This document shows, one piece after another, positions 1 through 64,000 of a DNA stretch of 64,000 nt. The position numbers were made by a program, and so were the translations under genes. The stretch is from Aphanothece sacrum FPU1 (GTDB taxonomy: Bacteria > Cyanobacteriota > Cyanobacteriia > Cyanobacteriales > Microcystaceae): positions 124,001 through 188,000 of the forward strand of contig NZ_BDQK01000014.1 of assembly GCF_003864295.1 (NCBI RefSeq). Reading direction: 5' to 3'. The notes below the pieces were generated by a model. The model saw only the letters and a list, made by a program, of their open reading frames with translations. It had not been told where the DNA came from and searched no databases. Numbering within the stretch: the stretch's first letter is position 1; every line of letters starts with the position of its first letter.

Positions 1-275
1 ATTAGTCTGAGTTGATGGATAAATTGTCTAGTTTTAAAGACTAAAATTTTCCGTCTCAATACACTTAATTGGGAATAATTTGCGTATTCATTGGCTAAAT
101 CATACCAACGAGTACAATCACTGTTAGGGGTTCGAGGAGGAGGGTTTTGACGGAAATTAAGACATAAAAATTCGCTAAACCGATATTGATTACCCTGTAA
201 ATCGGTAAATCCTTTTTCTGCTTCAATCGAAAGTGCTTTATCTAAGCGTATCCAATCAGGGGTTTCTCTGTCCAT
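1..275 (-). CDS. recG: ATP-dependent DNA helicase RecG, N-terminal part (runs off left edge)
   Basis: The reverse strand is open from an ATG at 275 to the window edge and gives about 91 residues starting MDRETPDWIRLDKALSIEAE. It continues with GNQYRFSEFLCLNF and an arginine-rich helical stretch. From memory of the family, cyanobacterial RecG proteins begin with this kind of extension (DW.RL.KAL..EAE.G...GNQYRFSEFL) ahead of the wedge domain. RecG reverses stalled replication forks and branch-migrates Holliday junctions. The helicase motors lie outside the window, so the call rests only on the N-terminal extension. The gene is partial because of the window, not because it is broken. Confidence 0.6.
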   Translation of the reverse strand, partial: MDRETPDWIRLDKALSIEAEKGFTDLQGNQYRFSEFLCLNFRQNPPPRTPNSDCTRWYDLANEYANYSQLSVLRRKILVFKTRQFIHQLRL

Positions 276-348
276 TTTTTCTGCTTTAAAGTTTAGGGAA
301 TAGATAATAGATTAGTGAGATATTTAATCAATAAAACTGATACAATAC

Positions 349-615
349 GATTCTACCGAATTTGTTATGTTAAATCAATGTCTACACTACAGACCTTATG
401 TCTGATACTATATGAACGAAGCCTCCCGAAGGGGGCTAGATTAAACCCATGTAGGTGGGTTTTGTCTTTAGACTAAAGTTTGATAATATATGAACGAAGC
501 CTTTCTTCGGAGGCTAAATTAAACCCACGTAGGTGGGTTTTGCCTTTATAGCTTAACCCTTCAGGGTTTAAGTCTATAATTTCTAATCGTCTTACATACT
601 AGATTCGATAGAACC
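349..615. repeat. Family-1 hairpin-rich inverted-repeat element, diverged copy with duplicated core
   Basis: This fills most of the gene-free gap 276-653. The left end GATTCTACCGAATTTGTTAT and the right end TCGATAGAACC resemble the ends of the family-1 element at 60,773. The core (TATATGAACGAAGCC, a GC-rich hairpin, TAAACCCA..GTAGGTGGGTTTTG) is present twice in tandem. The hairpin arms differ from the other copies but still pair: GCCTCC/GGGGGC here, against GTCCAC/GTGGAC elsewhere. It is probably a non-autonomous element and is not coding. Confidence 0.5.
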
Positions 616-653
616 TAAAATACTTCTAACAATTGAGTGATTTATTGTATTAT

Positions 654-1514
654 TCAAGCTGTTATTCGTTGTTTTAAGATAATTGTTTTCATTTTTCTGA
701 TGATCATTTGAGCAATTTGTTGAGAACTGTACAAAGCAGTATTCACCGCTAAAGTTCGTTCAGGTGCAATCTTTAGTAAACTGTTACGACTTGTTACTAT
801 ATCATAATTTTGCTGCTCTTTAGCAATAATTTTAACCTTATCTTTTAATTCCTTTATATCTATTTTTCCTTGATTAATCAAGGTTAACCATTTTTGTTGT
901 TGAATGGGAGTTAATAATTTATAGAATTCGGGAATATCTAAGTCTGTTTTATGATTTATATTAGGCAAAGATTCTGACCGATAATTATTAATATAATCAA
1001 AGGTATCTTGACGATTGATAAGTCGTTGTAAACGAATATGATTTGAGGCTTCTAAAACAATAAATTGAGCATTAGGAAGCATTTTTGCTGCATAAGTGAC
1101 CTCATTTTCTCCCCGTAAACCATCAAAAATTAATAGAGAGTTATTTAATGGCTTTTTAACCTGAAGTTGGGACAAAATATAAGCCATTCCTGGAGGATAA
1201 AGTTGTTGATACTGTTTAGTTAATTCGAGTCTTTGTATCCGGCAAAGAATGGGATCTTTACTATTGGTAATTGTAGGAAAAATAACCTGATCTGTTAAAA
1301 TTCTCCGATTAGGTAATAAGCTAAAATTCAATTCAGAGTTTAATAAAGCATCAGTAGTAGTCGTTTTACCAACTCCGGTTAAACCAACTAAAATTAATAA
1401 GGGATATTCAGTGATTGATTGCCAATCTTTTGGACTATTATTAAGGGGATTAAATCCAATTTCGGAAGTAATTAGTCGCAAAGACTCAGAGGAAGTCATT
1501 AAACTTGTTTTCAT
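654..1514 (-). CDS. P-loop NTPase of unknown function
   Basis: A 286-residue protein. A Walker A motif GLTGVGKTT lies at about residues 44-52 and a Walker B-like LLIFDGLRG at about 127-135. An arginine-rich middle region (RLQRLINRQ) recalls the lid of nucleoside or dephospho-CoA kinases. There is no signal peptide or membrane segment. The layout suggests a small-molecule or nucleotide kinase-like NTPase, but I do not recognise the family and assign no substrate. The start at 1514 could instead be the ATG five codons in (1499). It stands alone between repeat element 349-615 and the cupin gene on the same strand, which ends 122 bp upstream of it; there is no sign of tight coupling. Confidence 0.7.
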   Translation of the reverse strand: MKTSLMTSSESLRLITSEIGFNPLNNSPKDWQSITEYPLLILVGLTGVGKTTTTDALLNSELNFSLLPNRRILTDQVIFPTITNSKDPILCRIQRLELTKQYQQLYPPGMAYILSQLQVKKPLNNSLLIFDGLRGENEVTYAAKMLPNAQFIVLEASNHIRLQRLINRQDTFDYINNYRSESLPNINHKTDLDIPEFYKLLTPIQQQKWLTLINQGKIDIKELKDKVKIIAKEQQNYDIVTSRNSLLKIAPERTLAVNTALYSSQQIAQMIIRKMKTIILKQRITA

Positions 1515-1636
1515 ATTAATAATAAAGGCAGTTAAAAATTGATTTTTAAGAAAAAAAGCCTTACAGATAATTATTAATCACCTAATTTTAGATGAATTTT
1601 AAAAGTCTAAAGCAATAATATTTTTTATTTTCTCTC

Positions 1637-2023
1637 CTATGTTTCAGTAAAACGAATAATATCATCATCTCCTAAATATTCCCCATTTTGTACCTCAATC
1701 ATCACTAAAGGAATGACCCCAGGATTTTCGACACGGTGACGACTATTCATGGGAACATAAGTAGATTCTTTTTGTTTAAGCAGTTTTTCTTCTCCATCAC
1801 AAATTACTTTAGCCGTTCCTGACACAATTATCCAGTGTTCACTGCGATGATAGTGCATTTGTGTACTAATATGTTGACCTGGTTTAACCACAATACGATT
1901 AATGCGATAACGAGTCCCTTCTTCTAATACGGTAACGGTTCCCCAAGGTGGTGTACGAGTAAATTCCTCATCCCGTCTTGACCCCGTAACTTCAGATTTT
2001 TGAAAGTCTGATTCGTCACTCAT
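1637..2023 (-). CDS. Cupin, mannose-6-phosphate isomerase type II-like domain protein
   Basis: A 128-residue stand-alone cupin. The segment WGTVTVLEEG..Y.INRIVVKPGQHIS is followed by the metal-site motif QMHYHRSEHWIIVSGTA and the second cupin motif STYVPMNSRHRVENPG. This is the C-terminal domain of bifunctional mannose-1-phosphate guanylyltransferase/mannose-6-phosphate isomerases (ManC type), found here without its nucleotidyltransferase half. The fold would interconvert mannose-6-phosphate and fructose-6-phosphate for GDP-mannose and polysaccharide supply. Stand-alone copies are common in cyanobacteria. The histidines H57, H59 and H96 (approximate numbering) look intact. Specificity for mannose is inferred from the family and not shown by the sequence. 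Confidence 0.8.
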   Translation of the reverse strand: MSDESDFQKSEVTGSRRDEEFTRTPPWGTVTVLEEGTRYRINRIVVKPGQHISTQMHYHRSEHWIIVSGTAKVICDGEEKLLKQKESTYVPMNSRHRVENPGVIPLVMIEVQNGEYLGDDDIIRFTET

Positions 2024-2161
2024 TGCTTAACCTCCTTGATCTGTGTTTATTTTATTATAATTACAAAGTGTCTTCTTGAATTGAATTTTATTTAGGTACT
2101 TAAAAAGATAAAATGTCAGATTCTGATGATAGGATAACTTAAGACATTCATTAGTAAACAT

Positions 2162-3145
2162 ATGGCAGAAACATTATTATTTAATGCACTCCGTCAAGCT
2201 ATTGACGAAGAAATGGGTAGAGACGACACAGTGTTTGTCTTGGGAGAAGATGTGGGTCATTATGGTGGTTCCTACAAAGTTACAAAAGATCTCTGTAAGA
2301 AGTATGGAGACTTGCGGGTTCTTGATACACCGATCGCAGAAAATAGCTTTACTGGAATGGCTGTAGGTGCTGCCATGACAGGGTTACGTCCCATTATAGA
2401 AGGGATGAACATGGGCTTTTTATTGTTAGCCTTTAACCAAATTGCCAATAATGCCGGAATGTTACGTTATACTTCTGGGGGCAACTTCAAAATTCCTATG
2501 GTAATACGGGGGCCAGGGGGAGTAGGTAAACAATTAGGGGCAGAACATTCTCAACGGTTAGAAGCGTATTTTCATGCGGTTCCAGGGCTAAAAATAGTAG
2601 CCTGTTCCACTCCTTACAACGCTAAAGGATTACTCAAAGCAGCTATCCGAGATGATAATCCAGTTCTATTTTTTGAACACGTTCTTCTCTACAATCTCAA
2701 AGAAAATTTACCCGATACTGAATATATTGTCCCCTTAGACAAAGCAGAAATGGTACGACCGGGCAAAGATGTCACCATTTTGACCTATTCACGGATGCGT
2801 CATCATTGTATGCAGACTATCAAACAATTGGAAAAAGAAGGTTATGATCCCGAAATTATTGACCTAATTTCCCTAAAACCCTTCGATTTACAAACTATTG
2901 GGGACTCTATTCGCAAAACCCATCGAGTGATCATTGTGGAAGAATGTATGAGAACTGGGGGAATAGCTGCTGAATTAGTCGCCATCATTAACGAACACTT
3001 CTTTGATGAATTAGATGCTCCTGTAATACGTTTGTCTTCACAAGATATTCCTACCCCTTATAATGGCAACCTTGAAAGACTCACCATTGTGCAACCTCCC
3101 ACTATTATCGAAGCAGTGCAAAAACTGATGACAGGGCGAATTTAA
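2162..3145 (+). CDS. pdhB: Pyruvate dehydrogenase E1 component, beta subunit
   Basis: A 327-residue protein, the usual length for a cyanobacterial or plastid E1-beta. It starts [18 protein letters not shown] and carries the TPP-cofactor region [19 protein letters not shown]. Further conserved stretches are [35 protein letters not shown] and the C-terminal transketolase domain with [15 protein letters not shown]. With the alpha subunit (encoded elsewhere) it decarboxylates pyruvate and passes the acetyl group to lipoyl-E2, giving acetyl-CoA. It is followed after 86 bp by secD and secF on the same strand, an order I recall from other cyanobacteria. Confidence 0.95.
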
Positions 3146-3231
3146 GGCCGATAATACCCCAGGAAAAAGGCAAAAGGCAAAAGTTTACTGCAGGTTTTTT
3201 GCTTTTAGCAAGCTATAACAAAGGATTTACT

Positions 3232-4644
3232 ATGCAAAAGCAGCGTGCGGTCATTGGTTTCATTATTATTTTAGTGATCATAGCGATCACCATTTTGGTG
3301 ACTATTCCTCTGCAACTGGGATTAGATCTCAAAGGAGGGGCCCAATTAACAATTCAAGTCAAACCCACCAAAGACATTAAACAAATTTCTTCCCAACAAC
3401 TAGGTGACGTAAAAACCGTCATTGAAAATCGGGTAAATGCTTTGGGGGTAGCTGAACCTAGCGTCCAAACTGTTGGACAAGATAAAATTGTAGTACAGTT
3501 ACCTGGTGTCACCGATCCTCAACAAGCAGAACGAATTTTAGGGGGAACCGCACAACTAGAATTTCGTCAACAACGTCAAGGAACAGAAGGGGAATTTCAA
3601 GCTGAATTTACAATTAAAAGGCAGAAAGAAGCAGAATTAGTGATTCTAAGACCTCAAGACGCCGTCGGTCAAAATAAGGAAAAGATTGCTCAATTAACCA
3701 AATCCATTGACTCCTCTAACACCATCCTGTTAGGACTATTTGACCCAATTGGATTAACGGGAAAAAACCTCAAAAATGCCCGTCCTAGCCCCACACAAGG
3801 CACTAGCTGGGAGGTAGCGATTGAATTTGACGATGAGGGGGGCAAAAAGTTTGCCCAACTGACAAAGGAAATTGCCGGAACTGGCCGCAGTATTGGTATT
3901 TTCCTGGATAATAAGGTCATTAGTGCGCCTGTTGTCGGGGCCGAATTTGCTGCTACTGGAATTACGGGAGGAAGTGCGGTCATTACCGGAACTTTTACCG
4001 TTGAAACCGCTACCGATTTAGCAGTACAGTTACGAGGGGGATCTTTACCGTTCCCTGTAGAAGTGGTAGAAAACCGTACCGTTGGGGCAACTTTAGGACA
4101 AGATAGCATCCGACGCAGTATTTATGCCGGGTTAGCAGGCTTATTATTTGTTGTTGTCTTTATGGCGGTTTATTATCGTTTACCAGGGGTAATTGCTGAT
4201 ATATCCTTGGGCATCTATACTTTGCTTACGTTAGCGTTTTATTCTTTGATAGGAGTAACCTTAACTTTGCCAGGTATTGCTGGATTTATTCTCAGTATTG
4301 GTATGGCAGTAGATGCTAATGTCTTGATTTTTGAGCGAACTCGTGAAGAATTAAGGGACGGAAATACTCTGTATAAGTCGGTAGAATCAGGCTTTTATCG
4401 CGCTTTTTCCAGTATTTTAGATAGTAATGTCACAACATTAATTGCTTGTGGTGCATTATTTGGTTTAGGATCTGGGTTAGTTAAAGGGTTTGCTTTAACT
4501 TTGGCTATGGGAGTTTTAGTGAGTATGTTTACAGCTTTAACTTGTAGTCGTACTCTGTTATTATTAACCGTTTTAGGTGTACCTGCCGTCCGTAAAAAAC
4601 CTGAACTGTTTTGTCCTAATTTACCTACTGTTACTAAGTCTTAA
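3232..4644 (+). CDS. secD: Protein translocase subunit SecD
   Basis: A 470-residue inner-membrane subunit that, with SecF, uses the proton gradient to pull preproteins through SecYEG. One N-terminal helix (about residues 6-28) is followed by the family motif LGLDLKGGAQLTIQ, a large periplasmic part, and five C-terminal helices containing GFILSIGMAVDANVLIFERT. The reading frame is open back to a TTG at 3199. I chose the ATG at 3232 because AAGGA lies about 8 nt upstream of it and family members start just before the first helix. secF follows after a 211-bp gap that holds an inverted-repeat element. Confidence 0.95.
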   Translation: MQKQRAVIGFIIILVIIAITILVTIPLQLGLDLKGGAQLTIQVKPTKDIKQISSQQLGDVKTVIENRVNALGVAEPSVQTVGQDKIVVQLPGVTDPQQAERILGGTAQLEFRQQRQGTEGEFQAEFTIKRQKEAELVILRPQDAVGQNKEKIAQLTKSIDSSNTILLGLFDPIGLTGKNLKNARPSPTQGTSWEVAIEFDDEGGKKFAQLTKEIAGTGRSIGIFLDNKVISAPVVGAEFAATGITGGSAVITGTFTVETATDLAVQLRGGSLPFPVEVVENRTVGATLGQDSIRRSIYAGLAGLLFVVVFMAVYYRLPGVIADISLGIYTLLTLAFYSLIGVTLTLPGIAGFILSIGMAVDANVLIFERTREELRDGNTLYKSVESGFYRAFSSILDSNVTTLIACGALFGLGSGLVKGFALTLAMGVLVSMFTALTCSRTLLLLTVLGVPAVRKKPELFCPNLPTVTKS

Positions 4645-4657
4645 TTATCAAATTTGA

Positions 4658-4796
4658 TCCCCCCAACCCCCCTTAATAAGGGGGGCAAAGAATGGGGAAA
4701 CAGAAGATAAAGTACCTACCTCTTAATACGGGAGGAACCCAATGGGGAAACAGATGTCAAAGTCCCCCTTTTTAAGGGGGATTTAGGGGGATCGAG
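4658..4796. repeat. C-rich inverted-repeat element between secD and secF
   Basis: The left end reads TGATCCCCCCAACCCCCCTT and the right end reads AAGGGGGATTTAGGGGGATC, an imperfect inverted repeat of about 30 bp. The roughly 80 bp between them contain AATGGGGAAACAGA twice. It separates two genes that normally form one operon. It looks like a miniature inverted-repeat element. Folded in RNA it would be a long GC-rich hairpin that might reduce read-through into secF; that effect is inference. Confidence 0.55.
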
Positions 4797-4855
4797 AAAG
4801 GCTATTACGAGCAAATTACGTTAATATTAATCGGTGATCATATCACAGGAGAATC

Positions 4856-5788
4856 ATGCAGTTAAATGTCATTAAATGGGAAAAATTATGGTGGTCAATC
4901 TCAGGATTAGTTATCATAGCAGGATTAATTGGAATGATCATTTCTTGGTCTACTTTAAAATCCCCATTACGTCCAGGATTAGACTTTATTGGAGGAACCA
5001 GACTACAACTTCAATTAGAATGTGCGGTGCAAAAAAACTGTGCGCAACCGATTAATACGGGACAAGTAAGGGATATTCTGGCAGAACAAGGATTAGGAGG
5101 AAGTACCATTCAGGTATTAGAAGGAGATATTCTCTCCATTCGTACTAAAACTTTAAATGTAGAGGAACGAACTCAATTACAGAAAACTTTAAACGATAAA
5201 ATTGGCAAATTTGACCCGGAAACTTTACAAATTGATACAGTAGGTCCAGCAGTTGGACAAGAATTGTTTACATCAGGGGTTTTAGCCCTTTTGGTTTCTT
5301 TCTTTGGGATTATTGTCTATCTTAGTTTTCGCTTTCAATTTGATTATGCTTTTTTTGCCATTGTCGCCTTATTTCATGATGTCTTAGTGACTGCAGGGGC
5401 CTTTGCTATTTTTGGCTTAGTTCTGGGGGTAGAAGTTGATAGTTTGTTTCTGGTTTCTTTATTAACAATTATTGGTTTTTCTGTTAATGATACTGTGGTA
5501 ATTTATGATAGAATTAGGGAAAATATAGACGAATTTCCCGATGTTTCTATTAAAGAAATTGTCGATACTTCAGTTAATCAAACTCTGACCCGTTCTATTA
5601 ATACTTCATTAACGACTATATTACCTCTAGTCGCAATTTTTCTTTTTGGTGGAGAAACCCTAAAATATTTTGCTTTGGCTTTAATTATTGGTTTTAGTGC
5701 AGGGGTTTATTCGAGTATTTTTATTGCTAGTACCTTATTAGCTTGGTGGCGTAATCGTGTTCAGAAAGAAAAATTAAAGTTAACTTGA
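4856..5788 (+). CDS. secF: Protein translocase subunit SecF
   Basis: A 310-residue partner of SecD. An N-terminal helix (about residues 13-32) is followed by [13 protein letters not shown], a short periplasmic domain with a CAVQKNC cysteine pair, and five membrane helices. These include [17 protein letters not shown], the SecF counterpart of the SecD GMAVDANVLIFER motif. It acts in the cytoplasmic (and probably thylakoid) membrane. An AGGAGA ribosome site lies just upstream of the ATG. A stem-loop at 5800-5826 follows the stop codon. Sequence and order agree with secD-secF. Confidence 0.95.
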
Positions 5789-5799
5789 ATTTTATTAGA

Positions 5800-5826
5800 A
5801 TTCCCCGCAGTAAACAGACGGGGAAT
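5800..5826. terminator. Stem-loop between convergent secF and hicA
   Basis: ATTCCCCG pairs with CGGGGAAT around an 11-nt loop. It lies between the stop codons of secF (plus strand) and the hicA-type gene (minus strand), a position suited to a bidirectional terminator. There is no long T-run. Confidence 0.5.
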
Positions 5827-5834
5827 ATATCAAT

Positions 5835-6032
5835 TTAGAAAATCTTTTTTAATCCCGCTTGTTTTAAGGTACCATTAGCTGTATGACGGGATTTAATGGT
5901 ATTATCAACCACAAAGCGACGATCTGTGATGGGACTGTACCAAATCTCATGATCCCCTTTACCTGCTCGTTCAAAACAACAATTAGCCTGTAAAAGTCGT
6001 TTTTTTAACTCAGGGGTAAAAGACTTTGCCAT
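5835..6032 (-). CDS. hicA: HicA-type mRNA interferase toxin
   Basis: A 65-residue protein. The HicA/YcfA pattern is clear: an N-terminal helix, then FERAGKGDHEIWYSP with the catalytic histidine in GDHEIW, then a C-terminal basic helix RHTANGTLKQAGL. HicA toxins cut mRNA when freed from their antitoxin. It begins 3 nt after the stop codon of the DUF1902 gene 6036-6275, so the two are one transcription unit with the antitoxin first. Length and motifs match intact family members, so an active pair is likely but unproven. Confidence 0.85.
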   Translation of the reverse strand: MAKSFTPELKKRLLQANCCFERAGKGDHEIWYSPITDRRFVVDNTIKSRHTANGTLKQAGLKKIF

Positions 6033-6035
6033 TAT

Positions 6036-6275
6036 TTAAACCACCTGAATTAACTCTTTTCGATGAGTAATTAATTCAAAACTAATCACCTTTTTATTCT
6101 CAATAGTGATTCCATGATTTACACTCAATAGTTCTGGAATCATTTGTCTAAGTTTATCCGTTAACTGTTCCAACGTATCTGCTTCCGTCACCAAACCCAG
6201 AATATCTGGACTTTCTGCAACCCAGACTCTCCCATCTTCATCCCAAAAAGCCTCTATTTTATAGCAATTATTCAT
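6036..6275 (-). CDS. DUF1902 (HicB-like) antitoxin
   Basis: A 79-residue protein. The segment YKIEAFWDEDGRVWVAESPDILGLVTEADTLEQL is the DUF1902 form of the HicB-like fold, a degraded RNase H-like domain that binds HicA. There is no extra DNA-binding domain at the C terminus, which ends in a strand-rich tail. It is the first gene of a two-gene operon with the toxin. The pair sits between secF and a family-1 repeat, a typical place for a mobile toxin-antitoxin module. The antitoxin role is inferred from the pairing and family. Confidence 0.8.
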   Translation of the reverse strand: MNNCYKIEAFWDEDGRVWVAESPDILGLVTEADTLEQLTDKLRQMIPELLSVNHGITIENKKVISFELITHRKELIQVV

Positions 6276-6309
6276 TGATTAAATTACCCAATTAATCTAA
6301 ATTTTAATC

Positions 6310-6514
6310 GTTCTACCCGACAAGTTATGCTAAATGATCACAAATAATAGACTTTAACTCGTTCATAGTAGGGGTCAACGGCCGTTGACCCCTACCAAAC
6401 AAAGGTTACCTGCACAACCTATAATTTAGTCCGCGATCATCGGACTTCATTTTTATAGAATAAGGCTTTAGCCTTTTATTAATTATTAGTTTAGCATAGT
6501 TTGTCCGGTAGAAC
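6310..6514. repeat. Family-1 hairpin-rich inverted-repeat element (reverse orientation)
   Basis: The ends GTTCTACCCGACAAGTTATG and GCATAGTTTGTCCGGTAGAAC are inverted repeats shared with the elements at 7759 and 60773. The inner part reads as the reverse complement of those copies, including AAGGCTTTAGCCTTTTATTA. This copy carries a 28-bp palindrome (6368-6395) in place of the usual small hairpin near its left side. It occupies most of the 377-bp gap between the HicA/DUF1902 pair and the ABC ATPase; the rest (6515-6652) shows nothing I can name. Confidence 0.65.
6368..6395. repeat. 28-bp palindrome inside the family-1 element
   Basis: GTAGGGGTCAACGG followed by its exact complement CCGTTGACCCCTAC, a perfect palindrome. 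Four further 28-bp members of the same form exist at 19990, 38344, 50408 and 58473. Confidence 0.7.
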
Positions 6515-6652
6515 TAAAAGGATTCACCCACAGGTTACAGATTCTCTGAAAATCCCATTCTTGCTAAAATTTTTGCAACATTATGCCCTTTTTTCCTAAA
6601 AATAGGGAACAATAGTTGATGAGATAGTTTTCATTAAGGTTACGCAATAGTC

Positions 6653-7633
6653 ATGAATTCCGTCACAGAGATATCCAAAAACCTGACCACACCTGAAGCT
6701 ATGCCCATAGTACAAACTTGGAACTTAGGCAAAGTGTATCGCACTGGTTTTTGGCTAAATCAACAATTGCGATCGCTAAATGATTGTTCTCTGAGTGTCT
6801 ATCAGGGAGAGACTTTTGGTCTACTTGGGCCCAATGGTGCAGGAAAAACGACCCTGCTTAAAATATTACTGGGAATAGTGCGTCCGACTCAGGGACGGGC
6901 CGTATTATTAGGTCAACCTATCGGTAGACAAGAAGTTAAACAAAAAGTGGGCTATTTACCGGAAAATGCCTATTTTTATGATTATCTGACGGCCTGGGAA
7001 TTTTTGGAATTTGCCGCAGGGTTGTTTCAACTTTCTACAACTATCCAAAAACAACGAATTCCCCAATTATTAGATTTAGTAGGGTTAGACCAAAAAACAG
7101 CCCGTAAAAAGCAATTAAGACAGTATTCTAAGGGAATGTTACAACGGGTTGGTATGGCCCAAGCTTTAATTAATGATCCTGATTTGGTTTTTTTTGATGA
7201 ACCGATGTCAGGACTTGATCCTTTGGGACGTTATCAAGTAAGAGAAATTATTCTTTCTCTTAAGTCTCAAGGTAAGACAATTTTCTTTAATTCTCATGTC
7301 TTAACAGATGTGGAACAAATCTGCGATCGCATTGCTATTTTGGCCAGAGGAAATCTTTTATGTGTGGGTTCTTTAGAAGATATTCTGGGCCGTTCTGATG
7401 TTTATCAAGTAATTGTAAAAGGAGGAACTCAAGAAGCATTAGAACCTTGGATTTTAGGAATTAAAAATATTGAAAATTCTTGGCATGGACAACTAGAAGG
7501 AGATCCTCAAGAATTTATGGCGGCTTTATCTCAAATGGATGCTCAATTATTAAGTTTAAATCGCGCTCGTGCTTCGTTAGAAGAATATTTTATTGAACAG
7601 TTACGAGAACGGGGTATTACTTCAAGTCAATAA
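6653..7633 (+). CDS. ABC transporter ATP-binding protein (CcmA/NatA type)
   Basis: A 326-residue ATPase. Walker A GPNGAGKTT is at residues 59-67, the signature YSKGMLQRVG at about 158-167, Walker B DLVFFDEP at about 178-185, and an H-loop in FNSHVLTDVEQ. The C-terminal 90 residues form the regulatory extension typical of ABC-2 export systems. No permease gene lies next to it: repeats and gcvP follow and the HicA pair precedes. It must therefore work with a permease encoded elsewhere, and the substrate cannot be told. Family length and motifs are complete. Confidence 0.9.
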   Translation: MNSVTEISKNLTTPEAMPIVQTWNLGKVYRTGFWLNQQLRSLNDCSLSVYQGETFGLLGPNGAGKTTLLKILLGIVRPTQGRAVLLGQPIGRQEVKQKVGYLPENAYFYDYLTAWEFLEFAAGLFQLSTTIQKQRIPQLLDLVGLDQKTARKKQLRQYSKGMLQRVGMAQALINDPDLVFFDEPMSGLDPLGRYQVREIILSLKSQGKTIFFNSHVLTDVEQICDRIAILARGNLLCVGSLEDILGRSDVYQVIVKGGTQEALEPWILGIKNIENSWHGQLEGDPQEFMAALSQMDAQLLSLNRARASLEEYFIEQLRERGITSSQ

Positions 7634-7681
7634 GTCAATTGAGTTAAGTAAGTAGACAAAATTAATTACATAAAATTCGTA

Positions 7682-7743
7682 GTAGGGGCGGGTTTTTTAC
7701 AAATTTTTATGATCCTCACAAAAAAACTAGATAAACCCGCCCT
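7682..7743. repeat. Family-2 GGGCGGGTTT inverted-repeat element
   Basis: GTAGGGGCGGGTTTTTTAC at the left faces ATAAACCCGCCC at the right, enclosing TTATGATCCTCACAAAAAAACTAG. Related copies are at 12517, 21842-22170, 29551 and 60988, all with CACAAAAAA-like cores. Non-coding. Confidence 0.55.
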
Positions 7744-7758
7744 CCGCCCTGGGTTTTC

Positions 7759-7946
7759 GGTTCTACCGGACAAATTATGCTAAATTAATAATGAATAAAA
7801 GGCTAAAGCCTTATCCTATAGAAACGAAGTCCGACGAGCGCGGACTAGATTATAGGTTGCGCAGGCGACCTTTGTTTGTATAGCTTAACTCTTTAGAGTT
7901 AAAGTCTATTATTTATGATAATTTAGCATCACTTGTGGAGTAGAAC
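7759..7946. repeat. Family-1 hairpin-rich inverted-repeat element
   Basis: It starts GGTTCTACCGGACAAATTAT and ends CTTGTGGAGTAGAAC. Inside are four small hairpins: AGGCT/AGCCT, GTCCG/CGGAC, AGGTTGC/GCGACCT and TAACTC/GAGTTA. Together with the family-2 element just upstream it fills the 418-bp gap 7634-8051 between the ABC ATPase and the end of gcvP; 7947-8051 shows only AACTG-type heptamer fragments. Confidence 0.65.
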
Positions 7947-8051
7947 AAAAAATAGTTTTTACTTACCACCTCTATTATAACAGTTCTTAGAGAAAATCAT
8001 GAAACTTAAATAATAACCAGCTATCAGCTTTTTACTGATAACTGGTCACTG

Positions 8052-11012
8052 TTAACTGTCTTTATATGCGTCCATTCCTTCACAAGAACAAACTAAATTT
8101 CTATCCCCATAAGCATTATCAATACGTCCCACAACTGGCCAGAATTTATATTCTTTAGTCCAAGGGGCCGGATAAGCAGCTTTTTCACGAGAATAAGGAC
8201 GGTTCCAGTCATCATTAATGACAGTTTGTGCAGTATGGGGCGCATTTTTTAAGGGGTTATTTTCCGGATCAATTTCACCATTAGCGATCGCGTCTGCTTC
8301 ATGATAAATTGTAATCATAGCCTCACAAAAACGGTCTAATTCATCAAGATCTTCGCTTTCTGTAGGTTCTACCATCATAGTTCCAATAACAGGCCAAGAT
8401 ACAGTAGGCGCATGAAAACCAAAGTCTATTAACCGTTTAGCAATATCATCAACTTCTACCCCGGCCCGTTTTTTCAAAGGACGTAAATCAATGATACATT
8501 CATGAGCAACACAATCAGATGATCCCTTAAACAAAATAGGATAATAATCACCCAAACGATGAGCCATATAATTAGCATTGAGGATAGCAATTTTTGTCGC
8601 TTCAGTTAACCCTTGATTGCCCATCATAGCGATATACATCCAAGAAATGACTAAAATACTAGCACTACCCCAAGGCGCGGCAGAAATAGCCCCTATTGAG
8701 GGATCTGGGTTACTATTGTCATAGAGAGGATTGGTGTATTTTTCTACTATTGTTGTGGGTAAGAAGGGGATAAGATGAGATTTAACCCCGATAGGCCCCA
8801 TTCCTGGGCCACCTCCCCCATGAGGTATACAGAAGGTTTTATGTAAGTTTAGATGACAAACATCGGCCCCAAAGTCTGCGGGACGACATAACCCCACTTG
8901 GGCATTCATATTAGCCCCGTCCATATACACTTGTCCACCATGACGATGAATGATGTCACATATCTCAATTATTCCTTCTTCAAATACCCCATGAGTAGAA
9001 GGATATGTTACCATCAACGCCCCTAAATTTTCGGTGTGTTTTTCTGCTTTTTTCTGTAAATCTGCAATGTCAATATTGCCATCATTATCACATTTTACAG
9101 AAATAACTTTCATGCCACACATGACTGCACTGGCAGGATTTGTACCGTGTGCAGATTCAGGAATTAAACAAATATTGCGTTTAGTTTCGCCTCGACTTTC
9201 ATGATATTGACGAATTACTTGTAAACCCGCATATTCTCCCTGAGAACCCGCATTAGGTTGTAAAGAAATCCCATCAAATCCTGTTATTTCTCCTAACCAG
9301 TCTTCTAACTGTTGGAACAGCATTTGATAACCTTCAGTTTGAGATAAGGGTGCAAAAGGATGAAGTTTACCAAATTCGGGCCAAGTTACAGGCATCATTT
9401 CAGAGGCTGCGTTTAACTTCATTGTACATGATCCAAGGGGAATCATGGAAGTATTTAAGGCAAGATCTTTAGTTTCTAACTGATGTAAATATCTCAGTAA
9501 TTCACTTTCGGAATGATGGCGATTAAAAACTGGATCAGTCAGATAAGATGTATCGCGTTTAAAGAAGATAGGAAAGTCAAATTTAACTTGATTAGCAATT
9601 TCTTCAACTGTAAAAGGTAAGTTATCTTTTGCTGCAAAAATTTGCCATAATTCAATAACATCATGAACTGTGGTAGTTTCATCTAAACTAATGGTAAGAA
9701 TGCCTTCTTCTAATAAACGTAAGTTTATTTTACGAGTTTCGGCTGCTTTTATTACGGCTTTGACACTAGCATCACCCACCCCAACTTTTACTGTATCAAA
9801 GAAAGGTTCATCATTAACTGTATAGTTAAGTTTTTGCAAGCCGTCCGCTAAAATTATAGCTAATTGATGTATTCTTCGGGCAATATTTTTAATACCTTCT
9901 GGCCCATGATAAACCCCATACATTCCGGCAATAACTGCTAATAAAACCTGGGCGGTACAAATATTACTGGTGGCTTTTTCGCGGCGAATATGTTGTTCTC
10001 TGGTTTGTAATGCTAACCTTAAAGCTGGTTTCCCTTGTGCATCTTTAGACACCCCGACAATACGCCCTGGTATTTGCCGTTTATAGGCTTCTTGCGTAGC
10101 AAAATAGGCTGCATGAGGGCCACCATATCCCAAGGGTACACCGAAGCGTTGAGTGCTTCCTACGGCAATATCAGCCCCAAATTCACCAGGGGGTGTGAGT
10201 AAAGCTAAACTTAAGATATCAGCCGCAACGGTAACTAATGCACCTTTATCATGGGCAGTCTGGATAAAGCTACGATAGTCGTAAACTGTGCCATCGGTAG
10301 CCGGATATTGTAATAATGCGCCAAATATTTCGGTATCAAATTCAAAGAAGCGATGATCACCGATAATAATGTCAATTCCTAATGGATACGCCCGCGTTTT
10401 AATGACTTCGATGGTTTGGGGATGACAATGACGGGAGACAAAAAAGGCATGAGTATTTTTATTCTTACATAGACCATAACTCATAGTCATGGCTTCTGCT
10501 GCGGCTGTCCCTTCATCTAACAAGGAAGCATTAGCAATTTCGAGTCCGGTTAAGTCTACTATCATAGTTTGATAGTTTAGGAGAGCTTCTAGTCTTCCTT
10601 GGGCAATTTCGGCTTGATATGGGGTATAAGCGGTATACCAGCCCGGATTCTCTAATATATTACGTTGAATAACTGGGGGGGTGATACAGTCAGCATAACC
10701 CATGCCGATATAAGAGCGAAATATCTGATTTTTGGAGGCTATTGATTTTAATTGGGCTAATGCAGCGTATTCGCTTTGTGCTACTGGTAAATTCAGGGGT
10801 TTACTGAGGCGAATGGGTTGGGGGACTGTTGCATTAATGAGTTGGTCTAGGGTAGAAAATCCTAAGACTTTGAGCATTTTGTCTATTTCTTCGTTATTAG
10901 GGCCTATATGTCGGTTAACGAAGCTATCGGTAGGAGCGAGTATGTTTTCGAGAGTAGCGGGTTTATTATCCTTGGTTTTAGTTTGATCTGCGGTAATATC
11001 TAAATTAGGCAT
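8052..11012 (-). CDS. gcvP: Glycine dehydrogenase (decarboxylating), P protein
   Basis: The P protein of the glycine cleavage system, which decarboxylates glycine with PLP and loads the aminomethyl group on lipoyl-H protein. In cyanobacteria this serves photorespiration and one-carbon supply. Family landmarks are FVNRHIGP near the N terminus and [19 protein letters not shown], where Lys725 should hold PLP. The frame is open back to 11126 (1024 residues), but I chose the ATG at 11012. This gives 986 residues, the usual length, and puts FVNRHIGP at residue 31; the extra 38 residues overlap a direct repeat shared with 11641-11679 and look like former leader sequence. A RelE-type pair lies directly upstream on the same strand. 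Confidence 0.93.
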
Positions 11013-11072
11013 ATCGGTTATTAGGGTTTTGCTATTTAGGGTGTTACGTCCTCTTGACAAGTTATTGTAATC

Positions 11073-11113
11073 TGTTGTAACAATACTTTGCAATATGGGT
11101 GGTAAGTTTTGAT
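11073..11113. repeat. Left copy of direct repeat flanking the RelE-type module
   Basis: TGTTGTAACAATACTTTGCA continues to TTTTGAT at 11113. A second copy in the same orientation lies at 11641-11679 with a few mismatches and short indels. The toxin-antitoxin genes lie between them. Confidence 0.6.
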
Positions 11114-11126
11114 TAGCTAAAATCAT

Positions 11127-11405
11127 TTATTGATAAACATCACCTCTAAAACCAATCCTATAAACTTCTATATTTCCTAATGTTAATTCAACGGTAAATA
11201 TAACTCTAATTGTACCAATATGTAACCGATAAAACCCTTCCCAATTTCCTTTCATTTTCTTAATGTCTAGATCATTAAAAGGGATAATTGCTTGATCATC
11301 AACAGAATAAACCAGTATTTTTAGTTTTTGACGAATTTTTTCTCTTGCTTTCTCGTCAAGAGATTCCAGAAATTTGATAGCATTTTTACGAAATTTAAGG
11401 GTCAT
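11127..11405 (-). CDS. RelE/ParE-family toxin
   Basis: A 92-residue basic protein starting MTLKFRKNAIKFLESLDEKA, with NWEGFYRLHIGTIRVIFTVE in the middle and EVYRIGFRGDVYQ at the end. This is the RelE/ParE beta-sheet toxin pattern (the arginine in YRLHIGTIRVIF is characteristic). Members either cut mRNA on the ribosome (RelE) or poison gyrase (ParE), and the sequence does not decide which. Its ATG lies inside the antitoxin gene and overlaps the antitoxin stop by 11 nt, so the two are translationally coupled. Its stop codon directly abuts the upstream ATG of the gcvP frame, which places gcvP immediately behind a toxin gene. Confidence 0.85.
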   Translation of the reverse strand: MTLKFRKNAIKFLESLDEKAREKIRQKLKILVYSVDDQAIIPFNDLDIKKMKGNWEGFYRLHIGTIRVIFTVELTLGNIEVYRIGFRGDVYQ

Positions 11406-11598
11406 TTTTTAGCCAGTCAGTCATATCGGTTAGTTCTTCGTTTTCGTAGTCTTGGGGTTTACCTAGTTCCGTATCAAGTTCCTGTTGTTCTTGATCACTA
11501 ACGTAGGGCATTAACATATTACATAATAATAACCTTTCTTCTCTCAAAACTTCTCTAACGCTTTCTTTGATTAGGTTTTTTAATTCTTGAGTTTCCAT
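11395..11598 (-). CDS. Antitoxin partner of the RelE-type toxin
   Basis: A 67-residue acidic protein from the ATG at 11598 (an alternative ATG four codons upstream at 11610 contains a HIP1 octamer). METQELKNLIKESVREVLRE forms an amphipathic helix, and the acidic tail ends DMTDWLKNDP. There is no clear DNA-binding domain. Similar short helical proteins precede RelE toxins in cyanobacteria. The 11-nt overlap with the toxin gene supports the pairing. The antitoxin function is inferred from position. Confidence 0.75.
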   Translation of the reverse strand: METQELKNLIKESVREVLREERLLLCNMLMPYVSDQEQQELDTELGKPQDYENEELTDMTDWLKNDP

Positions 11599-11640
11599 AA
11601 GCGATCGCATTGAATTTTAGATTATATATGAATTTTAACC

Positions 11641-11679
11641 TATTGTAACAATACTTTGCAATATGTGGGCAGTTTTGAT
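11641..11679. repeat. Right copy of direct repeat flanking the RelE-type module
   Basis: TATTGTAACAATACTTTGCA continues to TTTTGAT at 11679 and matches 11073-11113 in the same orientation. A short open stretch on the plus strand (ATGACGTTAGTAAAAAGAAC onward, 20 codons) follows, but it is too short to call. Confidence 0.6.
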
Positions 11680-11748
11680 GACGTTAGTAAAAAGAACATT
11701 AGGAGAAACTTTAAATCAAATTATTCCTTTAGCAGATTAATCTAGATT

Positions 11749-11812
11749 GGGCATGGCAAAGCATCAAAGTTTAGGATAGGATAATATAGTTTTCTAATGC
11801 CATGCCCCTACA
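11749..11812. repeat. Family-4 GGGCATGGCA inverted-repeat element
   Basis: The left arm GGGCATGGCA faces TGCCATGCCCCTAC at the right around about 40 bp. The same design occurs at 26858-26917 and, with ACACGG arms, at 47853-47915. It lies in the gap between the toxin-antitoxin pair and the small reading frame at 11940. Confidence 0.5.
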
Positions 11813-11939
11813 GCAATTCTAATATGGCGATCGCGAATATTTTAGTTATGATAATCGGCTATAAAATTTTTTTTAGTGAATAAAAAAATAAACGATAGAA
11901 GATTAAAGGAAAAATAAAAATTAGGTATTTATGCTGAAA

Positions 11940-12107
11940 TTATCCATCTTTATGTTCACTTTTGTAACAAAAAATCCAGATAATCAAAAGAGATGATAAA
12001 CATTCGAGCTTATATAACCAAAAAATAACCCCAGTTGGATAAGGAGTAGACATAAGAGGAAGGCCAAGAAACATGACCCCTAAAAAAAAAGCTAACTTTT
12101 GTCTCAT
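11940..12107 (-). CDS. Possible 55-residue membrane protein
   Basis: An ATG at 12107 opens 55 codons on the reverse strand: MRQKLAFFLGVMFLGLPL, a short turn STPYPTG, then VIFWLYKLECLSSLLIIWIF and a charged tail KSEHKDG. Two hydrophobic segments with a proline/glycine turn and a polar C terminus are what a small two-helix membrane protein looks like. No family is recognised and no strong ribosome site is seen. It is divergent from the HU gene and would share its 67-bp upstream region. In an AT-rich gap such a frame could arise by chance. Confidence 0.4.
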   Translation of the reverse strand: MRQKLAFFLGVMFLGLPLMSTPYPTGVIFWLYKLECLSSLLIIWIFCYKSEHKDG

Positions 12108-12136
12108 TTTTAGTGATCTTAGGGCTAATCTTCCGC

Positions 12137-12142
12137 TATAAT
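12137..12142 (+). promoter_or_regulatory. Candidate -10 box of the HU gene
   Basis: A perfect TATAAT lies 32 bp before the HU ATG. No good -35 hexamer is seen at the right distance, so this is a candidate only. Confidence 0.35.
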
Positions 12143-12174
12143 CGGCATCAGTCAGAATTGTCTATCAACTAACA

Positions 12175-12450
12175 ATGAATAAAGAAGATCTCGTAAATAC
12201 GATCGCTGCCAAGACTCGCTTAACCAAAAAAGAAACGAGTCAAATTCTCGATGCCTTAACAGAAACCATCATGGAAACAGTTGCTTCCGGTGAAAAAGTG
12301 GTCTTAGTGGGTTTTGGTACTTTTGAGCCAAGAGACAGAAAGGAACGCAAAGGTATGAACCCCCAAACAGGGCAACCTATCACCATTCCAGCGACCACGG
12401 TTCCTGCTTTCTCTGCTGGAAAGGTGTTCAAAGAAAAGGTTGTGGAGTAA
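12175..12450 (+). CDS. hup: HU-family DNA-binding protein
   Basis: A 91-residue nucleoid protein starting MNKEDLVNTIAAKTRLTKKE. It has the dimer core VVLVGFGTFEPRDRKERKG and the DNA-binding arm NPQTGQPITIPATTVPAFSAGK with its intercalating proline. HU dimers bend and coat DNA. Its length is exactly that of bacterial HU. The gene stands alone, with a TATAAT about 33 bp upstream, and is followed by a family-2 repeat. HU and IHF share this fold; cyanobacteria normally have a single HU homodimer, which fits here. Confidence 0.95.
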   Translation: MNKEDLVNTIAAKTRLTKKETSQILDALTETIMETVASGEKVVLVGFGTFEPRDRKERKGMNPQTGQPITIPATTVPAFSAGKVFKEKVVE

Positions 12451-12516
12451 AAACCAATCTCATAAACTTATGGAGTACGATCATCTGGACTGTCTTCTAG
12501 AATTCGTATTCTAATA

Positions 12517-12575
12517 AGGGCGGGTTTTTGACAAAATTGCATGATTCTAACAAATATGTTAAATCAACCCGCCTT
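12517..12575. repeat. Family-2 GGGCGGGTTT inverted-repeat element
   Basis: AAGGGCGGGTTTTTGACAAA faces TTAAATCAACCCGCC around GCATGATTCTAACAAATATG. It lies in the 261-bp gap 12451-12711 between the HU gene and the intron remnant, where nothing else is recognised except AGGGGAGCGCCGGAGCAAAG at about 12620. Confidence 0.5.
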
Positions 12576-12711
12576 GTCGAGATAAGCTGTTAAGCATATA
12601 AATTGCTAGTTGAGATTGCAGGGGAGCGCCGGAGCAAAGGGAGCACCGGAGAAGGAGTTTAAGCTTTTGTACTAAACAACCAAATACCCTGTTTAAATGC
12701 GTCTTAGCTTA

Positions 12712-13018
12712 TTAAAATATTAACACAACTAGCTTCGTTGTCAATCGACGAACCGCTAACACTCCTGCTGACCAAGATTTTATTAGAGTTTTCTGAAGTC
12801 TACGAACTGCTTTAACATCGCCACGACTAGATGCTTGATAAATGCGCTTCTGAAGCTTATAAACCCTCTTTTCTACGGCTTTCCAATCAATCATTATCCA
12901 ATTTAATTGGGCTGTGATGTTTTCTGCTGTTTCTTGTTGGGTTAATCCCACAATTGACTTTATTATATGTCATGTTGCTCCCACCAGGGGTTTTTACTTG
13001 CGATAAAGTTTTATTCAT
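12712..13018 (-). pseudogene. Group II intron reverse transcriptase/maturase, broken N-terminal fragment
   Basis: From the ATG at 13018 the reverse strand reads MNKTLSQVKTPGGSNMTYNK up to CGINPT, then loses frame. The adjacent frame resumes ETAENITAQLNWIMIDWKAV, then VYKLQKRIYQASSRGDVKAV and KTLIKSWSAGVLAVRR. This is the N-terminal RT0/RVT_N region of group II intron-encoded proteins. The reading is then lost near 12712: the reverse transcriptase palm, maturase and endonuclease parts are all missing. One frameshift (near 12945) and a large 3' deletion make it a dead remnant. No intron RNA domains V/VI are recognisable. Confidence 0.8.
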
Positions 13019-13421
13019 AGAGATTAAGGTATTTTATTATTCCCTATTCTGCTTTAAATTTTCTCAGTAAAATCACTCATATTGCTTCAATAAATAAAAT
13101 TAATTAATTAAAATTACGGAGAAATATTAGCCTCTTAACTGATATTTAAGCTTAAAGTATTTTTTTTATAAAGTTTGGTATTTCTAGTTGACATTAGAGA
13201 AAAAAATGTGCATCATTGAAGATGAAGCCAAAAACAACTCTAGGCAATTATATAAAAAATCATAGCTTAAATGTTCTAGAAGTGTCTTATTTTGGGTCTA
13301 AATTAAAATAGTAAAAATCGCTGACTATAATCATAAAATCGGTAAATATCAACCGTTATTTTACGTAGATTATAGCAATTAACTATTTATATGTTTAGTA
13401 AAAATACGAGTCTATTATCTT
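13019..13421. other. Gene-free gap upstream of the vWA PEP-CTERM gene
   Basis: 403 bp, very AT-rich. A TTGACA hexamer at 13198-13203 is the only promoter-like feature, and the sequence 17 bp downstream of it is not a good -10. I see no repeat, RNA gene or reading frame of note. Confidence 0.4.
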
Positions 13422-14417
13422 ATGAAAAATACTAACCTTATTTCTGCTGTTTTTATCGGAAGTACCTGTACTTTATCCGTTTTAGGCTATGGCATGAGTG
13501 CCAAAGCGGCTGCTCTTAAATCAGTTGATATTGAATTAGCCTTTTTAATAGATGGCTCAGCAAGTATCTCTCAAAGCGACTTTAATGCCCAAATTAATAC
13601 CCTAAGTAAAATATTTAGTGCGACTAATTTTTACGATGTCTTTGTCAAGCCATTATCGACTAAAAAATTAGCCGTTAGTGCCTATCAATTTGGGACACAA
13701 GGAACTTTAAACACTCCAGTGATTTCTCAACTTGCCGATTGGGTATTAATTGATGAACAGAATCAAAAAGCAGGTAGAGCATTCAGTCTAGATTTAAGCG
13801 ATGGAATCAATACTAAACTTGGCAATTTTACTCCCATTGGTGATGCAGTTTCTTTTGTGACTAATGCCTTATTAAAGAATCAATATGATGGGAAGAAAGT
13901 TGTTAATATATCTACAGATGGCTTTAATACGCACGAGATCATTAATCCATCAGACGCAGCTGTAAATGCGTTTTTTCGGGAAGTTACGATTAATGCCATC
14001 GTTATTCCCGCCACTCAATCAGATATAGGTGGTAAGATTCCAAATCCACTTTATGATCTCGCAAAAATTAAGAGTATTATTGATCCTTATCCAAACTTTC
14101 CTTCAGAATATAAAAATAAAAACTTTGATGGGAGTCCAGCATTTATTATAACAGACTATGCTACAGGAAAAATGAGCTTAGAAGATGCACTCCTACTAAA
14201 ATTAGGGAAAGAAACTATCGGAGAAAAGAAAATTATTTCAGTTCCACCACTTATTTTCGACCCTCCTAAGACCCCTGTTTCAGACCCCTCTACGTCAAAT
14301 ACTCCTGATTCAGAAACTGCTCTTAACTCTGATCAAACAATTCCAGAACCTAACGCTATCTTGGGATTATTGTCACTTGGTATTTTAGGATTAATCAAAA
14401 AAATCAAATGTCAATAA
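13422..14417 (+). CDS. vWA-domain protein with PEP-CTERM sorting signal
   Basis: A 331-residue exported protein. Residues 1-31 form a signal peptide ending about MSAKAAA. Residues 38-250 form a von Willebrand A-like domain with the metal-site start LIDGSASIS (D44, S46, S48) and VVNISTDGF as the later strand. A Pro/Ser/Thr-rich linker follows. The last 25 residues, IPEPNAILGLLSLGILGLIK plus a basic end, are a PEP-CTERM tag, normally cut by an exosortase as the protein is handed to the cell surface. The domain also resembles DUF1194. The ligand is unknown. It ends 6 bp before the convergent lyase gene. Confidence 0.82.
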   Translation: MKNTNLISAVFIGSTCTLSVLGYGMSAKAAALKSVDIELAFLIDGSASISQSDFNAQINTLSKIFSATNFYDVFVKPLSTKKLAVSAYQFGTQGTLNTPVISQLADWVLIDEQNQKAGRAFSLDLSDGINTKLGNFTPIGDAVSFVTNALLKNQYDGKKVVNISTDGFNTHEIINPSDAAVNAFFREVTINAIVIPATQSDIGGKIPNPLYDLAKIKSIIDPYPNFPSEYKNKNFDGSPAFIITDYATGKMSLEDALLLKLGKETIGEKKIISVPPLIFDPPKTPVSDPSTSNTPDSETALNSDQTIPEPNAILGLLSLGILGLIKKIKCQ

Positions 14418-14423
14418 AGTCAA

Positions 14424-15221
14424 TTACAATTGATGATAATAGGAGAATAATTGTTTGAGTGCCAAATGAAAGGGGTTAAACTCAAACCGTTTTTCTCCTG
14501 CATCAATTGAAGAAAAAGGAATAATTTCCAGCACACTGTTACTGTAAGCGATTACCTTTAAACTTTCAACAAAGTTTGGAGTCCATAAAGTCTGTTCAAC
14601 AGAAATGTTTTGGTCAGTTAACCAATATAATAATTGTGATCGCCCAATCCCTGGCAAAATACTTGTTTCTAAGGGAGGAGTCCACCATTTCTCTGCTTTC
14701 CAACCCCAAAGATTACCAGTGCTGGTTTCTAACCAATTTCCTTGATGATTAACTAAAATTGCTTCTCGATAGCCTAGACTTTTAGCTGTTTGTAGGGCTA
14801 AGAATGCCCCTAAATAGTTACCTGTTTTATGAGAGGCTAAAGTACGCTGAAAAAGGACATCATGAGCTACCCATCCCTGAATTCCTTGCTGTTGAGATTG
14901 GGCTAAATTTTCCGGCAAAAAACGCCCTGTAATCCATTCTCGTCCGTCAGGAAAGATGGTAATTCTTAAAACCGGATAAGAAGCAATCAAAGCTTCTGCA
15001 CCTTGACGTACTCTTGGCCAATGAGGTAGATTCCAATTAAACGTTTTGAGACTGTGTTGGAGACGACGACAATGAGCTTCCCACTGAGTTAAGGGATGAT
15101 CGAGAGAGTTTTGATAAACCCGTAAAGTAGTAAACACTGTTGCCCCATAGATCAACCCAGGATCAGTTATGTTTAAAGAGATAGTATCTTCTTTCGTTAA
15201 CTTTCCGTCATACCAAAACAT
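14424..15221 (-). CDS. pabC: Aminotransferase class IV protein, probably aminodeoxychorismate lyase
   Basis: A 265-residue fold-type IV PLP enzyme. MFWYDGKLTKEDTISLNITD is the usual opening, and Lys132 in LASHKTGNYLGAFLA should bind PLP. The cofactor-phosphate region is NLWGWKAEKWWTPP..SILPGIGR. In cyanobacteria this family is mostly 4-amino-4-deoxychorismate lyase, which makes p-aminobenzoate and pyruvate for folate. Branched-chain or D-amino-acid aminotransferases share the fold, and the shorter length favours the lyase. No folate gene is adjacent, so the symbol is tentative. Confidence 0.75.
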   Translation of the reverse strand: MFWYDGKLTKEDTISLNITDPGLIYGATVFTTLRVYQNSLDHPLTQWEAHCRRLQHSLKTFNWNLPHWPRVRQGAEALIASYPVLRITIFPDGREWITGRFLPENLAQSQQQGIQGWVAHDVLFQRTLASHKTGNYLGAFLALQTAKSLGYREAILVNHQGNWLETSTGNLWGWKAEKWWTPPLETSILPGIGRSQLLYWLTDQNISVEQTLWTPNFVESLKVIAYSNSVLEIIPFSSIDAGEKRFEFNPFHLALKQLFSYYHQL

Positions 15222-15269
15222 AGTGATTGTCCTTATTTTCCTACGTCTTGTCTGTACAAGCTTTTAGAT

Positions 15270-15293
15270 AGGGTTCTACTCCGGTAGAACCCT
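15270..15293. terminator. Stem-loop made of fused family-1 ends
   Basis: AGGGTTCTAC, a 4-nt loop TCCG, then GTAGAACCCT followed by TTTG. It can end transcription of genes reading plus-ward. The arms are identical to the outer ends of family-1 repeats (GGTTCTAC...TCCGGTAGAACC), so it may be a collapsed element. Confidence 0.45.
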
Positions 15294-15355
15294 TTGATTG
15301 GCTTTCCGAAGAGTCTGTGAGACAAGAATCTGCGTTGCTTTTAGGGCGCAGATTG

Positions 15356-16558
15356 TCAAGATTGAGGACTTAAAATAATTAATTGTTGTTGCTGTAAAGC
15401 ACGAACCCCATCTATTTCTAAAGGAACATTAGCTAAAATCTCCTTAACTGTTAATTTCCCATTACAAGCTTGCATAAATTCATATTCAGTCTCTGTTAAA
15501 GTAACGGGTTGATAATCATAATTAAGTAAACTTTGACTGGGCCAACCATACAAACAAGGATGAATTTCAGAAATAGCAAATAATAAGGTTTCATCCTCTG
15601 ACCAATCTATTTTAATTAAGGGAGGTTTTCCTAAGAAAAATTCGTAATGAGTAATATTCTCAGGGTCAAGTAATTCAATCAGTCGATATCGTTGGCGATC
15701 GCTTAATTTTTCTCCCCGTTTCTTTAACTCCTCTGACTTGCCAATTAACCGTTCTAGTTCCCAATATTTTGGATTAGAAAAGCCAATAAATTCTAATCCT
15801 GATGCCTCAATTAATTCAAACAAAGTGTCAATATTATAATCTGTTTCTTGGGGATGAACATACATATCCGCAAAGGACTCATCTCGATGATTTTCTAATG
15901 ACCATCTTTCTTTTTCTCGTTTAAGAATTCGGTTATTTTCGGGCAAACTGGCAAATAATTGACGACCGACAAATACTCCATCTTTGTAGTCTCCTTTTTG
16001 CTCCCCTTGAAGTAAGGCGATCGCTTGTTGCATTAACTGAATTTCCCATCTTCCTAATTCAGCATACACAAAAATATGAAAGATTCCACCAGGAGCTAAT
16101 TTAGGTGCTAAAGCTTTAATTCCAGCAATAGGATCAGGTAAATGATGCAATACCCCTACAGAATTAATTAAATCAAATTCTCCCGATAAAGTAGCCACTT
16201 CTTCTAAGTTCAAATGATGAAAACTAATCTTTCCTTGATGTTTACCTGCAACCCCAGATCGTTGACATCTTTCTTGAGCAATTTCTAAAGCTTTCTCACT
16301 CAAATCAATACCGACAATTTCAGCTTGAGGGTTCAGTAAAATTAAATATTCTGTCCCGACTCCTGTACCGCATCCAGCATCAAGAATACGAATATTTTCT
16401 CTAGTCGGTTTTCTGCCACTACAAAAATTGTACGCAGCAATCCAATTCCATCGCCAATTATATCCTGGTGGGGGTTCGTCTAATAAAGGTTCAGGAGGAA
16501 AAGGATAAGTATTGTATAAACGTTGAACCGCAGAAATTTGTTGTGAATTGTTGTTCAT
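15356..16558 (-). CDS. Class I SAM-dependent methyltransferase
   Basis: A 400-residue protein. NTYPFPPEPLLDEPPPGYNW precedes the Rossmann core with motif I ILDAGCGTGVGTEYL (residues 58-72), acidic strand-2 end IVGIDLS, and motif IV FDLINSVGVLHHLPDP. The C-terminal about 150 residues (from HEFFLG-like text to LTVKEILANVP) form a second helical domain resembling a peptide- or substrate-recognition module. The substrate is not recognisable. Similar bidomain proteins are common in cyanobacteria. It is monocistronic, with a stem-loop (AATCTGCG/CGCAGATT) just past its stop. Confidence 0.8.
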   Translation of the reverse strand: MNNNSQQISAVQRLYNTYPFPPEPLLDEPPPGYNWRWNWIAAYNFCSGRKPTRENIRILDAGCGTGVGTEYLILLNPQAEIVGIDLSEKALEIAQERCQRSGVAGKHQGKISFHHLNLEEVATLSGEFDLINSVGVLHHLPDPIAGIKALAPKLAPGGIFHIFVYAELGRWEIQLMQQAIALLQGEQKGDYKDGVFVGRQLFASLPENNRILKREKERWSLENHRDESFADMYVHPQETDYNIDTLFELIEASGLEFIGFSNPKYWELERLIGKSEELKKRGEKLSDRQRYRLIELLDPENITHYEFFLGKPPLIKIDWSEDETLLFAISEIHPCLYGWPSQSLLNYDYQPVTLTETEYEFMQACNGKLTVKEILANVPLEIDGVRALQQQQLIILSPQS

Positions 16559-16840
16559 ACATTGACCAATAATTGCAAGATTTTTTAATAATAATTAATT
16601 TATAGCGTTTCTTAGACTCATGAGATACACCTTAATTTATTTTCTTTTGTCATTTTACCATTATCTGCCCCAGACAGATTCGACGAGGCGGTTTGTGAAT
16701 CACTATGTTCTCAATAAGTTGTACTTATTGCCATTGTCAATTGCTAGTTAAGCAAGTACAATAACAGGTAGATCAAGGACAGAATGAGTCTTAAATGCTC
16801 TTTCTCTCTAGAAACTTGTGTTTAAGGAGACATTTATCTC
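16559..16840. other. Upstream region of the DUF4465/DUF4430 cassette
   Basis: 282 bp without a gene. It contains a perfect 8-bp inverted repeat CAATAAGT-TGT-ACTTATTG at 16712-16730, a shape suited to a dimeric regulator. I looked for a cobalamin-riboswitch box here and did not recognise one. Confidence 0.35.
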
Positions 16841-17659
16841 ATGAAATTTTCAATATTTTCGATTTTAGCCCTCGGTAGTGTTTTAACAGCGACACCGACT
16901 TTAGCTCAGGTTATCGATTTTGAGGATTTGCCTCTGGCTCCAGAGTCTTTTTATAATGGCTCTGATAGTGCAGGTGGTTTTACAAGTCAAGGAGCTTTCT
17001 TTAACAATCGTTTCAACTCAACTTTCAATTCTTGGTCTGGCTGGTCTTATTCTAATACTACAGATACAACGACTCCTGGATTCACTAATCAATTTAGTGC
17101 TATTACAGGAGGTGGATTTGCCGGATCAAGCAATTATGGGGTAGCTTTTACTTTCTCTCCCGGCAGTTCTTTGATCAATTTGCCTGCCAACACCACGATA
17201 GAATCTATGCGCATAACTAACACTACCTATGCAGCTCTATCCATGTTAAATGGTGATCAATTTGGTAAAAAATTTGGTGGTGTCAGTGGCAATGATCCTG
17301 ACTTTTTTCTATTGACTATTACTGGATTAAATGCCAACAATCAGACGGTAGGAACAGTTGATTTTTATTTAGCAGATTATCGTTTTGCTGATAATTCCCA
17401 AGACTATATTGTTAATCAATGGGAGCAGGTTAATTTATCTAGTCTGCAAGGAGCAACTACCCTATCTTTTGCTTTGACTGGCTCAGATGTAGGTGCATTT
17501 GGTTTAAATACCCCTGCCTATTTTGCGGTAGACAACTTAGAGCTAAAAACAGTTCCTGAACCTAGTTCGATATTAGGTTTTCTTGCTTTAGCTACTCTAG
17601 GAGCATCTTCAGCTTTTAGAAATAAACAGAAAAGAAATAACCTTCAAGTTCAACGTTAA
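16841..17659 (+). CDS. DUF4465 domain protein with PEP-CTERM sorting signal
   Basis: A 272-residue exported protein. A signal peptide (about residues 1-22, ending TPTLAQ) is followed by the DUF4465 pattern: VIDFEDLPL, then WSGWSYSNTTDTTTPGFTNQ, FSAITGGG, then a jelly-roll-like second half with DFYLADYR and YFAVDNLELK. The last 35 residues, VPEPSSILGFLALATLGASS plus a basic tail, form a PEP-CTERM tag. In Bacteroidetes, to my knowledge, DUF4465 proteins include the surface B12-binder BtuH, so ligand binding at the cell surface is plausible. A GGAGA ribosome site precedes the ATG. The DUF4430 gene follows after 18 bp. Confidence 0.8.
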   Translation: MKFSIFSILALGSVLTATPTLAQVIDFEDLPLAPESFYNGSDSAGGFTSQGAFFNNRFNSTFNSWSGWSYSNTTDTTTPGFTNQFSAITGGGFAGSSNYGVAFTFSPGSSLINLPANTTIESMRITNTTYAALSMLNGDQFGKKFGGVSGNDPDFFLLTITGLNANNQTVGTVDFYLADYRFADNSQDYIVNQWEQVNLSSLQGATTLSFALTGSDVGAFGLNTPAYFAVDNLELKTVPEPSSILGFLALATLGASSAFRNKQKRNNLQVQR

Positions 17660-17677
17660 TTTAGGAGTCGTAAAATC

Positions 17678-18154
17678 ATGAAAATTCTCAAAGTATTGCT
17701 TATATTCCTGGCAATGTTTATTGTCTTCTCAACCCCAGCTTATGCCAAAAGTGATATTCAGGAACAATTACCATCAGTAGTTAATTCTGTCTCTCAAACT
17801 GCCCAAGAATCATCACCTCCATGTAGTAAAGTTCCAGGCAGCGTATCCGTTATCGTTCAACTTCCTAATCGTCCACCTTTACAATTAAAGGCTCCTTGGA
17901 CAGAACAGGCTACGGTGAGCTTAGCTATGAATAATCTTGAGTATCAAAATCTTTTACAATATGATACCGATTTCTCTTGTCCATATGGAAATTTAGTTAC
18001 TTCAATTAATGGCGTTACTCCATCTCCAACACAATCTTGGTTTTTGTTTATCAACCAAACTTTGTCAAAAGTTGGATTAGATTCAGCCATCCTTAATAAC
18101 AATGATGTCGTTGTATGGAAACTTTGCCCATCATCAGGGACTTGTTCTCTTTAG
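17678..18154 (+). CDS. Secreted DUF4430 (transcobalamin-like) protein
   Basis: A 158-residue protein with a signal peptide (about 1-23, cut after AYA). The mature part is SVSVIVQLPNRPPLQLKAPW, LAMNNLEYQNLLQY, then LVTSINGVTPSP, WFLFINQTLSKVGLDSAIL and NNDVVVWKL. That ending (W.-.-.N...-..-..-GD.-.W) is the hallmark of DUF4430, the fold of the C-terminal domain of intrinsic factor and transcobalamin. Four cysteines (49, 101, 150, 156) could form two disulfides. It lies 18 bp after the DUF4465 gene on the same strand and is probably co-transcribed. Corrinoid binding is inference from fold and partner. Confidence 0.75.
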   Translation: MKILKVLLIFLAMFIVFSTPAYAKSDIQEQLPSVVNSVSQTAQESSPPCSKVPGSVSVIVQLPNRPPLQLKAPWTEQATVSLAMNNLEYQNLLQYDTDFSCPYGNLVTSINGVTPSPTQSWFLFINQTLSKVGLDSAILNNNDVVVWKLCPSSGTCSL

Positions 18155-18173
18155 GCGATTTCCAATAAATACT

Positions 18174-18210
18174 ATAAGATAAAACGCATTTTAAATGTGT
18201 TTTATCTTAT
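18174..18210 (+). terminator. Stem-loop after the DUF4430 gene
   Basis: ATAAGATAAAAC pairs with GTTTTATCTTAT around a 13-nt loop, 20 bp after the stop codon. It is AT-rich and has no T-run, so it is only a probable terminator. Confidence 0.5.
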
Positions 18211-18275
18211 ACCCCTACTCTAAGTCTCTAATCTATTTATTTTGATACAAAAGTTAATAATTATCCCTTAAAACC

Positions 18276-19045
18276 ATTTTTAGTCAGAAACACGCCTGGG
18301 ATTATTATTTCCAACTCTATCATAAGTGCCTCAAATGACGCAACCTCGTGAGCAAATTTTTGTCGATTTTGCGCCCCCAAACCTCAATTAAGCATTTTTG
18401 AAATAGATTAGATATTTAAAATAGTTTTATATTTAAAGATTAAACTAGCTTATATTAAGCCATTCACCTCAGAGCCTAAATTATTTTTAGTCAGAAACAC
18501 GCCTGGGATTATCATTTACAATTCTATCATAAGTGCCTCAAATGACGCAATCTCGTTAGCAAATTTCTGTCAATTTTGCTCCCCAAAACCTCAATTAAGC
18601 ATTTTAGAGAGATATTAGATATTTAAAATAGTTTTATATTAAAGATTAAACTAGCTTATATTAAGCCATTCACCTCAGAGCCTAAATCATTTTTAGTCAG
18701 AAACACGCCTGGGATTATCATTTACAATTCTATCATAAGTGCCTCAAATGACGCAATCTCGTTAGCAAATTTCTGTCAATTTTGCTCCCCCAAACCTCAA
18801 TTAAGCATTTTTGAAATAGATTAGATATTTAAAATAGTTTTATATTAAAGATTAAACTAGCTTATATTAAGCCATTCACCTCAGAGCCTAAATCATTTTT
18901 AGTCAGAAACACGCCTGGGATTATCATTTACAATTCTATCATAAGTGCCTCAAATGTCGCAATCTCGTTAGCAAATTTTTGTCAATTTTGCTCTCCAAAA
19001 CCTCCATTGAGCATTTTAGAGAGATATTAGATATTTAAAATAGTT
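18276..19045. repeat. Tandem array of a 206-bp unit, four copies
   Basis: Units start at 18276, 18483, 18689 and 18895 with ATTTTTAGTCAGAAACACGC; spacings are 207, 206 and 206 bp, and the last unit is cut short at about 19045. Each contains CTATCATAAGTGCCTCAAAT, then CGCAAT/CCTCG, and TTAAACTAGCTTATATTAAG. Copies 2-4 are nearly identical and copy 1 is the most diverged. No reading frame is kept: a frame of about 20 codons in copy 1 is stopped in the others. The function is unknown. Confidence 0.85.
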
Positions 19046-19114
19046 ATAGAGTCAATATAATTAATATTTATGTAAAAAAACAAAACCCTATCTAGACAAG
19101 GATTAGAATAGAAG

Positions 19115-19209
19115 TAACTGATAACTGGTAACTGATAACTGGTAACTGGTAACTGGTAACTGGTAACTGGTAACTGGTAACTGGTAACTGATAACTGATG
19201 ACTGGTAAC
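19115..19209. repeat. Heptamer tandem array (TAACTGG/TAACTGA)
   Basis: About thirteen 7-bp units, TAACTGG with some TAACTGA, run to five bases before the Uma2 ATG. Heptamer arrays (STRR) are a known cyanobacterial feature. Scattered fragments of the same motif lie at about 8018-8060 and 25237-25260. Frames over the array on the reverse strand (VTSYQLP repeats) are artefacts. Confidence 0.85.
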
Positions 19210-19214
19210 GCCAA

Positions 19215-19979
19215 ATGACACAGATAGGTATTCCCACCATTACAAATGATGTCCCGGATGTCCCTAAGCGATTGACATTTGAGGAATATCGCTTTTATCA
19301 AGATAATACGGACACCCGATATGAACTGCATCGGGGAAGATTAATTCCTATGCCGACTGCTACTGCATTACATAGCCGAATTTGCCAATTTTTAGTTTAT
19401 TGTTTGAGAGAATATTTTGCTACCACTGAGCAAAATTTAATTGTCATTAATGATGTGGGAGTCAGAACCGGAATTGATTCTTCACGCATTCCTGATGTGG
19501 TGGTCTTTCCTCCCGAACGCTGGGAAATACTCTGTTCTCGCAAAGGGGCAGGGGTTTTAGATTTAGAAGAAACTCCTAATTTAGTGATAGAAGTTACCAG
19601 CGAAAATTGGCGGGATGACTATATTCTAAAACGGGCCGAATATGCTATGATTAGCATACCTGAGTATTGGATTGTCGATCCTAATAAAAAACGGGTTCGT
19701 ATCTTAACTGAGCCTCAACTCGAAGATGGGTATCAAACTCAAGAATTTGTGTTAGGGCAATCTATTCAATCTAAACAATGGGGCAATTTACAACTATCAG
19801 TTGATGAAATGCTTTCTCCTCCTATCGTTGAAGATTTAATTAAGGCAGAAAAAGCAAAATTTCGTCAACTACAACAACAAGTCAGTGAAGAACGTCAACG
19901 AGCAGAAACTGAACGTCAACGGGCAGACAGGTTAGCGGCTTTATTACGAGAACAAGGCATTAATCCTGAAACAATTTAG
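19215..19979 (+). CDS. Uma2 family (DUF820) endonuclease-like protein
   Basis: A 254-residue protein. LTFEEYRFYQDNTDTRYELH, then the PD-(D/E)XK-like core with D94 in RIPDVVVF and PNLVIEVTSENW (E126), then the YWIVDPNKKRVRIL strand. A C-terminal coiled coil (about 210-250, QQQVSEERQRAETERQRADR) ends RLAALLREQGINPETI. This family is hugely expanded in cyanobacteria; nuclease activity is predicted from the fold and the biological role is unknown. The ATG follows the heptamer array directly and has no visible ribosome site, so array length may affect translation. Confidence 0.85.
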   Translation: MTQIGIPTITNDVPDVPKRLTFEEYRFYQDNTDTRYELHRGRLIPMPTATALHSRICQFLVYCLREYFATTEQNLIVINDVGVRTGIDSSRIPDVVVFPPERWEILCSRKGAGVLDLEETPNLVIEVTSENWRDDYILKRAEYAMISIPEYWIVDPNKKRVRILTEPQLEDGYQTQEFVLGQSIQSKQWGNLQLSVDEMLSPPIVEDLIKAEKAKFRQLQQQVSEERQRAETERQRADRLAALLREQGINPETI

Positions 19980-19989
19980 GCAATTTTTT

Positions 19990-20017
19990 GTAGGGACAAT
20001 TCATGAATTGCCCCTAC
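19990..20017. repeat. 28-bp palindrome between Uma2 and guaA genes
   Basis: GTAGGGACAATTCA and TGAATTGCCCCTAC form a near-perfect 28-bp palindrome (one mismatched pair) between two convergent genes. It could double as a bidirectional terminator. Confidence 0.65.
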
Positions 20018-20031
20018 ATGGGATAGCTAAA

Positions 20032-21660
20032 TTATTCCCATTCAATAGTTCCAGGAGGTTTCGAGGTGATATCATAGACGACCCGGTTAACCCCTTTAAC
20101 CTCATTGACAATGCGGTTAGACATGATTTCGAGTAAATCATAGGGAACTCTGGCCCAGTCTGCGGTCATGCCATCTTCACTGGTAATTAATCGTAAGACA
20201 ATGGGATGAGCATAAGTCCGTTGATCTCCCATAACTCCCACACTACGGACAGGCAATAGGACAGCAAACGCTTGCCAAAAGTCATGATATATCCCTTGCT
20301 TGCTAATTTCATCCCGTACGATAAAATCAGCATCTCGCAATAAGTTTAAGCGTTCGGCCGTCACTTCTCCAATGATACGAATAGCTAACCCAGGACCAGG
20401 AAACGGATGACGACGCACAATTTCCTCTGGTAAACCGATGGCACGGCCTAATTTTCTGACCTCATCCTTAAATAACTTTCGTAGGGGTTCTACTAACTTA
20501 AAGCGTAGATTTTTCGGCAGTCCTCCCACATTGTGATGACTTTTAATCTTAACGGCAATGCGTTCACCGCTTTTGGGATCAACATTCGTATCAGCAGATT
20601 CAATCACATCAGGATAAAGAGTGCCTTGGGCTAAATAATCAAAAGGCCCTAGACGTTCAGATTCTTCTTCAAACACTTTAATAAATTCATGACCGATGCG
20701 ACGGCGTTTTTCTTCAGGGTCAGTAACTCCCTCAATTTGAGCTAAAAACCGTTCCCTCGCATTGACATATTCCACCGTAATATGAAACTGATTATCAAAA
20801 ATATCTACTAATCGTTCAGGTTCACCTTTTCGCATGAACCCCTGATCAATAAACATACAAGTAAGCTTATCTCCAATAGCGCGATGGAGAAGAAACGCTA
20901 AAGTAGATGAGTCTACCCCCCCAGATAACGCCAGTAAAACCCGTTTATCTCCAACTTTTGCCCGAATGTCTCGAATAGCTTCTTCAACAAAGGCTTCCGT
21001 CGTCCAAGTCGGTTCACATTCACAGATATGATAAACAAAATTACGAATCAGAGCAATACCACCGATAGAGTGGACGACTTCAGGATGAAATTGCACTCCA
21101 AATAATTGCTTCTCGTGATGAGCGATCGCGGCACAATGAGTATTATCAGTATGGGCTAAAATTTCAAAGCCATCGGGTAATCGAGTACAGGAGTCGCCGT
21201 GACTCATCCACATAGTAGCCCCATCTTCCACATTGGTAAGCAGGTCGGTGGGATCATCGATGTGTAGGGAAGCTTTACCATATTCTCCCCGTTCGGCCTT
21301 TTCGACTTGGCCCCCTAATTGTTGTACCATCAACTGCATGCCATAACAGACACCCAAAATAGGAATACCCAGTTGCCAAATTTCGGGATCACATTGGGGC
21401 GCACGACTATCATAGACGGAATTAGGCCCCCCAGACAGAATAATTCCTTTGGGACTAAGTTGACGAATTTGCTCGGCTGTGGTTCGATAAGACATCACTT
21501 CCGAGTAAACTTGTGTTTCTCGGATACGACGAGCAATTAATTCAGAATATTGAGAACCAAAGTCAAGTATTACCAACCTTTGACGGTTTAGTTTCTCGTT
21601 AAGAGACTCTGTGGGCAAAGTCTCATCGGGTTGAACAAGGGAGGGGGTTTGGGTAGTCAC
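20032..21660 (-). CDS. guaA: GMP synthase (glutamine-hydrolysing)
   Basis: A 542-residue two-part enzyme that turns XMP, ATP and glutamine into GMP. The glutaminase half has [15 protein letters not shown], the catalytic Cys105 in [11 protein letters not shown] and GVQFHPEV. The synthetase half has the PP-loop [15 protein letters not shown] and the C-terminal dimer domain ending GTIEWE. All landmarks are present and the length is normal for cyanobacteria. It has its own upstream region of about 700 bp that is packed with repeats. Confidence 0.96.
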
Positions 21661-21841
21661 GTTTGAGATACTAACAAGATAAGGATTGACTTGTAAATCT
21701 TTGTTAAGAGTTACAGGGCTAAAGTTAACAATTTTTTTGTTTTCAAGTAAAATGAGAGTGTAACTATATTCGGAATTTTGCGATATTAAATATTCGTATC
21801 ATTGTAGCATAACTTTTTTGTGAGCATCATGTAATAGGGGA

Positions 21842-22170
21842 CGGGTTGATCTAACTTTTTTGTGAGTAAGCTAAGACGAATTTAAACTGTATATTGGCAC
21901 ATTAGGAAACAAACTATCAAACCATCACCCCATCACCCCATCACTCGAATAGGACTAATTTAGATGCGTAACAGCTTATCCTGTGGTGGGGGGCGGGTTG
22001 ATCTAACTTTTTTGTGAGTAAGCTAAGACGAATTTAAACTGTATATTGGCACATTAGGAAACAAACTATCAAACCATCACCCCACCACCCCATCACTCGA
22101 ATAAAACTAATTTAGATGCGTAACAGCTTATCCTGTGGTGGGGGGCGGGTTGATCTAATTTTTTTGTGAG
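21842..22170. repeat. Tandem 152-bp repeat with family-2 ends
   Basis: CGGGTTGATCTAACTTTTTT occurs at 21842 and 21994, and in slightly changed form at 22146, exactly 152 bp apart each time. The unit contains TTTAAACTGTATATTGGCAC, CATCACCCCATCAC and GATGCGTAACAGCTTATCCT. Two full copies are followed by a partial third. With the 16-bp array that follows, it makes up most of the 713-bp gap between guaA and the DUF1800 gene. Confidence 0.8.
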
Positions 22171-22186
22171 TATCATAACTGCTGTA

Positions 22187-22266
22187 AAAAACCCGCCCCT
22201 ACAAAAACCCGCCCCTACAAAAACCCGCCCCTACAAAAACCCGCCCCTACAAAAACCCGCCCCTAC
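22187..22266. repeat. Five perfect copies of a 16-bp unit
   Basis: AAAAACCCGCCCCTAC is repeated five times with no spacer. The unit is the right-hand end of family-2 elements. The lack of unique spacers rules out a CRISPR array. It probably grew by slippage at the end of the third 152-bp unit. Confidence 0.85.
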
Positions 22267-22373
22267 AAATTTTATGTAATTAATTGTGTCAATTAAAGGA
22301 TTTTATCTAGCTGCTACAATAGTTATAAATCATAATCTTTACTGATTACAACAGGTACGGGGGATCTGAACTG

Positions 22374-23984
22374 ATGAAAATTATCCCTTGCTTGCATTTT
22401 GTCCCATCTGTTTGCCGGTTGCACAAATTAGGAATGTTGGTATTGGTGTTGTGTTTAGGGTTATCTAACGCTAGTTGTGCTAATACTCCCACAACGGATG
22501 CCAAAATTCTACACTTAATCAATCGTCTCAGTTTCGGTCCTAGTCCGGGAGATTTAGAAAAAGTCAAAAGCATGGGAGTTGATCCCTACATTCAACAACA
22601 ATTGTCACCCCAATCTATTCCTGAATCTTGGAGTGTTAATCAGCGTTTACAATCATTGTCAACCCTCAATCTAACACCAGTGGAATTGCTGGTAAAATAT
22701 CAAAAACAACCTCAACCTCGACCTCGACCTCTTAATGTTACCCAAAGACAAACTCGTGGTAGGAATCCTCAAGTTTCTCCAACTCCCCAAATAGTTGAAA
22801 CCCCCCAAAGGATGCAACCGCCTAGTTCTCCCCAAAAACCGGTAAAATCACAGGTAGGAGGCAGATTGATTCTCACACAAGCGGTAGAGGCCCGTCTAGT
22901 GAGGGGTATTGAAAGTCCCCGACAACTTCAGGAAGTCATGGTAGACTTTTGGTACAATCACTTTAATGTCTTTGCGGGAAAAGATTTAACACCCTTTTGG
23001 GTAGGTGCTTATGAACAAGAAGGGATTCGTCCTCATGTCTTTGGTCGATTTCGTGACTTGTTAGAGGCAACGGCTCGTCATCCTGCTATGTTAGTCTATC
23101 TTGATAATTGGCTCAATACTGACCCCAATAGTCCAGGGAGTAAGGGTAAATTTAAAGGACTCAATGAAAACTATGCCCGTGAGTTGATGGAGTTGCATAC
23201 CTTGGGAGTCAATGGAGGTTATACCCAACAGGATGTGATTGTCTTAGCCAGAATTTTTACAGGATGGGGATTTAGCCATCCTAGTAGATTGAATCCAGCC
23301 GGGTACAATTTTGCCTTTGATTCCCAACGTCATGATAGTAGTGCCAAAATCTTTTTAGGAAAAACCATTGCCCCTGGTGGCATAGAACAAGCAGAAAAAG
23401 CCCTCGATATTTTAGCCCGTAGTCCGGCTACGGCTAATCACATCAGCTATAAACTGGCCCAATATTTTGTAGCAGATCAACCACCACCGAGTTTAGTGAA
23501 AAAGCTTTCCAGACGCTTTCTCGAAACCGATGGCAATATCCGCGCTGTTCTCGAAACTCTATTTCGTAGTGAGGAATTTAATGATCCTAAATACTATAAT
23601 GCCAAATTTAAGACCCCTTATGAATACATTATTTCTGCCTATAGAGCGACAGGTATTCCGGTGAAAAATACTGGTTCTGTGTTAATGACCTTACGACAAA
23701 TGGGAATGCCTTTGTACGGTTGCCTCACTCCAGATGGTTACAAAAATACTCAAGAAGCTTGGTTAAGTCCTGATGGCATGACAAAGCGATTAAATTTTGC
23801 CACTATGTTGAGTAAGGGAAATAACGATAAGAAAAACACCAATCAAGACATGGTTAATCCTGATCAATTAGCTGCCACTCTAGGGAACCGTTTTTCAAGT
23901 AAGACTCAACAAGCGATCGCTTCTAATCCCAAAAATCTGAAAGCGGCTATCATTCTTGGTAGTCCAGAATTTATGTATCATTAG
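22374..23984 (+). CDS. DUF1800 family protein
   Basis: A 536-residue exported protein. Residues 1-36 form a signal peptide with a possible lipobox (LSNASC). Family motifs follow: LINRLSFGPSPGDLE, MVDFWYNHFNVFAGK, NENYARELMELHTLGVNGGY, ARIFTGW and FKTPYEYIISAYRATG. A low-complexity Pro/Arg/Gln insert occupies about residues 115-165. DUF1800 proteins are found almost always next to a DUF1501 protein, as here, with a 13-bp gap. No biochemical role is established that I know; the pair is secreted or membrane-attached. Confidence 0.88.
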   Translation: MKIIPCLHFVPSVCRLHKLGMLVLVLCLGLSNASCANTPTTDAKILHLINRLSFGPSPGDLEKVKSMGVDPYIQQQLSPQSIPESWSVNQRLQSLSTLNLTPVELLVKYQKQPQPRPRPLNVTQRQTRGRNPQVSPTPQIVETPQRMQPPSSPQKPVKSQVGGRLILTQAVEARLVRGIESPRQLQEVMVDFWYNHFNVFAGKDLTPFWVGAYEQEGIRPHVFGRFRDLLEATARHPAMLVYLDNWLNTDPNSPGSKGKFKGLNENYARELMELHTLGVNGGYTQQDVIVLARIFTGWGFSHPSRLNPAGYNFAFDSQRHDSSAKIFLGKTIAPGGIEQAEKALDILARSPATANHISYKLAQYFVADQPPPSLVKKLSRRFLETDGNIRAVLETLFRSEEFNDPKYYNAKFKTPYEYIISAYRATGIPVKNTGSVLMTLRQMGMPLYGCLTPDGYKNTQEAWLSPDGMTKRLNFATMLSKGNNDKKNTNQDMVNPDQLAATLGNRFSSKTQQAIASNPKNLKAAIILGSPEFMYH

Positions 23985-23997
23985 TTTTAATTTTATT

Positions 23998-25224
23998 ATG
24001 GACAGACGCACCTTTTTAAAACAAGCCGGACTCATTTCGAGTTCTTCTTTAATTTCTATCGGTTTACATGGATGGGCAGCACCAGTTGAGTCTGCAAATC
24101 CTAAACCTAAACGTCTAATTGTCATCTTTTTAAGAGGGGGAGTCGATGGGCTAAATGTGGTTGTTCCCTATCAAGAGGCCGAGTATTATCAAGCTAGGCC
24201 AAAGATTGCTATTCCCCATCCAGGAAAAACCGATGGTGTAATTAACCTCGATGGACGTTTTGGGTTGCATCCTGCCTTAAGTTCCCTATCACCCTTCTGG
24301 AAAAATAAAAGTTTAGCTTTTGTTCATGCTTGTGGTTCTTCCAATGAAACTAGATCTCATTTTGATGCCCAAGACTTCATGGAAAGTGGAACTCCAGGAA
24401 TTAAAGGGACTTCTGATGGTTGGATGAATCGTCTGTTGGCTAATCTACCTGGTAAAAATCCTGTCCAAGCTGTTAATGTTGGCACAACTACCCCCCGTAT
24501 TCTTTCTGGTAAAATAGCTGTGGCCAGTATGCCTCCTAATAAGCCAGGTTCTCGCCGTACCCCCATTGACCGTCCAGAGATTAGTCAAGCTTTTAATGGA
24601 CTTTATAGTGGCAATGATGACCTCGGTAGAACTTATCGGGAAGGAATGGTCGCCCGTCAAACTCTCAATAGTGATGTAGAAAAGGAAATGAAAATGGCTA
24701 ATAATGGCGCACCTTTACCTAATGGATTTGTTAAAGATGCCCAAAGATTAGCCCAACTTATGGCTAAAAATTCTAATATTCAATTAGCATTTTTGCCTTT
24801 AGGGGGATGGGATACCCATGTTAATCAAGGTAATAGCAAAGGACAATTGGCAAATCGACTGAAAGCTTTGGGTGAAGGATTAGCTACTTTGGCTAATGGA
24901 TTAGGATCTGTTTATCAGGATACAACTATTATCGTCCTTTCAGAATTTGGGCGTACTTTCCGGGAAAATGGTAATGGAGGAACTGATCATGGCCATGGCA
25001 ATGTTTTATGGCTTTTAGGAGGGGATATTAAGGGAGGGAAAGTCTATGGAAAATGGACAGGATTAGCCAAATCTCAACTTTATCAAGGACGAGATTTGGC
25101 TGTTACTACAGATTTTAGAGATGGGATCACACCTATTTTATCCGGTCATTTACAATTAAATCCTACTCAAATTCGTCAGGTTTTTCCTAACTACAAAATC
25201 CAGCAAAACATACCATTAATTTAA
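23998..25224 (+). CDS. DUF1501 family protein with Tat-type signal
   Basis: A 408-residue protein from the ATG at 23998. The frame is open 14 codons further up, but MDRRTFLKQAGLISSSSLIS is a twin-arginine signal and sets the start. The mature part has the sulfatase/phosphatase-superfamily look of DUF1501: LIVIFLRGGVDGLNVVVPY, GRFGLHPALSSL, HACGSSNETRSHFDAQDFME and IIVLSEFGRTFRENG..TDHGHG. Export folded through Tat suggests a bound cofactor or metal. Translation is probably coupled to the DUF1800 gene 13 bp upstream. Confidence 0.88.
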   Translation: MDRRTFLKQAGLISSSSLISIGLHGWAAPVESANPKPKRLIVIFLRGGVDGLNVVVPYQEAEYYQARPKIAIPHPGKTDGVINLDGRFGLHPALSSLSPFWKNKSLAFVHACGSSNETRSHFDAQDFMESGTPGIKGTSDGWMNRLLANLPGKNPVQAVNVGTTTPRILSGKIAVASMPPNKPGSRRTPIDRPEISQAFNGLYSGNDDLGRTYREGMVARQTLNSDVEKEMKMANNGAPLPNGFVKDAQRLAQLMAKNSNIQLAFLPLGGWDTHVNQGNSKGQLANRLKALGEGLATLANGLGSVYQDTTIIVLSEFGRTFRENGNGGTDHGHGNVLWLLGGDIKGGKVYGKWTGLAKSQLYQGRDLAVTTDFRDGITPILSGHLQLNPTQIRQVFPNYKIQQNIPLI

Positions 25225-25261
25225 TGTGAATAAGTGGTCATTTCAGTTATCAGTTATCAGT

Positions 25262-25300
25262 TACTACCGCCTAAAGTCGGTAGCTTGAAACCTCTTTTTT
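25262..25300 (+). terminator. Stem-loop with T-run after the DUF1501 gene
   Basis: CTACCG pairs with CGGTAG around an 8-nt loop, followed by a few bases and TTTTTTT. It lies 40 bp past the stop and is a good intrinsic-terminator candidate. Confidence 0.55.
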
Positions 25301-25344
25301 TGGTCACAACAAATGATAATTGCTGGCTTTAGGTTGAAGGTAGG

Positions 25345-26718
25345 TTAATCATTAATCGTTAATTTAGGTTGATATTGACTAGCAATTAAAGCGATAGAAA
25401 ACCACCAAAGTGTATTAATTTGAGGACGATACCAAACCGTATCGACTGTTCCTTGGGCCAATAATCCAACTATAGCCGCGATCGCAGCAATTAACCAAAT
25501 TCCTTGAGGATTTTGTTTATCTCTTAAACGTTTTAATTGACAAACACCTTGATTAACTGTTACTAAAATCAACCAAATAAACACACTAAATCCAATTAAT
25601 CCGGTTTCCACTGCTGTTTCTAAAAACACAGAATAGGCACTCAAGGCACTATATTTAGGACTCATATAAAGGGGGTAAATCTTATTAAAAGCACTATTGC
25701 CTGGCCCAATACCAATAATTGGGCGATCGCGGATCATATCAATTACCGCTAACCAAACATTCAGGCGAAAATTATTACTACTATCATTGCGTCCAGCAAA
25801 GATACTTAATATCCGTAAACGTAAGGGTTCAACTAAGACAATGGCAACTAAAATTAAACCACCTAAACTACCAAAAACAACAGGTAATAACCATTTACGC
25901 CAAAAAGGAGATAAATAATCTTTAAACCAAACAAATGATAACAACAAAAATGTAACAGATAAAGCCATCATGGCAATCCAACCGCCACGACTTCCCGTAA
26001 AATAGAGACAAGAAGTATTAACTAATAGCATCGTTGTTGCTAACAGTTTCGGCAACCATCCTTGCCAAACTAACAGCGCAGCAACACTTAAAGCGATGGC
26101 AGGGACGAGATAAGATGAGAGTAGGTTAGGATTGCCCAAATAGCTATAAACCCTTGTCTGTTGCGCTAGAGGAGAGGTAGGATCGTTCCAAGTAGCTAAC
26201 TGTTCCACCCCCATAAATTGCTGTCTGACCCCATATGCAGCAACTATTAAGCCGATAAATAGCACAACCGTAATTAACCAATTGGTTAGAGGAGGAGAAC
26301 GCAAAATACGAGAAGATAAGGCAAAGAATAACATATAAAGGGTTAATTTAACCCATCCAGTCAAGGCAGCCGCTTTCACTGGAGAAAAGGCAACTGCGAC
26401 CCCCGCAATACACCAATAAGTAAATACTAAAAAGTGAATGGGGGTTAACCCTGGTTTGTGGTTATCGCAGAGGGTGAGAATGGCCCAATAAGCGGCGATC
26501 GCAAATAACCAAACACCAATTAAACCAGTGGTAATAAAAGGGCTAAAAATAAAGACAAGGCTTAATAATAACGCGCCTATGGCTTCTCCCCATTGTAGGA
26601 GAAAGCTGTGTTGTCGCCATTGACTAAAAATACCGACTAAGCGATAAATATAGCTGGCATTTAGCCATTTAGAGGCTGAGAAATAAGAGAGGGTAATTTG
26701 ATCCCAAATCAAATTCAT
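25345..26718 (-). CDS. ictB: IctB-like membrane protein (O-antigen ligase/Wzy superfamily)
   Basis: A 457-residue protein with about ten membrane helices. The O-antigen-ligase-type region has YSYLGNPNLLSSYLVPAIAL, LYFTGSRGGWIAMMAL and IGIGPGNSAFNKIYPLY. The N-terminal text WRQHSFLLQWGEAIGALLL.LVF matches what I know of cyanobacterial IctB. IctB was first proposed as a bicarbonate transporter, later doubted; its superfamily moves or joins lipid-linked sugars. Length and landmarks are complete. The true substrate is open. Confidence 0.82.
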   Translation of the reverse strand: MNLIWDQITLSYFSASKWLNASYIYRLVGIFSQWRQHSFLLQWGEAIGALLLSLVFIFSPFITTGLIGVWLFAIAAYWAILTLCDNHKPGLTPIHFLVFTYWCIAGVAVAFSPVKAAALTGWVKLTLYMLFFALSSRILRSPPLTNWLITVVLFIGLIVAAYGVRQQFMGVEQLATWNDPTSPLAQQTRVYSYLGNPNLLSSYLVPAIALSVAALLVWQGWLPKLLATTMLLVNTSCLYFTGSRGGWIAMMALSVTFLLLSFVWFKDYLSPFWRKWLLPVVFGSLGGLILVAIVLVEPLRLRILSIFAGRNDSSNNFRLNVWLAVIDMIRDRPIIGIGPGNSAFNKIYPLYMSPKYSALSAYSVFLETAVETGLIGFSVFIWLILVTVNQGVCQLKRLRDKQNPQGIWLIAAIAAIVGLLAQGTVDTVWYRPQINTLWWFSIALIASQYQPKLTIND

Positions 26719-26857
26719 GAAACATTACCAATTGAGGATTAGTTATCGATGATCGAGTTAAGTTTTGTCAACTCTTAAGTTATAAAGATGTGATCATATT
26801 TAATTCTTTTTTGTTCCCTTGATTGTTATAATTTTTAAGATATTAAAAACATTTTTT

Positions 26858-26917
26858 GTAGGGGCATGGCATTAACTAATTATTGAACTTATCCATAAAT
26901 TATAAATTGCCATGCCT
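26858..26917. repeat. Family-4 GGGCATGGCA inverted-repeat element
   Basis: GTAGGGGCATGGCA faces TTGCCATGCC around an AT-rich core. It lies in the 406-bp gap 26719-27124 upstream of the chemotaxis operon. The rest of the gap (26930-27010) has a GC-richer piece, GTGCGGTCACGCTTTGCCTG, of unknown origin that resembles text at 54060. Confidence 0.5.
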
Positions 26918-27124
26918 AAACTCGCATTTCTCACAAAAAGTGCGGTCACGCTTTGCCTGTGCGGCTGCAACGCCAACCTCAGAACCCTTAAGTGAATTAT
27001 CTCCATCAGTGTGGCTTAATATACCACGTTGTATCAGCTTTATGTAGCAGTGCTGTTAGTTTTTTGAAAAATAAGGGAATCCTAGAAGTGTAGCTCTGAG
27101 ATTGGTCACTCAACTCAATATCTA

Positions 27125-28330
27125 ATGATGACTGCTCAATTTTCCCTTCAAAATCCCATTTCCATTCAAGAATTCACGGCCTCCAAACAAGCTGGATTTT
27201 TTGAAACCCTCAAACAACCTCGATTTAGCGGTCAACTCGTGTTGACAGATGCTAAGGGAGAGCAGTGGTTTTTCTATCTCTATCTAGGCCGGATTATGTA
27301 CGCCACGGGTGGTTCTCATCCTGTAAGACGGTGGCGACGACAAATTGCCCTGTGCTTACCCCAGATAACAGCCCTTCTCTCTACTTTACAACTTGATCTG
27401 GCCAGTTTAGGTAATCAAGATTTCCGACTCTGTTGGGAATATCAACTACTCTGTTTTTGGGTAGAACAACAAAAAATCAGTCGAGAACAAGCAGCTCGCA
27501 TGATTCGTTCCGTCATTGTCGAAGTTCTCTTTGATGTGGCTCAAACAACAGAAATTACCTGCGAACTGCGACCAGATAATTTACTTTCAACTCGGTTGGT
27601 ATTAATAGATGCCGATCAACTCGTCACAGAGTCCCAAAAACTCTGGCAAGCTTGGCAAGGAGCCAAAATCGCTGATCGCTCTCCTAACGCTGCCCCCGTC
27701 ATCCGACAAGCTGAACAATTGCAACAAAGCACTTCTCCCCAAGTTTATCAAACCTTGCGACAACTCCTCGACGGCAACCAAACCTTACGGGATTTATCGG
27801 TTCGCATGAAGCGCGATGTAGTCACAGTTACCAGTTCCTTACTCCCTTATATCCAAATGGGATTAGTAGAACTGATTTCTATTGATGATTTGACTCCTCC
27901 TGTTTCACCTCCAACAGGACATCCCACCGCTAATACAACAGGAAACAATAGCGGCCCTTTAATTGCCTGTATTGATGATAGTCCCCTGATGTGCCAAACC
28001 CTGGAAAAAATTCTCATGGGAGCTAATTATCAATTTTTGGGGATTAATGATCCTTTAAGAGCGATCGCTATTCTTTTAGCCCGTAAACCGGCTTTAATCT
28101 TTTTAGATTTGGTGATGCCTAATGCCAATGGCTATGAGATTTGCCAACAACTGCGTAAATTATCATTTTTTCGTCACACTCCTATTGTCATTTTGACTGG
28201 CAATGACGGCATTGTCGATAGAGTTAGGGCTAAGGTGATGGGATCAACTGACTTTATTAGTAAACCCGTGAATCCTGAATTAGTGCTAAATGCAATTCGT
28301 AAGCATCTCAAACAAGAAAGTCCGAGTTAA
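27125..28330 (+). CDS. pixG: PATAN-REC response regulator, PixG/PilG/TaxP type
   Basis: A 401-residue protein. Residues 1-260 are the PATAN (DUF4388-containing) part, starting with FSLQNPISIQEFTASKQAGF. Residues 278-395 are a receiver domain: ACIDDSPLMCQTLEKI, phospho-acceptor Asp in LIFLDLVMPNANGYE, and FISKPVN with the conserved Lys. This is the first gene of cyanobacterial pix/pil/tax operons; PATAN-REC regulators are thought to act on the type IV pilus motor. The start could be M1 or M2 (both ATG). The gene order after it (REC, CheW, MCP, CheA) supports the name, but tax1, tax2 and tax3 types cannot be told apart from this gene alone. Confidence 0.85.
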   Translation: MMTAQFSLQNPISIQEFTASKQAGFFETLKQPRFSGQLVLTDAKGEQWFFYLYLGRIMYATGGSHPVRRWRRQIALCLPQITALLSTLQLDLASLGNQDFRLCWEYQLLCFWVEQQKISREQAARMIRSVIVEVLFDVAQTTEITCELRPDNLLSTRLVLIDADQLVTESQKLWQAWQGAKIADRSPNAAPVIRQAEQLQQSTSPQVYQTLRQLLDGNQTLRDLSVRMKRDVVTVTSSLLPYIQMGLVELISIDDLTPPVSPPTGHPTANTTGNNSGPLIACIDDSPLMCQTLEKILMGANYQFLGINDPLRAIAILLARKPALIFLDLVMPNANGYEICQQLRKLSFFRHTPIVILTGNDGIVDRVRAKVMGSTDFISKPVNPELVLNAIRKHLKQESPS

Positions 28331-28470
28331 ACCCCTCAATTTTCTGGCACTACTGTTGCTTATTGATTCCCAAAATTAGATAACTTTTGTTAGTTTCATC
28401 CGATAGAAGGGAATTATAAAAGTAGCAGTTGAACTTGACTTTTCAATACTTATTTAATCGAGGAAAAAAA

Positions 28471-28836
28471 ATGGGAACCGCTCTGGTTGTTGAAGATTCT
28501 TTAACCGAAAGAGAAATTATTACTCAATGTTTAAAACTGGCTGGTATTACGGTAGTCATTGCCTCCAGTGGGGAAGAAGCCCTAGAAAAGCTCCTGGGAG
28601 ATTTACCTGATGTCATTGTACTTGATGTTGTGTTACCTGGGCGTAGCGGATTTGAGATTTGCCGGGAACTCAAAGCCGAAAACCGTACCAATAAGATTCC
28701 CGTGATTATCTGCTCCACTAAAGACACCGATATGGATAAATATTGGGGCATGAGACAAGGGGCAGATGCTTATATTCCTAAGCCTATTGATCAGGATTTC
28801 TTTCTCAAGACCATTAAACAACTGATCCACCATTAG
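28471..28836 (+). CDS. pixH: CheY-like response regulator, PixH/PilH type
   Basis: A 121-residue stand-alone receiver. MGTALVVEDSLTEREIITQ, the Asp in VIVLDVVLPGRSGFE, the Thr/Ser position in VIICSTKDTD and the Lys in YIPKPID are all present. The frame is open back to a TTG at 28429, but ATG 28471 has GAGG 9 nt upstream and starts exactly at the domain. In pix/pil systems this second regulator takes phosphate from CheA beside the PATAN-REC protein and tunes motor reversal. 23 bp separate it from the CheW gene. Confidence 0.9.
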   Translation: MGTALVVEDSLTEREIITQCLKLAGITVVIASSGEEALEKLLGDLPDVIVLDVVLPGRSGFEICRELKAENRTNKIPVIICSTKDTDMDKYWGMRQGADAYIPKPIDQDFFLKTIKQLIHH

Positions 28837-28859
28837 TAGAGTGAAAAGATGCATTTATT

Positions 28860-29414
28860 ATGGCTTTGAATGGGTTTTCTAACAATTTAACTTTACCTTC
28901 CCCCACAGGTGAAACAAGAAATCGCAGTTCCCTCGAACAATTTTTAAGATTTGACTTAGTACCTGATACTACCCTGATGTTACCTGTGGCCCAACTGACG
29001 GAAGTATTAACGGTTCCCCTCGGTCAAATCGTCCCTATTCCTCATATGCCCCCTTGGGTGATGGGAATTTATAACTGGCGCGGCGAAATTCTCTGGATGG
29101 TCGATTTAGGGCATTTATTGGGCTTAACTCCCTGGCATCAACAAACCCAAAACCTCCTGGTTTATCGGGCAATGGTACTGCATTCAGGGAAATCAACCTC
29201 ATCCTCTAAGCTTAATCGTCAAATGCTGGGTTTAGTAGTGAGTGGTGTGGAAGATATCGAATGGTGTAACCCTGCCGAAATACAATCCCCACCCGCTTCT
29301 GCGGTAACTCCTAGTTTGGCACCTTTTCTGCGAGGTTATTGGTTAAAAACGCAAGGGGATATGTTTGTTATTTTGGATGGAGAAGCCATTATGGCCGCTA
29401 TGCCTAAACCTTAA
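28860..29414 (+). CDS. pixI: CheW-like coupling protein, PixI/PilI type
   Basis: A 184-residue CheW-domain protein. FLRFDLVPDTTLMLPVAQLT, then VLTVPLGQIVPIPHMPPWVM, GIYNWRGEILWMVDLGHLLG, LVVSGVEDIEW and FLRGYWLKTQGDMFVILDGE follow the CheW strand order. It bridges methyl-accepting proteins to CheA. An insertion (residues 95-118, SSSKLNRQ region) lengthens one loop. It is third in the operon. A second, more diverged CheW ends the operon at 40452. After it comes a 240-bp gap with a family-2 repeat. Confidence 0.88.
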   Translation: MALNGFSNNLTLPSPTGETRNRSSLEQFLRFDLVPDTTLMLPVAQLTEVLTVPLGQIVPIPHMPPWVMGIYNWRGEILWMVDLGHLLGLTPWHQQTQNLLVYRAMVLHSGKSTSSSKLNRQMLGLVVSGVEDIEWCNPAEIQSPPASAVTPSLAPFLRGYWLKTQGDMFVILDGEAIMAAMPKP

Positions 29415-29550
29415 ACTCTATAGTTTAAAATAAGCGATTTAAATGCACAACAGCTTATGAGAAACCCTATATCTAATTGACTATATTTCTACTATTTTCT
29501 GTAGGAGCAAAACATATTTTTAAGCCCCTACGCCAACTCTTAAATCCTAT

Positions 29551-29613
29551 AAGGGCGGGTTTATGGAAAATCTGGGTAAACATCACAAAATTTAGGTAAA
29601 AACCCGCCCCTAC
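29551..29613. repeat. Family-2 GGGCGGGTTT element inside the phototaxis operon
   Basis: AAGGGCGGGTTTATGGAAAA faces GTAAAAACCCGCCCCTAC. It lies between the CheW gene and the first methyl-accepting protein gene, where its hairpin could lower transcription of the downstream genes; that effect is inference. Confidence 0.55.
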
Positions 29614-29654
29614 GCTAACCCCTAACTCTTACTTATTTTATTGAGGCTAATTTC

Positions 29655-32600
29655 ATGACTCAAACTTCCCCTAAACCTACTCCAAACCCTCATCAAAACA
29701 ATGGCTATGTTTCTGGTAGCACGATCAATAACCCTCAGAAGCAGAACCAAAATCAATTATCCTCTACTCAGCAAATTAGGCGACAGTTGACACCTTCCCT
29801 ACCCCTTACCTGGTGGCAAACCTTAACTTTACGTTATAAAGCGATGATAGTTGCTACTCTCATCGGAGTAGTTCCTGTCGTGATAGTGGGAACTATTGCT
29901 TATCAAGTGGCTAACAGAGCAATTACTCAGCAGATTACTCAATTAAAAACTAGTCAAGGAGTTGAATTAACTAACAAAATTAATCGTTTTATGAGCGATC
30001 GCTATCTTGATATTCAAACTATAGCAACTCTCGAAACTTTTACTAATTCTGAATTAAGAAACACTATTTCTCCTTTAGAAAAACAAAAACTTTTAAATAA
30101 ACTAATCAATATCTATAAATTATATGACAGCATTGCTGTTTTTGATCTTAAGGGAAATGTAATTGGTCAATCAAAGGGAATTTATCTAAAAAATCATAAA
30201 GAGCGCAGCTATTTTCAAGAAGTTCTCAAAACCAATGTTCCTATTATGACTCAACCACTTGTCTCCAAGGTTGATGGAACGTTTAATATTTATACGGCTG
30301 CTCCTATTAAAGATAAAGCCACAGGCCAAACCGTTGCTATTGTTAGGGCCCGTCTTCCAGTTAAATTCTTGCAAAAACTTCTACCGAACCGAGATATATC
30401 ACAAGGGGAATTTTATCTAATTAATAATACAAAAGAGGTGTTTTTCGCTCCGTCAGGAGTTCAGATAACTCAACTTAATACTCTGGGTAAAACTAATTTA
30501 AAAACAGAAAAAATTGAACATAAAAGCATTAATGTTGATTCAATTTTCCCTAATTTTGCACAATTATCTCAAAATAAACTAGCTACTACCCTTAAATCAT
30601 CTAAAAATTTTGTAACTTATGTTCCTTTTGAGTCTTTAGAAAATTTACCAGATTTAGGCTGGAGTGTCATTATTACTCTTGATAATGCCATGGCTTTTGC
30701 CTCTCAAAAACAACTATTATCGACATTATTATGGGGAACTTTAATCGCATCAGGGATAGTAGGAGTTCTTGCTATGCTTTTAGCTGATCAAGCAACTCGT
30801 CCTTTACGCCATATTACTAAGACGATCAAACAAATTAGCGCAGGAGATCTTGATAGACAAGTTCAGATACAAGGAAAAGATGAATTAGCCGTATTAGGCA
30901 CTAATATTAATCAAATGACTAGGCAGATTAAAATCCTAGTCGAAGAACAAATTATTGCAGTTGAACAAGCCAATCTTTTGGCACAAATTGGGAGTAGTAT
31001 TATTCCTGATCAGGAAGCTCTTGAACAAATTGTGCAGGAGGCTTTAGAGGGAATCAGAACTATTCTTAAGGCCAGTCGCATCGTTATTTATCGTTTTAAT
31101 CCTGATTATTCTGGCTATATTTCTCATGAATCTGTGGGCTTAGATTATCCTAAAGCTTTAGAACATCAAATTGGTGATGCCTGTATTTCTGAAGAATTAA
31201 TTGAGGCTTATAAACAGGGCCGCGTTGTTCCCACTGATGATGTTACCTGCGCAGGTTTTCATCCTCAACATCTCCAATTAATGGAACAATTACAGATTCG
31301 GGCTAATTTAGTGGTTCCTGTTCTCAAACAAGGTAATTTATTTGGATTATTAATTGCTCATTATTGTGATGAACCTCATCAATGGAATGAGCGAGAAATC
31401 AATTTTCTTAAACAAGTAGGAGAACAATTAACAATTACCTTAGATCGTTTGAGTTTACAACAACAACGACGGGAAGACGTAAAAATGTCCCACATTCTTA
31501 AGGATATTACTGTCAAAATTTCGGCAGCCATTAACACAACTGAGCTATTAGAAATTGCGGTTAATCATATGCGTCGTGCTATCAAAACTGATCGCGTTAT
31601 TGTCTATCGTTTTGAGCCAAATTGGACTGGTAAAATTATTGCAGAATCTGTTGTTAATGGGTTTCCTGCAGCAATAGGAGCAGAAATTTATGATCCTTGT
31701 TTTGCCGAAAAATATGTAGATAAATATCAACAAGGTCGCGTTCAAGCAACTCCTGATATTTATAAAGCAGGGTTAACAGACTGTCATTTAAAACAATTAT
31801 CCCCCTTTAAAGTTCGGGCGAATTTAGTAGCTCCTATTCTCTGTAAAGGTGAATTATTAGGCTTATTTATTGCCCATCAATGTGATCAACCTCGTCAATG
31901 GGATACAGCACAAGTAAGCTTCTTTTCTCAAGTAGCGGCTCAAATCGGATTTGCCCTAGAACGGGCGGATCTCATAGAAAAACAGCAAAAATCGGAAGAA
32001 GAACAACGTCAAGGTAAAGAACAATTACAAAAACGAGCTTTAGAACTCTTGATAGAGGTTGATCCCGTCAGTCGTGGGGATCTCACCATTCGGGCTAAAG
32101 TGACAGAAGATGAAATTGGCACCATTGCCGACTCTTATAACGCCACCATTGAAAACCTACGAAAAATTGTAACTCAGGTACAAGGAGTTGCGGGTCAATT
32201 AACTGTCACCACAAATGCCAATGAAGTAGCGGTACGAGACTTATCTGAAGAATCTTTTCATCAAGCACAAGATATTTCTGGGGCCTTGGAAAGTCTGCAA
32301 GCGATGAATATTTCTATCCGTGCAGTTGCGGCTAATGCTGAACTGGCAGAAACAACGGTACAAAAAGCTACGGAAACGGTAGAAGCTGGAGAAGAAGCCA
32401 TGAACCGCACGGTAGATGGAATTATGGCTATTCGCCAAACGGTGGCAGAAACGGCTAAAAAAGTCAAACGTCTAGGAGAATCTTCTCAGAAAATTTCTAA
32501 GGTTGTCAACCTTATTAGTAGTTTTGCCGACCAAACGAACCTTTTAGCCTTAAATGCTTCTATTGAGGCGGCTCACGCAGGAGAAGAAGGCCGAGGCTTT

Positions 32601-33011
32601 GCTGTGGTTGCTGATGAGGTACGTTCTTTAGCCCGTCAGTCAGCCCAAGCTACTTCAGAAATTGAAACATTAGTGGCAAGTATTCAAGCTGAAACTAATG
32701 ATGTGGTAGCGGCAATGGAAGCTGGAACTGAACAGGTTGTTACCGGAACTAAATTAGTAGATGAAACTCGTAAAAGTCTTAATCAAATTACCGTAGCGAG
32801 TGCGCAAATTACTGAATTAGTCGAAGCGATCGCTAAAGCTGCTGTTGAACAGTCTCAAACCAGTCAAACTGTTACCCAAACTATGATACAAGTGGCGGCA
32901 ATTTCAGATAAAACGTCTCAAGAAGCGGCCCTGGTTTCTGACTCCTTTAAACAATTATTAATGGTGGCTCAATCTCTCGAAGAAAGTGTTCGCCAGTTTA
33001 AAGTTATTTAA
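29655..33011 (+). CDS. pixJ: Methyl-accepting phototaxis receptor with DXCF cyanobacteriochrome GAF (PixJ type)
   Basis: An 1118-residue membrane receptor. It has a polar N terminus, TM1 about 67-92, a Cache-like extracytoplasmic domain, TM2 about 354-379, HAMP 380-435, GAF1 about 450-595, GAF2 about 620-775, a second HAMP-like unit ([20 protein letters not shown]) and the signalling domain. GAF2 has D680-P-C682-F and C710-H711; the 28-residue spacing equals that of the two chromophore cysteines in PixJ-type cyanobacteriochromes, so a blue/green switch is likely. GAF1 keeps a DACI but has Gln in place of the canonical Cys (PQHL) and probably binds no bilin. The signalling tip [20 protein letters not shown] is canonical. 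Confidence 0.9.
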
Positions 33012-33033
33012 TTACTCTATCAAGGTGTTTGAC

Positions 33034-33663
33034 ATGAATGAAATTAGCAATTTTTTTCAATCTATTCGCATTCCTATGAGGTTTATTGTTCTCATTGTTT
33101 TGGCAATTAGCAGTTGGTTTATTGTGGTATCTTGTAGTGCCACAAATGCGGGACAATATGCGGATAATATGGCTCCTGATTTAATTGCTGATTATATCTA
33201 TCGCATTATCAAATCTGAGCGCACGATTTATGGAAAATATGTTGTTCAAAGACTTAAGGATGAAAATGTTATTCGCGCCTCTGAACATTGGGAACAGGAT
33301 AAGTCTTTACCTTTGCCGGCCCAAATGTTTAGGATGACAGCAGAATTAGCTTCTGAAAATAGTCCTTTTAATTATGGTTCTATTTCTCCTTGGAGTTTGA
33401 ATGAGGGTAATACGCCTAATACTGATTTCGAGAAAAAAGCAATGGAAAATGTTTTAAATACTGGTCTACCGTTTAAAGATTATCAAACTAAAGATGGTAA
33501 AAAATATTTCTCTGCTGTCTATCCAGATAAAGCTGTTGCTGCCAGTTGTGTTGATTGTCATAATAGTCATCCTATCCATAAACAACGTTACCCTGAAAAG
33601 ATATTTAAGGTGGGAGATGTGATGGGGGGAATTATAATTAATTTGCCTCTAGACAGTCAATGA
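33034..33663 (+). CDS. DUF3365 c-type haem sensor-like protein
   Basis: A 209-residue protein from the ATG at 33034 (AAGG upstream; the open frame runs back to 32986 inside the receptor gene). One membrane anchor or signal, MRFIVLIVLAISSWFIVVSC, about residues 15-34, may be a lipobox. A DUF3365 domain follows, with NTGLPFKDYQTKDGKKYFSA and the haem-attachment motif C172-VD-C175-H176. Known members (such as Tll0287) are PAS-like c-type haem proteins thought to sense redox or gases. It begins 22 bp after the first receptor gene and is followed after 59 bp by the second, so it belongs to the operon. That placement is unusual as far as I know. Confidence 0.85.
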   Translation: MNEISNFFQSIRIPMRFIVLIVLAISSWFIVVSCSATNAGQYADNMAPDLIADYIYRIIKSERTIYGKYVVQRLKDENVIRASEHWEQDKSLPLPAQMFRMTAELASENSPFNYGSISPWSLNEGNTPNTDFEKKAMENVLNTGLPFKDYQTKDGKKYFSAVYPDKAVAASCVDCHNSHPIHKQRYPEKIFKVGDVMGGIIINLPLDSQ

Positions 33664-33722
33664 CAATACAATAAATTGTCAAACAAAATATTGTCTTTTA
33701 TTAATATTAAGGTTCATTAATT

Positions 33723-36700
33723 ATGCAAACTCCAGTCAATTCCGAACTTAATTCTATTGTTAATGAATCTCTTAAGTCTGATCTTTATGAGTCAAAAATG
33801 AGAGATACAAAAAGAAAAGAAGAATATGTTTTATCTCGACCCTTACAAGCATTTTATGATCTGCCAATTGCTAAAAAAACTCAGATTATTAGTGCCTTGA
33901 TGTTTGTTGCTTTTGGCGGTATGGTAGCAGTAGAATCAAGAGCTTTGGTAAGTAATTTACGCTCTCAACTCCACAACCAAAATTTATCTCAATTAACTGT
34001 TACCGAACTCAACTATAACACTGAGTTGAAAAATATTGGACTAACTTTTGCCTCACTTGCAGAAAATCCAACTATTATTAAAGCTACTCTTAACGATGTT
34101 AAGGGTCAAGTTTCAAACGGAACAGAAAAACAAGAAGTCCAAATAATTCTTGATAATGAAGTAGAAATTCGTAACTTAGAATATGCTACTTTAGTTGGCA
34201 AAGATTTACGTATTATTGCTACAGGAAAAACCGATGAAGACAAACAGTCACAACAAAATATTCCAGGGCAAATCTTTAATCCTAGTAATTTAGTCAGTCA
34301 AGCTTTACAAACAAAACAGCAAATTCAAACCACTGAATTAAGGATAGACACAGTTAAAAAACAAAAGCCTAAAAATACTTTAATTAGTTATACAATTACT
34401 CCCATTAAAGCACCCGGTACTCAAATAGTCATCGGTGTTTTAGTCTCTGGTAATATTATTAATAAAAATATGGCAATTTTCCAGAAAACAGTTGAAGCTT
34501 TTCCAGGAATTGGTTATGCTGGTATTTATGCTCATAATCCTATTAATAAACAATTTTCGGTGGCTACATCTTATGCAAAAACAGAACTACGACAAGCTTT
34601 TACTAATTTACCATTAACAAATCAATCTATCTTACAAGAAGCTGTTACAGCGAAAGGAAACCGAATTACAAATCGTATTTCTGTTGGCGATCATACTTAT
34701 ACTGTAGCTGCTAAAGCTATTCCTAATTTAAAAGGAGAACCCATAGCTATTTTACTCTATGGTGATCCTGAATTCGCTCTTAATGAGATTCTTAAAGAAG
34801 GGTTAGAATTACAAGTCACTCTATCAGTTGTGGTCTTAAGTTTGCTGGTTTTAATTGCATCAACTATCGCCAATAGTATCACCAAACCAATTAAAAATCT
34901 TTTCGACGTTACTAAAGAATTTACTCAAGGTAATTATCATGTCAGGGCTAAGGTAAACAGTAAAGATGAAATCGGCCAGTTAGCTGGTAATTTTAATGCT
35001 ATGGCTCAAACTATCGAGGCTAATATTAATCAAATAGAAGCTAAAATAGAGATGTTTAGATTCTTAAGTGAATTACCTGTTTTAAACAATTTTGATAATT
35101 CATCTATAGACCAATGGTTGAATCAAGTTTTAGCCAAAACAAGACAATTAATAAATAGCGATCGCCTTTTTCTTTATCGTGTTCAAACTGATAGCAATGG
35201 TCAAATTTCTCAGGAATCGATAAAAACAAAATCTATTTCTCGTTTAGAGGGAAGCAATTTTAATCATAATTGGATACCTGAAGAAATACTCTCAAATAAT
35301 GATCATAAAAATGTTTGGATAATTAATAATATTTCCGAAAATTCCCTATCTTCTGAATATAAAAAATGGTTAGAACGAGGAAAAGTTAGGGCAAGTCTAG
35401 GAATTCCTATTTTTTATAAAGGTACTCTTTTTGGTGTTTTATTTGCTCATCAATGTCTTAATCAATATGAATGGAATGAAACAAAAATTAACTTTTTAAA
35501 ACAAATAGTTAATTCCCTAGAAATTATCTTAGAAAGAGTTTATTTATTACAAAAAAACACTTTAGAAACAAAACTTTTTGCTTCCCTCAAAGCCATTAGT
35601 GTAAATATGGCTAGAGAATTTAAAGCAGATAATTTATTTAATTTAGTCGTAAAAGAAAGTCGAGAGGCATTGTTAACCGACCGAGTAATTATCTATCGTT
35701 TTGATCAAAATTGGAAGGGAACAATCATTGCTGAGTCAGTAGATGAACTTTATCCTAATGCCTTAGGGAAAATGATTGCTGATCCTTGTTTTGCCGAAAA
35801 ATATGTAGAAAAGTACCGTCAAGGACGAGTTCAAGCTACTAATAATATTTATAATGCCGGATTAACTAATTGTCATTTGCAACAATTAGCCCCTTTGAAA
35901 GTTAAAGCTAATTTAGTCGTTCCTATTGTGGTACTTGGGGAACTTTTAGGATTATTAATTGCCCATCATTGTGAATGTCCTCGTGAATGGCAACAACCAG
36001 AAATTAATTTTTTAACTCAAGTAGGTTTACAAGTAGGAATTACCCTAGAAAAAGCTAACTTATTCGATGAATATTTTCAGTCTGAAGAACAACAAAAACT
36101 AGCCAAAGAACAGTTACAAAAACGAGCTTTAGATTTACTCATAGAAGTAGAACCAATTAGTCGCGGAGATCTCACAATTCGCGCCAAAGTTACTCAGGAT
36201 GAAATTGGTACTATTGCCGATTCTTATAATTCTACGGTAGAAAATCTTAATCGTATTGTTACCAACGTTAAACAAGCATCTGACGAGTTAACAATAACAA
36301 CTAAAACTAATGAAAATTCTATCACCACCCTGACCACAGAAGCCATGCGTCAGGTGCAAGAAATTGGCTTAGCAAGCGATCATTTAACCGTGATGCAAGA
36401 TTCTATCAATTCAGTGGCAAATAACGCTGAAACAACCTTAACCGCTTTCTCAGAGGCTAGTAAAACTCTCGAAGCTGGAGACTTAGCCATAAATCAAACT
36501 GTTGATAGTATGATGGCAATAGGGCAAACGGTAGCAGAAACCGCTCAAAAAGTGCAAAATTTAGGGGAATCTTCCCAGAAAATTGCTAAAGTTGTTAACT
36601 TAATTAGTCGTTTCGCGGCTCAAACCCATTTACTTGCTTTAAAAGCTTCCATTGAAGCAGCACGAGCAGGAGAAGAAGGACGAGGTTTTGCCGTCATTGC

Positions 36701-37106
36701 CGATGAAGTCAGAAGCTTAGCTGCAAGTTCAGCCGAAGCGACTGCCGAAATTGAAACTTTGGTTAATAGTATTCAACTCCAAACTAAAGAAGTTTCTCAA
36801 ACTATGAAAACGGGAACTGAACAAGTTGTGATAGGAACTAAATTAGTCGAACAAACCCGTCATAATCTTAACAAAATTACTGTTACCAGTAGCCAAATTG
36901 AGCAACTGGTGAACTCGATTGTTCAAGCAACTATTGAACAATCAGCCACATCTGAATCTATGTATCAGGTGATGGGAGATGTTACCTCAATTGCTCAAAA
37001 TACCTCTGATACAGCTTCACAATTATCGGATTCTATGCAGAAAATCTTATCTTTAGCTCAACAACTTCAAGGGAGTGTAGATAAATTTAAGGTTCATAAA
37101 TCATAA
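33723..37106 (+). CDS. Second methyl-accepting phototaxis receptor with DXCF cyanobacteriochrome GAF
   Basis: An 1127-residue receptor, paralogous to the one at 29655. It has TM1 about 57-75, an extracytoplasmic double-Cache-like domain to about 375, TM2 about 365-390, HAMP, GAF1 about 445-600 (no chromophore cysteine), GAF2 about 620-775, a HAMP-like unit and the signalling domain. GAF2 has D687-P-C689-F and C717-H, again 28 apart, so it should bind a bilin. The signalling tip is altered: [20 protein letters not shown], with His969 and Lys974 where Asn is near-universal. The domain may therefore couple differently to CheA. It matches PixJ2 by position in the operon. Confidence 0.9.
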
Positions 37107-37124
37107 ATTTATAAATTAACTAAC

Positions 37125-40100
37125 ATGATGAATTCTGAAATCCGCGACCAAGCTTATCAGTTTTTTATTGAAGAAGCCCCTGATCTTTTACAAATTATTG
37201 AATCGGGTTTATTAACTATACGAGAAGACAGAAGCATAGCTAAAGTTCATGAAATTATGCGGGCTGCTCACTCTATTAAAGGGGGGGCCGCTAGTGTAGG
37301 ACTTGATACTATTAAAACTTTAGCCCATCGTATTGAAGATATTTTTAAAGCTTTTTATGATGAGACAGTTATTATTGATCAGCAATTAGAAAGTTTATTA
37401 CTCCAAGCTTATGATTGTCTCAAAAATCCCCTTACACAACAACTCAATACGGGCAGTTTTGATCAAGAATTTGCTTTAGAAACCGCCCTACCTATTTTAG
37501 AAACTCTTGAAACACTTTTAGGAGATAGTTTAGCCCAAGGAGATCAGTATATTGCCTCTTCTGCTGACTTAGGTGTAGATATTGTCGCTTCTATTTTTGA
37601 AGTTGATATTATGCAAGCTTTAGAACAATTAGCAGGTATTATTGCTAAAGCTGATAATTATGATGTAGTTCAAGAATTACGAACAACTGCCGAAATTTTT
37701 CAAGGTTTAGCAGAATTACTCAATTTACCTGGATTTGGGGCCATTACTCAGGCTTTAACTACTGCTCTTGATCATCATCCCCAACAAGCTGTAACCATTG
37801 CTCATCTAGCTTTGACGGATTTTCGAGATAGTTGCCATCAAGTCTTAGAAAAAGGTGATCGCACTCAAGGGGGACAACCTTCTGCGGCATTATTAGCTTT
37901 AACCCAAACCACCTCAAAAACGCCCCCTATTCCTTCTCCTGTCTTCTCCTTAGATAATTTATTTGAAGAAGAACTTGAATTAACCCCTCTGATATCCGTA
38001 TCCGAAGAGGAACAAGCAATTATCTCCTTATCTGAACCAATTAGCTCTAATTCTTCTGATTTTGGAGATATCCTACCTTTAGATGATATTTTTGCACAAG
38101 TCAACCCCGAACTCGATTTCTTTGAGGCGGCCACCTCACCAGAAGCGTCTGTAGATGAGTCGTTCCTGATTCCTTCTTTAGATGATGTTTTTGGCGATTT
38201 TGGCAGCCTAGACATTGTTTCTGAAGCCCCAGTATCCCCAGAAAATCTTGATACCCTTATACAGTCGGTTGAAGGCATATTTGACCAACTTCCCCCTCTC
38301 CCCACTCCCATAGAGGAGAATGATGATTTGCCCGTACTTTCGAGTAGGGGCGAAAGGCCTTTCGCCCCTACCAATACTTTTGAATCACCCTCTCAACTCA
38401 TCACTCCTAGTCAAGAAACCCTTACTCAAATACAGGAAGAAACCGCCAAAGAAAAAACAATTCCCGGAGGAAAACTATCGGTTAGAGTAGACTTTAATCG
38501 ATTAGAAAAAATGAATAATTTGGTGGGAGAATTAGTAATTAATCGTAATAGTTTATCCTTGCAAAATGAGCAAATTCAAGGTTCAGTAAAAGGACTTCTT
38601 AATCGATTTAGTTACTTCCAAAAAATAACGAGTAAATTACGAGAATTTTCAGACGAAATGTTAGTTACACCTGAAACTTACCGCTCCGTTAATAATTCCC
38701 GTCAGACTGCCAGACAAAGTTTGTCTGTGGCCACAGATTTTGATTCTCTAGAAATGGATTCTTATGGTAATCTTTATTATCTGTTACAAAACTTATTAGA
38801 AGAAATGATCCAGTTAGAAGAATCCGTTGATGATATTGTCTTATTTGCCCGTTCTTCTAATCAAACTCTAGAGCAACAACGGCAAATGCTCACCAATCTT
38901 CGAGATGAATTAATGTGGGCTAAAATGCTTCCTTTAGGAGAAGTATTAAATCGATTTCCTAGAGTTTTACGGGATCTTTGTACAACGTATAATAAATCTG
39001 TCAAACTTAAATTAATTGGAACCGGAGTTTTAGTGGATAAAGCGGCTCTAGAAAAACTTTATGATCCTTTACTTCATTTACTCCGTAATGCTTTTGATCA
39101 TGGTATTGAAACCCCTGATATTCGCCAACAACTGGGTAAATCACCAGAAGCAAAAATAGAAATTCGGGCTTATCATCAAGGAAACCAAACTATTATAGAA
39201 ATTCGAGATGATGGCTCAGGACTAAATTTAGAAAAAATTGCTCAAAAAGCTATTATGGTAGGCTTATTAACCCCTGAAGAAATAGCAGTTGCTTCTAAAG
39301 AAACCCTCCAAAATTTGATTTTTCAACCAGGATTTTCTACCGCTTCTCAAGTTAGTGAATTATCCGGTCGAGGAGTAGGATTAGATGTAGTCAGGGAGCA
39401 ATTACATATACTTAAAGGAAACGTATCAGTTAGTTCTATTACCGGTAAAGGAACTACCTTTACTTTGCGTCTTCCTTTCACCCTAACCATTGCTAAATTA
39501 TTAGTCTGTTTAATTAACCAAGAAGGAAGTTCTCAAACAACTGCTTTTGCTCTACCTTCTGATAGTATAGAAGAAATTATAATGCCCCAAGCAGAGCAAA
39601 TTAAAACATCAGGAAATAATAGATTTTTATACTGGAAGCAGCAAATTATTCCTATGTATCCTTTACAAAATATGCTGGATTATCGCTGTCCTGTTTCTGA
39701 AAGTTTTGCTAGTAAATCTCTCCATAGTATGGCTAATCCTGATGATTGGGGTTTCCCTTTATTAATTTTACGTCGAGGTGATCAATTATATGCTTTAGAA
39801 GTTAGTCGTTTGGTTACAGAACAAGAACTGGTTATTAAACCTTTTGGCTCAGCAATGGCGGCTCCAACTTATACTTATGGTTGTACAATTTTGGGAGATG
39901 GAACCTTAATTCCAGTTATTAATGGTAGTCTCCTCATTGAATATTTCCTCGATCCTATCGCACCTAATTCTGATTCTAAAACCATCTTACCAAACATCCC
40001 AGAAATTGAATCTTCTGTAACAGTTCCCTCCCAAATTACCCCAACCGTTTTAGTCGTAGATGATTCTGCGGCCTTACGACGAACTCTAGCGTTAACCTTA

Positions 40101-40403
40101 CAAAAATCAGGTTATCGGGTAGTACAAGCTAAGGATGGACGGGAAGCTCTAGAACAGTTAGAACAAAGTTCAGGCATTAAATTAGTCATTTGTGACGTAG
40201 AAATGCCCAATATGAACGGATTTGAGTTTCTCGGACAACGACGACGTGATCCCGAATTAATGAAAATTCCTGTCGCTATGTTGACTTCTCGTAGTAGTGA
40301 CAAACATCGTCAGTTAGCAACTCATTTAGGAGCAAGTGCTTATTTTACTAAGCCTTATATTGAACAACAATTCTTAGCATCTGTTAAAAATATGATGAAT
40401 TAA
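37125..40403 (+). CDS. pixL: Hybrid CheA-REC histidine kinase, PixL/PilL type
   Basis: A 1092-residue kinase. The HPt domain at 1-110 has the phospho-His49 in AAHSIKGGAAS. A long acidic linker (about 250-445) follows, then the dimerisation/H-ATPase part with LLRNAFDHGIETP (N box), IRDDGSGLN (G1) and LSGRGVGLDVV (G2), a CheW-like domain about 785-935, and a C-terminal receiver with D980 (VVDDSAALRR) and phospho-acceptor D1024 (VICDVEMPNMNGFE). A 28-bp palindrome sits in frame in the linker. It lies 18 bp after the second receptor gene and would phosphorylate its own receiver and the PixG/PixH regulators. Confidence 0.92.
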   Translation: MMNSEIRDQAYQFFIEEAPDLLQIIESGLLTIREDRSIAKVHEIMRAAHSIKGGAASVGLDTIKTLAHRIEDIFKAFYDETVIIDQQLESLLLQAYDCLKNPLTQQLNTGSFDQEFALETALPILETLETLLGDSLAQGDQYIASSADLGVDIVASIFEVDIMQALEQLAGIIAKADNYDVVQELRTTAEIFQGLAELLNLPGFGAITQALTTALDHHPQQAVTIAHLALTDFRDSCHQVLEKGDRTQGGQPSAALLALTQTTSKTPPIPSPVFSLDNLFEEELELTPLISVSEEEQAIISLSEPISSNSSDFGDILPLDDIFAQVNPELDFFEAATSPEASVDESFLIPSLDDVFGDFGSLDIVSEAPVSPENLDTLIQSVEGIFDQLPPLPTPIEENDDLPVLSSRGERPFAPTNTFESPSQLITPSQETLTQIQEETAKEKTIPGGKLSVRVDFNRLEKMNNLVGELVINRNSLSLQNEQIQGSVKGLLNRFSYFQKITSKLREFSDEMLVTPETYRSVNNSRQTARQSLSVATDFDSLEMDSYGNLYYLLQNLLEEMIQLEESVDDIVLFARSSNQTLEQQRQMLTNLRDELMWAKMLPLGEVLNRFPRVLRDLCTTYNKSVKLKLIGTGVLVDKAALEKLYDPLLHLLRNAFDHGIETPDIRQQLGKSPEAKIEIRAYHQGNQTIIEIRDDGSGLNLEKIAQKAIMVGLLTPEEIAVASKETLQNLIFQPGFSTASQVSELSGRGVGLDVVREQLHILKGNVSVSSITGKGTTFTLRLPFTLTIAKLLVCLINQEGSSQTTAFALPSDSIEEIIMPQAEQIKTSGNNRFLYWKQQIIPMYPLQNMLDYRCPVSESFASKSLHSMANPDDWGFPLLILRRGDQLYALEVSRLVTEQELVIKPFGSAMAAPTYTYGCTILGDGTLIPVINGSLLIEYFLDPIAPNSDSKTILPNIPEIESSVTVPSQITPTVLVVDDSAALRRTLALTLQKSGYRVVQAKDGREALEQLEQSSGIKLVICDVEMPNMNGFEFLGQRRRDPELMKIPVAMLTSRSSDKHRQLATHLGASAYFTKPYIEQQFLASVKNMMN
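38344..38371. repeat. 28-bp palindrome inserted in frame in the cheA linker
   Basis: GTAGGGGCGAAAGG and its perfect complement CCTTTCGCCCCTAC, the same design as four intergenic copies. It encodes SRGERPFAPT at about residues 407-416, in a Ser/Pro/Glu-rich linker that tolerates insertions. Confidence 0.75.
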
Positions 40404-40451
40404 TCAGACATTTATTTTCAATTTATTATCAATAATAATAGGATTAAACTT

Positions 40452-40964
40452 ATGACTACTACCAGTTCTTATTCAGTTTCTACCTTTTCAGAAAATTATG
40501 TTGATAAGTTGCGTAAATTACTCATGTTTCAGATGGGTAAACTCAATTTAGCTTTACCTGTAGAATCGGTAAAAAAAATTATTCATTACACCCCCATGCA
40601 AGGCAGTGGAACAACTCCAGTTGGAATTATTCATATTGATAATCAAGAAATTACCTCGATAGATCTTCACAAAAGACTTTTTAAAGTCAGTCGAAAAAAT
40701 CAATCTGAGTCTCGACAGTTTATGATTATAGCCAAAGATAGTACTGACGAATTGTTTGCCCTTGTCGTCGGAGAAACCCCAAGTTTAGTCAATATTCCTA
40801 TCTCACAAATTCGAGTATTACCGGATTCTTATCGTCGCGGAGACACTTTAGATGTGGCTAGTCATGTTATTATGATTAAACAAGAAGATCAATCTCTAAC
40901 TGTTTTTATTTTAGACGTAGATCGCTTAGTTACTCCCATTGGAGTTGGAGACTTTATTTCTTAA
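40452..40964 (+). CDS. CheW-like coupling protein, second in the operon
   Basis: A 170-residue CheW-domain protein. LMFQMGKLNLALPVESVKKI, TTPVGIIHIDNQEITSIDLH, FMIIAKDSTDELFALVVGET and DQSLTVFILDVDRL follow the CheW layout, although the classic GxIxLRG.I-P-dL segment is weak. It starts 48 bp after the kinase gene and closes the operon. Two CheW proteins for two receptors suggests a division of labour, but that is inference. It ends before a convergent small gene. Confidence 0.82.
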   Translation: MTTTSSYSVSTFSENYVDKLRKLLMFQMGKLNLALPVESVKKIIHYTPMQGSGTTPVGIIHIDNQEITSIDLHKRLFKVSRKNQSESRQFMIIAKDSTDELFALVVGETPSLVNIPISQIRVLPDSYRRGDTLDVASHVIMIKQEDQSLTVFILDVDRLVTPIGVGDFIS

Positions 40965-40971
40965 GAGGTTT

Positions 40972-41226
40972 TTATTGTTTTCCAGGTGGAGTACTATCAC
41001 AGCCAAAATATTTCTCACTACGATATCTTAACCAGACTCTTAAGACTTGAGGAATTTTATTTTTTTGGTCTTTATTTAGAGTATTATAAAGATCTAAAGC
41101 CTTTTCTCTTTCCCGACGACAAGCTTTATTATTATGAGCATCCCAATAACTTCTCGCTACTCGGATACGACGACAAACTTCTTTGATTAAAGCTTCTTCT
41201 GATGGATAATTTTCAGGGGTTTTCAT
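40972..41226 (-). CDS. Conserved small hypothetical protein
   Basis: An 84-residue charged, helical protein: MKTPENYPSEEALIKEVCRR, then VARSYWDAHNNKACRRER, EKALDLYNTLNKDQKNKIP and VLRVWLRYRSEKYF. It looks like a two- or three-helix cytosolic protein. I do not recognise a named family. A 66-codon frame on the opposite strand covers the same bases, but this frame has the better amino-acid balance and a plausible start. It lies convergent with the second CheW gene, 8 bp apart. Confidence 0.6.
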   Translation of the reverse strand: MKTPENYPSEEALIKEVCRRIRVARSYWDAHNNKACRREREKALDLYNTLNKDQKNKIPQVLRVWLRYRSEKYFGCDSTPPGKQ

Positions 41227-41349
41227 CGTTAATTTAACGGTTATCTAGACTTTGAATTTTCCTTATTTGTTTATTTTAACTACCTAGAGATTTTTTAGTA
41301 AACTAATATAAATTTTTGTATAGACATCTCCAGTGCGATCGCTGATCTC

Positions 41350-41425
41350 GTAGGGTGCGTTAATGTTAATGTAACGCACCACCCCAACTGTAAATGGTGG
41401 GTTACGCTGCGCTAACCCACCCTAC
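41350..41425. repeat. Palindromic GTAGGGTG...CACCCTAC element, copy 1
   Basis: Two nested hairpins: GTAGGGTGCGTTA...TAACGCACC and GGTGGGTTACGCTGCGCTAA with its pair. The second copy follows 28 bp later. Confidence 0.65.
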
Positions 41426-41452
41426 TGGATTGTTTCAGCTAAAATAGATCTC

Positions 41453-41522
41453 GTAGGGTGTGTTAATGTAACGCACCACCCCAACTGTAAACGGTGGGTT
41501 ACGCTGCGCTAACCCACCCTAC
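41453..41522. repeat. Palindromic GTAGGGTG...CACCCTAC element, copy 2, overlapping a stop codon
   Basis: The same sequence as copy 1 with an 8-bp deletion in the first hairpin. Its last bases provide the TAG stop of the TPR gene that ends at 41519 on the reverse strand. Confidence 0.65.
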
Positions 41523-42748
41523 TGTTCTGATGCTGTCATTTTTTGATTAACTTCTTGAATTTTAGAGATAAAATAATCTTGTTTATAATTAATAGCTTTA
41601 GCTAAAACTAACCCTTGTTGAAATGAGGCTAAAGCTTGTGGATATTGTTCTCGTTTAAAGTAAATTTGCCCGACTTGATCATAAACTTTCATCAACCCAT
41701 AATAATTATAAGATAATTGTTCAACTTGTAGCAAATTTTGGTAAATTTGTAAAGCATAATCGTCTTGTTCATAGTTTTGATAAAGATTACCCAATTTAGT
41801 CAAAGCTTCTCCTGCTGCCCCAAATAGTTGTAATGACCAAGCTAAAGAATAAGCCTCTTGATAATTTTGACTAGCTTGTTCGGGTTGATCCATTGCTTCA
41901 TAATCTTGTCCAATCGATATTTTTAAAGGAGGAATGAATAGAATTTTTTTACTTTTTAAATAATTTTCTACTAACCTTTGTTTGATATTTGCGGCATTTT
42001 CGGGCTGTAAAGATTTATTATAAATTTCTGCTAATTGTTGTAAATAAATCCCCTCTTCATAAGCATTGGGTTTAGCTTGCGCCCGATCTAATAACTCCTC
42101 ATAAATCGTGGCTGAATTAGGATAATCAAATTTAGCCAGATAGAGTTTCCCTAAACCTTTTAATGCTTCTTCCTCCGTCAAAGGAGCTTCATTTTTACGA
42201 GCATTTCTCAAAACTTTTTGATAAATATTAATCGAATTATCTAAACTATGTAATCGTTGATATGCTTCGGCTAAAGCTAATAATAATTCTGGACTTAAAG
42301 GATCTTCTTGCTCAGATAAATTTTGTAAAGTAACTAATCTTTTACTAATAAATTGAACATCAATTGTTCTGGTTTTATTCCAAGCAATTTCTCCCACCCT
42401 TCCTAATGCTTTAATTTCCTCTAAACGACCTAAAACTCTGCGTAATCTTAATTCTCGATACCAAATTTCAAAGGCAACTTCATCATTTCCTTTATCAGAT
42501 TCAGCCTGGGCTTGAGCATTTAATTCATCCAAAGCTTGTCTAAGTTTTCGCTGTTCAAAAGGTGTTAAAGGACGAGGAAAAGCAGGAATTAGGATATCAT
42601 CTAAAGGAAGTTCTAAAGGATTAATTTTAGGATCAGGTAGTTGAGCAAATACTGGCCCAGTATTAACCAAAAAACTCACTTGAGTTAAAGTGATTGCCGT
42701 TAAAATTAAACCCCAAAATTTACTATTAATTAAATGAAAATGTATCAT
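41519..42748 (-). CDS. Exported TPR-repeat protein
   Basis: A 409-residue protein. A signal peptide or anchor (about 1-36, ending GPVFAQ) is followed by helical TPR-like repeats from about 140 to 400. Typical units are LLALAEAYQRLHSLDNSINI, LGKLYLAKFDYPNSATIYEE, and GQIYFKREQYPQALASFQQG. It is probably periplasmic or thylakoid-lumenal and a scaffold for protein contacts; no partner can be named. The TAG stop lies in a copy of a palindromic repeat (41453-41522), so the C terminus (MTASEQ) may have been reshaped by that insertion. It is divergent from the lipoprotein gene at 42807. Confidence 0.8.
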   Translation of the reverse strand: MIHFHLINSKFWGLILTAITLTQVSFLVNTGPVFAQLPDPKINPLELPLDDILIPAFPRPLTPFEQRKLRQALDELNAQAQAESDKGNDEVAFEIWYRELRLRRVLGRLEEIKALGRVGEIAWNKTRTIDVQFISKRLVTLQNLSEQEDPLSPELLLALAEAYQRLHSLDNSINIYQKVLRNARKNEAPLTEEEALKGLGKLYLAKFDYPNSATIYEELLDRAQAKPNAYEEGIYLQQLAEIYNKSLQPENAANIKQRLVENYLKSKKILFIPPLKISIGQDYEAMDQPEQASQNYQEAYSLAWSLQLFGAAGEALTKLGNLYQNYEQDDYALQIYQNLLQVEQLSYNYYGLMKVYDQVGQIYFKREQYPQALASFQQGLVLAKAINYKQDYFISKIQEVNQKMTASEQ

Positions 42749-42806
42749 AATATATTAATCTATATAAATATAATTCAATAATCAAACCAAAAAGAGGAAC
42801 TAAGAC

Positions 42807-43952
42807 GTGAGGAGAGTGGTAACAATAATTATCAGTTTAACCTTAATGATGCTATTAAGTGCTTGTGGTAATATTCCCCAAATTCGGGCAGAACAGAGGT
42901 TATTCTTGAATTTATCCCTAGAATTTTTAGGAGAGTATCAATTACCAAAACAAACCTTTGAGGGAACAACAGTGGGAGGATTGTCCGCCATCACTTATGA
43001 TCGACAACGCGATCGCTTTTATACCTTATCCGACGATCACTCCGAAAAAGCACCTGCTCGATTCTATACCTTTAAGCTAAAATTAGCTAAGGAGAATAAT
43101 CCTAAAATTGAAGGAATTACCCTCGAAAAAGTCACCTTTCTCAAAACGGAAACAGGAGAGACTTATTCTCCCCAAACAATTGATCCTGAAGGAATCGCAT
43201 TATCCCCTAGAGGAACAGTCTTTATTTCCAGTGAAGGAGTTCCCAAAAAAGACGTTGACCCCTTTATCGGAGAATTTGAACTAACGACGGGACAACTTCA
43301 ACAAACCTTACCCCTTCCTCAAAGATACTTACTCGGAAAACAACCTGATGGTAGTCCCCGTGGAGTTCAGGACAACTTAGGATTTGAAGCATTAACCCTG
43401 AGTGCCACCAGTATCCTAAAAGATGATCCCTTTCGCTTGTTTACTGCCACAGAATCCTCTTTAATACAAGATACTGCAGAAAACCTTCCCGACCAAATTC
43501 CTGTACGTTTGCTACATTATGTAATTAGTAACATTGGCGCGCCTGTAGTGGTCAGTGAACATTTATACTTGCTTGATCCACCAGTTAAAGGAACCGTTGC
43601 CAATGGGTTAAGCGAATTGATAGCCTTACCACAGGAGGGATATTGGTTAAGTTTAGAACGTACCTTTGGAGTCTTTGGTTATGGGGCCAAACTCTTTCAA
43701 GTAGTCAATAGTAATGCCTCTGATACGTCTAGTCAGGTCAGTCTAAAAGGAGATTTAAAGGGAGTTTCTGGCTTAAAAAAACAATTATTACTGGATTTAC
43801 AGTCATTAAACCTAGAATTAGATAATTTAGAAGGAATGACTCTGGGGCCAAGACTTCCCGATGGACAAGATACTTTGATACTGATCAGCGACGATAATTT
43901 TAGTCAAACTCAAGTGACTCAATTGCTTGTGTTTGCCATAAAAAAGCCATAA
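42807..43952 (+). CDS. Esterase-like/phytase-like lipoprotein
   Basis: A 381-residue protein. The start is a GTG at 42807 with AAGAGGA 9 nt upstream. A lipoprotein signal ends LLSAC (Cys20). The body has GGLSAITYDRQRDRFYTLSD, IDPEGIALSPRGTVFISSEG, NLGFEALTLSAT, NGLSELIALPQEGYWLSLER and NLEGMTLGPRLPDGQDTLIL, the repeated features of the esterase-like activity of phytase family (a beta-propeller). It is probably a periplasmic phosphoesterase. A perfect inverted repeat after the gene can end transcription. The substrate is unknown. Confidence 0.85.
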   Translation: MRRVVTIIISLTLMMLLSACGNIPQIRAEQRLFLNLSLEFLGEYQLPKQTFEGTTVGGLSAITYDRQRDRFYTLSDDHSEKAPARFYTFKLKLAKENNPKIEGITLEKVTFLKTETGETYSPQTIDPEGIALSPRGTVFISSEGVPKKDVDPFIGEFELTTGQLQQTLPLPQRYLLGKQPDGSPRGVQDNLGFEALTLSATSILKDDPFRLFTATESSLIQDTAENLPDQIPVRLLHYVISNIGAPVVVSEHLYLLDPPVKGTVANGLSELIALPQEGYWLSLERTFGVFGYGAKLFQVVNSNASDTSSQVSLKGDLKGVSGLKKQLLLDLQSLNLELDNLEGMTLGPRLPDGQDTLILISDDNFSQTQVTQLLVFAIKKP

Positions 43953-43960
43953 AGTAAACA

Positions 43961-43982
43961 ACTTGGGAAAATTTTCCCAAGT
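43961..43982. terminator. Perfect inverted repeat after the phytase-like gene
   Basis: ACTTGGGAAAA directly followed by its complement TTTTCCCAAGT, 8 bp after the stop codon. It can fold as a hairpin on either strand. Confidence 0.5.
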
Positions 43983-44074
43983 CTTATCAAAATTTTGCAT
44001 AAAATCAGGGAATACTAACAGTAAACACCCTAAAAACCTCAAGGTTAATAGGACAAGCAAACCTAAAACCAACC

Positions 44075-44818
44075 ATGCCCCATCGCCGTATCGTCATTGG
44101 TGACGTTCATGGTCACTATGATACATTATTAAATTTATTAGACGAGATCGCCCCTAATGAAGAAGACAAAATTTATTTTTTAGGAGATTTAATTGATCGT
44201 GGTCCCCAAAGTCAGGAAGTGATTAATTTTGTTAAAGATAATGATTATTCCTGTCTTTTAGGCAATCATGAACAAATGTTACTCAATACCCTGGGTGAAG
44301 GAGAAATAGACTCCCATCAGTTACAAGGGTGGCTTTATGGGGGAGGATATCCCACCTTACTCAGTTACGAACATCATATTCCTATAGATCATATTAATTG
44401 GCTCAAAAGTTTACCTCTTTATCTCGACTTAGGAGATATTTGGTTAGTTCATGCAGGAGTACATCCCACCCTTCCCTTAGAAGAACAGACAACAGAGCAT
44501 TTTTGCTGGATTCGGGATGCGTTTCACAGTATTAATGAACCTTATTTTCCTGATAAATTGATTATTACGGGTCATACCATAACATTTACCTTTCCGGGGG
44601 TGCTTCCTGGTAAATTAGTCTCAGGGGCAGGATGGCTAGATATTGATACGGGGGCTTATCATCCCCATAGTGGATGGTTAACCGCCTTAGATGTTACTAA
44701 TGAACAGGTGTATCAAATTCATCGCAAGACTAAGACTAAACGAGTTGTCCCTTTAAGCGAGGCAGTAGTATCGATTGATCCCTCAAGTATTATAAAGAAT
44801 GACCAAAGAACTCTTTGA
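44075..44818 (+). CDS. Metallophosphatase, PPP-type serine/threonine phosphatase family
   Basis: A 247-residue cytosolic enzyme. The metal-binding motifs are GDVHGHYDTL (D10, H12), FLGDLIDRGPQ (G37, D38, D41-R) and LLGNHEQM (N64, H65), with later histidines in WLVHAGVHP and ITGHTITF. This is the bacterial PrpA/ApaH-like group, which dephosphorylates phosphoproteins or dinucleoside polyphosphates. The last dozen residues (SSIIKNDQRTL) run into a transposase remnant on the opposite strand, so the C terminus may be an acquired one. Confidence 0.88.
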   Translation: MPHRRIVIGDVHGHYDTLLNLLDEIAPNEEDKIYFLGDLIDRGPQSQEVINFVKDNDYSCLLGNHEQMLLNTLGEGEIDSHQLQGWLYGGGYPTLLSYEHHIPIDHINWLKSLPLYLDLGDIWLVHAGVHPTLPLEEQTTEHFCWIRDAFHSINEPYFPDKLIITGHTITFTFPGVLPGKLVSGAGWLDIDTGAYHPHSGWLTALDVTNEQVYQIHRKTKTKRVVPLSEAVVSIDPSSIIKNDQRTL

Positions 44819-44955
44819 GTTAACTCTTTTTTACCTGTATTTGTTCCACAATTAGGGCAAATCTGAGAAGTATAATTTTTATCAACTTTGCACAAATAAG
44901 TGTCTGTTTGACTACAAACATATTCTAGGATTGTGAAAAGGAGTTTCAAACCCAA
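44809..44955 (-). pseudogene. TnpB (IS200/IS605-type) C-terminal fragment
   Basis: The reverse strand encodes LLFTILEYVCSQTDTYLCKV, then DKNYTSQICPNCGTNTGKKE and LTQRV. This is the zinc-ribbon end of TnpB, the RNA-guided nuclease of IS200/IS605-type elements (the first CPNCG pair is intact). The rest of the protein and the second cysteine pair are missing. It fills the gap between the phosphatase gene and pilD, ending 18 bp before the pilD ATG. Confidence 0.75.
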
Positions 44956-44972
44956 TTTTCTAATGATTTAAC

Positions 44973-45782
44973 ATGGACTTACTGCTAGGGGTTGTTACCC
45001 TTCCTTTTGTCTTCGTATTCGGCGCATCTATTGGTAGCTTTCTCAATGTAGTTATCTACCGTCTACCTGCTGAACTTTCCCTACTTTATCCCCCCTCACG
45101 CTGTCCTAAATGTCATCATCGACTGGGAAAAACTGAGAATATGCCCGTTTTGGGGTGGTTGTGGTTAAAAGGCCGTTGTCGTTGGTGTCGGGCCCCTATT
45201 TCGGCTCGTTATCCCCTAGTAGAAGCTGCCACAGGATTATTATTTTGTTGGGTATTTTGGCAATTTCAGTTTAGTCTGAATACGTTAGGTTATTGGCTAT
45301 TTGTGAGTTGGTTGATAGCCTTATCCTTAATCGATTTTGATACGATGACCTTACCCGGAGAACTTACCAAATCTGGGTTAATCTTAGGATTAGGGTTTCA
45401 ACTAGCTATGGGGTGGCAAACAGCCCAAATGTCTAATGGCCTGATGACAGGGGTTGGGGGGGCTGTCTTGGGACTTTGGTTGTTTGATCTTATTGGTATT
45501 ATAGGATTAATCATCTTAGGACAAGTAGGCATGGGAGATGGAGATTCTCATTTAGCAGCTATGATTGGAGCGTGGTTAGGTTGGAAATATTTACTGGTGA
45601 CTACTTTTTTGGCCTGTGGGGTGGGAGCGTTATTTGGAGGAGGAGCTAGGGCATTAGGACTCTTAAACCGCCGAGAACCTTTTCCTTTTGGCCCATTTCT
45701 CGCATTAGCCGCTATTTTGAGCGTATTTTGGGGAGAGCAAATCATATCAACTTACTTAAACATTTTCTTTCCGTTGATTTAA
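44973..45782 (+). CDS. pilD: Prepilin peptidase/N-methyltransferase
   Basis: A 269-residue membrane aspartyl protease. GASIGSFLNVVIYRLP at the N terminus, a zinc-binding cytoplasmic loop (C44, C47, C69, C72), the catalytic D121/D123 in LIDFDTMTLP and the GxGD motif G186-MG-D189 are present, with about seven helices. It cuts and N-methylates type IV pilin precursors and so serves the motility that the che operon upstream controls. A TnpB remnant sits directly in front of the gene, so its promoter probably lies further upstream or within that remnant. Confidence 0.93.
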   Translation: MDLLLGVVTLPFVFVFGASIGSFLNVVIYRLPAELSLLYPPSRCPKCHHRLGKTENMPVLGWLWLKGRCRWCRAPISARYPLVEAATGLLFCWVFWQFQFSLNTLGYWLFVSWLIALSLIDFDTMTLPGELTKSGLILGLGFQLAMGWQTAQMSNGLMTGVGGAVLGLWLFDLIGIIGLIILGQVGMGDGDSHLAAMIGAWLGWKYLLVTTFLACGVGALFGGGARALGLLNRREPFPFGPFLALAAILSVFWGEQIISTYLNIFFPLI

Positions 45783-45828
45783 TCTATTCTTATCTAATGA
45801 ACAGGTAATAATTGATCGCCAAAGACTA

Positions 45829-46074
45829 ATGACTCCTGATAAAATAAACTCTGTATCCTGGATTACTATTAGAACGACAAGGGCTCGTTGGGAAGCTGAG
45901 TTTATGCAGCAAATGTTAGCCTCTTATGATATATCAAGTCGTGTCATTGATATCGGTGTTGGCATTTATTGTGGCCACGGTTCTCAGGCAGCGTTACAAG
46001 TTCCTTCACCTGATCAGTGGACGGCTTTGTTATTGTTGAGTTCTCCCGAAGATGATGAACACAATGATTGTTAA
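45829..46074 (+). CDS. Small DUF2007-like protein
   Basis: An 81-residue protein: SWITIRTTRARWEAEFMQQM, LASYDISSRVIDIGVGIYCG, AALQVPSPDQWTALLLLSS, then an acidic tail. The pattern (a domain that compares two chains and a V-P-x-x-D-x-x-A-L-x-L end) resembles DUF2007 putative signal-transducing proteins. The match is by eye and weak. It lies 46 bp after pilD and 27 bp before accD, so co-transcription with accD is plausible. The function is unknown. Confidence 0.65.
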   Translation: MTPDKINSVSWITIRTTRARWEAEFMQQMLASYDISSRVIDIGVGIYCGHGSQAALQVPSPDQWTALLLLSSPEDDEHNDC

Positions 46075-46101
46075 AATTATTATTGATCTGGTAAATAATC
46101 T

Positions 46102-47055
46102 ATGTCTCTTTTTGATTGGTTCGCTAACCGAGAAAAATCTGAACCCCCCATTCAACAACCTCAAGAAAGGGAATTTGCTGATGGGTTATGGACGAAATGT
46201 GAAGCTTGTAGTGCCTTAACTTATACTAAGGATCTAACTGTTAATCAATTAGTCTGTACTGAATGTGGTTATCACTTTCGGGTTGATAGTCAAGAACGCA
46301 TTGCTCAATTAATTGATGGGGATACATGGAAACCCATTAATGAGCATTTACGACCTACTGATCCCCTAAAATTTTATGATCGTAAAGCCTATAGCGATCG
46401 CATTAAAGATACTCAAGAAAAAACTGGACTGATCGATGCAGTACAAACTGGAACAGGGTTAATCGACGGTTTACCTATGGCTTTAGGGGTGATGGATTTC
46501 CGCTTTATGGGTGGTAGTATGGGATCAGTGGTAGGGGAAAAACTCTGTCGTCTGATTGAACAAGCTACTGAGGAAAGGTTCCCTGTGGTGATTATCTGTG
46601 CTTCTGGAGGGGCGCGGATGCAAGAAGGTATGTTAAGTTTGATGCAGATGGCTAAGATTTCTGGGGCTTTAGAACGGCATCGAGAAGCTAAATTACTCTA
46701 TATTCCGGTTTTAACTCATCCGACCACTGGAGGGGTGACGGCCAGTTTTGCTATGTTGGGGGATATTATTATTGCCGAACCTAAAGCAACGATTGGATTT
46801 GCCGGAAAACGGGTCATTGAGCAAACTTTACGGGAAAAATTACCTGAAGGTTTCCAAACGTCAGAGTATCTGCTAAAACATGGTTTTGTTGATGCTATTG
46901 TGCCTCGCACACAACTTAAAAAGACTTTAGCTCAATTAATTCGTATTCATCAACCGTTTTTCTCTGTACTTCCTCCCCTAAATATGGAACCTAAACACCA
47001 CGAATCAGAGGTTATGTTAAAGCTAGATACTAATCAACAAGCTCTCAATCTTTGA
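46102..47055 (+). CDS. accD: Acetyl-CoA carboxylase carboxyltransferase, beta subunit
   Basis: A 317-residue protein. An N-terminal zinc ribbon (C33, C36, C52, C55: CEAC...CTEC) is followed by the crotonase-like carboxyltransferase domain with [41 protein letters not shown] and [12 protein letters not shown]. With AccA it moves the carboxyl group from biotin to acetyl-CoA, giving malonyl-CoA for fatty acids. Length and motifs are complete. The psb35-like gene follows after 37 bp. Confidence 0.95.
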
Positions 47056-47092
47056 TAAAATAAGAAAAGTTAAATAAAGGAAGTCAAAAAAA

Positions 47093-47305
47093 ATGAATTT
47101 ATTTTTGCAGTTATTAGCAACGGCTGGGCAATTTCCCACCTATTTTGTTCTAGTTTATGTGGTGGGGTTTATCGCGACTGTTACCATTGGTTCTCTTGCT
47201 TGGTACAATTCTAAACGTCCGGCCGGATGGGAAGATGCTCAACGTCCCGATTTTGTACCCGATATGGAAACAAAGACTAAAGAATCTGAAGAAAAGAAAT
47301 CTTAA
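47093..47305 (+). CDS. psb35: Small membrane protein, probably PSII assembly protein Psb35
   Basis: A 70-residue protein with one helix, FPTYFVLVYVVGFIATVTIG, followed by SLAWYNSKRPAGWEDAQRPD and a charged tail. The conserved text WYNSKRPxGWE..RPDFVP is what I remember for Psb35 (Ssl2148 in Synechocystis), a protein that stabilises the CP47 assembly module. The assignment is from memory of short sequences and should be treated as probable. An AAAGGA ribosome site precedes the ATG. It lies in a short run with accD and a TPR gene. Confidence 0.62.
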   Translation: MNLFLQLLATAGQFPTYFVLVYVVGFIATVTIGSLAWYNSKRPAGWEDAQRPDFVPDMETKTKESEEKKS

Positions 47306-47350
47306 TTTACTTAAGTAGCATAAACTTTTAATTAGACCGAGTAAATTGCC

Positions 47351-47821
47351 GTGAAATCTTCAGATATTGACCAATTATTAAACAACTTACAACAAGCAGA
47401 TGAATTTGCCCGACATAGGGCCACATCTCAATTGTGGCAGATTTGGTTTGAGCAAAAAGGAGAATTTGGCTTAGAATTACTCAAACGTTCTCAATTTTTC
47501 TTAGAATCTGGCGATACGCAAAAAGCGGAAGAAATGTTGACGGAAACTATTAAGAATTATCCTGATTTTGCCGAAGCTTGGAATCGACGAGCAATGCTTT
47601 ATTTTACTCAGGAAAAATACCAAAATTCTAAACAAGATTGTGAACGAGTTGTACAACTAATTCCTTATCATTTTGGGGCATGGCATGGCTTAGGATTGTG
47701 TTTATTAGCATTAGGTCAATATTCAGAAGCAATTCAAGCGTTTAGACAAGCTTTAGAAATTCAACCTTATGCTTTAGTTAATCAAAAGTTAATCTTAGAA
47801 TGTACAGCTTTACTGAATTAA
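47351..47821 (+). CDS. TPR-repeat protein
   Basis: A 156-residue protein starting at a GTG (47351). Residues about 48-150 hold three TPR units: LLKRSQFFLESGDTQKAEEM, AEAWNRRAMLYFTQEKYQNS and FGAWHGLGLCLLALGQYSEA, the last continuing AIQAFRQALEIQP. There is no signal peptide. It is a soluble protein-protein interaction module; no partner is evident. It lies 45 bp downstream of the psb35-like gene on the same strand. Confidence 0.82.
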   Translation: MKSSDIDQLLNNLQQADEFARHRATSQLWQIWFEQKGEFGLELLKRSQFFLESGDTQKAEEMLTETIKNYPDFAEAWNRRAMLYFTQEKYQNSKQDCERVVQLIPYHFGAWHGLGLCLLALGQYSEAIQAFRQALEIQPYALVNQKLILECTALLN

Positions 47822-47852
47822 AACAGATACAATTTTCTAATAAATAGGTGAT

Positions 47853-47915
47853 GGGGACACGGGGATATTAAATTGATGATTCACATTAGATAATTTTTTA
47901 ATGCCGTGTCCCTAC
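47853..47915. repeat. Family-4-like inverted-repeat element (GGGACACGG arms)
   Basis: GGGGACACGGGGATATTAAA faces TTTTTTAATGCCGTGTCCCTAC. Same size and layout as the GGGCATGGCA elements at 11749 and 26858. It lies between two convergent genes. Confidence 0.5.
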
Positions 47916-47925
47916 AAAAAACAAT

Positions 47926-48711
47926 TTATCCTCTAAATTGTTTTTCTATGGCACTTGCTAAAAATTCCCTCGGTACAAAACGAGATATATTAACAATAAC
48001 TTGATTACTCAAACCGCCAGTCACAAGATTAGAAGTGTTACTTTCTAATGCTTTTAGAGCATCTTGAACCACTGATTTGGCCGAGACTAAATTCCCTTTA
48101 TCTTTACTAGCTAAAGTTGTAGGAAATTCTGCTTCTTTGAAGAAATTAGATTCCGTTGGCCCAGGACATAAAGCTAAAATACGAACCCCTGTCTTTTGAT
48201 TTTCTGCCCATAAAGCTTCACTAAAACTCAACACAAAAGCCTTAGTAGCGGCATAAGTTGATAAATAAGGTAAAGGCTGAAATCCAGCAATAGAAGCTAC
48301 ATTAATAATAGCCCCACTTTGGCGTTGCTGCATCGTGCCTAAAAATAAATGAGTTAACTCGACTAAAGCGACCACATTGAGTTGAATCATCTCTACCTGT
48401 CGAGACAATTTTCGCTCTGCAAATGGCCCATAATCCCCAAATCCGGCATTATTTACCAATAAATCAATCTCTAACCCCTTCTCTATAACTGTCCCATAAA
48501 CTCTTTGACATCCTTGAGATTCGGTTAAATCTTGGACTATGACCTCAACTTGAATAGAAAATTTTTCTTGTAGCTGCTCGGCAAGTTGATATAGTTTATC
48601 TTGAGAACGGGCAACTAAAACTAAATTAGTCTGACGAGTTGCCAATTCTTGAGCAAACACAGTTCCAATACCAGACGACGCACCAGTAATTAACGCTGTT
48701 TTCGTTCTCAT
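47926..48711 (-). CDS. Short-chain dehydrogenase/reductase
   Basis: A 261-residue classical SDR. The NAD(P) motif is ALITGASSGIGTVFA, with NNAGFGDYGPF, the catalytic Ser in INVASIAGFQP and the YAATKAF Tyr/Lys pair. The C-terminal part (LCPGPTESNFF, then LVTGGLSNQVIVNISRFVPR) resembles the DltE/3-oxoacyl-reductase-like subgroup that acts on lipid or polyketide carbonyls. The substrate is unknown. It stands alone, convergent with the TPR gene. Confidence 0.88.
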   Translation of the reverse strand: MRTKTALITGASSGIGTVFAQELATRQTNLVLVARSQDKLYQLAEQLQEKFSIQVEVIVQDLTESQGCQRVYGTVIEKGLEIDLLVNNAGFGDYGPFAERKLSRQVEMIQLNVVALVELTHLFLGTMQQRQSGAIINVASIAGFQPLPYLSTYAATKAFVLSFSEALWAENQKTGVRILALCPGPTESNFFKEAEFPTTLASKDKGNLVSAKSVVQDALKALESNTSNLVTGGLSNQVIVNISRFVPREFLASAIEKQFRG

Positions 48712-48853
48712 AGGACTGAATTTTTTAGGAGTTATTACAAATTGTAACGCATACTAAAACTAGAACCTTTAAAATTGTCCATTAGTGGCAAGTGCAACTA
48801 ATGAGTCAATTTTCCGTCAACTATGAACTAATGGTGGCCCCGTTGCGTTTCCC

Positions 48854-50041
48854 ATGCCGATGAAAGTTCTTAAACCCCTACTTGACTGGTGGCGATCGCC
48901 TGTGAAGGAGTTTTCCTTGACCCTAATGGATCGCTATATTACCGCTCAACTGATCCCTCCATTTTTGTTTTGCGTGGGGTTGGTTTCGTCTTTGGGGGTA
49001 GCAATTGGCTATTTATCAGATTTAGCCAATAAAATAGTAGATTCTAATCTACCGTTAATACCTGCTCTTGAAATCTTGCTCTTAAAAGTACCAGAATTCA
49101 CGGCCTACGCTTTGCCTATTTCGATCATGTTAACCACCCTATTAACCTATGGACGTTTGAGTGGGGATAGTGAATTAATTGCTTTACGAGGGTGTGGTTT
49201 AAGCCTTTATCGTATTATTGCGCCTGCTTTGGTACTCAGTTTATTGGTAACAGGAATTACTTTTATTTTCAATGAATTAGTAGTTCCTACAGCTAATTAT
49301 CGAGCTACTAGTATCCTGGTAGAATATCTCAAAGAAGAACATCCTTTTTGGCAAAATAAAGATATTTTTTACCCTGATTATGAAGATATAAGCTTACCTA
49401 ATGGACAAATAGAAAGACGTTTAAAACATCTATGGTATGCTGAGCAATTTGATGGTAAACAGATGAAAACCTTGACTTTGTTGGTCTGGTTAGGAGAAAA
49501 ACTTAATAAAATTGTGGTGTCTGACTCAGCCGCTTGGAATGATCAAGAAGATACCTGGGACTTTTTTAATGGAACAGTTTATCAAATTGCTCCTGATGCT
49601 TCTTATAGAGAAACTTTTCCCTTTAAACATCGTCAATTACCTTTAGATAAAGCTCCTTTTGAATTTGCTCTACAAGGACGAAATCCTTATGAAATGAATA
49701 TTGTCCAAGCTCGACAATATATGAAATTATTAAAATTGGTAGGCGATGATAAAAAATTGCTTACATTTGAAGTTAGAGTTCAACAAAAAATAGCCTTTCC
49801 TTTTATTTGTTTAGTCTTTGGTTTAGTAGGTTCTGCTTTAGGGGTTCGTCCTCAACATATCAGTCGCGCAACTGGTTTTGGTATTAGTGTAGCGATTATT
49901 TTTTCTTATTATCTTTTAGGTTTCTTAATTGGTAGCTTAGGACTAATTGGTATACTTTCTCCTTTTATGGCAGCTTGGTTGCCTAATTTTATCGGTTTTG
50001 CTATGGGAATGTGGTTATTGCATCGTTTTTCTCAATCTTAG
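48854..50041 (+). CDS. LptF/LptG family permease (YjgP/YjgQ)
   Basis: A 395-residue membrane protein. It has LMDRYITAQLIPPFLFCVGL, helices at about 30-55, 70-95 and 110-135, a large periplasmic beta-jellyroll domain (about 150-290), and three C-terminal helices with PFICLVFGLVGSALGVRP and GISVAIIFSYYLLGF. The family forms the membrane part of the LptBFG exporter that moves lipopolysaccharide to the outer membrane. Many cyanobacteria carry a single such permease, so F or G cannot be assigned. M1 or M3 may be the start. Confidence 0.88.
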   Translation: MPMKVLKPLLDWWRSPVKEFSLTLMDRYITAQLIPPFLFCVGLVSSLGVAIGYLSDLANKIVDSNLPLIPALEILLLKVPEFTAYALPISIMLTTLLTYGRLSGDSELIALRGCGLSLYRIIAPALVLSLLVTGITFIFNELVVPTANYRATSILVEYLKEEHPFWQNKDIFYPDYEDISLPNGQIERRLKHLWYAEQFDGKQMKTLTLLVWLGEKLNKIVVSDSAAWNDQEDTWDFFNGTVYQIAPDASYRETFPFKHRQLPLDKAPFEFALQGRNPYEMNIVQARQYMKLLKLVGDDKKLLTFEVRVQQKIAFPFICLVFGLVGSALGVRPQHISRATGFGISVAIIFSYYLLGFLIGSLGLIGILSPFMAAWLPNFIGFAMGMWLLHRFSQS

Positions 50042-50333
50042 TGCTTTAGCGATCGCCAATAGAATAATACCCCACAATTGGTATTGATAGCAATCGCGTA
50101 GTTAGGCAACAATCAGTTAGGGAACAGTTGGTTAGGGAACAATAAGCCCGCGATCGCCCTTGCCCCGAACACCTCAGAAATAAGCAACAATCGGCTCTCC
50201 CGTACCTGTGGTGATAAGTAAAGCTTATAATTTGTAGGGTGGGTTAGACGCGGCTATGATTTTGATGAAAAACCCATAACTTTTAAGGCGCGTCGTAACC
50301 CACCATATAAAGTATTGTAGCTGATTATACATT

Positions 50334-50356
50334 TTATACCAAGATGTCGAGAGAGC
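50334..50356. repeat. Left arm of 23-bp inverted repeat flanking pheS
   Basis: TTATACCAAGATGTCGAGAG plus AGC; 22 of 23 bases match the reverse complement of 51586-51608 on the other side of pheS. Confidence 0.7.
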
Positions 50357-50407
50357 CTATGAAATCAGGGGCTAATAGAGATGAATATTGAATCAACCAA
50401 AGCATCC

Positions 50408-50435
50408 GTAGAGTCAATTCATGAATTGACCCTAC
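50408..50435. repeat. 28-bp palindrome downstream of pheS
   Basis: GTAGAGTCAATTCA and TGAATTGACCCTAC, 28 bp with one mismatched pair. It lies 13 bp past the pheS stop codon and could act as its terminator. Confidence 0.65.
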
Positions 50436-50448
50436 AAAAATAGTCAAT

Positions 50449-51453
50449 TTAAAACTGACGTAGAAAGCGCAGATCACTATTATAAAGACGGCGAATATCA
50501 TCAATTTGATGTAACACCATAGCAAACCTTTCGACCCCTAAACCAGCCGCAAACCCAGTATAAATTTCTGGATCATAACCAACAGCTTTAAGGACATTGG
50601 GATCAACCATGCCACATCCCATTACTTCTAACCATTTTCCTTTCCATTGTACGTCTACTTCTGCCGAAGGTTCAGTAAAAGGAAAATAACTAGCCCGAAA
50701 TTTAATAGGTAAATCAGCCCCAAACATTTGTCGTAAAAATTCTTTAATTGTTCCTTTAAGATCAGTAAAAGTTAGCCCTTTATCTACTGCCAAAATTTCC
50801 ACCTGATGAAAGACGGCTGAATGGGTAGCATCTACTGTATCTCGGCGATAAACTCGTCCTGGGGCTACAATACGAATAGGAGGTTCATGATTCTCCATGT
50901 AACGAATTTGTACAGGAGAGGTATGAGTTCGCATTAGTCGGCCATCTGCCAAAAAGAACGTATCCTGCATATCTCGTGCGGGATGATCTGTCGGAATATT
51001 TAAAGCCTCAAAATTATAATAATCTGTCTCTACATGAGGCCCCGTCGCCACCGTATATCCTAACCCGACAAAGATGTCTAACACTCGATCAACAGTGCTA
51101 TTAAGAGGATGAAGACGACCTAAAGGACGATTCACTCCAGGCATAGTAACATCTAGACTTTCGGCTTGGAGTTGGGCTTGTAGTTGGGCTTTTTGTAAGG
51201 TTTCCCGTTGTTGATCAAGATGGGTTTGTAAGGCTTCTTTCACCTCATTGGCCAAAGAACCAATACGGGGTCTATCTTCCGGGCTTAATTTGCCCATTGC
51301 CCCTAAAATTCGGGAGAGTTGCCCTTTTTTGCCTAGATAGTTGATGCGAAGTTGTTCCACTTCTTCTAGAGTGGTAATAGCCGCGATCGCAACTTGGGCT
51401 TCTTGTTGTAAGGTTTGCAGTTCACTTTCTAGGGTATGGGAAATAGTAGCCAT
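50449..51453 (-). CDS. pheS: Phenylalanine--tRNA ligase, alpha subunit
   Basis: A 334-residue subunit. The N-terminal coiled-coil tRNA-binding arm (about 1-90) is followed by the class II catalytic domain: motif 1 region [20 protein letters not shown], motif 2 [32 protein letters not shown], and motif 3 [20 protein letters not shown]. With PheT it charges tRNA-Phe. Complete and of normal length. pheT is not adjacent, which is usual in cyanobacteria. The gene is bracketed by a 23-bp inverted repeat. Confidence 0.95.
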
Positions 51454-51585
51454 AAGTCTGGAATTAGGATAAAAGGGTTGAGCAAAATAAGTTTGAGGTT
51501 CTTTTCTTATTGTAATCTTGATATCATTTTGCGTCTATCTAGGCTAAAATCTCAAATAATCGTCTTACTTTTGTTAAATTTTTAA

Positions 51586-51608
51586 GCTCTCCCGACATCT
51601 TGGTATAA
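51586..51608. repeat. Right arm of 23-bp inverted repeat flanking pheS
   Basis: GCTCTCCCGACATCTTGGTA plus TAA, reverse complement of 50334-50356 with one mismatch. The TCTCCCGACATC part also pairs with GTGTCGGGAGGATGTC at about 51655-51668, giving a second hairpin that encloses AGAAGCCCCGCACCG; this resembles the end of an IS200/IS605-type element. Confidence 0.6.
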
Positions 51609-51677
51609 AGTTAGCTTGCCCTGCGAGAAGCCCCGCACCGTATCGCTTCTGTCTGTGTCGGGAGGATGTCACTGGTA

Positions 51678-52121
51678 TTAAGTAAGATTATCATCAGGCA
51701 ACCAATCGTCAATTACCTGTTCAATAACATAAGGACACAACTCAGGAAAAATGCCGATTTCCAAACGAGTTTGTCGGACTGCCTCTCGACGCGCTCTGAT
51801 ATATTCCTTTTCCAGAATTTGTTGGGGATAACTCTGCAAACTAGGACTATCCTCAAGCTTACGGCGAATTTGGGAACGTCCATCATTAATAGAGTCTAGC
51901 CAACTATCAGAACGACGTTGAGGCTGATATTGCCATTTAAGCAGATGTACCATGATTCGTTCCATTTGAGAGGCGATCGCGCTTCGTTCACTTTTCCCCA
52001 AATCTTCAACTTCCTCGATGAGATGTGTCCAATCGATGGCATCCCAACGACGTTCTCGTAATAGTTGAGCCGTATCTTTTGCCCAGATCGTTAAATCCTT
52101 ATCATAATTAGTCATCATCAA
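51678..52121 (-). CDS. DUF29 family protein
   Basis: A 147-residue soluble helical protein. YDKDLTIWAKDTAQLLRERR, WDAIDWTHLIEEVEDLGKSE, MVHLLKWQYQPQRRSDSWLD and ARREAVRQTRLEIGIFPELC follow the DUF29 pattern, a family very abundant in cyanobacteria and without known function. The three N-terminal ATGs leave the start open by two codons. It lies next to the repeat-rich end at 51586-51670. Confidence 0.88.
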   Translation of the reverse strand: MMMTNYDKDLTIWAKDTAQLLRERRWDAIDWTHLIEEVEDLGKSERSAIASQMERIMVHLLKWQYQPQRRSDSWLDSINDGRSQIRRKLEDSPSLQSYPQQILEKEYIRARREAVRQTRLEIGIFPELCPYVIEQVIDDWLPDDNLT

Positions 52122-52227
52122 TTGTAACGATTTTGTTAGTTTTATTTTATGGATATTTTAGACTAAGTGTGATAATTTCATTAATCAGTTTCCTGCCAAC
52201 CTTCAATCATTGCCATGAGAATATTGA

Positions 52228-52437
52228 TCAGAGATAAGTAGGTATACTCTTATCTAAGTTATAAACATACCAAAAGTTAGTTTGAGTATTAAAACTGAAC
52301 TTTAGCTGTTGATTGCCAATAGCTTGATCTGACATAGGAGTTATAAAATTTCCGCCACTGATCATGATATGTTCTTGGTTAGGTTTAAGCGTCCAACTTT
52401 TTCCATCATTTTCCAAAAACAGTTTCAGTGTATACAT
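52228..52437 (-). CDS. Small hypothetical protein, possibly a gene fragment
   Basis: A 69-residue reading frame: MYTLKLFLENDGKSWTLKPN, QEHIMISGGNFITPMSDQAI, LKFSFNTQTNFWYVYNLDKS. It is strand-rich with a balanced composition, so it may be real. Past its stop codon the neighbouring frame stays open for about 17 codons (NILMAMIEGWQETD, ending near 52180), which would fit a frameshifted longer gene. It is divergent from the kinase-like remnant at 52543. No family is recognised. Confidence 0.4.
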   Translation of the reverse strand: MYTLKLFLENDGKSWTLKPNQEHIMISGGNFITPMSDQAIGNQQLKFSFNTQTNFWYVYNLDKSIPTYL

Positions 52438-52478
52438 AAAAATTCAGCCCTTATTTCACTAAATTTTGTGAATGAATA

Positions 52479-52508
52479 ATGACAATAGCAAAAGGAATAA
52501 ACTATAAT
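52479..52508 (+). promoter_or_regulatory. Candidate sigma-70-type promoter
   Basis: ATGACA (five of six -35 bases) at 52479-52484, an 18-bp spacer, and a perfect TATAAT at 52503-52508. It lies 34 bp before the ATG of the kinase-like frame and would drive it and the carboxypeptidase gene behind it. Confidence 0.5.
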
Positions 52509-52542
52509 AGTATTAAAGTCGTTAGCTCTGAATAGCTAGGTT

Positions 52543-52827
52543 ATGAAATGCCTTCTCGAATCCGAAGCAATCTTACAAGAACGCTACCTGATTACAGAAA
52601 TTCTGGAAATAACAGAACGCTATAGAATTTATCTTGCCGAAGACCAGCAAGGGGGAAAAGAGAACTGCCTCTTGCGAGAGTTCGTAGCAGGGAACGTCAA
52701 TGAAGTGGTTAGGGTACGGGAAAAATTCTTCCCCATTCTACACCAGCTTAAAACTCTTAGTCACCCTCAGCTAGAGAAATTTAAAGATTTCTTTACACAA
52801 GGAGAAAATTTATACCTCTTCCTATAG
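52543..52827 (+). pseudogene. Serine/threonine kinase-like N-lobe fragment
   Basis: A 94-residue frame: ILQERYLITEILEITERYRI, YLAEDQQGGKENCLLREFVA, then FPILHQLKTLSHPQLEKFKD and FFTQGENLYLFL, stopping at 52827. The order matches the N-lobe of cyanobacterial Ser/Thr kinases (LL..RY.I...L......YLAED......C..K.....), but there is no glycine loop and the beta-3 Lys position reads Arg (CLLREF). The C-lobe with the catalytic loop is absent. 17 bp later a different frame begins with a membrane helix and coiled coil of the kind that follows such kinases. It is probably a decayed kinase joined to the next gene, though a short expressed pseudokinase domain is possible. Confidence 0.6.
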
Positions 52828-52844
52828 GGATAATTCTGGGAATT

Positions 52845-53906
52845 ATGGGTATTTTGTCCGTTTTGACAGTCGGAGGCGTAATTTCTGCACAGTTATGGCA
52901 ACAACAAGAGCGGCAGAAAGAAGAAAGTCGCTTTCTTGCTGAGCAACAGAAGCAACTCCAAAAGATACAGGAAGAAAATGCCAGACTAGCCAAAGAATTA
53001 ACCAAAAAACAAGAACAAAATCAGTTTAATATTCCTATTCCACCTCAACCCCCATCCCCCCCAAACCCTCCATCAAGTAGCACTAATGCAACGATTGTAG
53101 GAAAACCAGGAGTTAAAAATATTCGCCGAGGTCCCGGACTCGAACATGGTGTTAGACATATTGCCTATCGAGTCTGGCTATTCTATCGTTCAAATCCTCC
53201 TGTACCTGCCACCGGAACGACATATACTCCTTTTCCGTCTCCACCTCAGACTATAGCATCATCCCCCATTGTTTCTAATCCTCCTTTGACTTCTCCAAAT
53301 TCTTCTCTTCAAACTGCGAGGACTCCCCCTAAACTACTTTCGGTTCACGCTTCCCCAATTCCGAAACCTCCTCAATTGACTCAGACTGATGGGACTCCTA
53401 TTCATTTTCTCTATGCAGAAAATTCCCAAAATTTAGTAGAAATAGGGACTTATTATGATCGAAAAGAATCCCTTAATCAAGAAGCAGCAGAGGCATTTAA
53501 ACAGATAAAATTAGCGGCTCAAAAAGAGGGCGTTGCAATTATTCCCATTTCAGGATTTCGCTCAGTTGCTGACCAAAAGAAACTGTTTGAGCGACAAATT
53601 CAACGTCGGGGCAGTAAGCAAGCAGCCAGTCGTTTAAGTGCGCCTCCCGGCTTTAGTGAACACCATACAGGCTACACTCTAGATGTTGCCGATGGCAAAA
53701 GCCCTGATACTGTCCTAAAATTTGCTTTTGACTCGACTGCAGCCTATCACTGGCTAAAAGATCATGCTATTGAGTACGGGTTTGAACTTTCTTTCCCTAA
53801 AAATAATCCTCAAGGTGTGAGTTATGAACCTTGGCATTGGCGTTTTGTTGGTTCACCTACAGCAAAAGAAATTTTTCGAGAAGCAAGGACAATGGTAAAT
53901 CATTAA
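52845..53906 (+). CDS. Membrane-anchored D-alanyl-D-alanine carboxypeptidase (M15B/VanY) with SH3 remnant
   Basis: A 353-residue protein. One membrane helix (GILSVLTVGGVISAQLW; the frame is open upstream through LPIGIILGI, so the true helix may begin before this ATG) is followed by a coiled coil about 25-60 (QQERQKEESRFLAEQQKQL), a Pro-rich stretch, part of a bacterial SH3 domain (ATIVGKPGVKNIRRGPGLEH, broken off after RHIAY) and a second Pro-rich linker. The peptidase is at about 195-350, with SGFRSVADQKKLF, SEHHTGYTLDVAD and EPWHWRFVG holding the zinc histidines and aspartate. It trims peptidoglycan stem peptides. alr, which makes D-alanine, follows. Confidence 0.85.
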   Translation: MGILSVLTVGGVISAQLWQQQERQKEESRFLAEQQKQLQKIQEENARLAKELTKKQEQNQFNIPIPPQPPSPPNPPSSSTNATIVGKPGVKNIRRGPGLEHGVRHIAYRVWLFYRSNPPVPATGTTYTPFPSPPQTIASSPIVSNPPLTSPNSSLQTARTPPKLLSVHASPIPKPPQLTQTDGTPIHFLYAENSQNLVEIGTYYDRKESLNQEAAEAFKQIKLAAQKEGVAIIPISGFRSVADQKKLFERQIQRRGSKQAASRLSAPPGFSEHHTGYTLDVADGKSPDTVLKFAFDSTAAYHWLKDHAIEYGFELSFPKNNPQGVSYEPWHWRFVGSPTAKEIFREARTMVNH

Positions 53907-54191
53907 AGTATTGACTTCATTTTACTTTAAGTAAAAATAAATTAACCTTGGCATCTTTTGTTGTTTAAATGCGTCTGGTGAACTACCCCAACTAATTGCA
54001 AGCAATATAGTTGGGGCTTCTAACTTCATCCTTTTTTTGTTAACCGAGCAGTATTGAGCGGTGCAGCCGCACTCGCGGAGCGAGACCGCAAAATCTTTTG
54101 GAATTTATAGGTGGGGACTTCTCCCGACATTTCTGTTAAAATCAACACCATCAGTTACATTATTGGGTGAGTGTGTTGGGAGTGAACCAGA

Positions 54192-55436
54192 ATGTTAAGT
54201 CAAGAATCTACCTCAAACCGTATTACTCGAAGTCGTTACGATTATCATCTTTCTGAAGTTATTCGTCAACGTGCTTGGGTAGAGATTGATTTAGGGGCTT
54301 TAACCCACAATATTAAGCAAATTAAAGGGTTATTATCTCCTAAAACGGGTTTAATGGCTGTGGTAAAAGCGGACGCTTATGGCCATGGTGCTATTAAAGT
54401 AGCACAAACTGCTCTCAAAGCGGGGGCCAGTTGGTTGGCGATCGCTACTTTAGGAGAAGGAATTGAATTACGAGAGGCCGGAATTACAGCCCCCATCTTA
54501 ATTTTAGGGGCTATTAATACACCTCAAGAAATTGAAGCTATTGTCCATTGGCAGTTACAACCCACTTTATGTAATCCTCAACAAGCGTTAATTTTCTCGG
54601 AAACCCTTTCGGAATTAGGGGAAAATTTATCAGTTCATCTGAAATTAGATACGGGAATGTCTCGGTTAGGAACTCCTTGGGAACAAGCGACAGAATTTGT
54701 TAAATTAGTTCAACAATTACCCCATCTTAATATTGCTAGTATTTATTCTCATTTTGCCACTGCTGATGATCCTGATCCCACTATTATGAGATTACAACAT
54801 CAGCGTTTTGAAACCGCGATCGCTAACTTAAAAACTCAAGGAATTCAACCTCCTTATCTCCATTTAGCTAATTCAGCAGCAACTTTAACTGATCCTAGTT
54901 TACATTATGATTTAGTTCGAGTAGGATTAGCTATTTATGGACTCTATCCTTCTCCTCATTTACGTTCTGAAGTTTCTTTAAAATCAGTCTTACAAGTCAA
55001 AACAAAAATTACTCAAATTAAAACTATTCCTCCGGGAACAGGTGTTAGTTATGGACATAAATTTATTAGCGATAATTTGATGAAAATTGCTGTAGTTGGT
55101 ATCGGTTATGCGGATGGAGTACCCCGTAATTTATCTAACCGAATGGAAGTATTAATTAGGGGGCAACGGGTTCGTCAAATTGGGGCCATTACAATGGATC
55201 AATTGATGTTAGATGTGACTAATATTCGTCATTTACAAGTGGGAGAAGTTGTTACTATTATTGGTAAAGATGGAACGGAAGAAATTACGGCTGATGACTG
55301 GGCTAATAATTTAGGAACCATTTCTTGGGAAATTCTTTGTGGATTTAAACATCGACTTCCTAGAGTAAGTGTTCATTCTTTTAAGCCTAATTATAACAGT
55401 TCTCATTTAGATCCAATATTAACAATTGATAATTAA
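54192..55436 (+). CDS. alr: Alanine racemase
   Basis: A 414-residue fold-type III PLP enzyme that interconverts L- and D-alanine for peptidoglycan. The PLP lysine is K59 in VVKADAYGHGA. Other landmarks are HLKLDTGMSRLG, IYSHFATADD, HLANSAATL, YDLVRVGLAIYGLYPSP and the catalytic-Tyr region GTGVSYGHKFIS. An N-terminal extension of about 27 residues precedes the barrel. It follows the carboxypeptidase gene after 285 bp. That gap contains a GC-rich piece (GCGGTGCAGCCGCACTCGCG) of possible IS origin. Confidence 0.94.
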   Translation: MLSQESTSNRITRSRYDYHLSEVIRQRAWVEIDLGALTHNIKQIKGLLSPKTGLMAVVKADAYGHGAIKVAQTALKAGASWLAIATLGEGIELREAGITAPILILGAINTPQEIEAIVHWQLQPTLCNPQQALIFSETLSELGENLSVHLKLDTGMSRLGTPWEQATEFVKLVQQLPHLNIASIYSHFATADDPDPTIMRLQHQRFETAIANLKTQGIQPPYLHLANSAATLTDPSLHYDLVRVGLAIYGLYPSPHLRSEVSLKSVLQVKTKITQIKTIPPGTGVSYGHKFISDNLMKIAVVGIGYADGVPRNLSNRMEVLIRGQRVRQIGAITMDQLMLDVTNIRHLQVGEVVTIIGKDGTEEITADDWANNLGTISWEILCGFKHRLPRVSVHSFKPNYNSSHLDPILTIDN

Positions 55437-55591
55437 TACTTATAGACTTTAACTCTAAAGAGTTAAGCTATACAAACAAAGATTGCCTACGCAACCGAAT
55501 AATTGCTGTCGGCGAAGGCGGACTTCGTTTTTATAGAATAAGGCTTTAGCCTTTCATTAATTATTAGTTTAACAGAGTAAGTCAAGTAGAA
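55436..55591. repeat. Family-1 element, reverse orientation, degraded ends
   Basis: It reads as the reverse complement of the 7759 copy: GACTTTAACTCTAAAGAGTT, GGCGAAGGCGGACTTCG and AAGGCTTTAGCCTTTCATTA are recognisable. The left terminal repeat is missing and the right one is altered (AGTCAAGTAGAAG). Confidence 0.55.
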
Positions 55592-55597
55592 GCGAAA

Positions 55598-56989
55598 TTA
55601 TTTTTTTATGTCAGTATAAAGATTAACAATGGGTAATCCTTTTTTGGGCAAACTACTCATAAAAAGATATCTTATGTCATCGATTTTATTAGATAATAAG
55701 ATGATAATAATTGCTAAAATGGTTGAGACTATTCCCCATTTAATTGAAATAGGTATCAAAATAACAATAAGGGTTATTACCACTAAAATCATAGTTAAGA
55801 TTTGACCATATTTTTGTAATTTATCTAGAAAGATAACTGCACTCCGACAACTCGGACAATATTGAGTGTGTCGATACCATCTATCATATAATTGTTCATC
55901 GGTCAATTCTTGATACTTGTTATTATTATGATTTTCAGAAAAAGGGCCATTATTAGCAAATTCATCTAGCCATTTTCTAAAGGTAATAATCCCAAGATCA
56001 GCCGGAGAAGGCAAAAAATAAGCTTTATTCCAAGATTGATCTAAAGTTGACTGAATAACTTCTTGAGAGTGCATGATCGATAAATTTTGATCGCTTAATT
56101 TATAGTTAAATAAATGACTAAAACCTGTCCGTAAATTTTTGGGTAAACTGTTTAATAAAATATTATTTGAACTAAAATTCTGATTAGAAATTACTTTACC
56201 AATATAGCGACAATATCCAGGTTTTGTGGGAATAAAGTATAATTGAAATAAAAATTTTGCCCCATTAGTATACTCATATATAGTCGTATTACAACAAGGA
56301 GGCGTAAATTGCCGCATTGCATCCATATCTTGATTAACGCTATTATAACCTGTATGCTTTAGGGTAAATCCAGTTTCTGCGGATATTTCTCCAACTGTTT
56401 CAAAACGACTGATGGGGACTGTTTTCTCAGGAGAAAAACCAGCAATTCCTTCATGTAAAAATTGAGCATGAGACGGATCAAAACTACTTTCTAATGAGAC
56501 AGTATAACCTACAGGAACTTCCGACATATACCAGTCTGTTGAATTACTATCTAGTCCACATTCAGGAATGGTTGCAGGTTGTTTATTATTAGAGTCTTCA
56601 AACGGAGTGATACTATTATCTGGCCACACCCAAAGAAGTCCCTGATTAATTTGAGTGGGATAAATTTTTACCTGAGATCTTAAACTATTACAAGCAGTTT
56701 CTAAAGCCTCATTTCCGACTAACATAGGAATAGTTGTACATTGTCCCTCCCCGTTAAAACACCATCCATGATGTCTACACATTAGGGTTCCATCTTCTTT
56801 AATAGTTCCCTTAGATAATTGTGCTAATTTATGAGGACATTGATCATCCATAACACTCCATTTATCATTTTTATCTCGCCAAATTACTAACTTTTTATCC
56901 AGAATAGTTATGGAAGTAGGAACGGAAGGATCAATATAACTTAAAGGAAAAATAGGATACCAATTTTTTGTCCAAGAAAACTCAGTCAT
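55598..56989 (-). CDS. Rieske [2Fe-2S] oxygenase of the PaO/TIC55 type
   Basis: A 463-residue protein. The Rieske ligands are C51/H53 (DDQCPHKLAQL) and C71/H74 (MCRHHGWCF). A mononuclear-iron region follows with SLESSFDPSHAQFLHEG. A CxxC motif, HTQYCPSCRSAV (about 385-396), and two C-terminal membrane helices (about 400-435) are the marks of the pheophorbide a oxygenase/TIC55/PTC52 group. Members hydroxylate or open chlorophyll-derived tetrapyrroles or act as membrane redox proteins; the substrate here is unknown. It ends 7 bp from a family-1 repeat. The TldE-like gene lies upstream on the same strand after 70 bp. Confidence 0.87.
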   Translation of the reverse strand: MTEFSWTKNWYPIFPLSYIDPSVPTSITILDKKLVIWRDKNDKWSVMDDQCPHKLAQLSKGTIKEDGTLMCRHHGWCFNGEGQCTTIPMLVGNEALETACNSLRSQVKIYPTQINQGLLWVWPDNSITPFEDSNNKQPATIPECGLDSNSTDWYMSEVPVGYTVSLESSFDPSHAQFLHEGIAGFSPEKTVPISRFETVGEISAETGFTLKHTGYNSVNQDMDAMRQFTPPCCNTTIYEYTNGAKFLFQLYFIPTKPGYCRYIGKVISNQNFSSNNILLNSLPKNLRTGFSHLFNYKLSDQNLSIMHSQEVIQSTLDQSWNKAYFLPSPADLGIITFRKWLDEFANNGPFSENHNNNKYQELTDEQLYDRWYRHTQYCPSCRSAVIFLDKLQKYGQILTMILVVITLIVILIPISIKWGIVSTILAIIIILLSNKIDDIRYLFMSSLPKKGLPIVNLYTDIKK

Positions 56990-57059
56990 AATCTCAATAA
57001 TCTCATTAATAATTGAACTATATCTCCCCTAATTATAGGGGAGTTTATCTCATGTTAAT

Positions 57060-58400
57060 CTATTCTCCTGTTACGGATAATTCATTAACCCAAACTCTCG
57101 GACAAACACCTCTAGGAGTAACTTCTGCTTCAGTTTCGACACAAATAATTGATTTTAATAACTCTAAATAATCTCCTGCAACCGTTGCCGCATCAATACT
57201 AATTAATTCTCCCTTATTAACTAACCAACCATCAAAGGGAAGGGAAAATGAGCCTTGTAACGCATTAACCCCTGCATGAAGTGCCTGTAAACGATCAATT
57301 AAGATAACATTTTCAGATTCATCTAAACTATATTGAGGCGCATTTTCTTCAGATGTAAAAACATGATAAAAATGAGAACCTACAGTTACCTTAGACCCAA
57401 TATTTGCGTGTCCAGTAGGCTTAGAATTCATCCGTTTAGCGGTTCCTGTACTGTGTAATAACCCTGTAAGAATCCCATTTTTAATAATATCTACCGGACG
57501 AGTTGGGGTTCCTTCTCCATCAAAAGTTTCTGCTCCGATATTATCAGGATGGAGAGCATTATCGCAAAGACAAAGTAAAGGAGAAGCAATTTCTGTTCCC
57601 AAAGACTCAGGAGTTGAAAGACTTTGTTTATCTAAAATATTTTGAGCATTAAATAGATTAGAAAACGCGCTAATGAGACTTAAAAATGCAGTTGGTGAGA
57701 AAACAACTCTATATTTTCCAGAAGGAATAGACTGATAATTAATATGACTAATTGTCTTTTCTGTCACTTCTTTTAAACAGCCATCAATATCCAAATCTGA
57801 TAAACCATGACTAATTTTCATCGCACTTGCACCACGAGGTTTTTTGCCTTCTTGTTCAGTGCGACTATACAAATAAATAGAAGCATAGGAACGAGTTTCT
57901 TGTCGTAAAGCTCCATCACTATTAAGATAAAAACGGGCAATATCTTCTTGAGATAACCCATTATAAGGAACTCCCATAATAGCGGGATGAGCTTCTAATA
58001 ATGTTTTTTCAGCCTTAATTAAAGTCTCCATTAAAACAGGAACTGGGGCCGGTTCAACTACTTCATCAGAGACATTAGGAAGGGGTTCTTTCGCTTCAGG
58101 ACTAAACTCAGGAGGGTTATCTTTATTACCCAATAAACTAGCTTCCTGGGCTGTTTTTAAAGCTAATTGAAGACCTTGAATATCTAAATCAGTTGTAGTT
58201 GTTACTCCTACCATTTCTTGCTCATTCCATACTCGAACAATTACACTAGAACGATTAGAAGCTTGAACTTGTTTTGGTTCACCGTTATCAACTTCAACGC
58301 TAGTTTCATCAACAGATGATCCATAAATATCATATTTAGTAATGCCAAGTTCACGGGCAATAGATTGAGCAGAATTAGAAATTTCTTGGGTGTTAAGCAT
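57060..58400 (-). CDS. TldE/PmbA family protein (TldD partner)
   Basis: A 446-residue protein. It has EISNSAQSIARELGITKYDI, ANRSSVIVRVWNEQEMVGVT, LNSDGALRQETRSYASIYLY, SGKYRVVFSPTAFLSLISAF, FDGEGTPTRPVDIIKNGILT and the C-terminal SIDAATVAGDYLELLKSI. It lacks the HExxxH zinc motif of TldD, so it is the non-catalytic half of the TldD/TldE peptidase that trims peptides such as microcin precursors. tldD itself is not in the window. Complete length. Confidence 0.88.
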   Translation of the reverse strand: MLNTQEISNSAQSIARELGITKYDIYGSSVDETSVEVDNGEPKQVQASNRSSVIVRVWNEQEMVGVTTTTDLDIQGLQLALKTAQEASLLGNKDNPPEFSPEAKEPLPNVSDEVVEPAPVPVLMETLIKAEKTLLEAHPAIMGVPYNGLSQEDIARFYLNSDGALRQETRSYASIYLYSRTEQEGKKPRGASAMKISHGLSDLDIDGCLKEVTEKTISHINYQSIPSGKYRVVFSPTAFLSLISAFSNLFNAQNILDKQSLSTPESLGTEIASPLLCLCDNALHPDNIGAETFDGEGTPTRPVDIIKNGILTGLLHSTGTAKRMNSKPTGHANIGSKVTVGSHFYHVFTSEENAPQYSLDESENVILIDRLQALHAGVNALQGSFSLPFDGWLVNKGELISIDAATVAGDYLELLKSIICVETEAEVTPRGVCPRVWVNELSVTGE

Positions 58401-58472
58401 ATTTTTAAAGTTAATCTTTTCCCTATTATAGCAGAATAAAGATTAAGCTCAGGCTTTGATTCAGCATGATTT

Positions 58473-58500
58473 GTAGGGTCAATTCATAAATTGACCCTAC
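58473..58500. repeat. 28-bp palindrome between two minus-strand genes
   Basis: GTAGGGTCAATTCA and TAAATTGACCCTAC, 28 bp, nearly identical to the copy at 50408. Confidence 0.65.
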
Positions 58501-58515
58501 AATAACCATCAATTT

Positions 58516-58725
58516 TTAGTCAATAGAGATGGTTTGGGGGCCACTGCCGTTATCATGAGTACTATCCGTATAAGTAAATGTGGTAACTCCCTGTTTCTCT
58601 AACCAACTTTTTAAGGGGTCTTCTGAAAGTTTGAGTCTGAGTGCACCAGAAACAATACCTCCCATAAAAGCTAGAGGTTGTTGCAGTAATTCTTGAACAA
58701 TTGGCTGAAATTCGTCTAGAAACAT
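58516..58725 (-). CDS. Conserved small hypothetical protein
   Basis: A 69-residue protein: MFLDEFQPIVQELLQQPLAF, MGGIVSGALRLKLSEDPLKS, WLEKQGVTTFTYTDSTHDNG, then GPQTISID. An amphipathic helix, a short hydrophobic stretch with glycine pairs and a polar tail suggest a peripheral membrane protein. I have the impression that similar short proteins occur widely in cyanobacteria, but I cannot name a family. AGGAG lies about 9 nt before the ATG, which supports translation. It lies 128 bp from the divergent DUF1499 gene. Confidence 0.65.
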   Translation of the reverse strand: MFLDEFQPIVQELLQQPLAFMGGIVSGALRLKLSEDPLKSWLEKQGVTTFTYTDSTHDNGSGPQTISID

Positions 58726-58853
58726 GAAAAAAACTCCTAATTACACTAAAAATTTAAGGGAATAAGTCGGGTAATATCTTTCTCTAAATTATCCCCTCTT
58801 TAAATGTTAAGTTAATTAAAGTTGATCAGTTAAATTTACGTAACAATTAGGCT

Positions 58854-59375
58854 ATGTCTGTAACTAAGGATTCATCAAAACCCATTAAACCCAGATTCCT
58901 GACGATAATTATTTTATTAGGGGTTGTCTTGCTTTGGTTGGGAGTTAGGGTTATTTTTCCTGATAGTCCTACCCTTTTTGTGGGGACACCCCCCAATAAT
59001 TTGGGCATAATTGAGGGAAAATTGGCAGTTTGTCCCACTACTCCTAATTGTGTTAGTTCTCAAAGTCAAGAGGCAGAACATTCTATTGCACCTTTCTCTT
59101 ATCAGGGTAGCACTTCTGATGCGATCGCAACTCTTAAAAAGATTATTAATCAGCAAGAAAGAAGTAAAATTATCGCTGAAACTGATCAGTATCTTTACGC
59201 TCAATTTACCAGTAAATGGATGGGTTTTGTAGACGATGTTGAGTTTTTTTTAAATCCTGAAAAATCTATTATTGATGTACGTTCAGCTTCCCGTTTAGGT
59301 GAGTCTGATTTAGGGGTAAATCGTCAAAGAATTGAAGAAATTCGTCAAGCTTTTGTAGATTATTACTTAAATTAG
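58854..59375 (+). CDS. DUF1499 family protein
   Basis: A 173-residue protein. One N-terminal membrane helix (about residues 15-35, FLTIILLGVVLLWLGVRVIF) is followed by the DUF1499 domain: LAVCPTTPNCVSSQSQEAEH, ATLKKIINQQERSKIIAETD, YLYAQFTSKWMGFVDDVEFF and IDVRSASRLGESDLGVNRQR. The CP..PNCVSS start and the RS.SR.G.SD.G.N..R end are diagnostic. Function unknown; it is probably anchored and faces the periplasm or lumen. It is monocistronic. Confidence 0.9.
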   Translation: MSVTKDSSKPIKPRFLTIIILLGVVLLWLGVRVIFPDSPTLFVGTPPNNLGIIEGKLAVCPTTPNCVSSQSQEAEHSIAPFSYQGSTSDAIATLKKIINQQERSKIIAETDQYLYAQFTSKWMGFVDDVEFFLNPEKSIIDVRSASRLGESDLGVNRQRIEEIRQAFVDYYLN

Positions 59376-59383
59376 ATGTCAAT

Positions 59384-59410
59384 GTAGAACAGGCAAGATG
59401 CCTGTTCTAC
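59384..59410. repeat. 27-bp inverted repeat after the DUF1499 gene
   Basis: GTAGAACAGGCA and TGCCTGTTCTAC around AGA form a strong hairpin 9 bp after the stop codon. A degraded copy (GGTACCTGTTCCACAATTAT) lies at about 59575, on the far side of the family-1 copy, so the latter may have inserted in this sequence. Confidence 0.55.
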
Positions 59411-59569
59411 AATTAATAAAAGGCTAAAGCCTTATCCTATAAAAACTAAGTCCACCTTCGTGGACTGCCATTATAGGTTGCGTAGGCAACCTTTGTTTGT
59501 ATAGCTTAACTATGAACGAGTTAAGATCTATTATTTGTAATAATTTAGCATAAATTGTCCGGTAAAACC
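59411..59569. repeat. Family-1 element lacking its left end
   Basis: AATAAAAGGCTAAAGCCTTA through TTTAGCATAAATTGTCCGGT matches the copy at 60773 almost base for base from the first hairpin onward. The left terminal repeat (about 20 bp) has been replaced by the 59384-59410 palindrome. Confidence 0.65.
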
Positions 59570-59624
59570 GACAAGGTACCTGTTCCACAATTATTAAATA
59601 AAAATTATTAATTACCTATTTTTT

Positions 59625-60758
59625 ATGCAGTTTATTATTGACACCATTCAACAAAGTCCTGAGCAAGCGATTACTTTTGCTGAATTCATGAATTTAGCTC
59701 TCTATCATCCTGAACATGGCTATTATTCCTCTGGAAAAGTTGAAATAGGTTCTCAGGGTGACTTTTTCACTGCTTCATCTTTAGGGTCAGATTTTGCTGA
59801 ATTATTAGCAGAACAATTTAGAGAAATGTGGGAAGTTATGGGATATCCTATTACGTTTACTTTAGTAGAAATAGGGGCAGGATCAGGTTATTTCGCCGCA
59901 GATATTCTTAGCTATTTACAAGAAAAATATCATGATTTTTATTCTAAAATTAACTATATTATAGTTGAAAAATCACCTGAATCAATTAAAAAACAGAGAA
60001 ATTTATTAACAGAATTTTCTAATATTATTTGGCAAGATTGGTTAGATATTAATTATAATTCAATTACTGGTTGTATTTTTAGTAATGAGTTAATTGATGC
60101 TTTACCAGTTCATAAAATTATTATTAAAGAGCAACAACTTAAAGAAATTTATGTCACTGTATCTGAAGGAAAACTTCAAGAAGTGGTCAAAGATATTTCA
60201 ACTCCAAGATTACTAGATTATTTTCAATTAATTAATATTAATCTGCCTTCTGATGATTATCCAGAAAATTATTATAGTGAAGTTAACTTAAATGCGTTAG
60301 ATTGGTTAACTACAGTCACTAATAAATTAAATCGGGGTTATATATTAACCATTGATTATGGTTATACTGCCCAGAAATATTATCATTCTCAACGATATCA
60401 AGGAACTTTAAAATGTTATTATCAACATCGTCATCATGATAACCTTTATGTTAATATTGGAGAGCAAGATATAACTGCTCATGTTGATTTTACAGCCCTA
60501 GAAAACCAAGGTAAACTATTAGGATTAGAAACAGTTGGATTAACACAACAAGGTTTATTTTTAATGGGATTAGGATTAGGCGATCGCTTATCAGAATTAT
60601 CCAATGGCCAATATAGTTTAACAGAAATTTTTCAACGTCGAGATGCTCTACATCAATTAATTGATCCAATGGGTTTAGGAAAGTTTTATGTTTTGATTCA
60701 AAGTAAAAGATTAACTGAACAACAAAAACTAAAATCTCTCAAAGGATTAAAAACATAA
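59625..60758 (+). CDS. SAM-dependent methyltransferase, MidA/NDUFAF7 (DUF185) family
   Basis: A 377-residue protein. FAEFMNLALYHPEHGYYSSG, DFFTASSLGSDFAELLAEQF, the SAM motif LVEIGAGSGYFAADIL, IVEKSPESIKKQR, IFSNELIDALPVHKI and YILTIDYGYTAQKYYH are the family landmarks. NDUFAF7, the mitochondrial homologue, methylates an arginine of complex I; in cyanobacteria a link to the NDH-1 complex is plausible but unproven. Complete. It lies between two nearly identical family-1 repeats, both in the plus orientation. Confidence 0.9.
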   Translation: MQFIIDTIQQSPEQAITFAEFMNLALYHPEHGYYSSGKVEIGSQGDFFTASSLGSDFAELLAEQFREMWEVMGYPITFTLVEIGAGSGYFAADILSYLQEKYHDFYSKINYIIVEKSPESIKKQRNLLTEFSNIIWQDWLDINYNSITGCIFSNELIDALPVHKIIIKEQQLKEIYVTVSEGKLQEVVKDISTPRLLDYFQLININLPSDDYPENYYSEVNLNALDWLTTVTNKLNRGYILTIDYGYTAQKYYHSQRYQGTLKCYYQHRHHDNLYVNIGEQDITAHVDFTALENQGKLLGLETVGLTQQGLFLMGLGLGDRLSELSNGQYSLTEIFQRRDALHQLIDPMGLGKFYVLIQSKRLTEQQKLKSLKGLKT

Positions 60759-60772
60759 TTTTAATAAAAATT

Positions 60773-60962
60773 GGTTCTACCGGACTTACTATGCTAAACT
60801 AACAATTTATAAAAGGCTAAAGCCTTATCCTATAAAAACGAAGTCCACCTTCGTGGACTGCCATTATAGGTTGCGTAGGCAACCTTTGTTTGTATAGCTT
60901 AACTATGAACGAGTTAAGGTCTATTATTTGTAATAATTTAGCATAACTTGTCCGGTAGAACC
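60773..60962. repeat. Family-1 element, best-preserved copy, with 8-bp target duplication
   Basis: 190 bp from GGTTCTACCGGACTTACTAT to CATAACTTGTCCGGTAGAAC plus C. The ends are inverted repeats. TAAAAATT stands directly on both outer sides, which looks like an 8-bp target-site duplication. The inner hairpins are AGGCT/AGCCT, GTCCAC/GTGGAC, AGGTTGC/GCAACCT and TTAACT..GAGTTAA. Confidence 0.75.
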
Positions 60963-60987
60963 TAAAAATTTATAGGGGAGGGTTTTT

Positions 60988-61088
60988 GTAGGGGCGGGTT
61001 TTTTAGAGGATTTATGATGCTCACAAAAAAGTTGAATAAACCCGCCCCTCTTTGATGATGCTCACAAAAAAGTTGAATAAACCCGCCC
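60988..61088. repeat. Family-2 element with duplicated right half
   Basis: GTAGGGGCGGGTTTTTTAGA opens the element. GATGCTCACAAAAAAGTTGA followed by ATAAACCCGCCC occurs twice, 41 bp apart (61016 and 61057). With the family-1 copy it fills the 366-bp gap 60759-61124. Confidence 0.65.
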
Positions 61089-61124
61089 TTTTTCCCTGAT
61101 GCTAGTGTCCACAAGTAAAAATGT

Positions 61125-61340
61125 TTATTCCTCAGATTCTTCATATTCTTCATCTCTGAGTTTTTGTCGCTGTTGAACCGATGATTGAAAGGCACCAATC
61201 ACAAATCCTACAGTTGCTCCTCCAATAATAAGAATAGGTTGACGTTGCTCCCGTTGAGCAATTTTAGCCACAGCCAAACCCATCATAGCACCGATTAGTG
61301 CTGTCATAATTCCTGAAAAAATAATCACTCGAAAGTTCAT
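61125..61340 (-). CDS. Small two-helix membrane protein
   Basis: A 71-residue protein: VIIFSGIMTALIGAMMGLAV, AKIAQREQRQPILIIGGATV, GFVIGAFQSSVQQRQKLRDE, then an acidic end. Two glycine-rich helices are joined by a basic loop. I seem to recall similar proteins in other cyanobacteria but can give no name or function. The reverse-strand start at 61340 is the first ATG of the frame. Another frame over the same bases is discounted because it has a poor composition and no helices. Confidence 0.7.
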   Translation of the reverse strand: MNFRVIIFSGIMTALIGAMMGLAVAKIAQREQRQPILIIGGATVGFVIGAFQSSVQQRQKLRDEEYEESEE

Positions 61341-61442
61341 CTTTTTAAACTTGACAAATTGTTTAATAAATGTATTTGATTCCTATTTCTATTATCTCTT
61401 AATCCTATCAATTTGCTTAAGATTATAACAATTTGTTTCATT

Positions 61443-61535
61443 TTACATAAACAGAAAAGAATAGACTAACAATAAGATTGTGCCAATAAATAATAGATGA
61501 TTCATCCAATCATTAAATGTCCATTTTTTAAACAT
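61443..61535 (-). CDS. Possible 30-residue membrane peptide
   Basis: ATG at 61535: MFKKWTFNDWMNHLLFIGTI then LLLVYSFLFM. The form is an amphipathic start followed by one hydrophobic helix, typical of small thylakoid or membrane subunits. GGAG lies 9 nt upstream of the ATG, and the frame lies 20 bp after a second short frame (61556-61660) on the same strand. It is too short for composition tests. Confidence 0.4.
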   Translation of the reverse strand: MFKKWTFNDWMNHLLFIGTILLLVYSFLFM

Positions 61536-61555
61536 TATCGTTATTTTCTCCGAAG

Positions 61556-61660
61556 TTAATAGTCGATAGCTCGTTCTGGATTAAAAATATGTTCTAGAAC
61601 ATCTTGTGTAATGATTTTGATTTGAGATTTTACTGTTGATTTTAGAGTTTGCAGTTTCAT
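61556..61660 (-). CDS. Possible 34-residue protein
   Basis: ATG at 61660: MKLQTLKSTVKSQIKIITQD then VLEHIFNPERAIDY. It is helical and charged with a good amino-acid balance, and stops 20 bp before the next small frame. No family is recognised. The pair may be a small operon, or a chance result in AT-rich DNA. Confidence 0.38.
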   Translation of the reverse strand: MKLQTLKSTVKSQIKIITQDVLEHIFNPERAIDY

Positions 61661-61761
61661 ATTTAAATTTTAAATTAAAGAAGTGGAACTCAGGTTAAAA
61701 TAGTTGTAAAAAGTTTCTATTGACAGAAATAATTATACCATGAAAAACTTTTCAAACAAGT

Positions 61762-64000
61762 CTAATCATTTTGAGAAGAAGCTTTAAAAATGGGGGTTAC
61801 TTCTTCTTCTTTTTCAACAGGAGTGACAAATGTTTTTTTAGATTTTCTGCGACTCTTTCCAGGAGGTTTAGGCGGTTTTTTACCTCCTTCAAGGATATAT
61901 TTTTCAAAGTTTTTAATCACAATATAAAGAATAGGAACTAAAACTAAACTTAACACCGTTGCTAATGCTAACCCGCCAAAAATTGCAGTTCCTAAAGACC
62001 AACGACTAACCGCTCCCACACTAGACGCACTTAATAGGGGAGCAAACCCAACTAAGGACGAAACTGCTGTCATTAAAATAGGTCGTAAACGTTCTTCAGC
62101 AGCACTAATAGCCGCTTGAGCAATAGTCATTCCTAAAGCACGAGCTTGGTTAGCAAATTCAACGATAAGAATCGCATTTTTCGCCGCTAAACCAATTAAC
62201 ATAACCAAGGCGACCTGAGCATACATATCATTGTTTAAAATGGGCCAGATGCCGTTTCCTGGGTTAAACGGAGCAGTTTGTACAAAAGCAACCCGTAACC
62301 AAATGGCCCCTAATGCGCCCAAAATAGCCAAAGGAACCGTTAATAAAATGATTGTGGGGTCAACATAGCTTTCATACTGGGCAGCTAGAACCAAAAATAC
62401 CATGACAAATGCTAGACCAAAAACAATAGGGGCCGCACCACCAGAGGTTTTTTCCTCTGCTGCCGTATTAGTCCATTCATAGCCAAATCCTGGTTGTAAT
62501 ACCTCATTAGCGACTTCTTCCATCACTTTGATCACCTGTCCTGAACTATAACCAGGGGCAGGAGAAGCAATTAATTTAATGGCAGGATAGGTCTTAAAAC
62601 GGGTTAAAATTGGGGGATAGGTAGTTCTTTCGGGAGTGACTAAATTACTTAATTGAACCATAGTCCCATCACGCGATCGCACATACAAACGACCAATATC
62701 TTCAGGGTTGTCTCGATCTTCTGCTTCCGCTTGAGCATAAACCCGATATAGACGACCTTCAAAGACAAATTGATTGACAAAATTTGAACCAATATAGGTT
62801 TGTAAGGTTCTTAAAATATCTTGAATGTCAACATTTTGGGCCTTGGCTTTTTCCCGATCAATAGACATGGTGATCAAGGGACTATTAAAGGTAAATGTGG
62901 TAAAAGTTCGCCCAATTTCAGGTCGTTTATTAGCGGCGGCTATTACCCTTTGAGTATTATCAATTAAAGCATTCATGCCTTTTAATTGACGATCTTGGAT
63001 AAAGATTTCTGAACCTTCAAAACTACTTAAACCATCTACTGGAGGCGCATTAGCAGCAAAAACTCTGGCTCCAGAAATTTGTTGAGCAAAGGATCGATTA
63101 AGATTTTGGATAATACCAAAGGCTGATTTTTGTGGGCCGGGGCGTTCTTCCCAAGGTCGTAACTTAATAAAAGTCAGAGATTTATTCGCATTTCTTCCTT
63201 CAAAAGAAAATCCCGTCAAGTTAATCACATGATCTAAAACTTGATCAGCATTTTCCATGTTTTGAACAATTTTAGTTGTTTGTTGATCAATGGCATAAGT
63301 ATAGTTAAGAGAAACCCCTGGAGGAGCTTCCGTAAGAGCAAAAAAATAGCCTTGATCTTCAGCCGGAATAAACCCTGATGGCATTGTCGTATATATCCAC
63401 CAAGTAGCAATTAATCCCCCAATAAATATCGCCATAACGATAATTTTAATGTGGGTAAGAAAGGTGACAAAACGACGATAACCTCCTCGAATAAATTCAA
63501 AACATCGGTTAAACCAACGAAAAAAGATCCCTAATGGCCCATGTTGTTCTTCAACAAATAGAGTATTATCTAAGCCAACAATTACTTTTAAACCAGGGGG
63601 AAAACTGGGTTCTAATTGTGCCATTTTATCTTTAGCAGCTTGCGCCGTTTCTAAAGCATTGCTTCCAGGTAATTGATAGATTAAAAAAGCCACACCCGGC
63701 TGACCATCTACATCTACTAAGGTATCATAGTTTTCCATGCCTAATTCGGCTCGTCCCACATCACCAATGCGGATCAGAGTACCATCTTCTCCGACTTTTA
63801 CCACCATATTTTCTGCTTCTTCGACGTTAGTAAATCGTCCAGCAACCCGTAAGGGAAATTCAAATTGCTGTTCAGGAGGCGCGGGTTGTTGTCCAATTCT
63901 TCCGATTCCCACCTCAAAATTCTGTTCATTAATGATAGCAACTACATCTAAAGCGGTGAGTCCTCTAGCCGCTAATTTATCAGGTTCAAGCCAAATTCTC
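61762..64000 (-). CDS. RND efflux permease, HAE1/AcrB type, C-terminal part (runs off right edge)
   Basis: 746 residues of the C-terminal part of an inner-membrane drug/hydrophobe exporter. The frame stays open to the window edge (RIWLEPDKLAARGLTALDVV precedes the GTG at 63912, so that GTG is not the start). Seen are the end of the first porter region, a helix HIKIIVMAIFIGGLIATWWI followed by MPSGFIPAEDQGYFFALTEA, porter subdomains, and C-terminal helices with AAKNAILIVEFANQARALGM and RLRPILMTAVSSLVGFAPLL. The tail is Lys/Pro-rich (KPPKPPGKSRRKSKK). It would work with a membrane-fusion protein and an outer-membrane channel, not visible here. Confidence 0.92.
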   Translation of the reverse strand, partial: RIWLEPDKLAARGLTALDVVAIINEQNFEVGIGRIGQQPAPPEQQFEFPLRVAGRFTNVEEAENMVVKVGEDGTLIRIGDVGRAELGMENYDTLVDVDGQPGVAFLIYQLPGSNALETAQAAKDKMAQLEPSFPPGLKVIVGLDNTLFVEEQHGPLGIFFRWFNRCFEFIRGGYRRFVTFLTHIKIIVMAIFIGGLIATWWIYTTMPSGFIPAEDQGYFFALTEAPPGVSLNYTYAIDQQTTKIVQNMENADQVLDHVINLTGFSFEGRNANKSLTFIKLRPWEERPGPQKSAFGIIQNLNRSFAQQISGARVFAANAPPVDGLSSFEGSEIFIQDRQLKGMNALIDNTQRVIAAANKRPEIGRTFTTFTFNSPLITMSIDREKAKAQNVDIQDILRTLQTYIGSNFVNQFVFEGRLYRVYAQAEAEDRDNPEDIGRLYVRSRDGTMVQLSNLVTPERTTYPPILTRFKTYPAIKLIASPAPGYSSGQVIKVMEEVANEVLQPGFGYEWTNTAAEEKTSGGAAPIVFGLAFVMVFLVLAAQYESYVDPTIILLTVPLAILGALGAIWLRVAFVQTAPFNPGNGIWPILNNDMYAQVALVMLIGLAAKNAILIVEFANQARALGMTIAQAAISAAEERLRPILMTAVSSLVGFAPLLSASSVGAVSRWSLGTAIFGGLALATVLSLVLVPILYIVIKNFEKYILEGGKKPPKPPGKSRRKSKKTFVTPVEKEEEVTPIFKASSQND

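Follow-up and report, generated by a model that had tools for sequence, protein, structure and literature searches.

How did a hairpin-rich element of about 190 bp come to lie at positions 60773-60962 of the stretch of Aphanothece sacrum FPU1 DNA analysed here, and which part of it is the unit that its relatives share? The stretch, called the window below, comprises 64,000 nucleotides (C14:124001-188000) of a 4.49-Mb draft genome in 20 contigs. We consider it very probable that the element is a MITE with ISL3-type ends, carrying as a passenger an exchangeable core of five stems. An ISL3 transposase, not found intact in the host, would have recognised both ends in trans, and the element would have entered AT-rich DNA between genes, duplicating 8 bp of the target. 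Its interior does not resemble that of the source insertion sequence; it is instead a palindromic core, of the layout H1, P(H2,H3), H4, which is widespread in cyanobacteria, joined there to at least two other end types and often without recognised ends. The ends would represent the machinery and the core the exchangeable passenger, the latter most likely kept as palindromic DNA by conversion among copies, by selection for the palindrome, or by both.

Copies of the element in Aphanothece sacrum

The intact reference copy (60773-60962, plus strand), placed by BLAST, by its sequence and by a covariance-model match, is bounded by two 26-bp terminal inverted repeats of ISL3 type. The left one (60773-60798, plus) is like the motif found on two ISL3 relics (L031 and L091), and the right one (60937-60962, minus) was recognised from the sequence. 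Each tip carries GGTTCTACCGGA, and the 8-bp sequence TAAAAATT flanks the element on each side (60765-60772 and 60963-60970, with no strand assigned; 8/8). Between the ends, on the plus strand, follow hairpin H1 (AAGGC-TAAA-GCCTT, 60813-60826), the 5' side of stem P (CTATAAAAACGA, 60830-60841), hairpins H2 (AGTCCAC-CTTC-GTGGACT, 60842-60859) and H3 (AGGTTGC-GTAG-GCAACCT, 60868-60885), the 3' side of stem P (TTGTTTGTATAG, 60886-60897) and hairpin H4 (CTTAACT..AGTTAAG, 60898-60918). H1 and H4 were called by folding, the remaining stems by folding and a cross-family alignment. When the interior of this copy is folded alone, it forms H1, a stem P that carries H2 and H3, and H4 (z -4.6), with CTATA.AAACGA of stem P pairing with TTGTTT.TATAG.

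Six related copies in the window had been claimed in an earlier note on this DNA, and a covariance model of the interior recovers all six. The core matches, ends excluded, lie at 467-575 (plus), 6370-6477 (minus), 7797-7907 (plus), 55444-55555 (minus), 59418-59529 (plus) and 60811-60922 (plus), so that two of the six copies stand in the opposite orientation. The 267-bp copy at 349-615 (plus) has both ends and a duplication of seven matching letters out of eight (TACAATAC/TAAAATAC), with about 78 bp of its core duplicated internally. Both ends are also present in the copy at 6309-6515 (minus), where H4 is partly replaced by another palindrome at 6368-6395, and in that at 7759-7946 (plus), the right end of which is degraded; comparison of the flanks of these two copies revealed no duplication (3/8 and 1/8, respectively). 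The copy at 55436-55591 (minus) has a single recognisable end, and that at 59411-59569 (plus) lacks the left end. Allowing up to two mismatches, the end motif GGTTCTACCGGA occurs 10 times in the window, against a mean of 2.66 and a largest value of 8 in 100 shuffles.

Other repeats were seen alongside these copies. The palindrome GTAGGGGTCAACGGCCGTTGACCCCTAC, or a close form, stands in place of part of H4 at 6368-6395 and in two copies elsewhere (L260 and L262), and gives the impression of a repeat inserted into another one. Near 15280-15291 two end tips are joined almost directly in the short palindrome GGTTCTACCGGAGTAGAACC, perhaps a MITE cut down to its outermost ends. Four tandem units spaced by about 206 bp occupy 18226-19058; identity to the reference copy is 76% in the first unit and 95-100% in the other three. 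Another dispersed palindromic family, GTAGGGGCGGGTTTTT .. AACCCGCCC, is found at 7680-7741, 12512-12573, 21826-22269, 29547-29608 and 60985-61092; it includes a 152-bp tandem stretch and a 16-bp tandem array (22187-22269), and members of it adjoin the 60773 and 7759 copies.

Beyond the window the element is abundant. A covariance model of the interior (R1) matches at least 150 distinct places in the 4.49-Mb genome, all scored candidates passing at E <= 5.8e-5; the figure is a lower bound that includes five of the six window copies, the 349 copy not being among them. The pattern GGTTCTACCGGAC, with up to two mismatches, occurs at 333 places genome-wide, versus 30 for the reversed control pattern. 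Placed in one orientation, 30 BLAST copies and two window copies align colinearly, most of them about 190 bp long and with inverted ends (alignment A1, from which the truncated matches L010, L012 and L016 were left out). The element is non-coding and intergenic: the midpoint falls in an open reading frame of at least 80 aa in 1 of 150 copies, against 1303 of 3000 nearby control positions.

Using a 22-letter motif with a limit of 15 matches, we found both ends on 67 of the 150 copies, one end on 60 and neither on 23 (1/299 in control windows), which leaves 83 copies without one or both ends. Many of the 23 end-less copies have kept inner end sequence and so look truncated or decayed, which weakens the case for independent, end-less cores in this genome. 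A single copy is the norm; at one locus (L277 351-462 and 469-587; G000:C4:39408-39644) two core copies lie in tandem on the same strand.

The 67 two-ended copies are informative regarding the mode of insertion. Perfect 8-bp duplications flank 13 of them, where shuffled pairing of the flanks predicts 0.25, and a further 4 have duplications matching at 7 of 8 positions (0.40 expected). Sorted by length, the exact direct repeats number 13 at 8 bp, 0 at 5-7 bp and 0 at 9-12 bp. Where 7 or 8 positions match (17 copies), the right-hand repeat has an A+T content of 91%. The 13 perfect repeats support the proposal that the 60773 copy arose through transposition with an 8-bp duplication.

Source of the ISL3-type ends

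Two places in the host genome match PF01610 (ISL3), both as fragments. One lies in a 326-bp relic (L031) with GGTTCTACAGGACTTATTATGCTAAA at one end and its partner at the other; this insertion sequence has lost internal parts and retains the C-terminus of PF01610. Another relic is decayed: it is 68% identical to the transposase of a relative over 151 aa and contains a stop, and its end, GGTTCTACAGGACAAATTATGCTAAA, is 2 of 26 letters off the reference end used in the scan. In the 20-contig host draft neither the PF01610 profile nor a protein search found an intact ISL3 gene; the latter led to a single copy interrupted by a stop, and relics are all that was found there. Ends of this kind also bound a 1009-bp element in a relative (G014), the transposase of which is split into two pieces, of 250 and 64 aa; the larger piece matches PF01610, PF14690 and PF13542. 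A clear 8-bp duplication was looked for at the 326-bp relic (3/8) and at the 1009-bp element (4/8) and was seen at neither. Exact 8-bp duplications at inverted ends starting with GG are found at 5 of the 12 ISL3 loci examined in the family, and one of these five (L087) encodes a 408-aa protein; the duplications are thus seen at intact relatives more distant than the 326-bp and 1009-bp elements, which have the closest ends.

Judged by their sequence, the ends are of ISL3 type, and we class the element as an ISL3-type MITE for which no intact partner is known. The view that it is non-autonomous and served by a transposase encoded elsewhere gains support from this ISL3-family source of the ends and from the perfect duplications at 13 of 67 two-ended copies. 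Current mobility of the MITE is a candidate property only, and unproven, since no intact ISL3 gene was found in the host draft.

A scan of the genome collection for the end motif returned three stretches, two of them in Prochloron and the third with a single end. The Prochloron stretches (L059 1738-1887 and L061 5974-6123) hold an element of about 150 bp with the same ISL3-type ends and an unrelated interior. Conversely, the relative with the 1009-bp element has these ends, and none of its 70 scored candidates matches the core. Because ends occur there without a core match, and in Prochloron around an unrelated inside, ends and core are separable.

The five-stem core and its other ends

The same five-stem layout, with diverged sequence, is found in other families of the order, where no ISL3 ends are seen by eye. 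Using a second covariance model (R2), we identified the core in 48 of 292 genomes sampled from the phylum, belonging to 25 of 116 genera (E <= 1e-4, best 12 candidates per genome). Within the host's family, 12 of 50 genomes have a match. One Nostocales genome (G169) has at least 150 core matches, both strands counted. In two further genomes (G171 and G290) core matches occur at regular spacing and look like tandem arrays.

Searched against the phage and plasmid collections, the window copy has no match. With a Nostocales copy as query, seven plasmid records were found, all cyanobacterial, and no phage match. BLAST detects parts of the core in plasmids of Nostoc, Anabaena, Dolichospermum, Brasilonema and Gloeocapsa, and a core copy in contig C5 of Gloeothece verrucosa (G018) sits at the place of plasmid NC_014533.1 (Gloeothece verrucosa PCC 7822). 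An empty-site comparison was made for one Nostocales copy, which has matches in 11 of 16 genomes of its genus, nine sites being compared. At this orthologous site (L311, L326-L333) G169 is filled, G326 is empty and the remaining seven genomes have different sequence; comparing the filled with the empty site reveals no clean duplication.

What bounds the core differs among lineages, with two unrelated end types besides that of ISL3. In Nostocales we find a second end type, B (GAGGATGTTTGAAAAGT): at 13 of 18 letters, at least one such end is present on 7 of 43 copies (23 of G169 and 20 others), versus 1 of 86 control windows. At a limit of 14, at least one type-B end is found on 5 of the 23 G169 copies and on 6 of the 20 copies from other genomes, leaving 18 and 14 copies, respectively, with no type-B end, and an ISL3 end on nearly none. 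Among seven two-ended copies of type B, four show a 3-bp duplication (TTA or TAA), which is absent from the other three. Two of the four are on plasmids, of Nostoc sp. UHCC 0926 and Anabaena cylindrica PCC 7122, and on these plasmids BLAST matches part of the core only. A third type, C, with the short motif CAGGGCTATTTCATTC and the ends CAGGGCTATTTCATTCTTTTGA, occurs in Gloeothece verrucosa, where three of seven copies are two-ended and one is one-ended. These elements measure 174 bp by the motif scan, or 176 bp when one more outer base is counted at each end, and their three two-ended copies have 9-bp duplications matching at 9/9, 9/9 and 8/9 positions. The type-C motif (17 of 21 letters) is also met in 8 of 383 other loci, of which 2 are core loci. 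As for ISL3 ends, at least one was found on 4 of 7 copies in G048, on 3 of 6 in G037 and, at the limit score, on 1 of 20 in other genomes, and none among the copies of Gloeothece verrucosa (0/7) and G169 (0/23). These ISL3 and type-B counts at limit 14 refer to 63 chosen copies (23 of G169 and 40 fetched), in a scan without a control of its own.

We read this as one core that has at least three kinds of ends, the two-ended copies seen of the new types being only three for C and seven for B. We lean slightly towards regarding the core as a selfish or useful unit in itself, which different cyanobacteria have independently joined to ends from three or more transposon types (duplications of 8, 3 and 9 bp), so that the inside of the MITE would have been conserved and the recognition ends swapped.

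In an alternative scenario, which we hold to be rather unlikely, H1 and H4 would be inverted GTAG-tagged REP hairpins, a RAYT tyrosine transposase would move the core, and the ISL3 ends would have been added later in the host lineage. GTAG-tagged REPs are indeed reported from cyanobacteria in passages of PMC3733652. CTAC follows H1 and GTAG precedes H4 in 20 of 23 G169 copies each (23 distinct places among the best loci, of at least 150 scored matches on both strands), and the one Nostocales insertion compared with its empty site lacks a clear duplication. The RAYT model matches 159 of 292 genomes, 101 of them above its cut-off; however, it also matches 6 of 14 control genomes and thus picks up RAYT relatives. 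In the host, the GTAG expected at the hairpin base of such repeats is not conserved: the tags are mostly CTAT (127/150) and ATAG (121/150), with GTAG on the right in 13 and CTAC on the left in 5 of 150 copies. No core match lies near any of the six RAYT genes examined, one of which is flanked instead by a different GTAG repeat. A RAYT gene of G271 (L349) has four GTAGGTTGGGTTGAG palindromes on one side, at 458, 708, 958 and 1285, and is likely a REP-transposase unit with them.

Pairing of the core, and comparison with known repeats

The reading that we prefer, a passenger core between exchangeable ends, raises the matter of how the core is kept. The arms of the hairpins had been noted to vary between copies yet stay paired, and this is confirmed in the host genome: of 150 copies, 114 have G-C at pair 6 of H2, 24 have A-T and 12 show another combination or a gap. 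In a cross-family alignment of 22 sequences (A6, like the 33-sequence A2 a chosen set), 89.7% of cells are paired, compared with 83.0 in shuffled and at most 45.9 in slid controls. Double-change cells number 53, against 19.3 when shuffled and at most 7 when slid, and the covariation score is 0.283 versus 0.155 shuffled. H2 and H3 are paired in about 97% of cells. The number of pairs with a double change (11; 47 of 500 shuffles as high) and that of further pair types (19; 500 of 500 as high) are not outstanding. An outer pairing proposed by RNAalifold on A6 was not adopted. Within the host family alone the outcome is mixed: its count of 5 double-change pairs is reached by 223 of 500 shuffles, that of 22 double-change cells by none of the 500, and we do not take covariation at this level as proof.

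The kinds of mismatch and the history of the paired states bear on the nature of the constraint. In the hairpins of the 150 host copies, G-U (68) and A-C (59) mismatches on the same strand are similarly frequent and show no clear RNA-strand bias, G-U being the mismatch expected in excess if one RNA strand were constrained. In the cross-family alignment, H2 and H3 are nearly free of wobble (298 Watson-Crick, 1 G-U and 2 A-C in 308 cells), so their changes run from Watson-Crick to Watson-Crick with no visible wobble intermediates. Stem P has more G-U than A-C in the host genome (58 vs 27, a single pair accounting for 27 of the G-U) and the reverse across families (15 vs 24). On parsimony trees of 115 of the 150 copies, computed without the hairpin's own columns, three paired states require at least 10, 18 and 15 changes. 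Such repeated switching could reflect conversion between paralogues or template switching. The hairpin arms lie within about 14-18 bp of each other, and a single conversion tract would therefore move both among paralogues. The suggestion of the earlier note that the folded form is selected as RNA or as single-stranded DNA is not demonstrated by these state switches and mismatch counts. Watson-Crick covariation without a clear strand bias favours a DNA palindrome and lends no support to a selected RNA; the core is most likely maintained as such a palindrome, with which the cross-family pairing agrees without proving a function, and selection on it is possible.

The same observations have to be weighed for two further explanations. 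Were the element a plain ISL3 MITE, its hairpins would be incidental, its likeness to other cyanobacterial repeats would go back to an old MITE that spread and whose ends were lost or swapped by decay and recombination, and nothing would maintain the core. The heavy decay in the host (83 of 150 copies without an end) agrees with this, as do the repeated switches among paralogues, which conversion leads one to expect, and the host-family count of double-change pairs, which is not above shuffles. We nevertheless judge it unlikely, given that the five-stem layout persists across families with diverged, paired arms, well above the slid controls, and that two other end types exist, each with a duplication length of its own (3 and 9 bp). 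That the element is a structured non-coding RNA under selection, spread through transposition, we consider very unlikely: the fold z-scores (whole copy -8.9 on one strand and -10.0 on the other, isolated core -4.6), the cross-family covariation and the G-U excess in the host stem P, about half of it in one pair, would fit, but inverted ends favour folding by themselves, the 64-kb window has no Rfam match at gathering score, many copies are matched by the covariance model on both strands, G-U and A-C are near parity in the host hairpins, and across families stem P is richer in A-C and H2/H3 contain a single G-U.

With regard to known repeats, the core shares several properties with the GTAG-tagged REPs, REP dimers and REPINs (PMC3733652; PMC3116915): it is dispersed, it has hairpins in inverted arrangement, its Nostocales copies carry GTAG/CTAC beside H4/H1, and in some genomes its matches occur at regular spacing. 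Unlike these, it is about 110-136 bp long and has a pair of additional hairpins carried by a shared stem, most host copies have lost the tag, and part of the copies are bounded by inverted ends and target duplications. In Anabaena sp. 90, 147 complete or partial type II MITEs are reported with no evident source insertion sequence, and three inverted-repeat sets are drawn in one group (PMC3542288, in part). Our guess, made from the description alone, is that they may include the Nostocales form of the core; that description, as far as the portion consulted goes, mentions no core common to different ends. The Nezha element, named in PMC10969869 and PMC3733652, is likewise a cyanobacterial MITE. 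Our literature search, which included short element sequences, met no core common to different ends in the partial texts it covered; this is weak evidence, work on very small mobile cyanobacterial repeats being outside its scope.

MITEs are normally defined by their ends, and the inside is treated as a decayed leftover. If the core is a unit in its own right, the present case would be the reverse of the textbook: the inside would be the conserved part and the ends would differ among lineages. Reuse of the core then becomes testable, be it that it aids transposition, renders intergenic insertions harmless or moves by itself, and a very abundant repeat of several cyanobacterial genomes would gain an identity. 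With the prokaryotic MITEs driven by insertion sequences, the window element shares its short length, its non-coding and intergenic character, its high copy number, ISL3-like inverted ends and an AT-rich 8-bp duplication. It departs from them in its interior, which is not a shortened transposase gene as in the 326-bp relic of its own genome, but a five-stem core common to elements with other ends.
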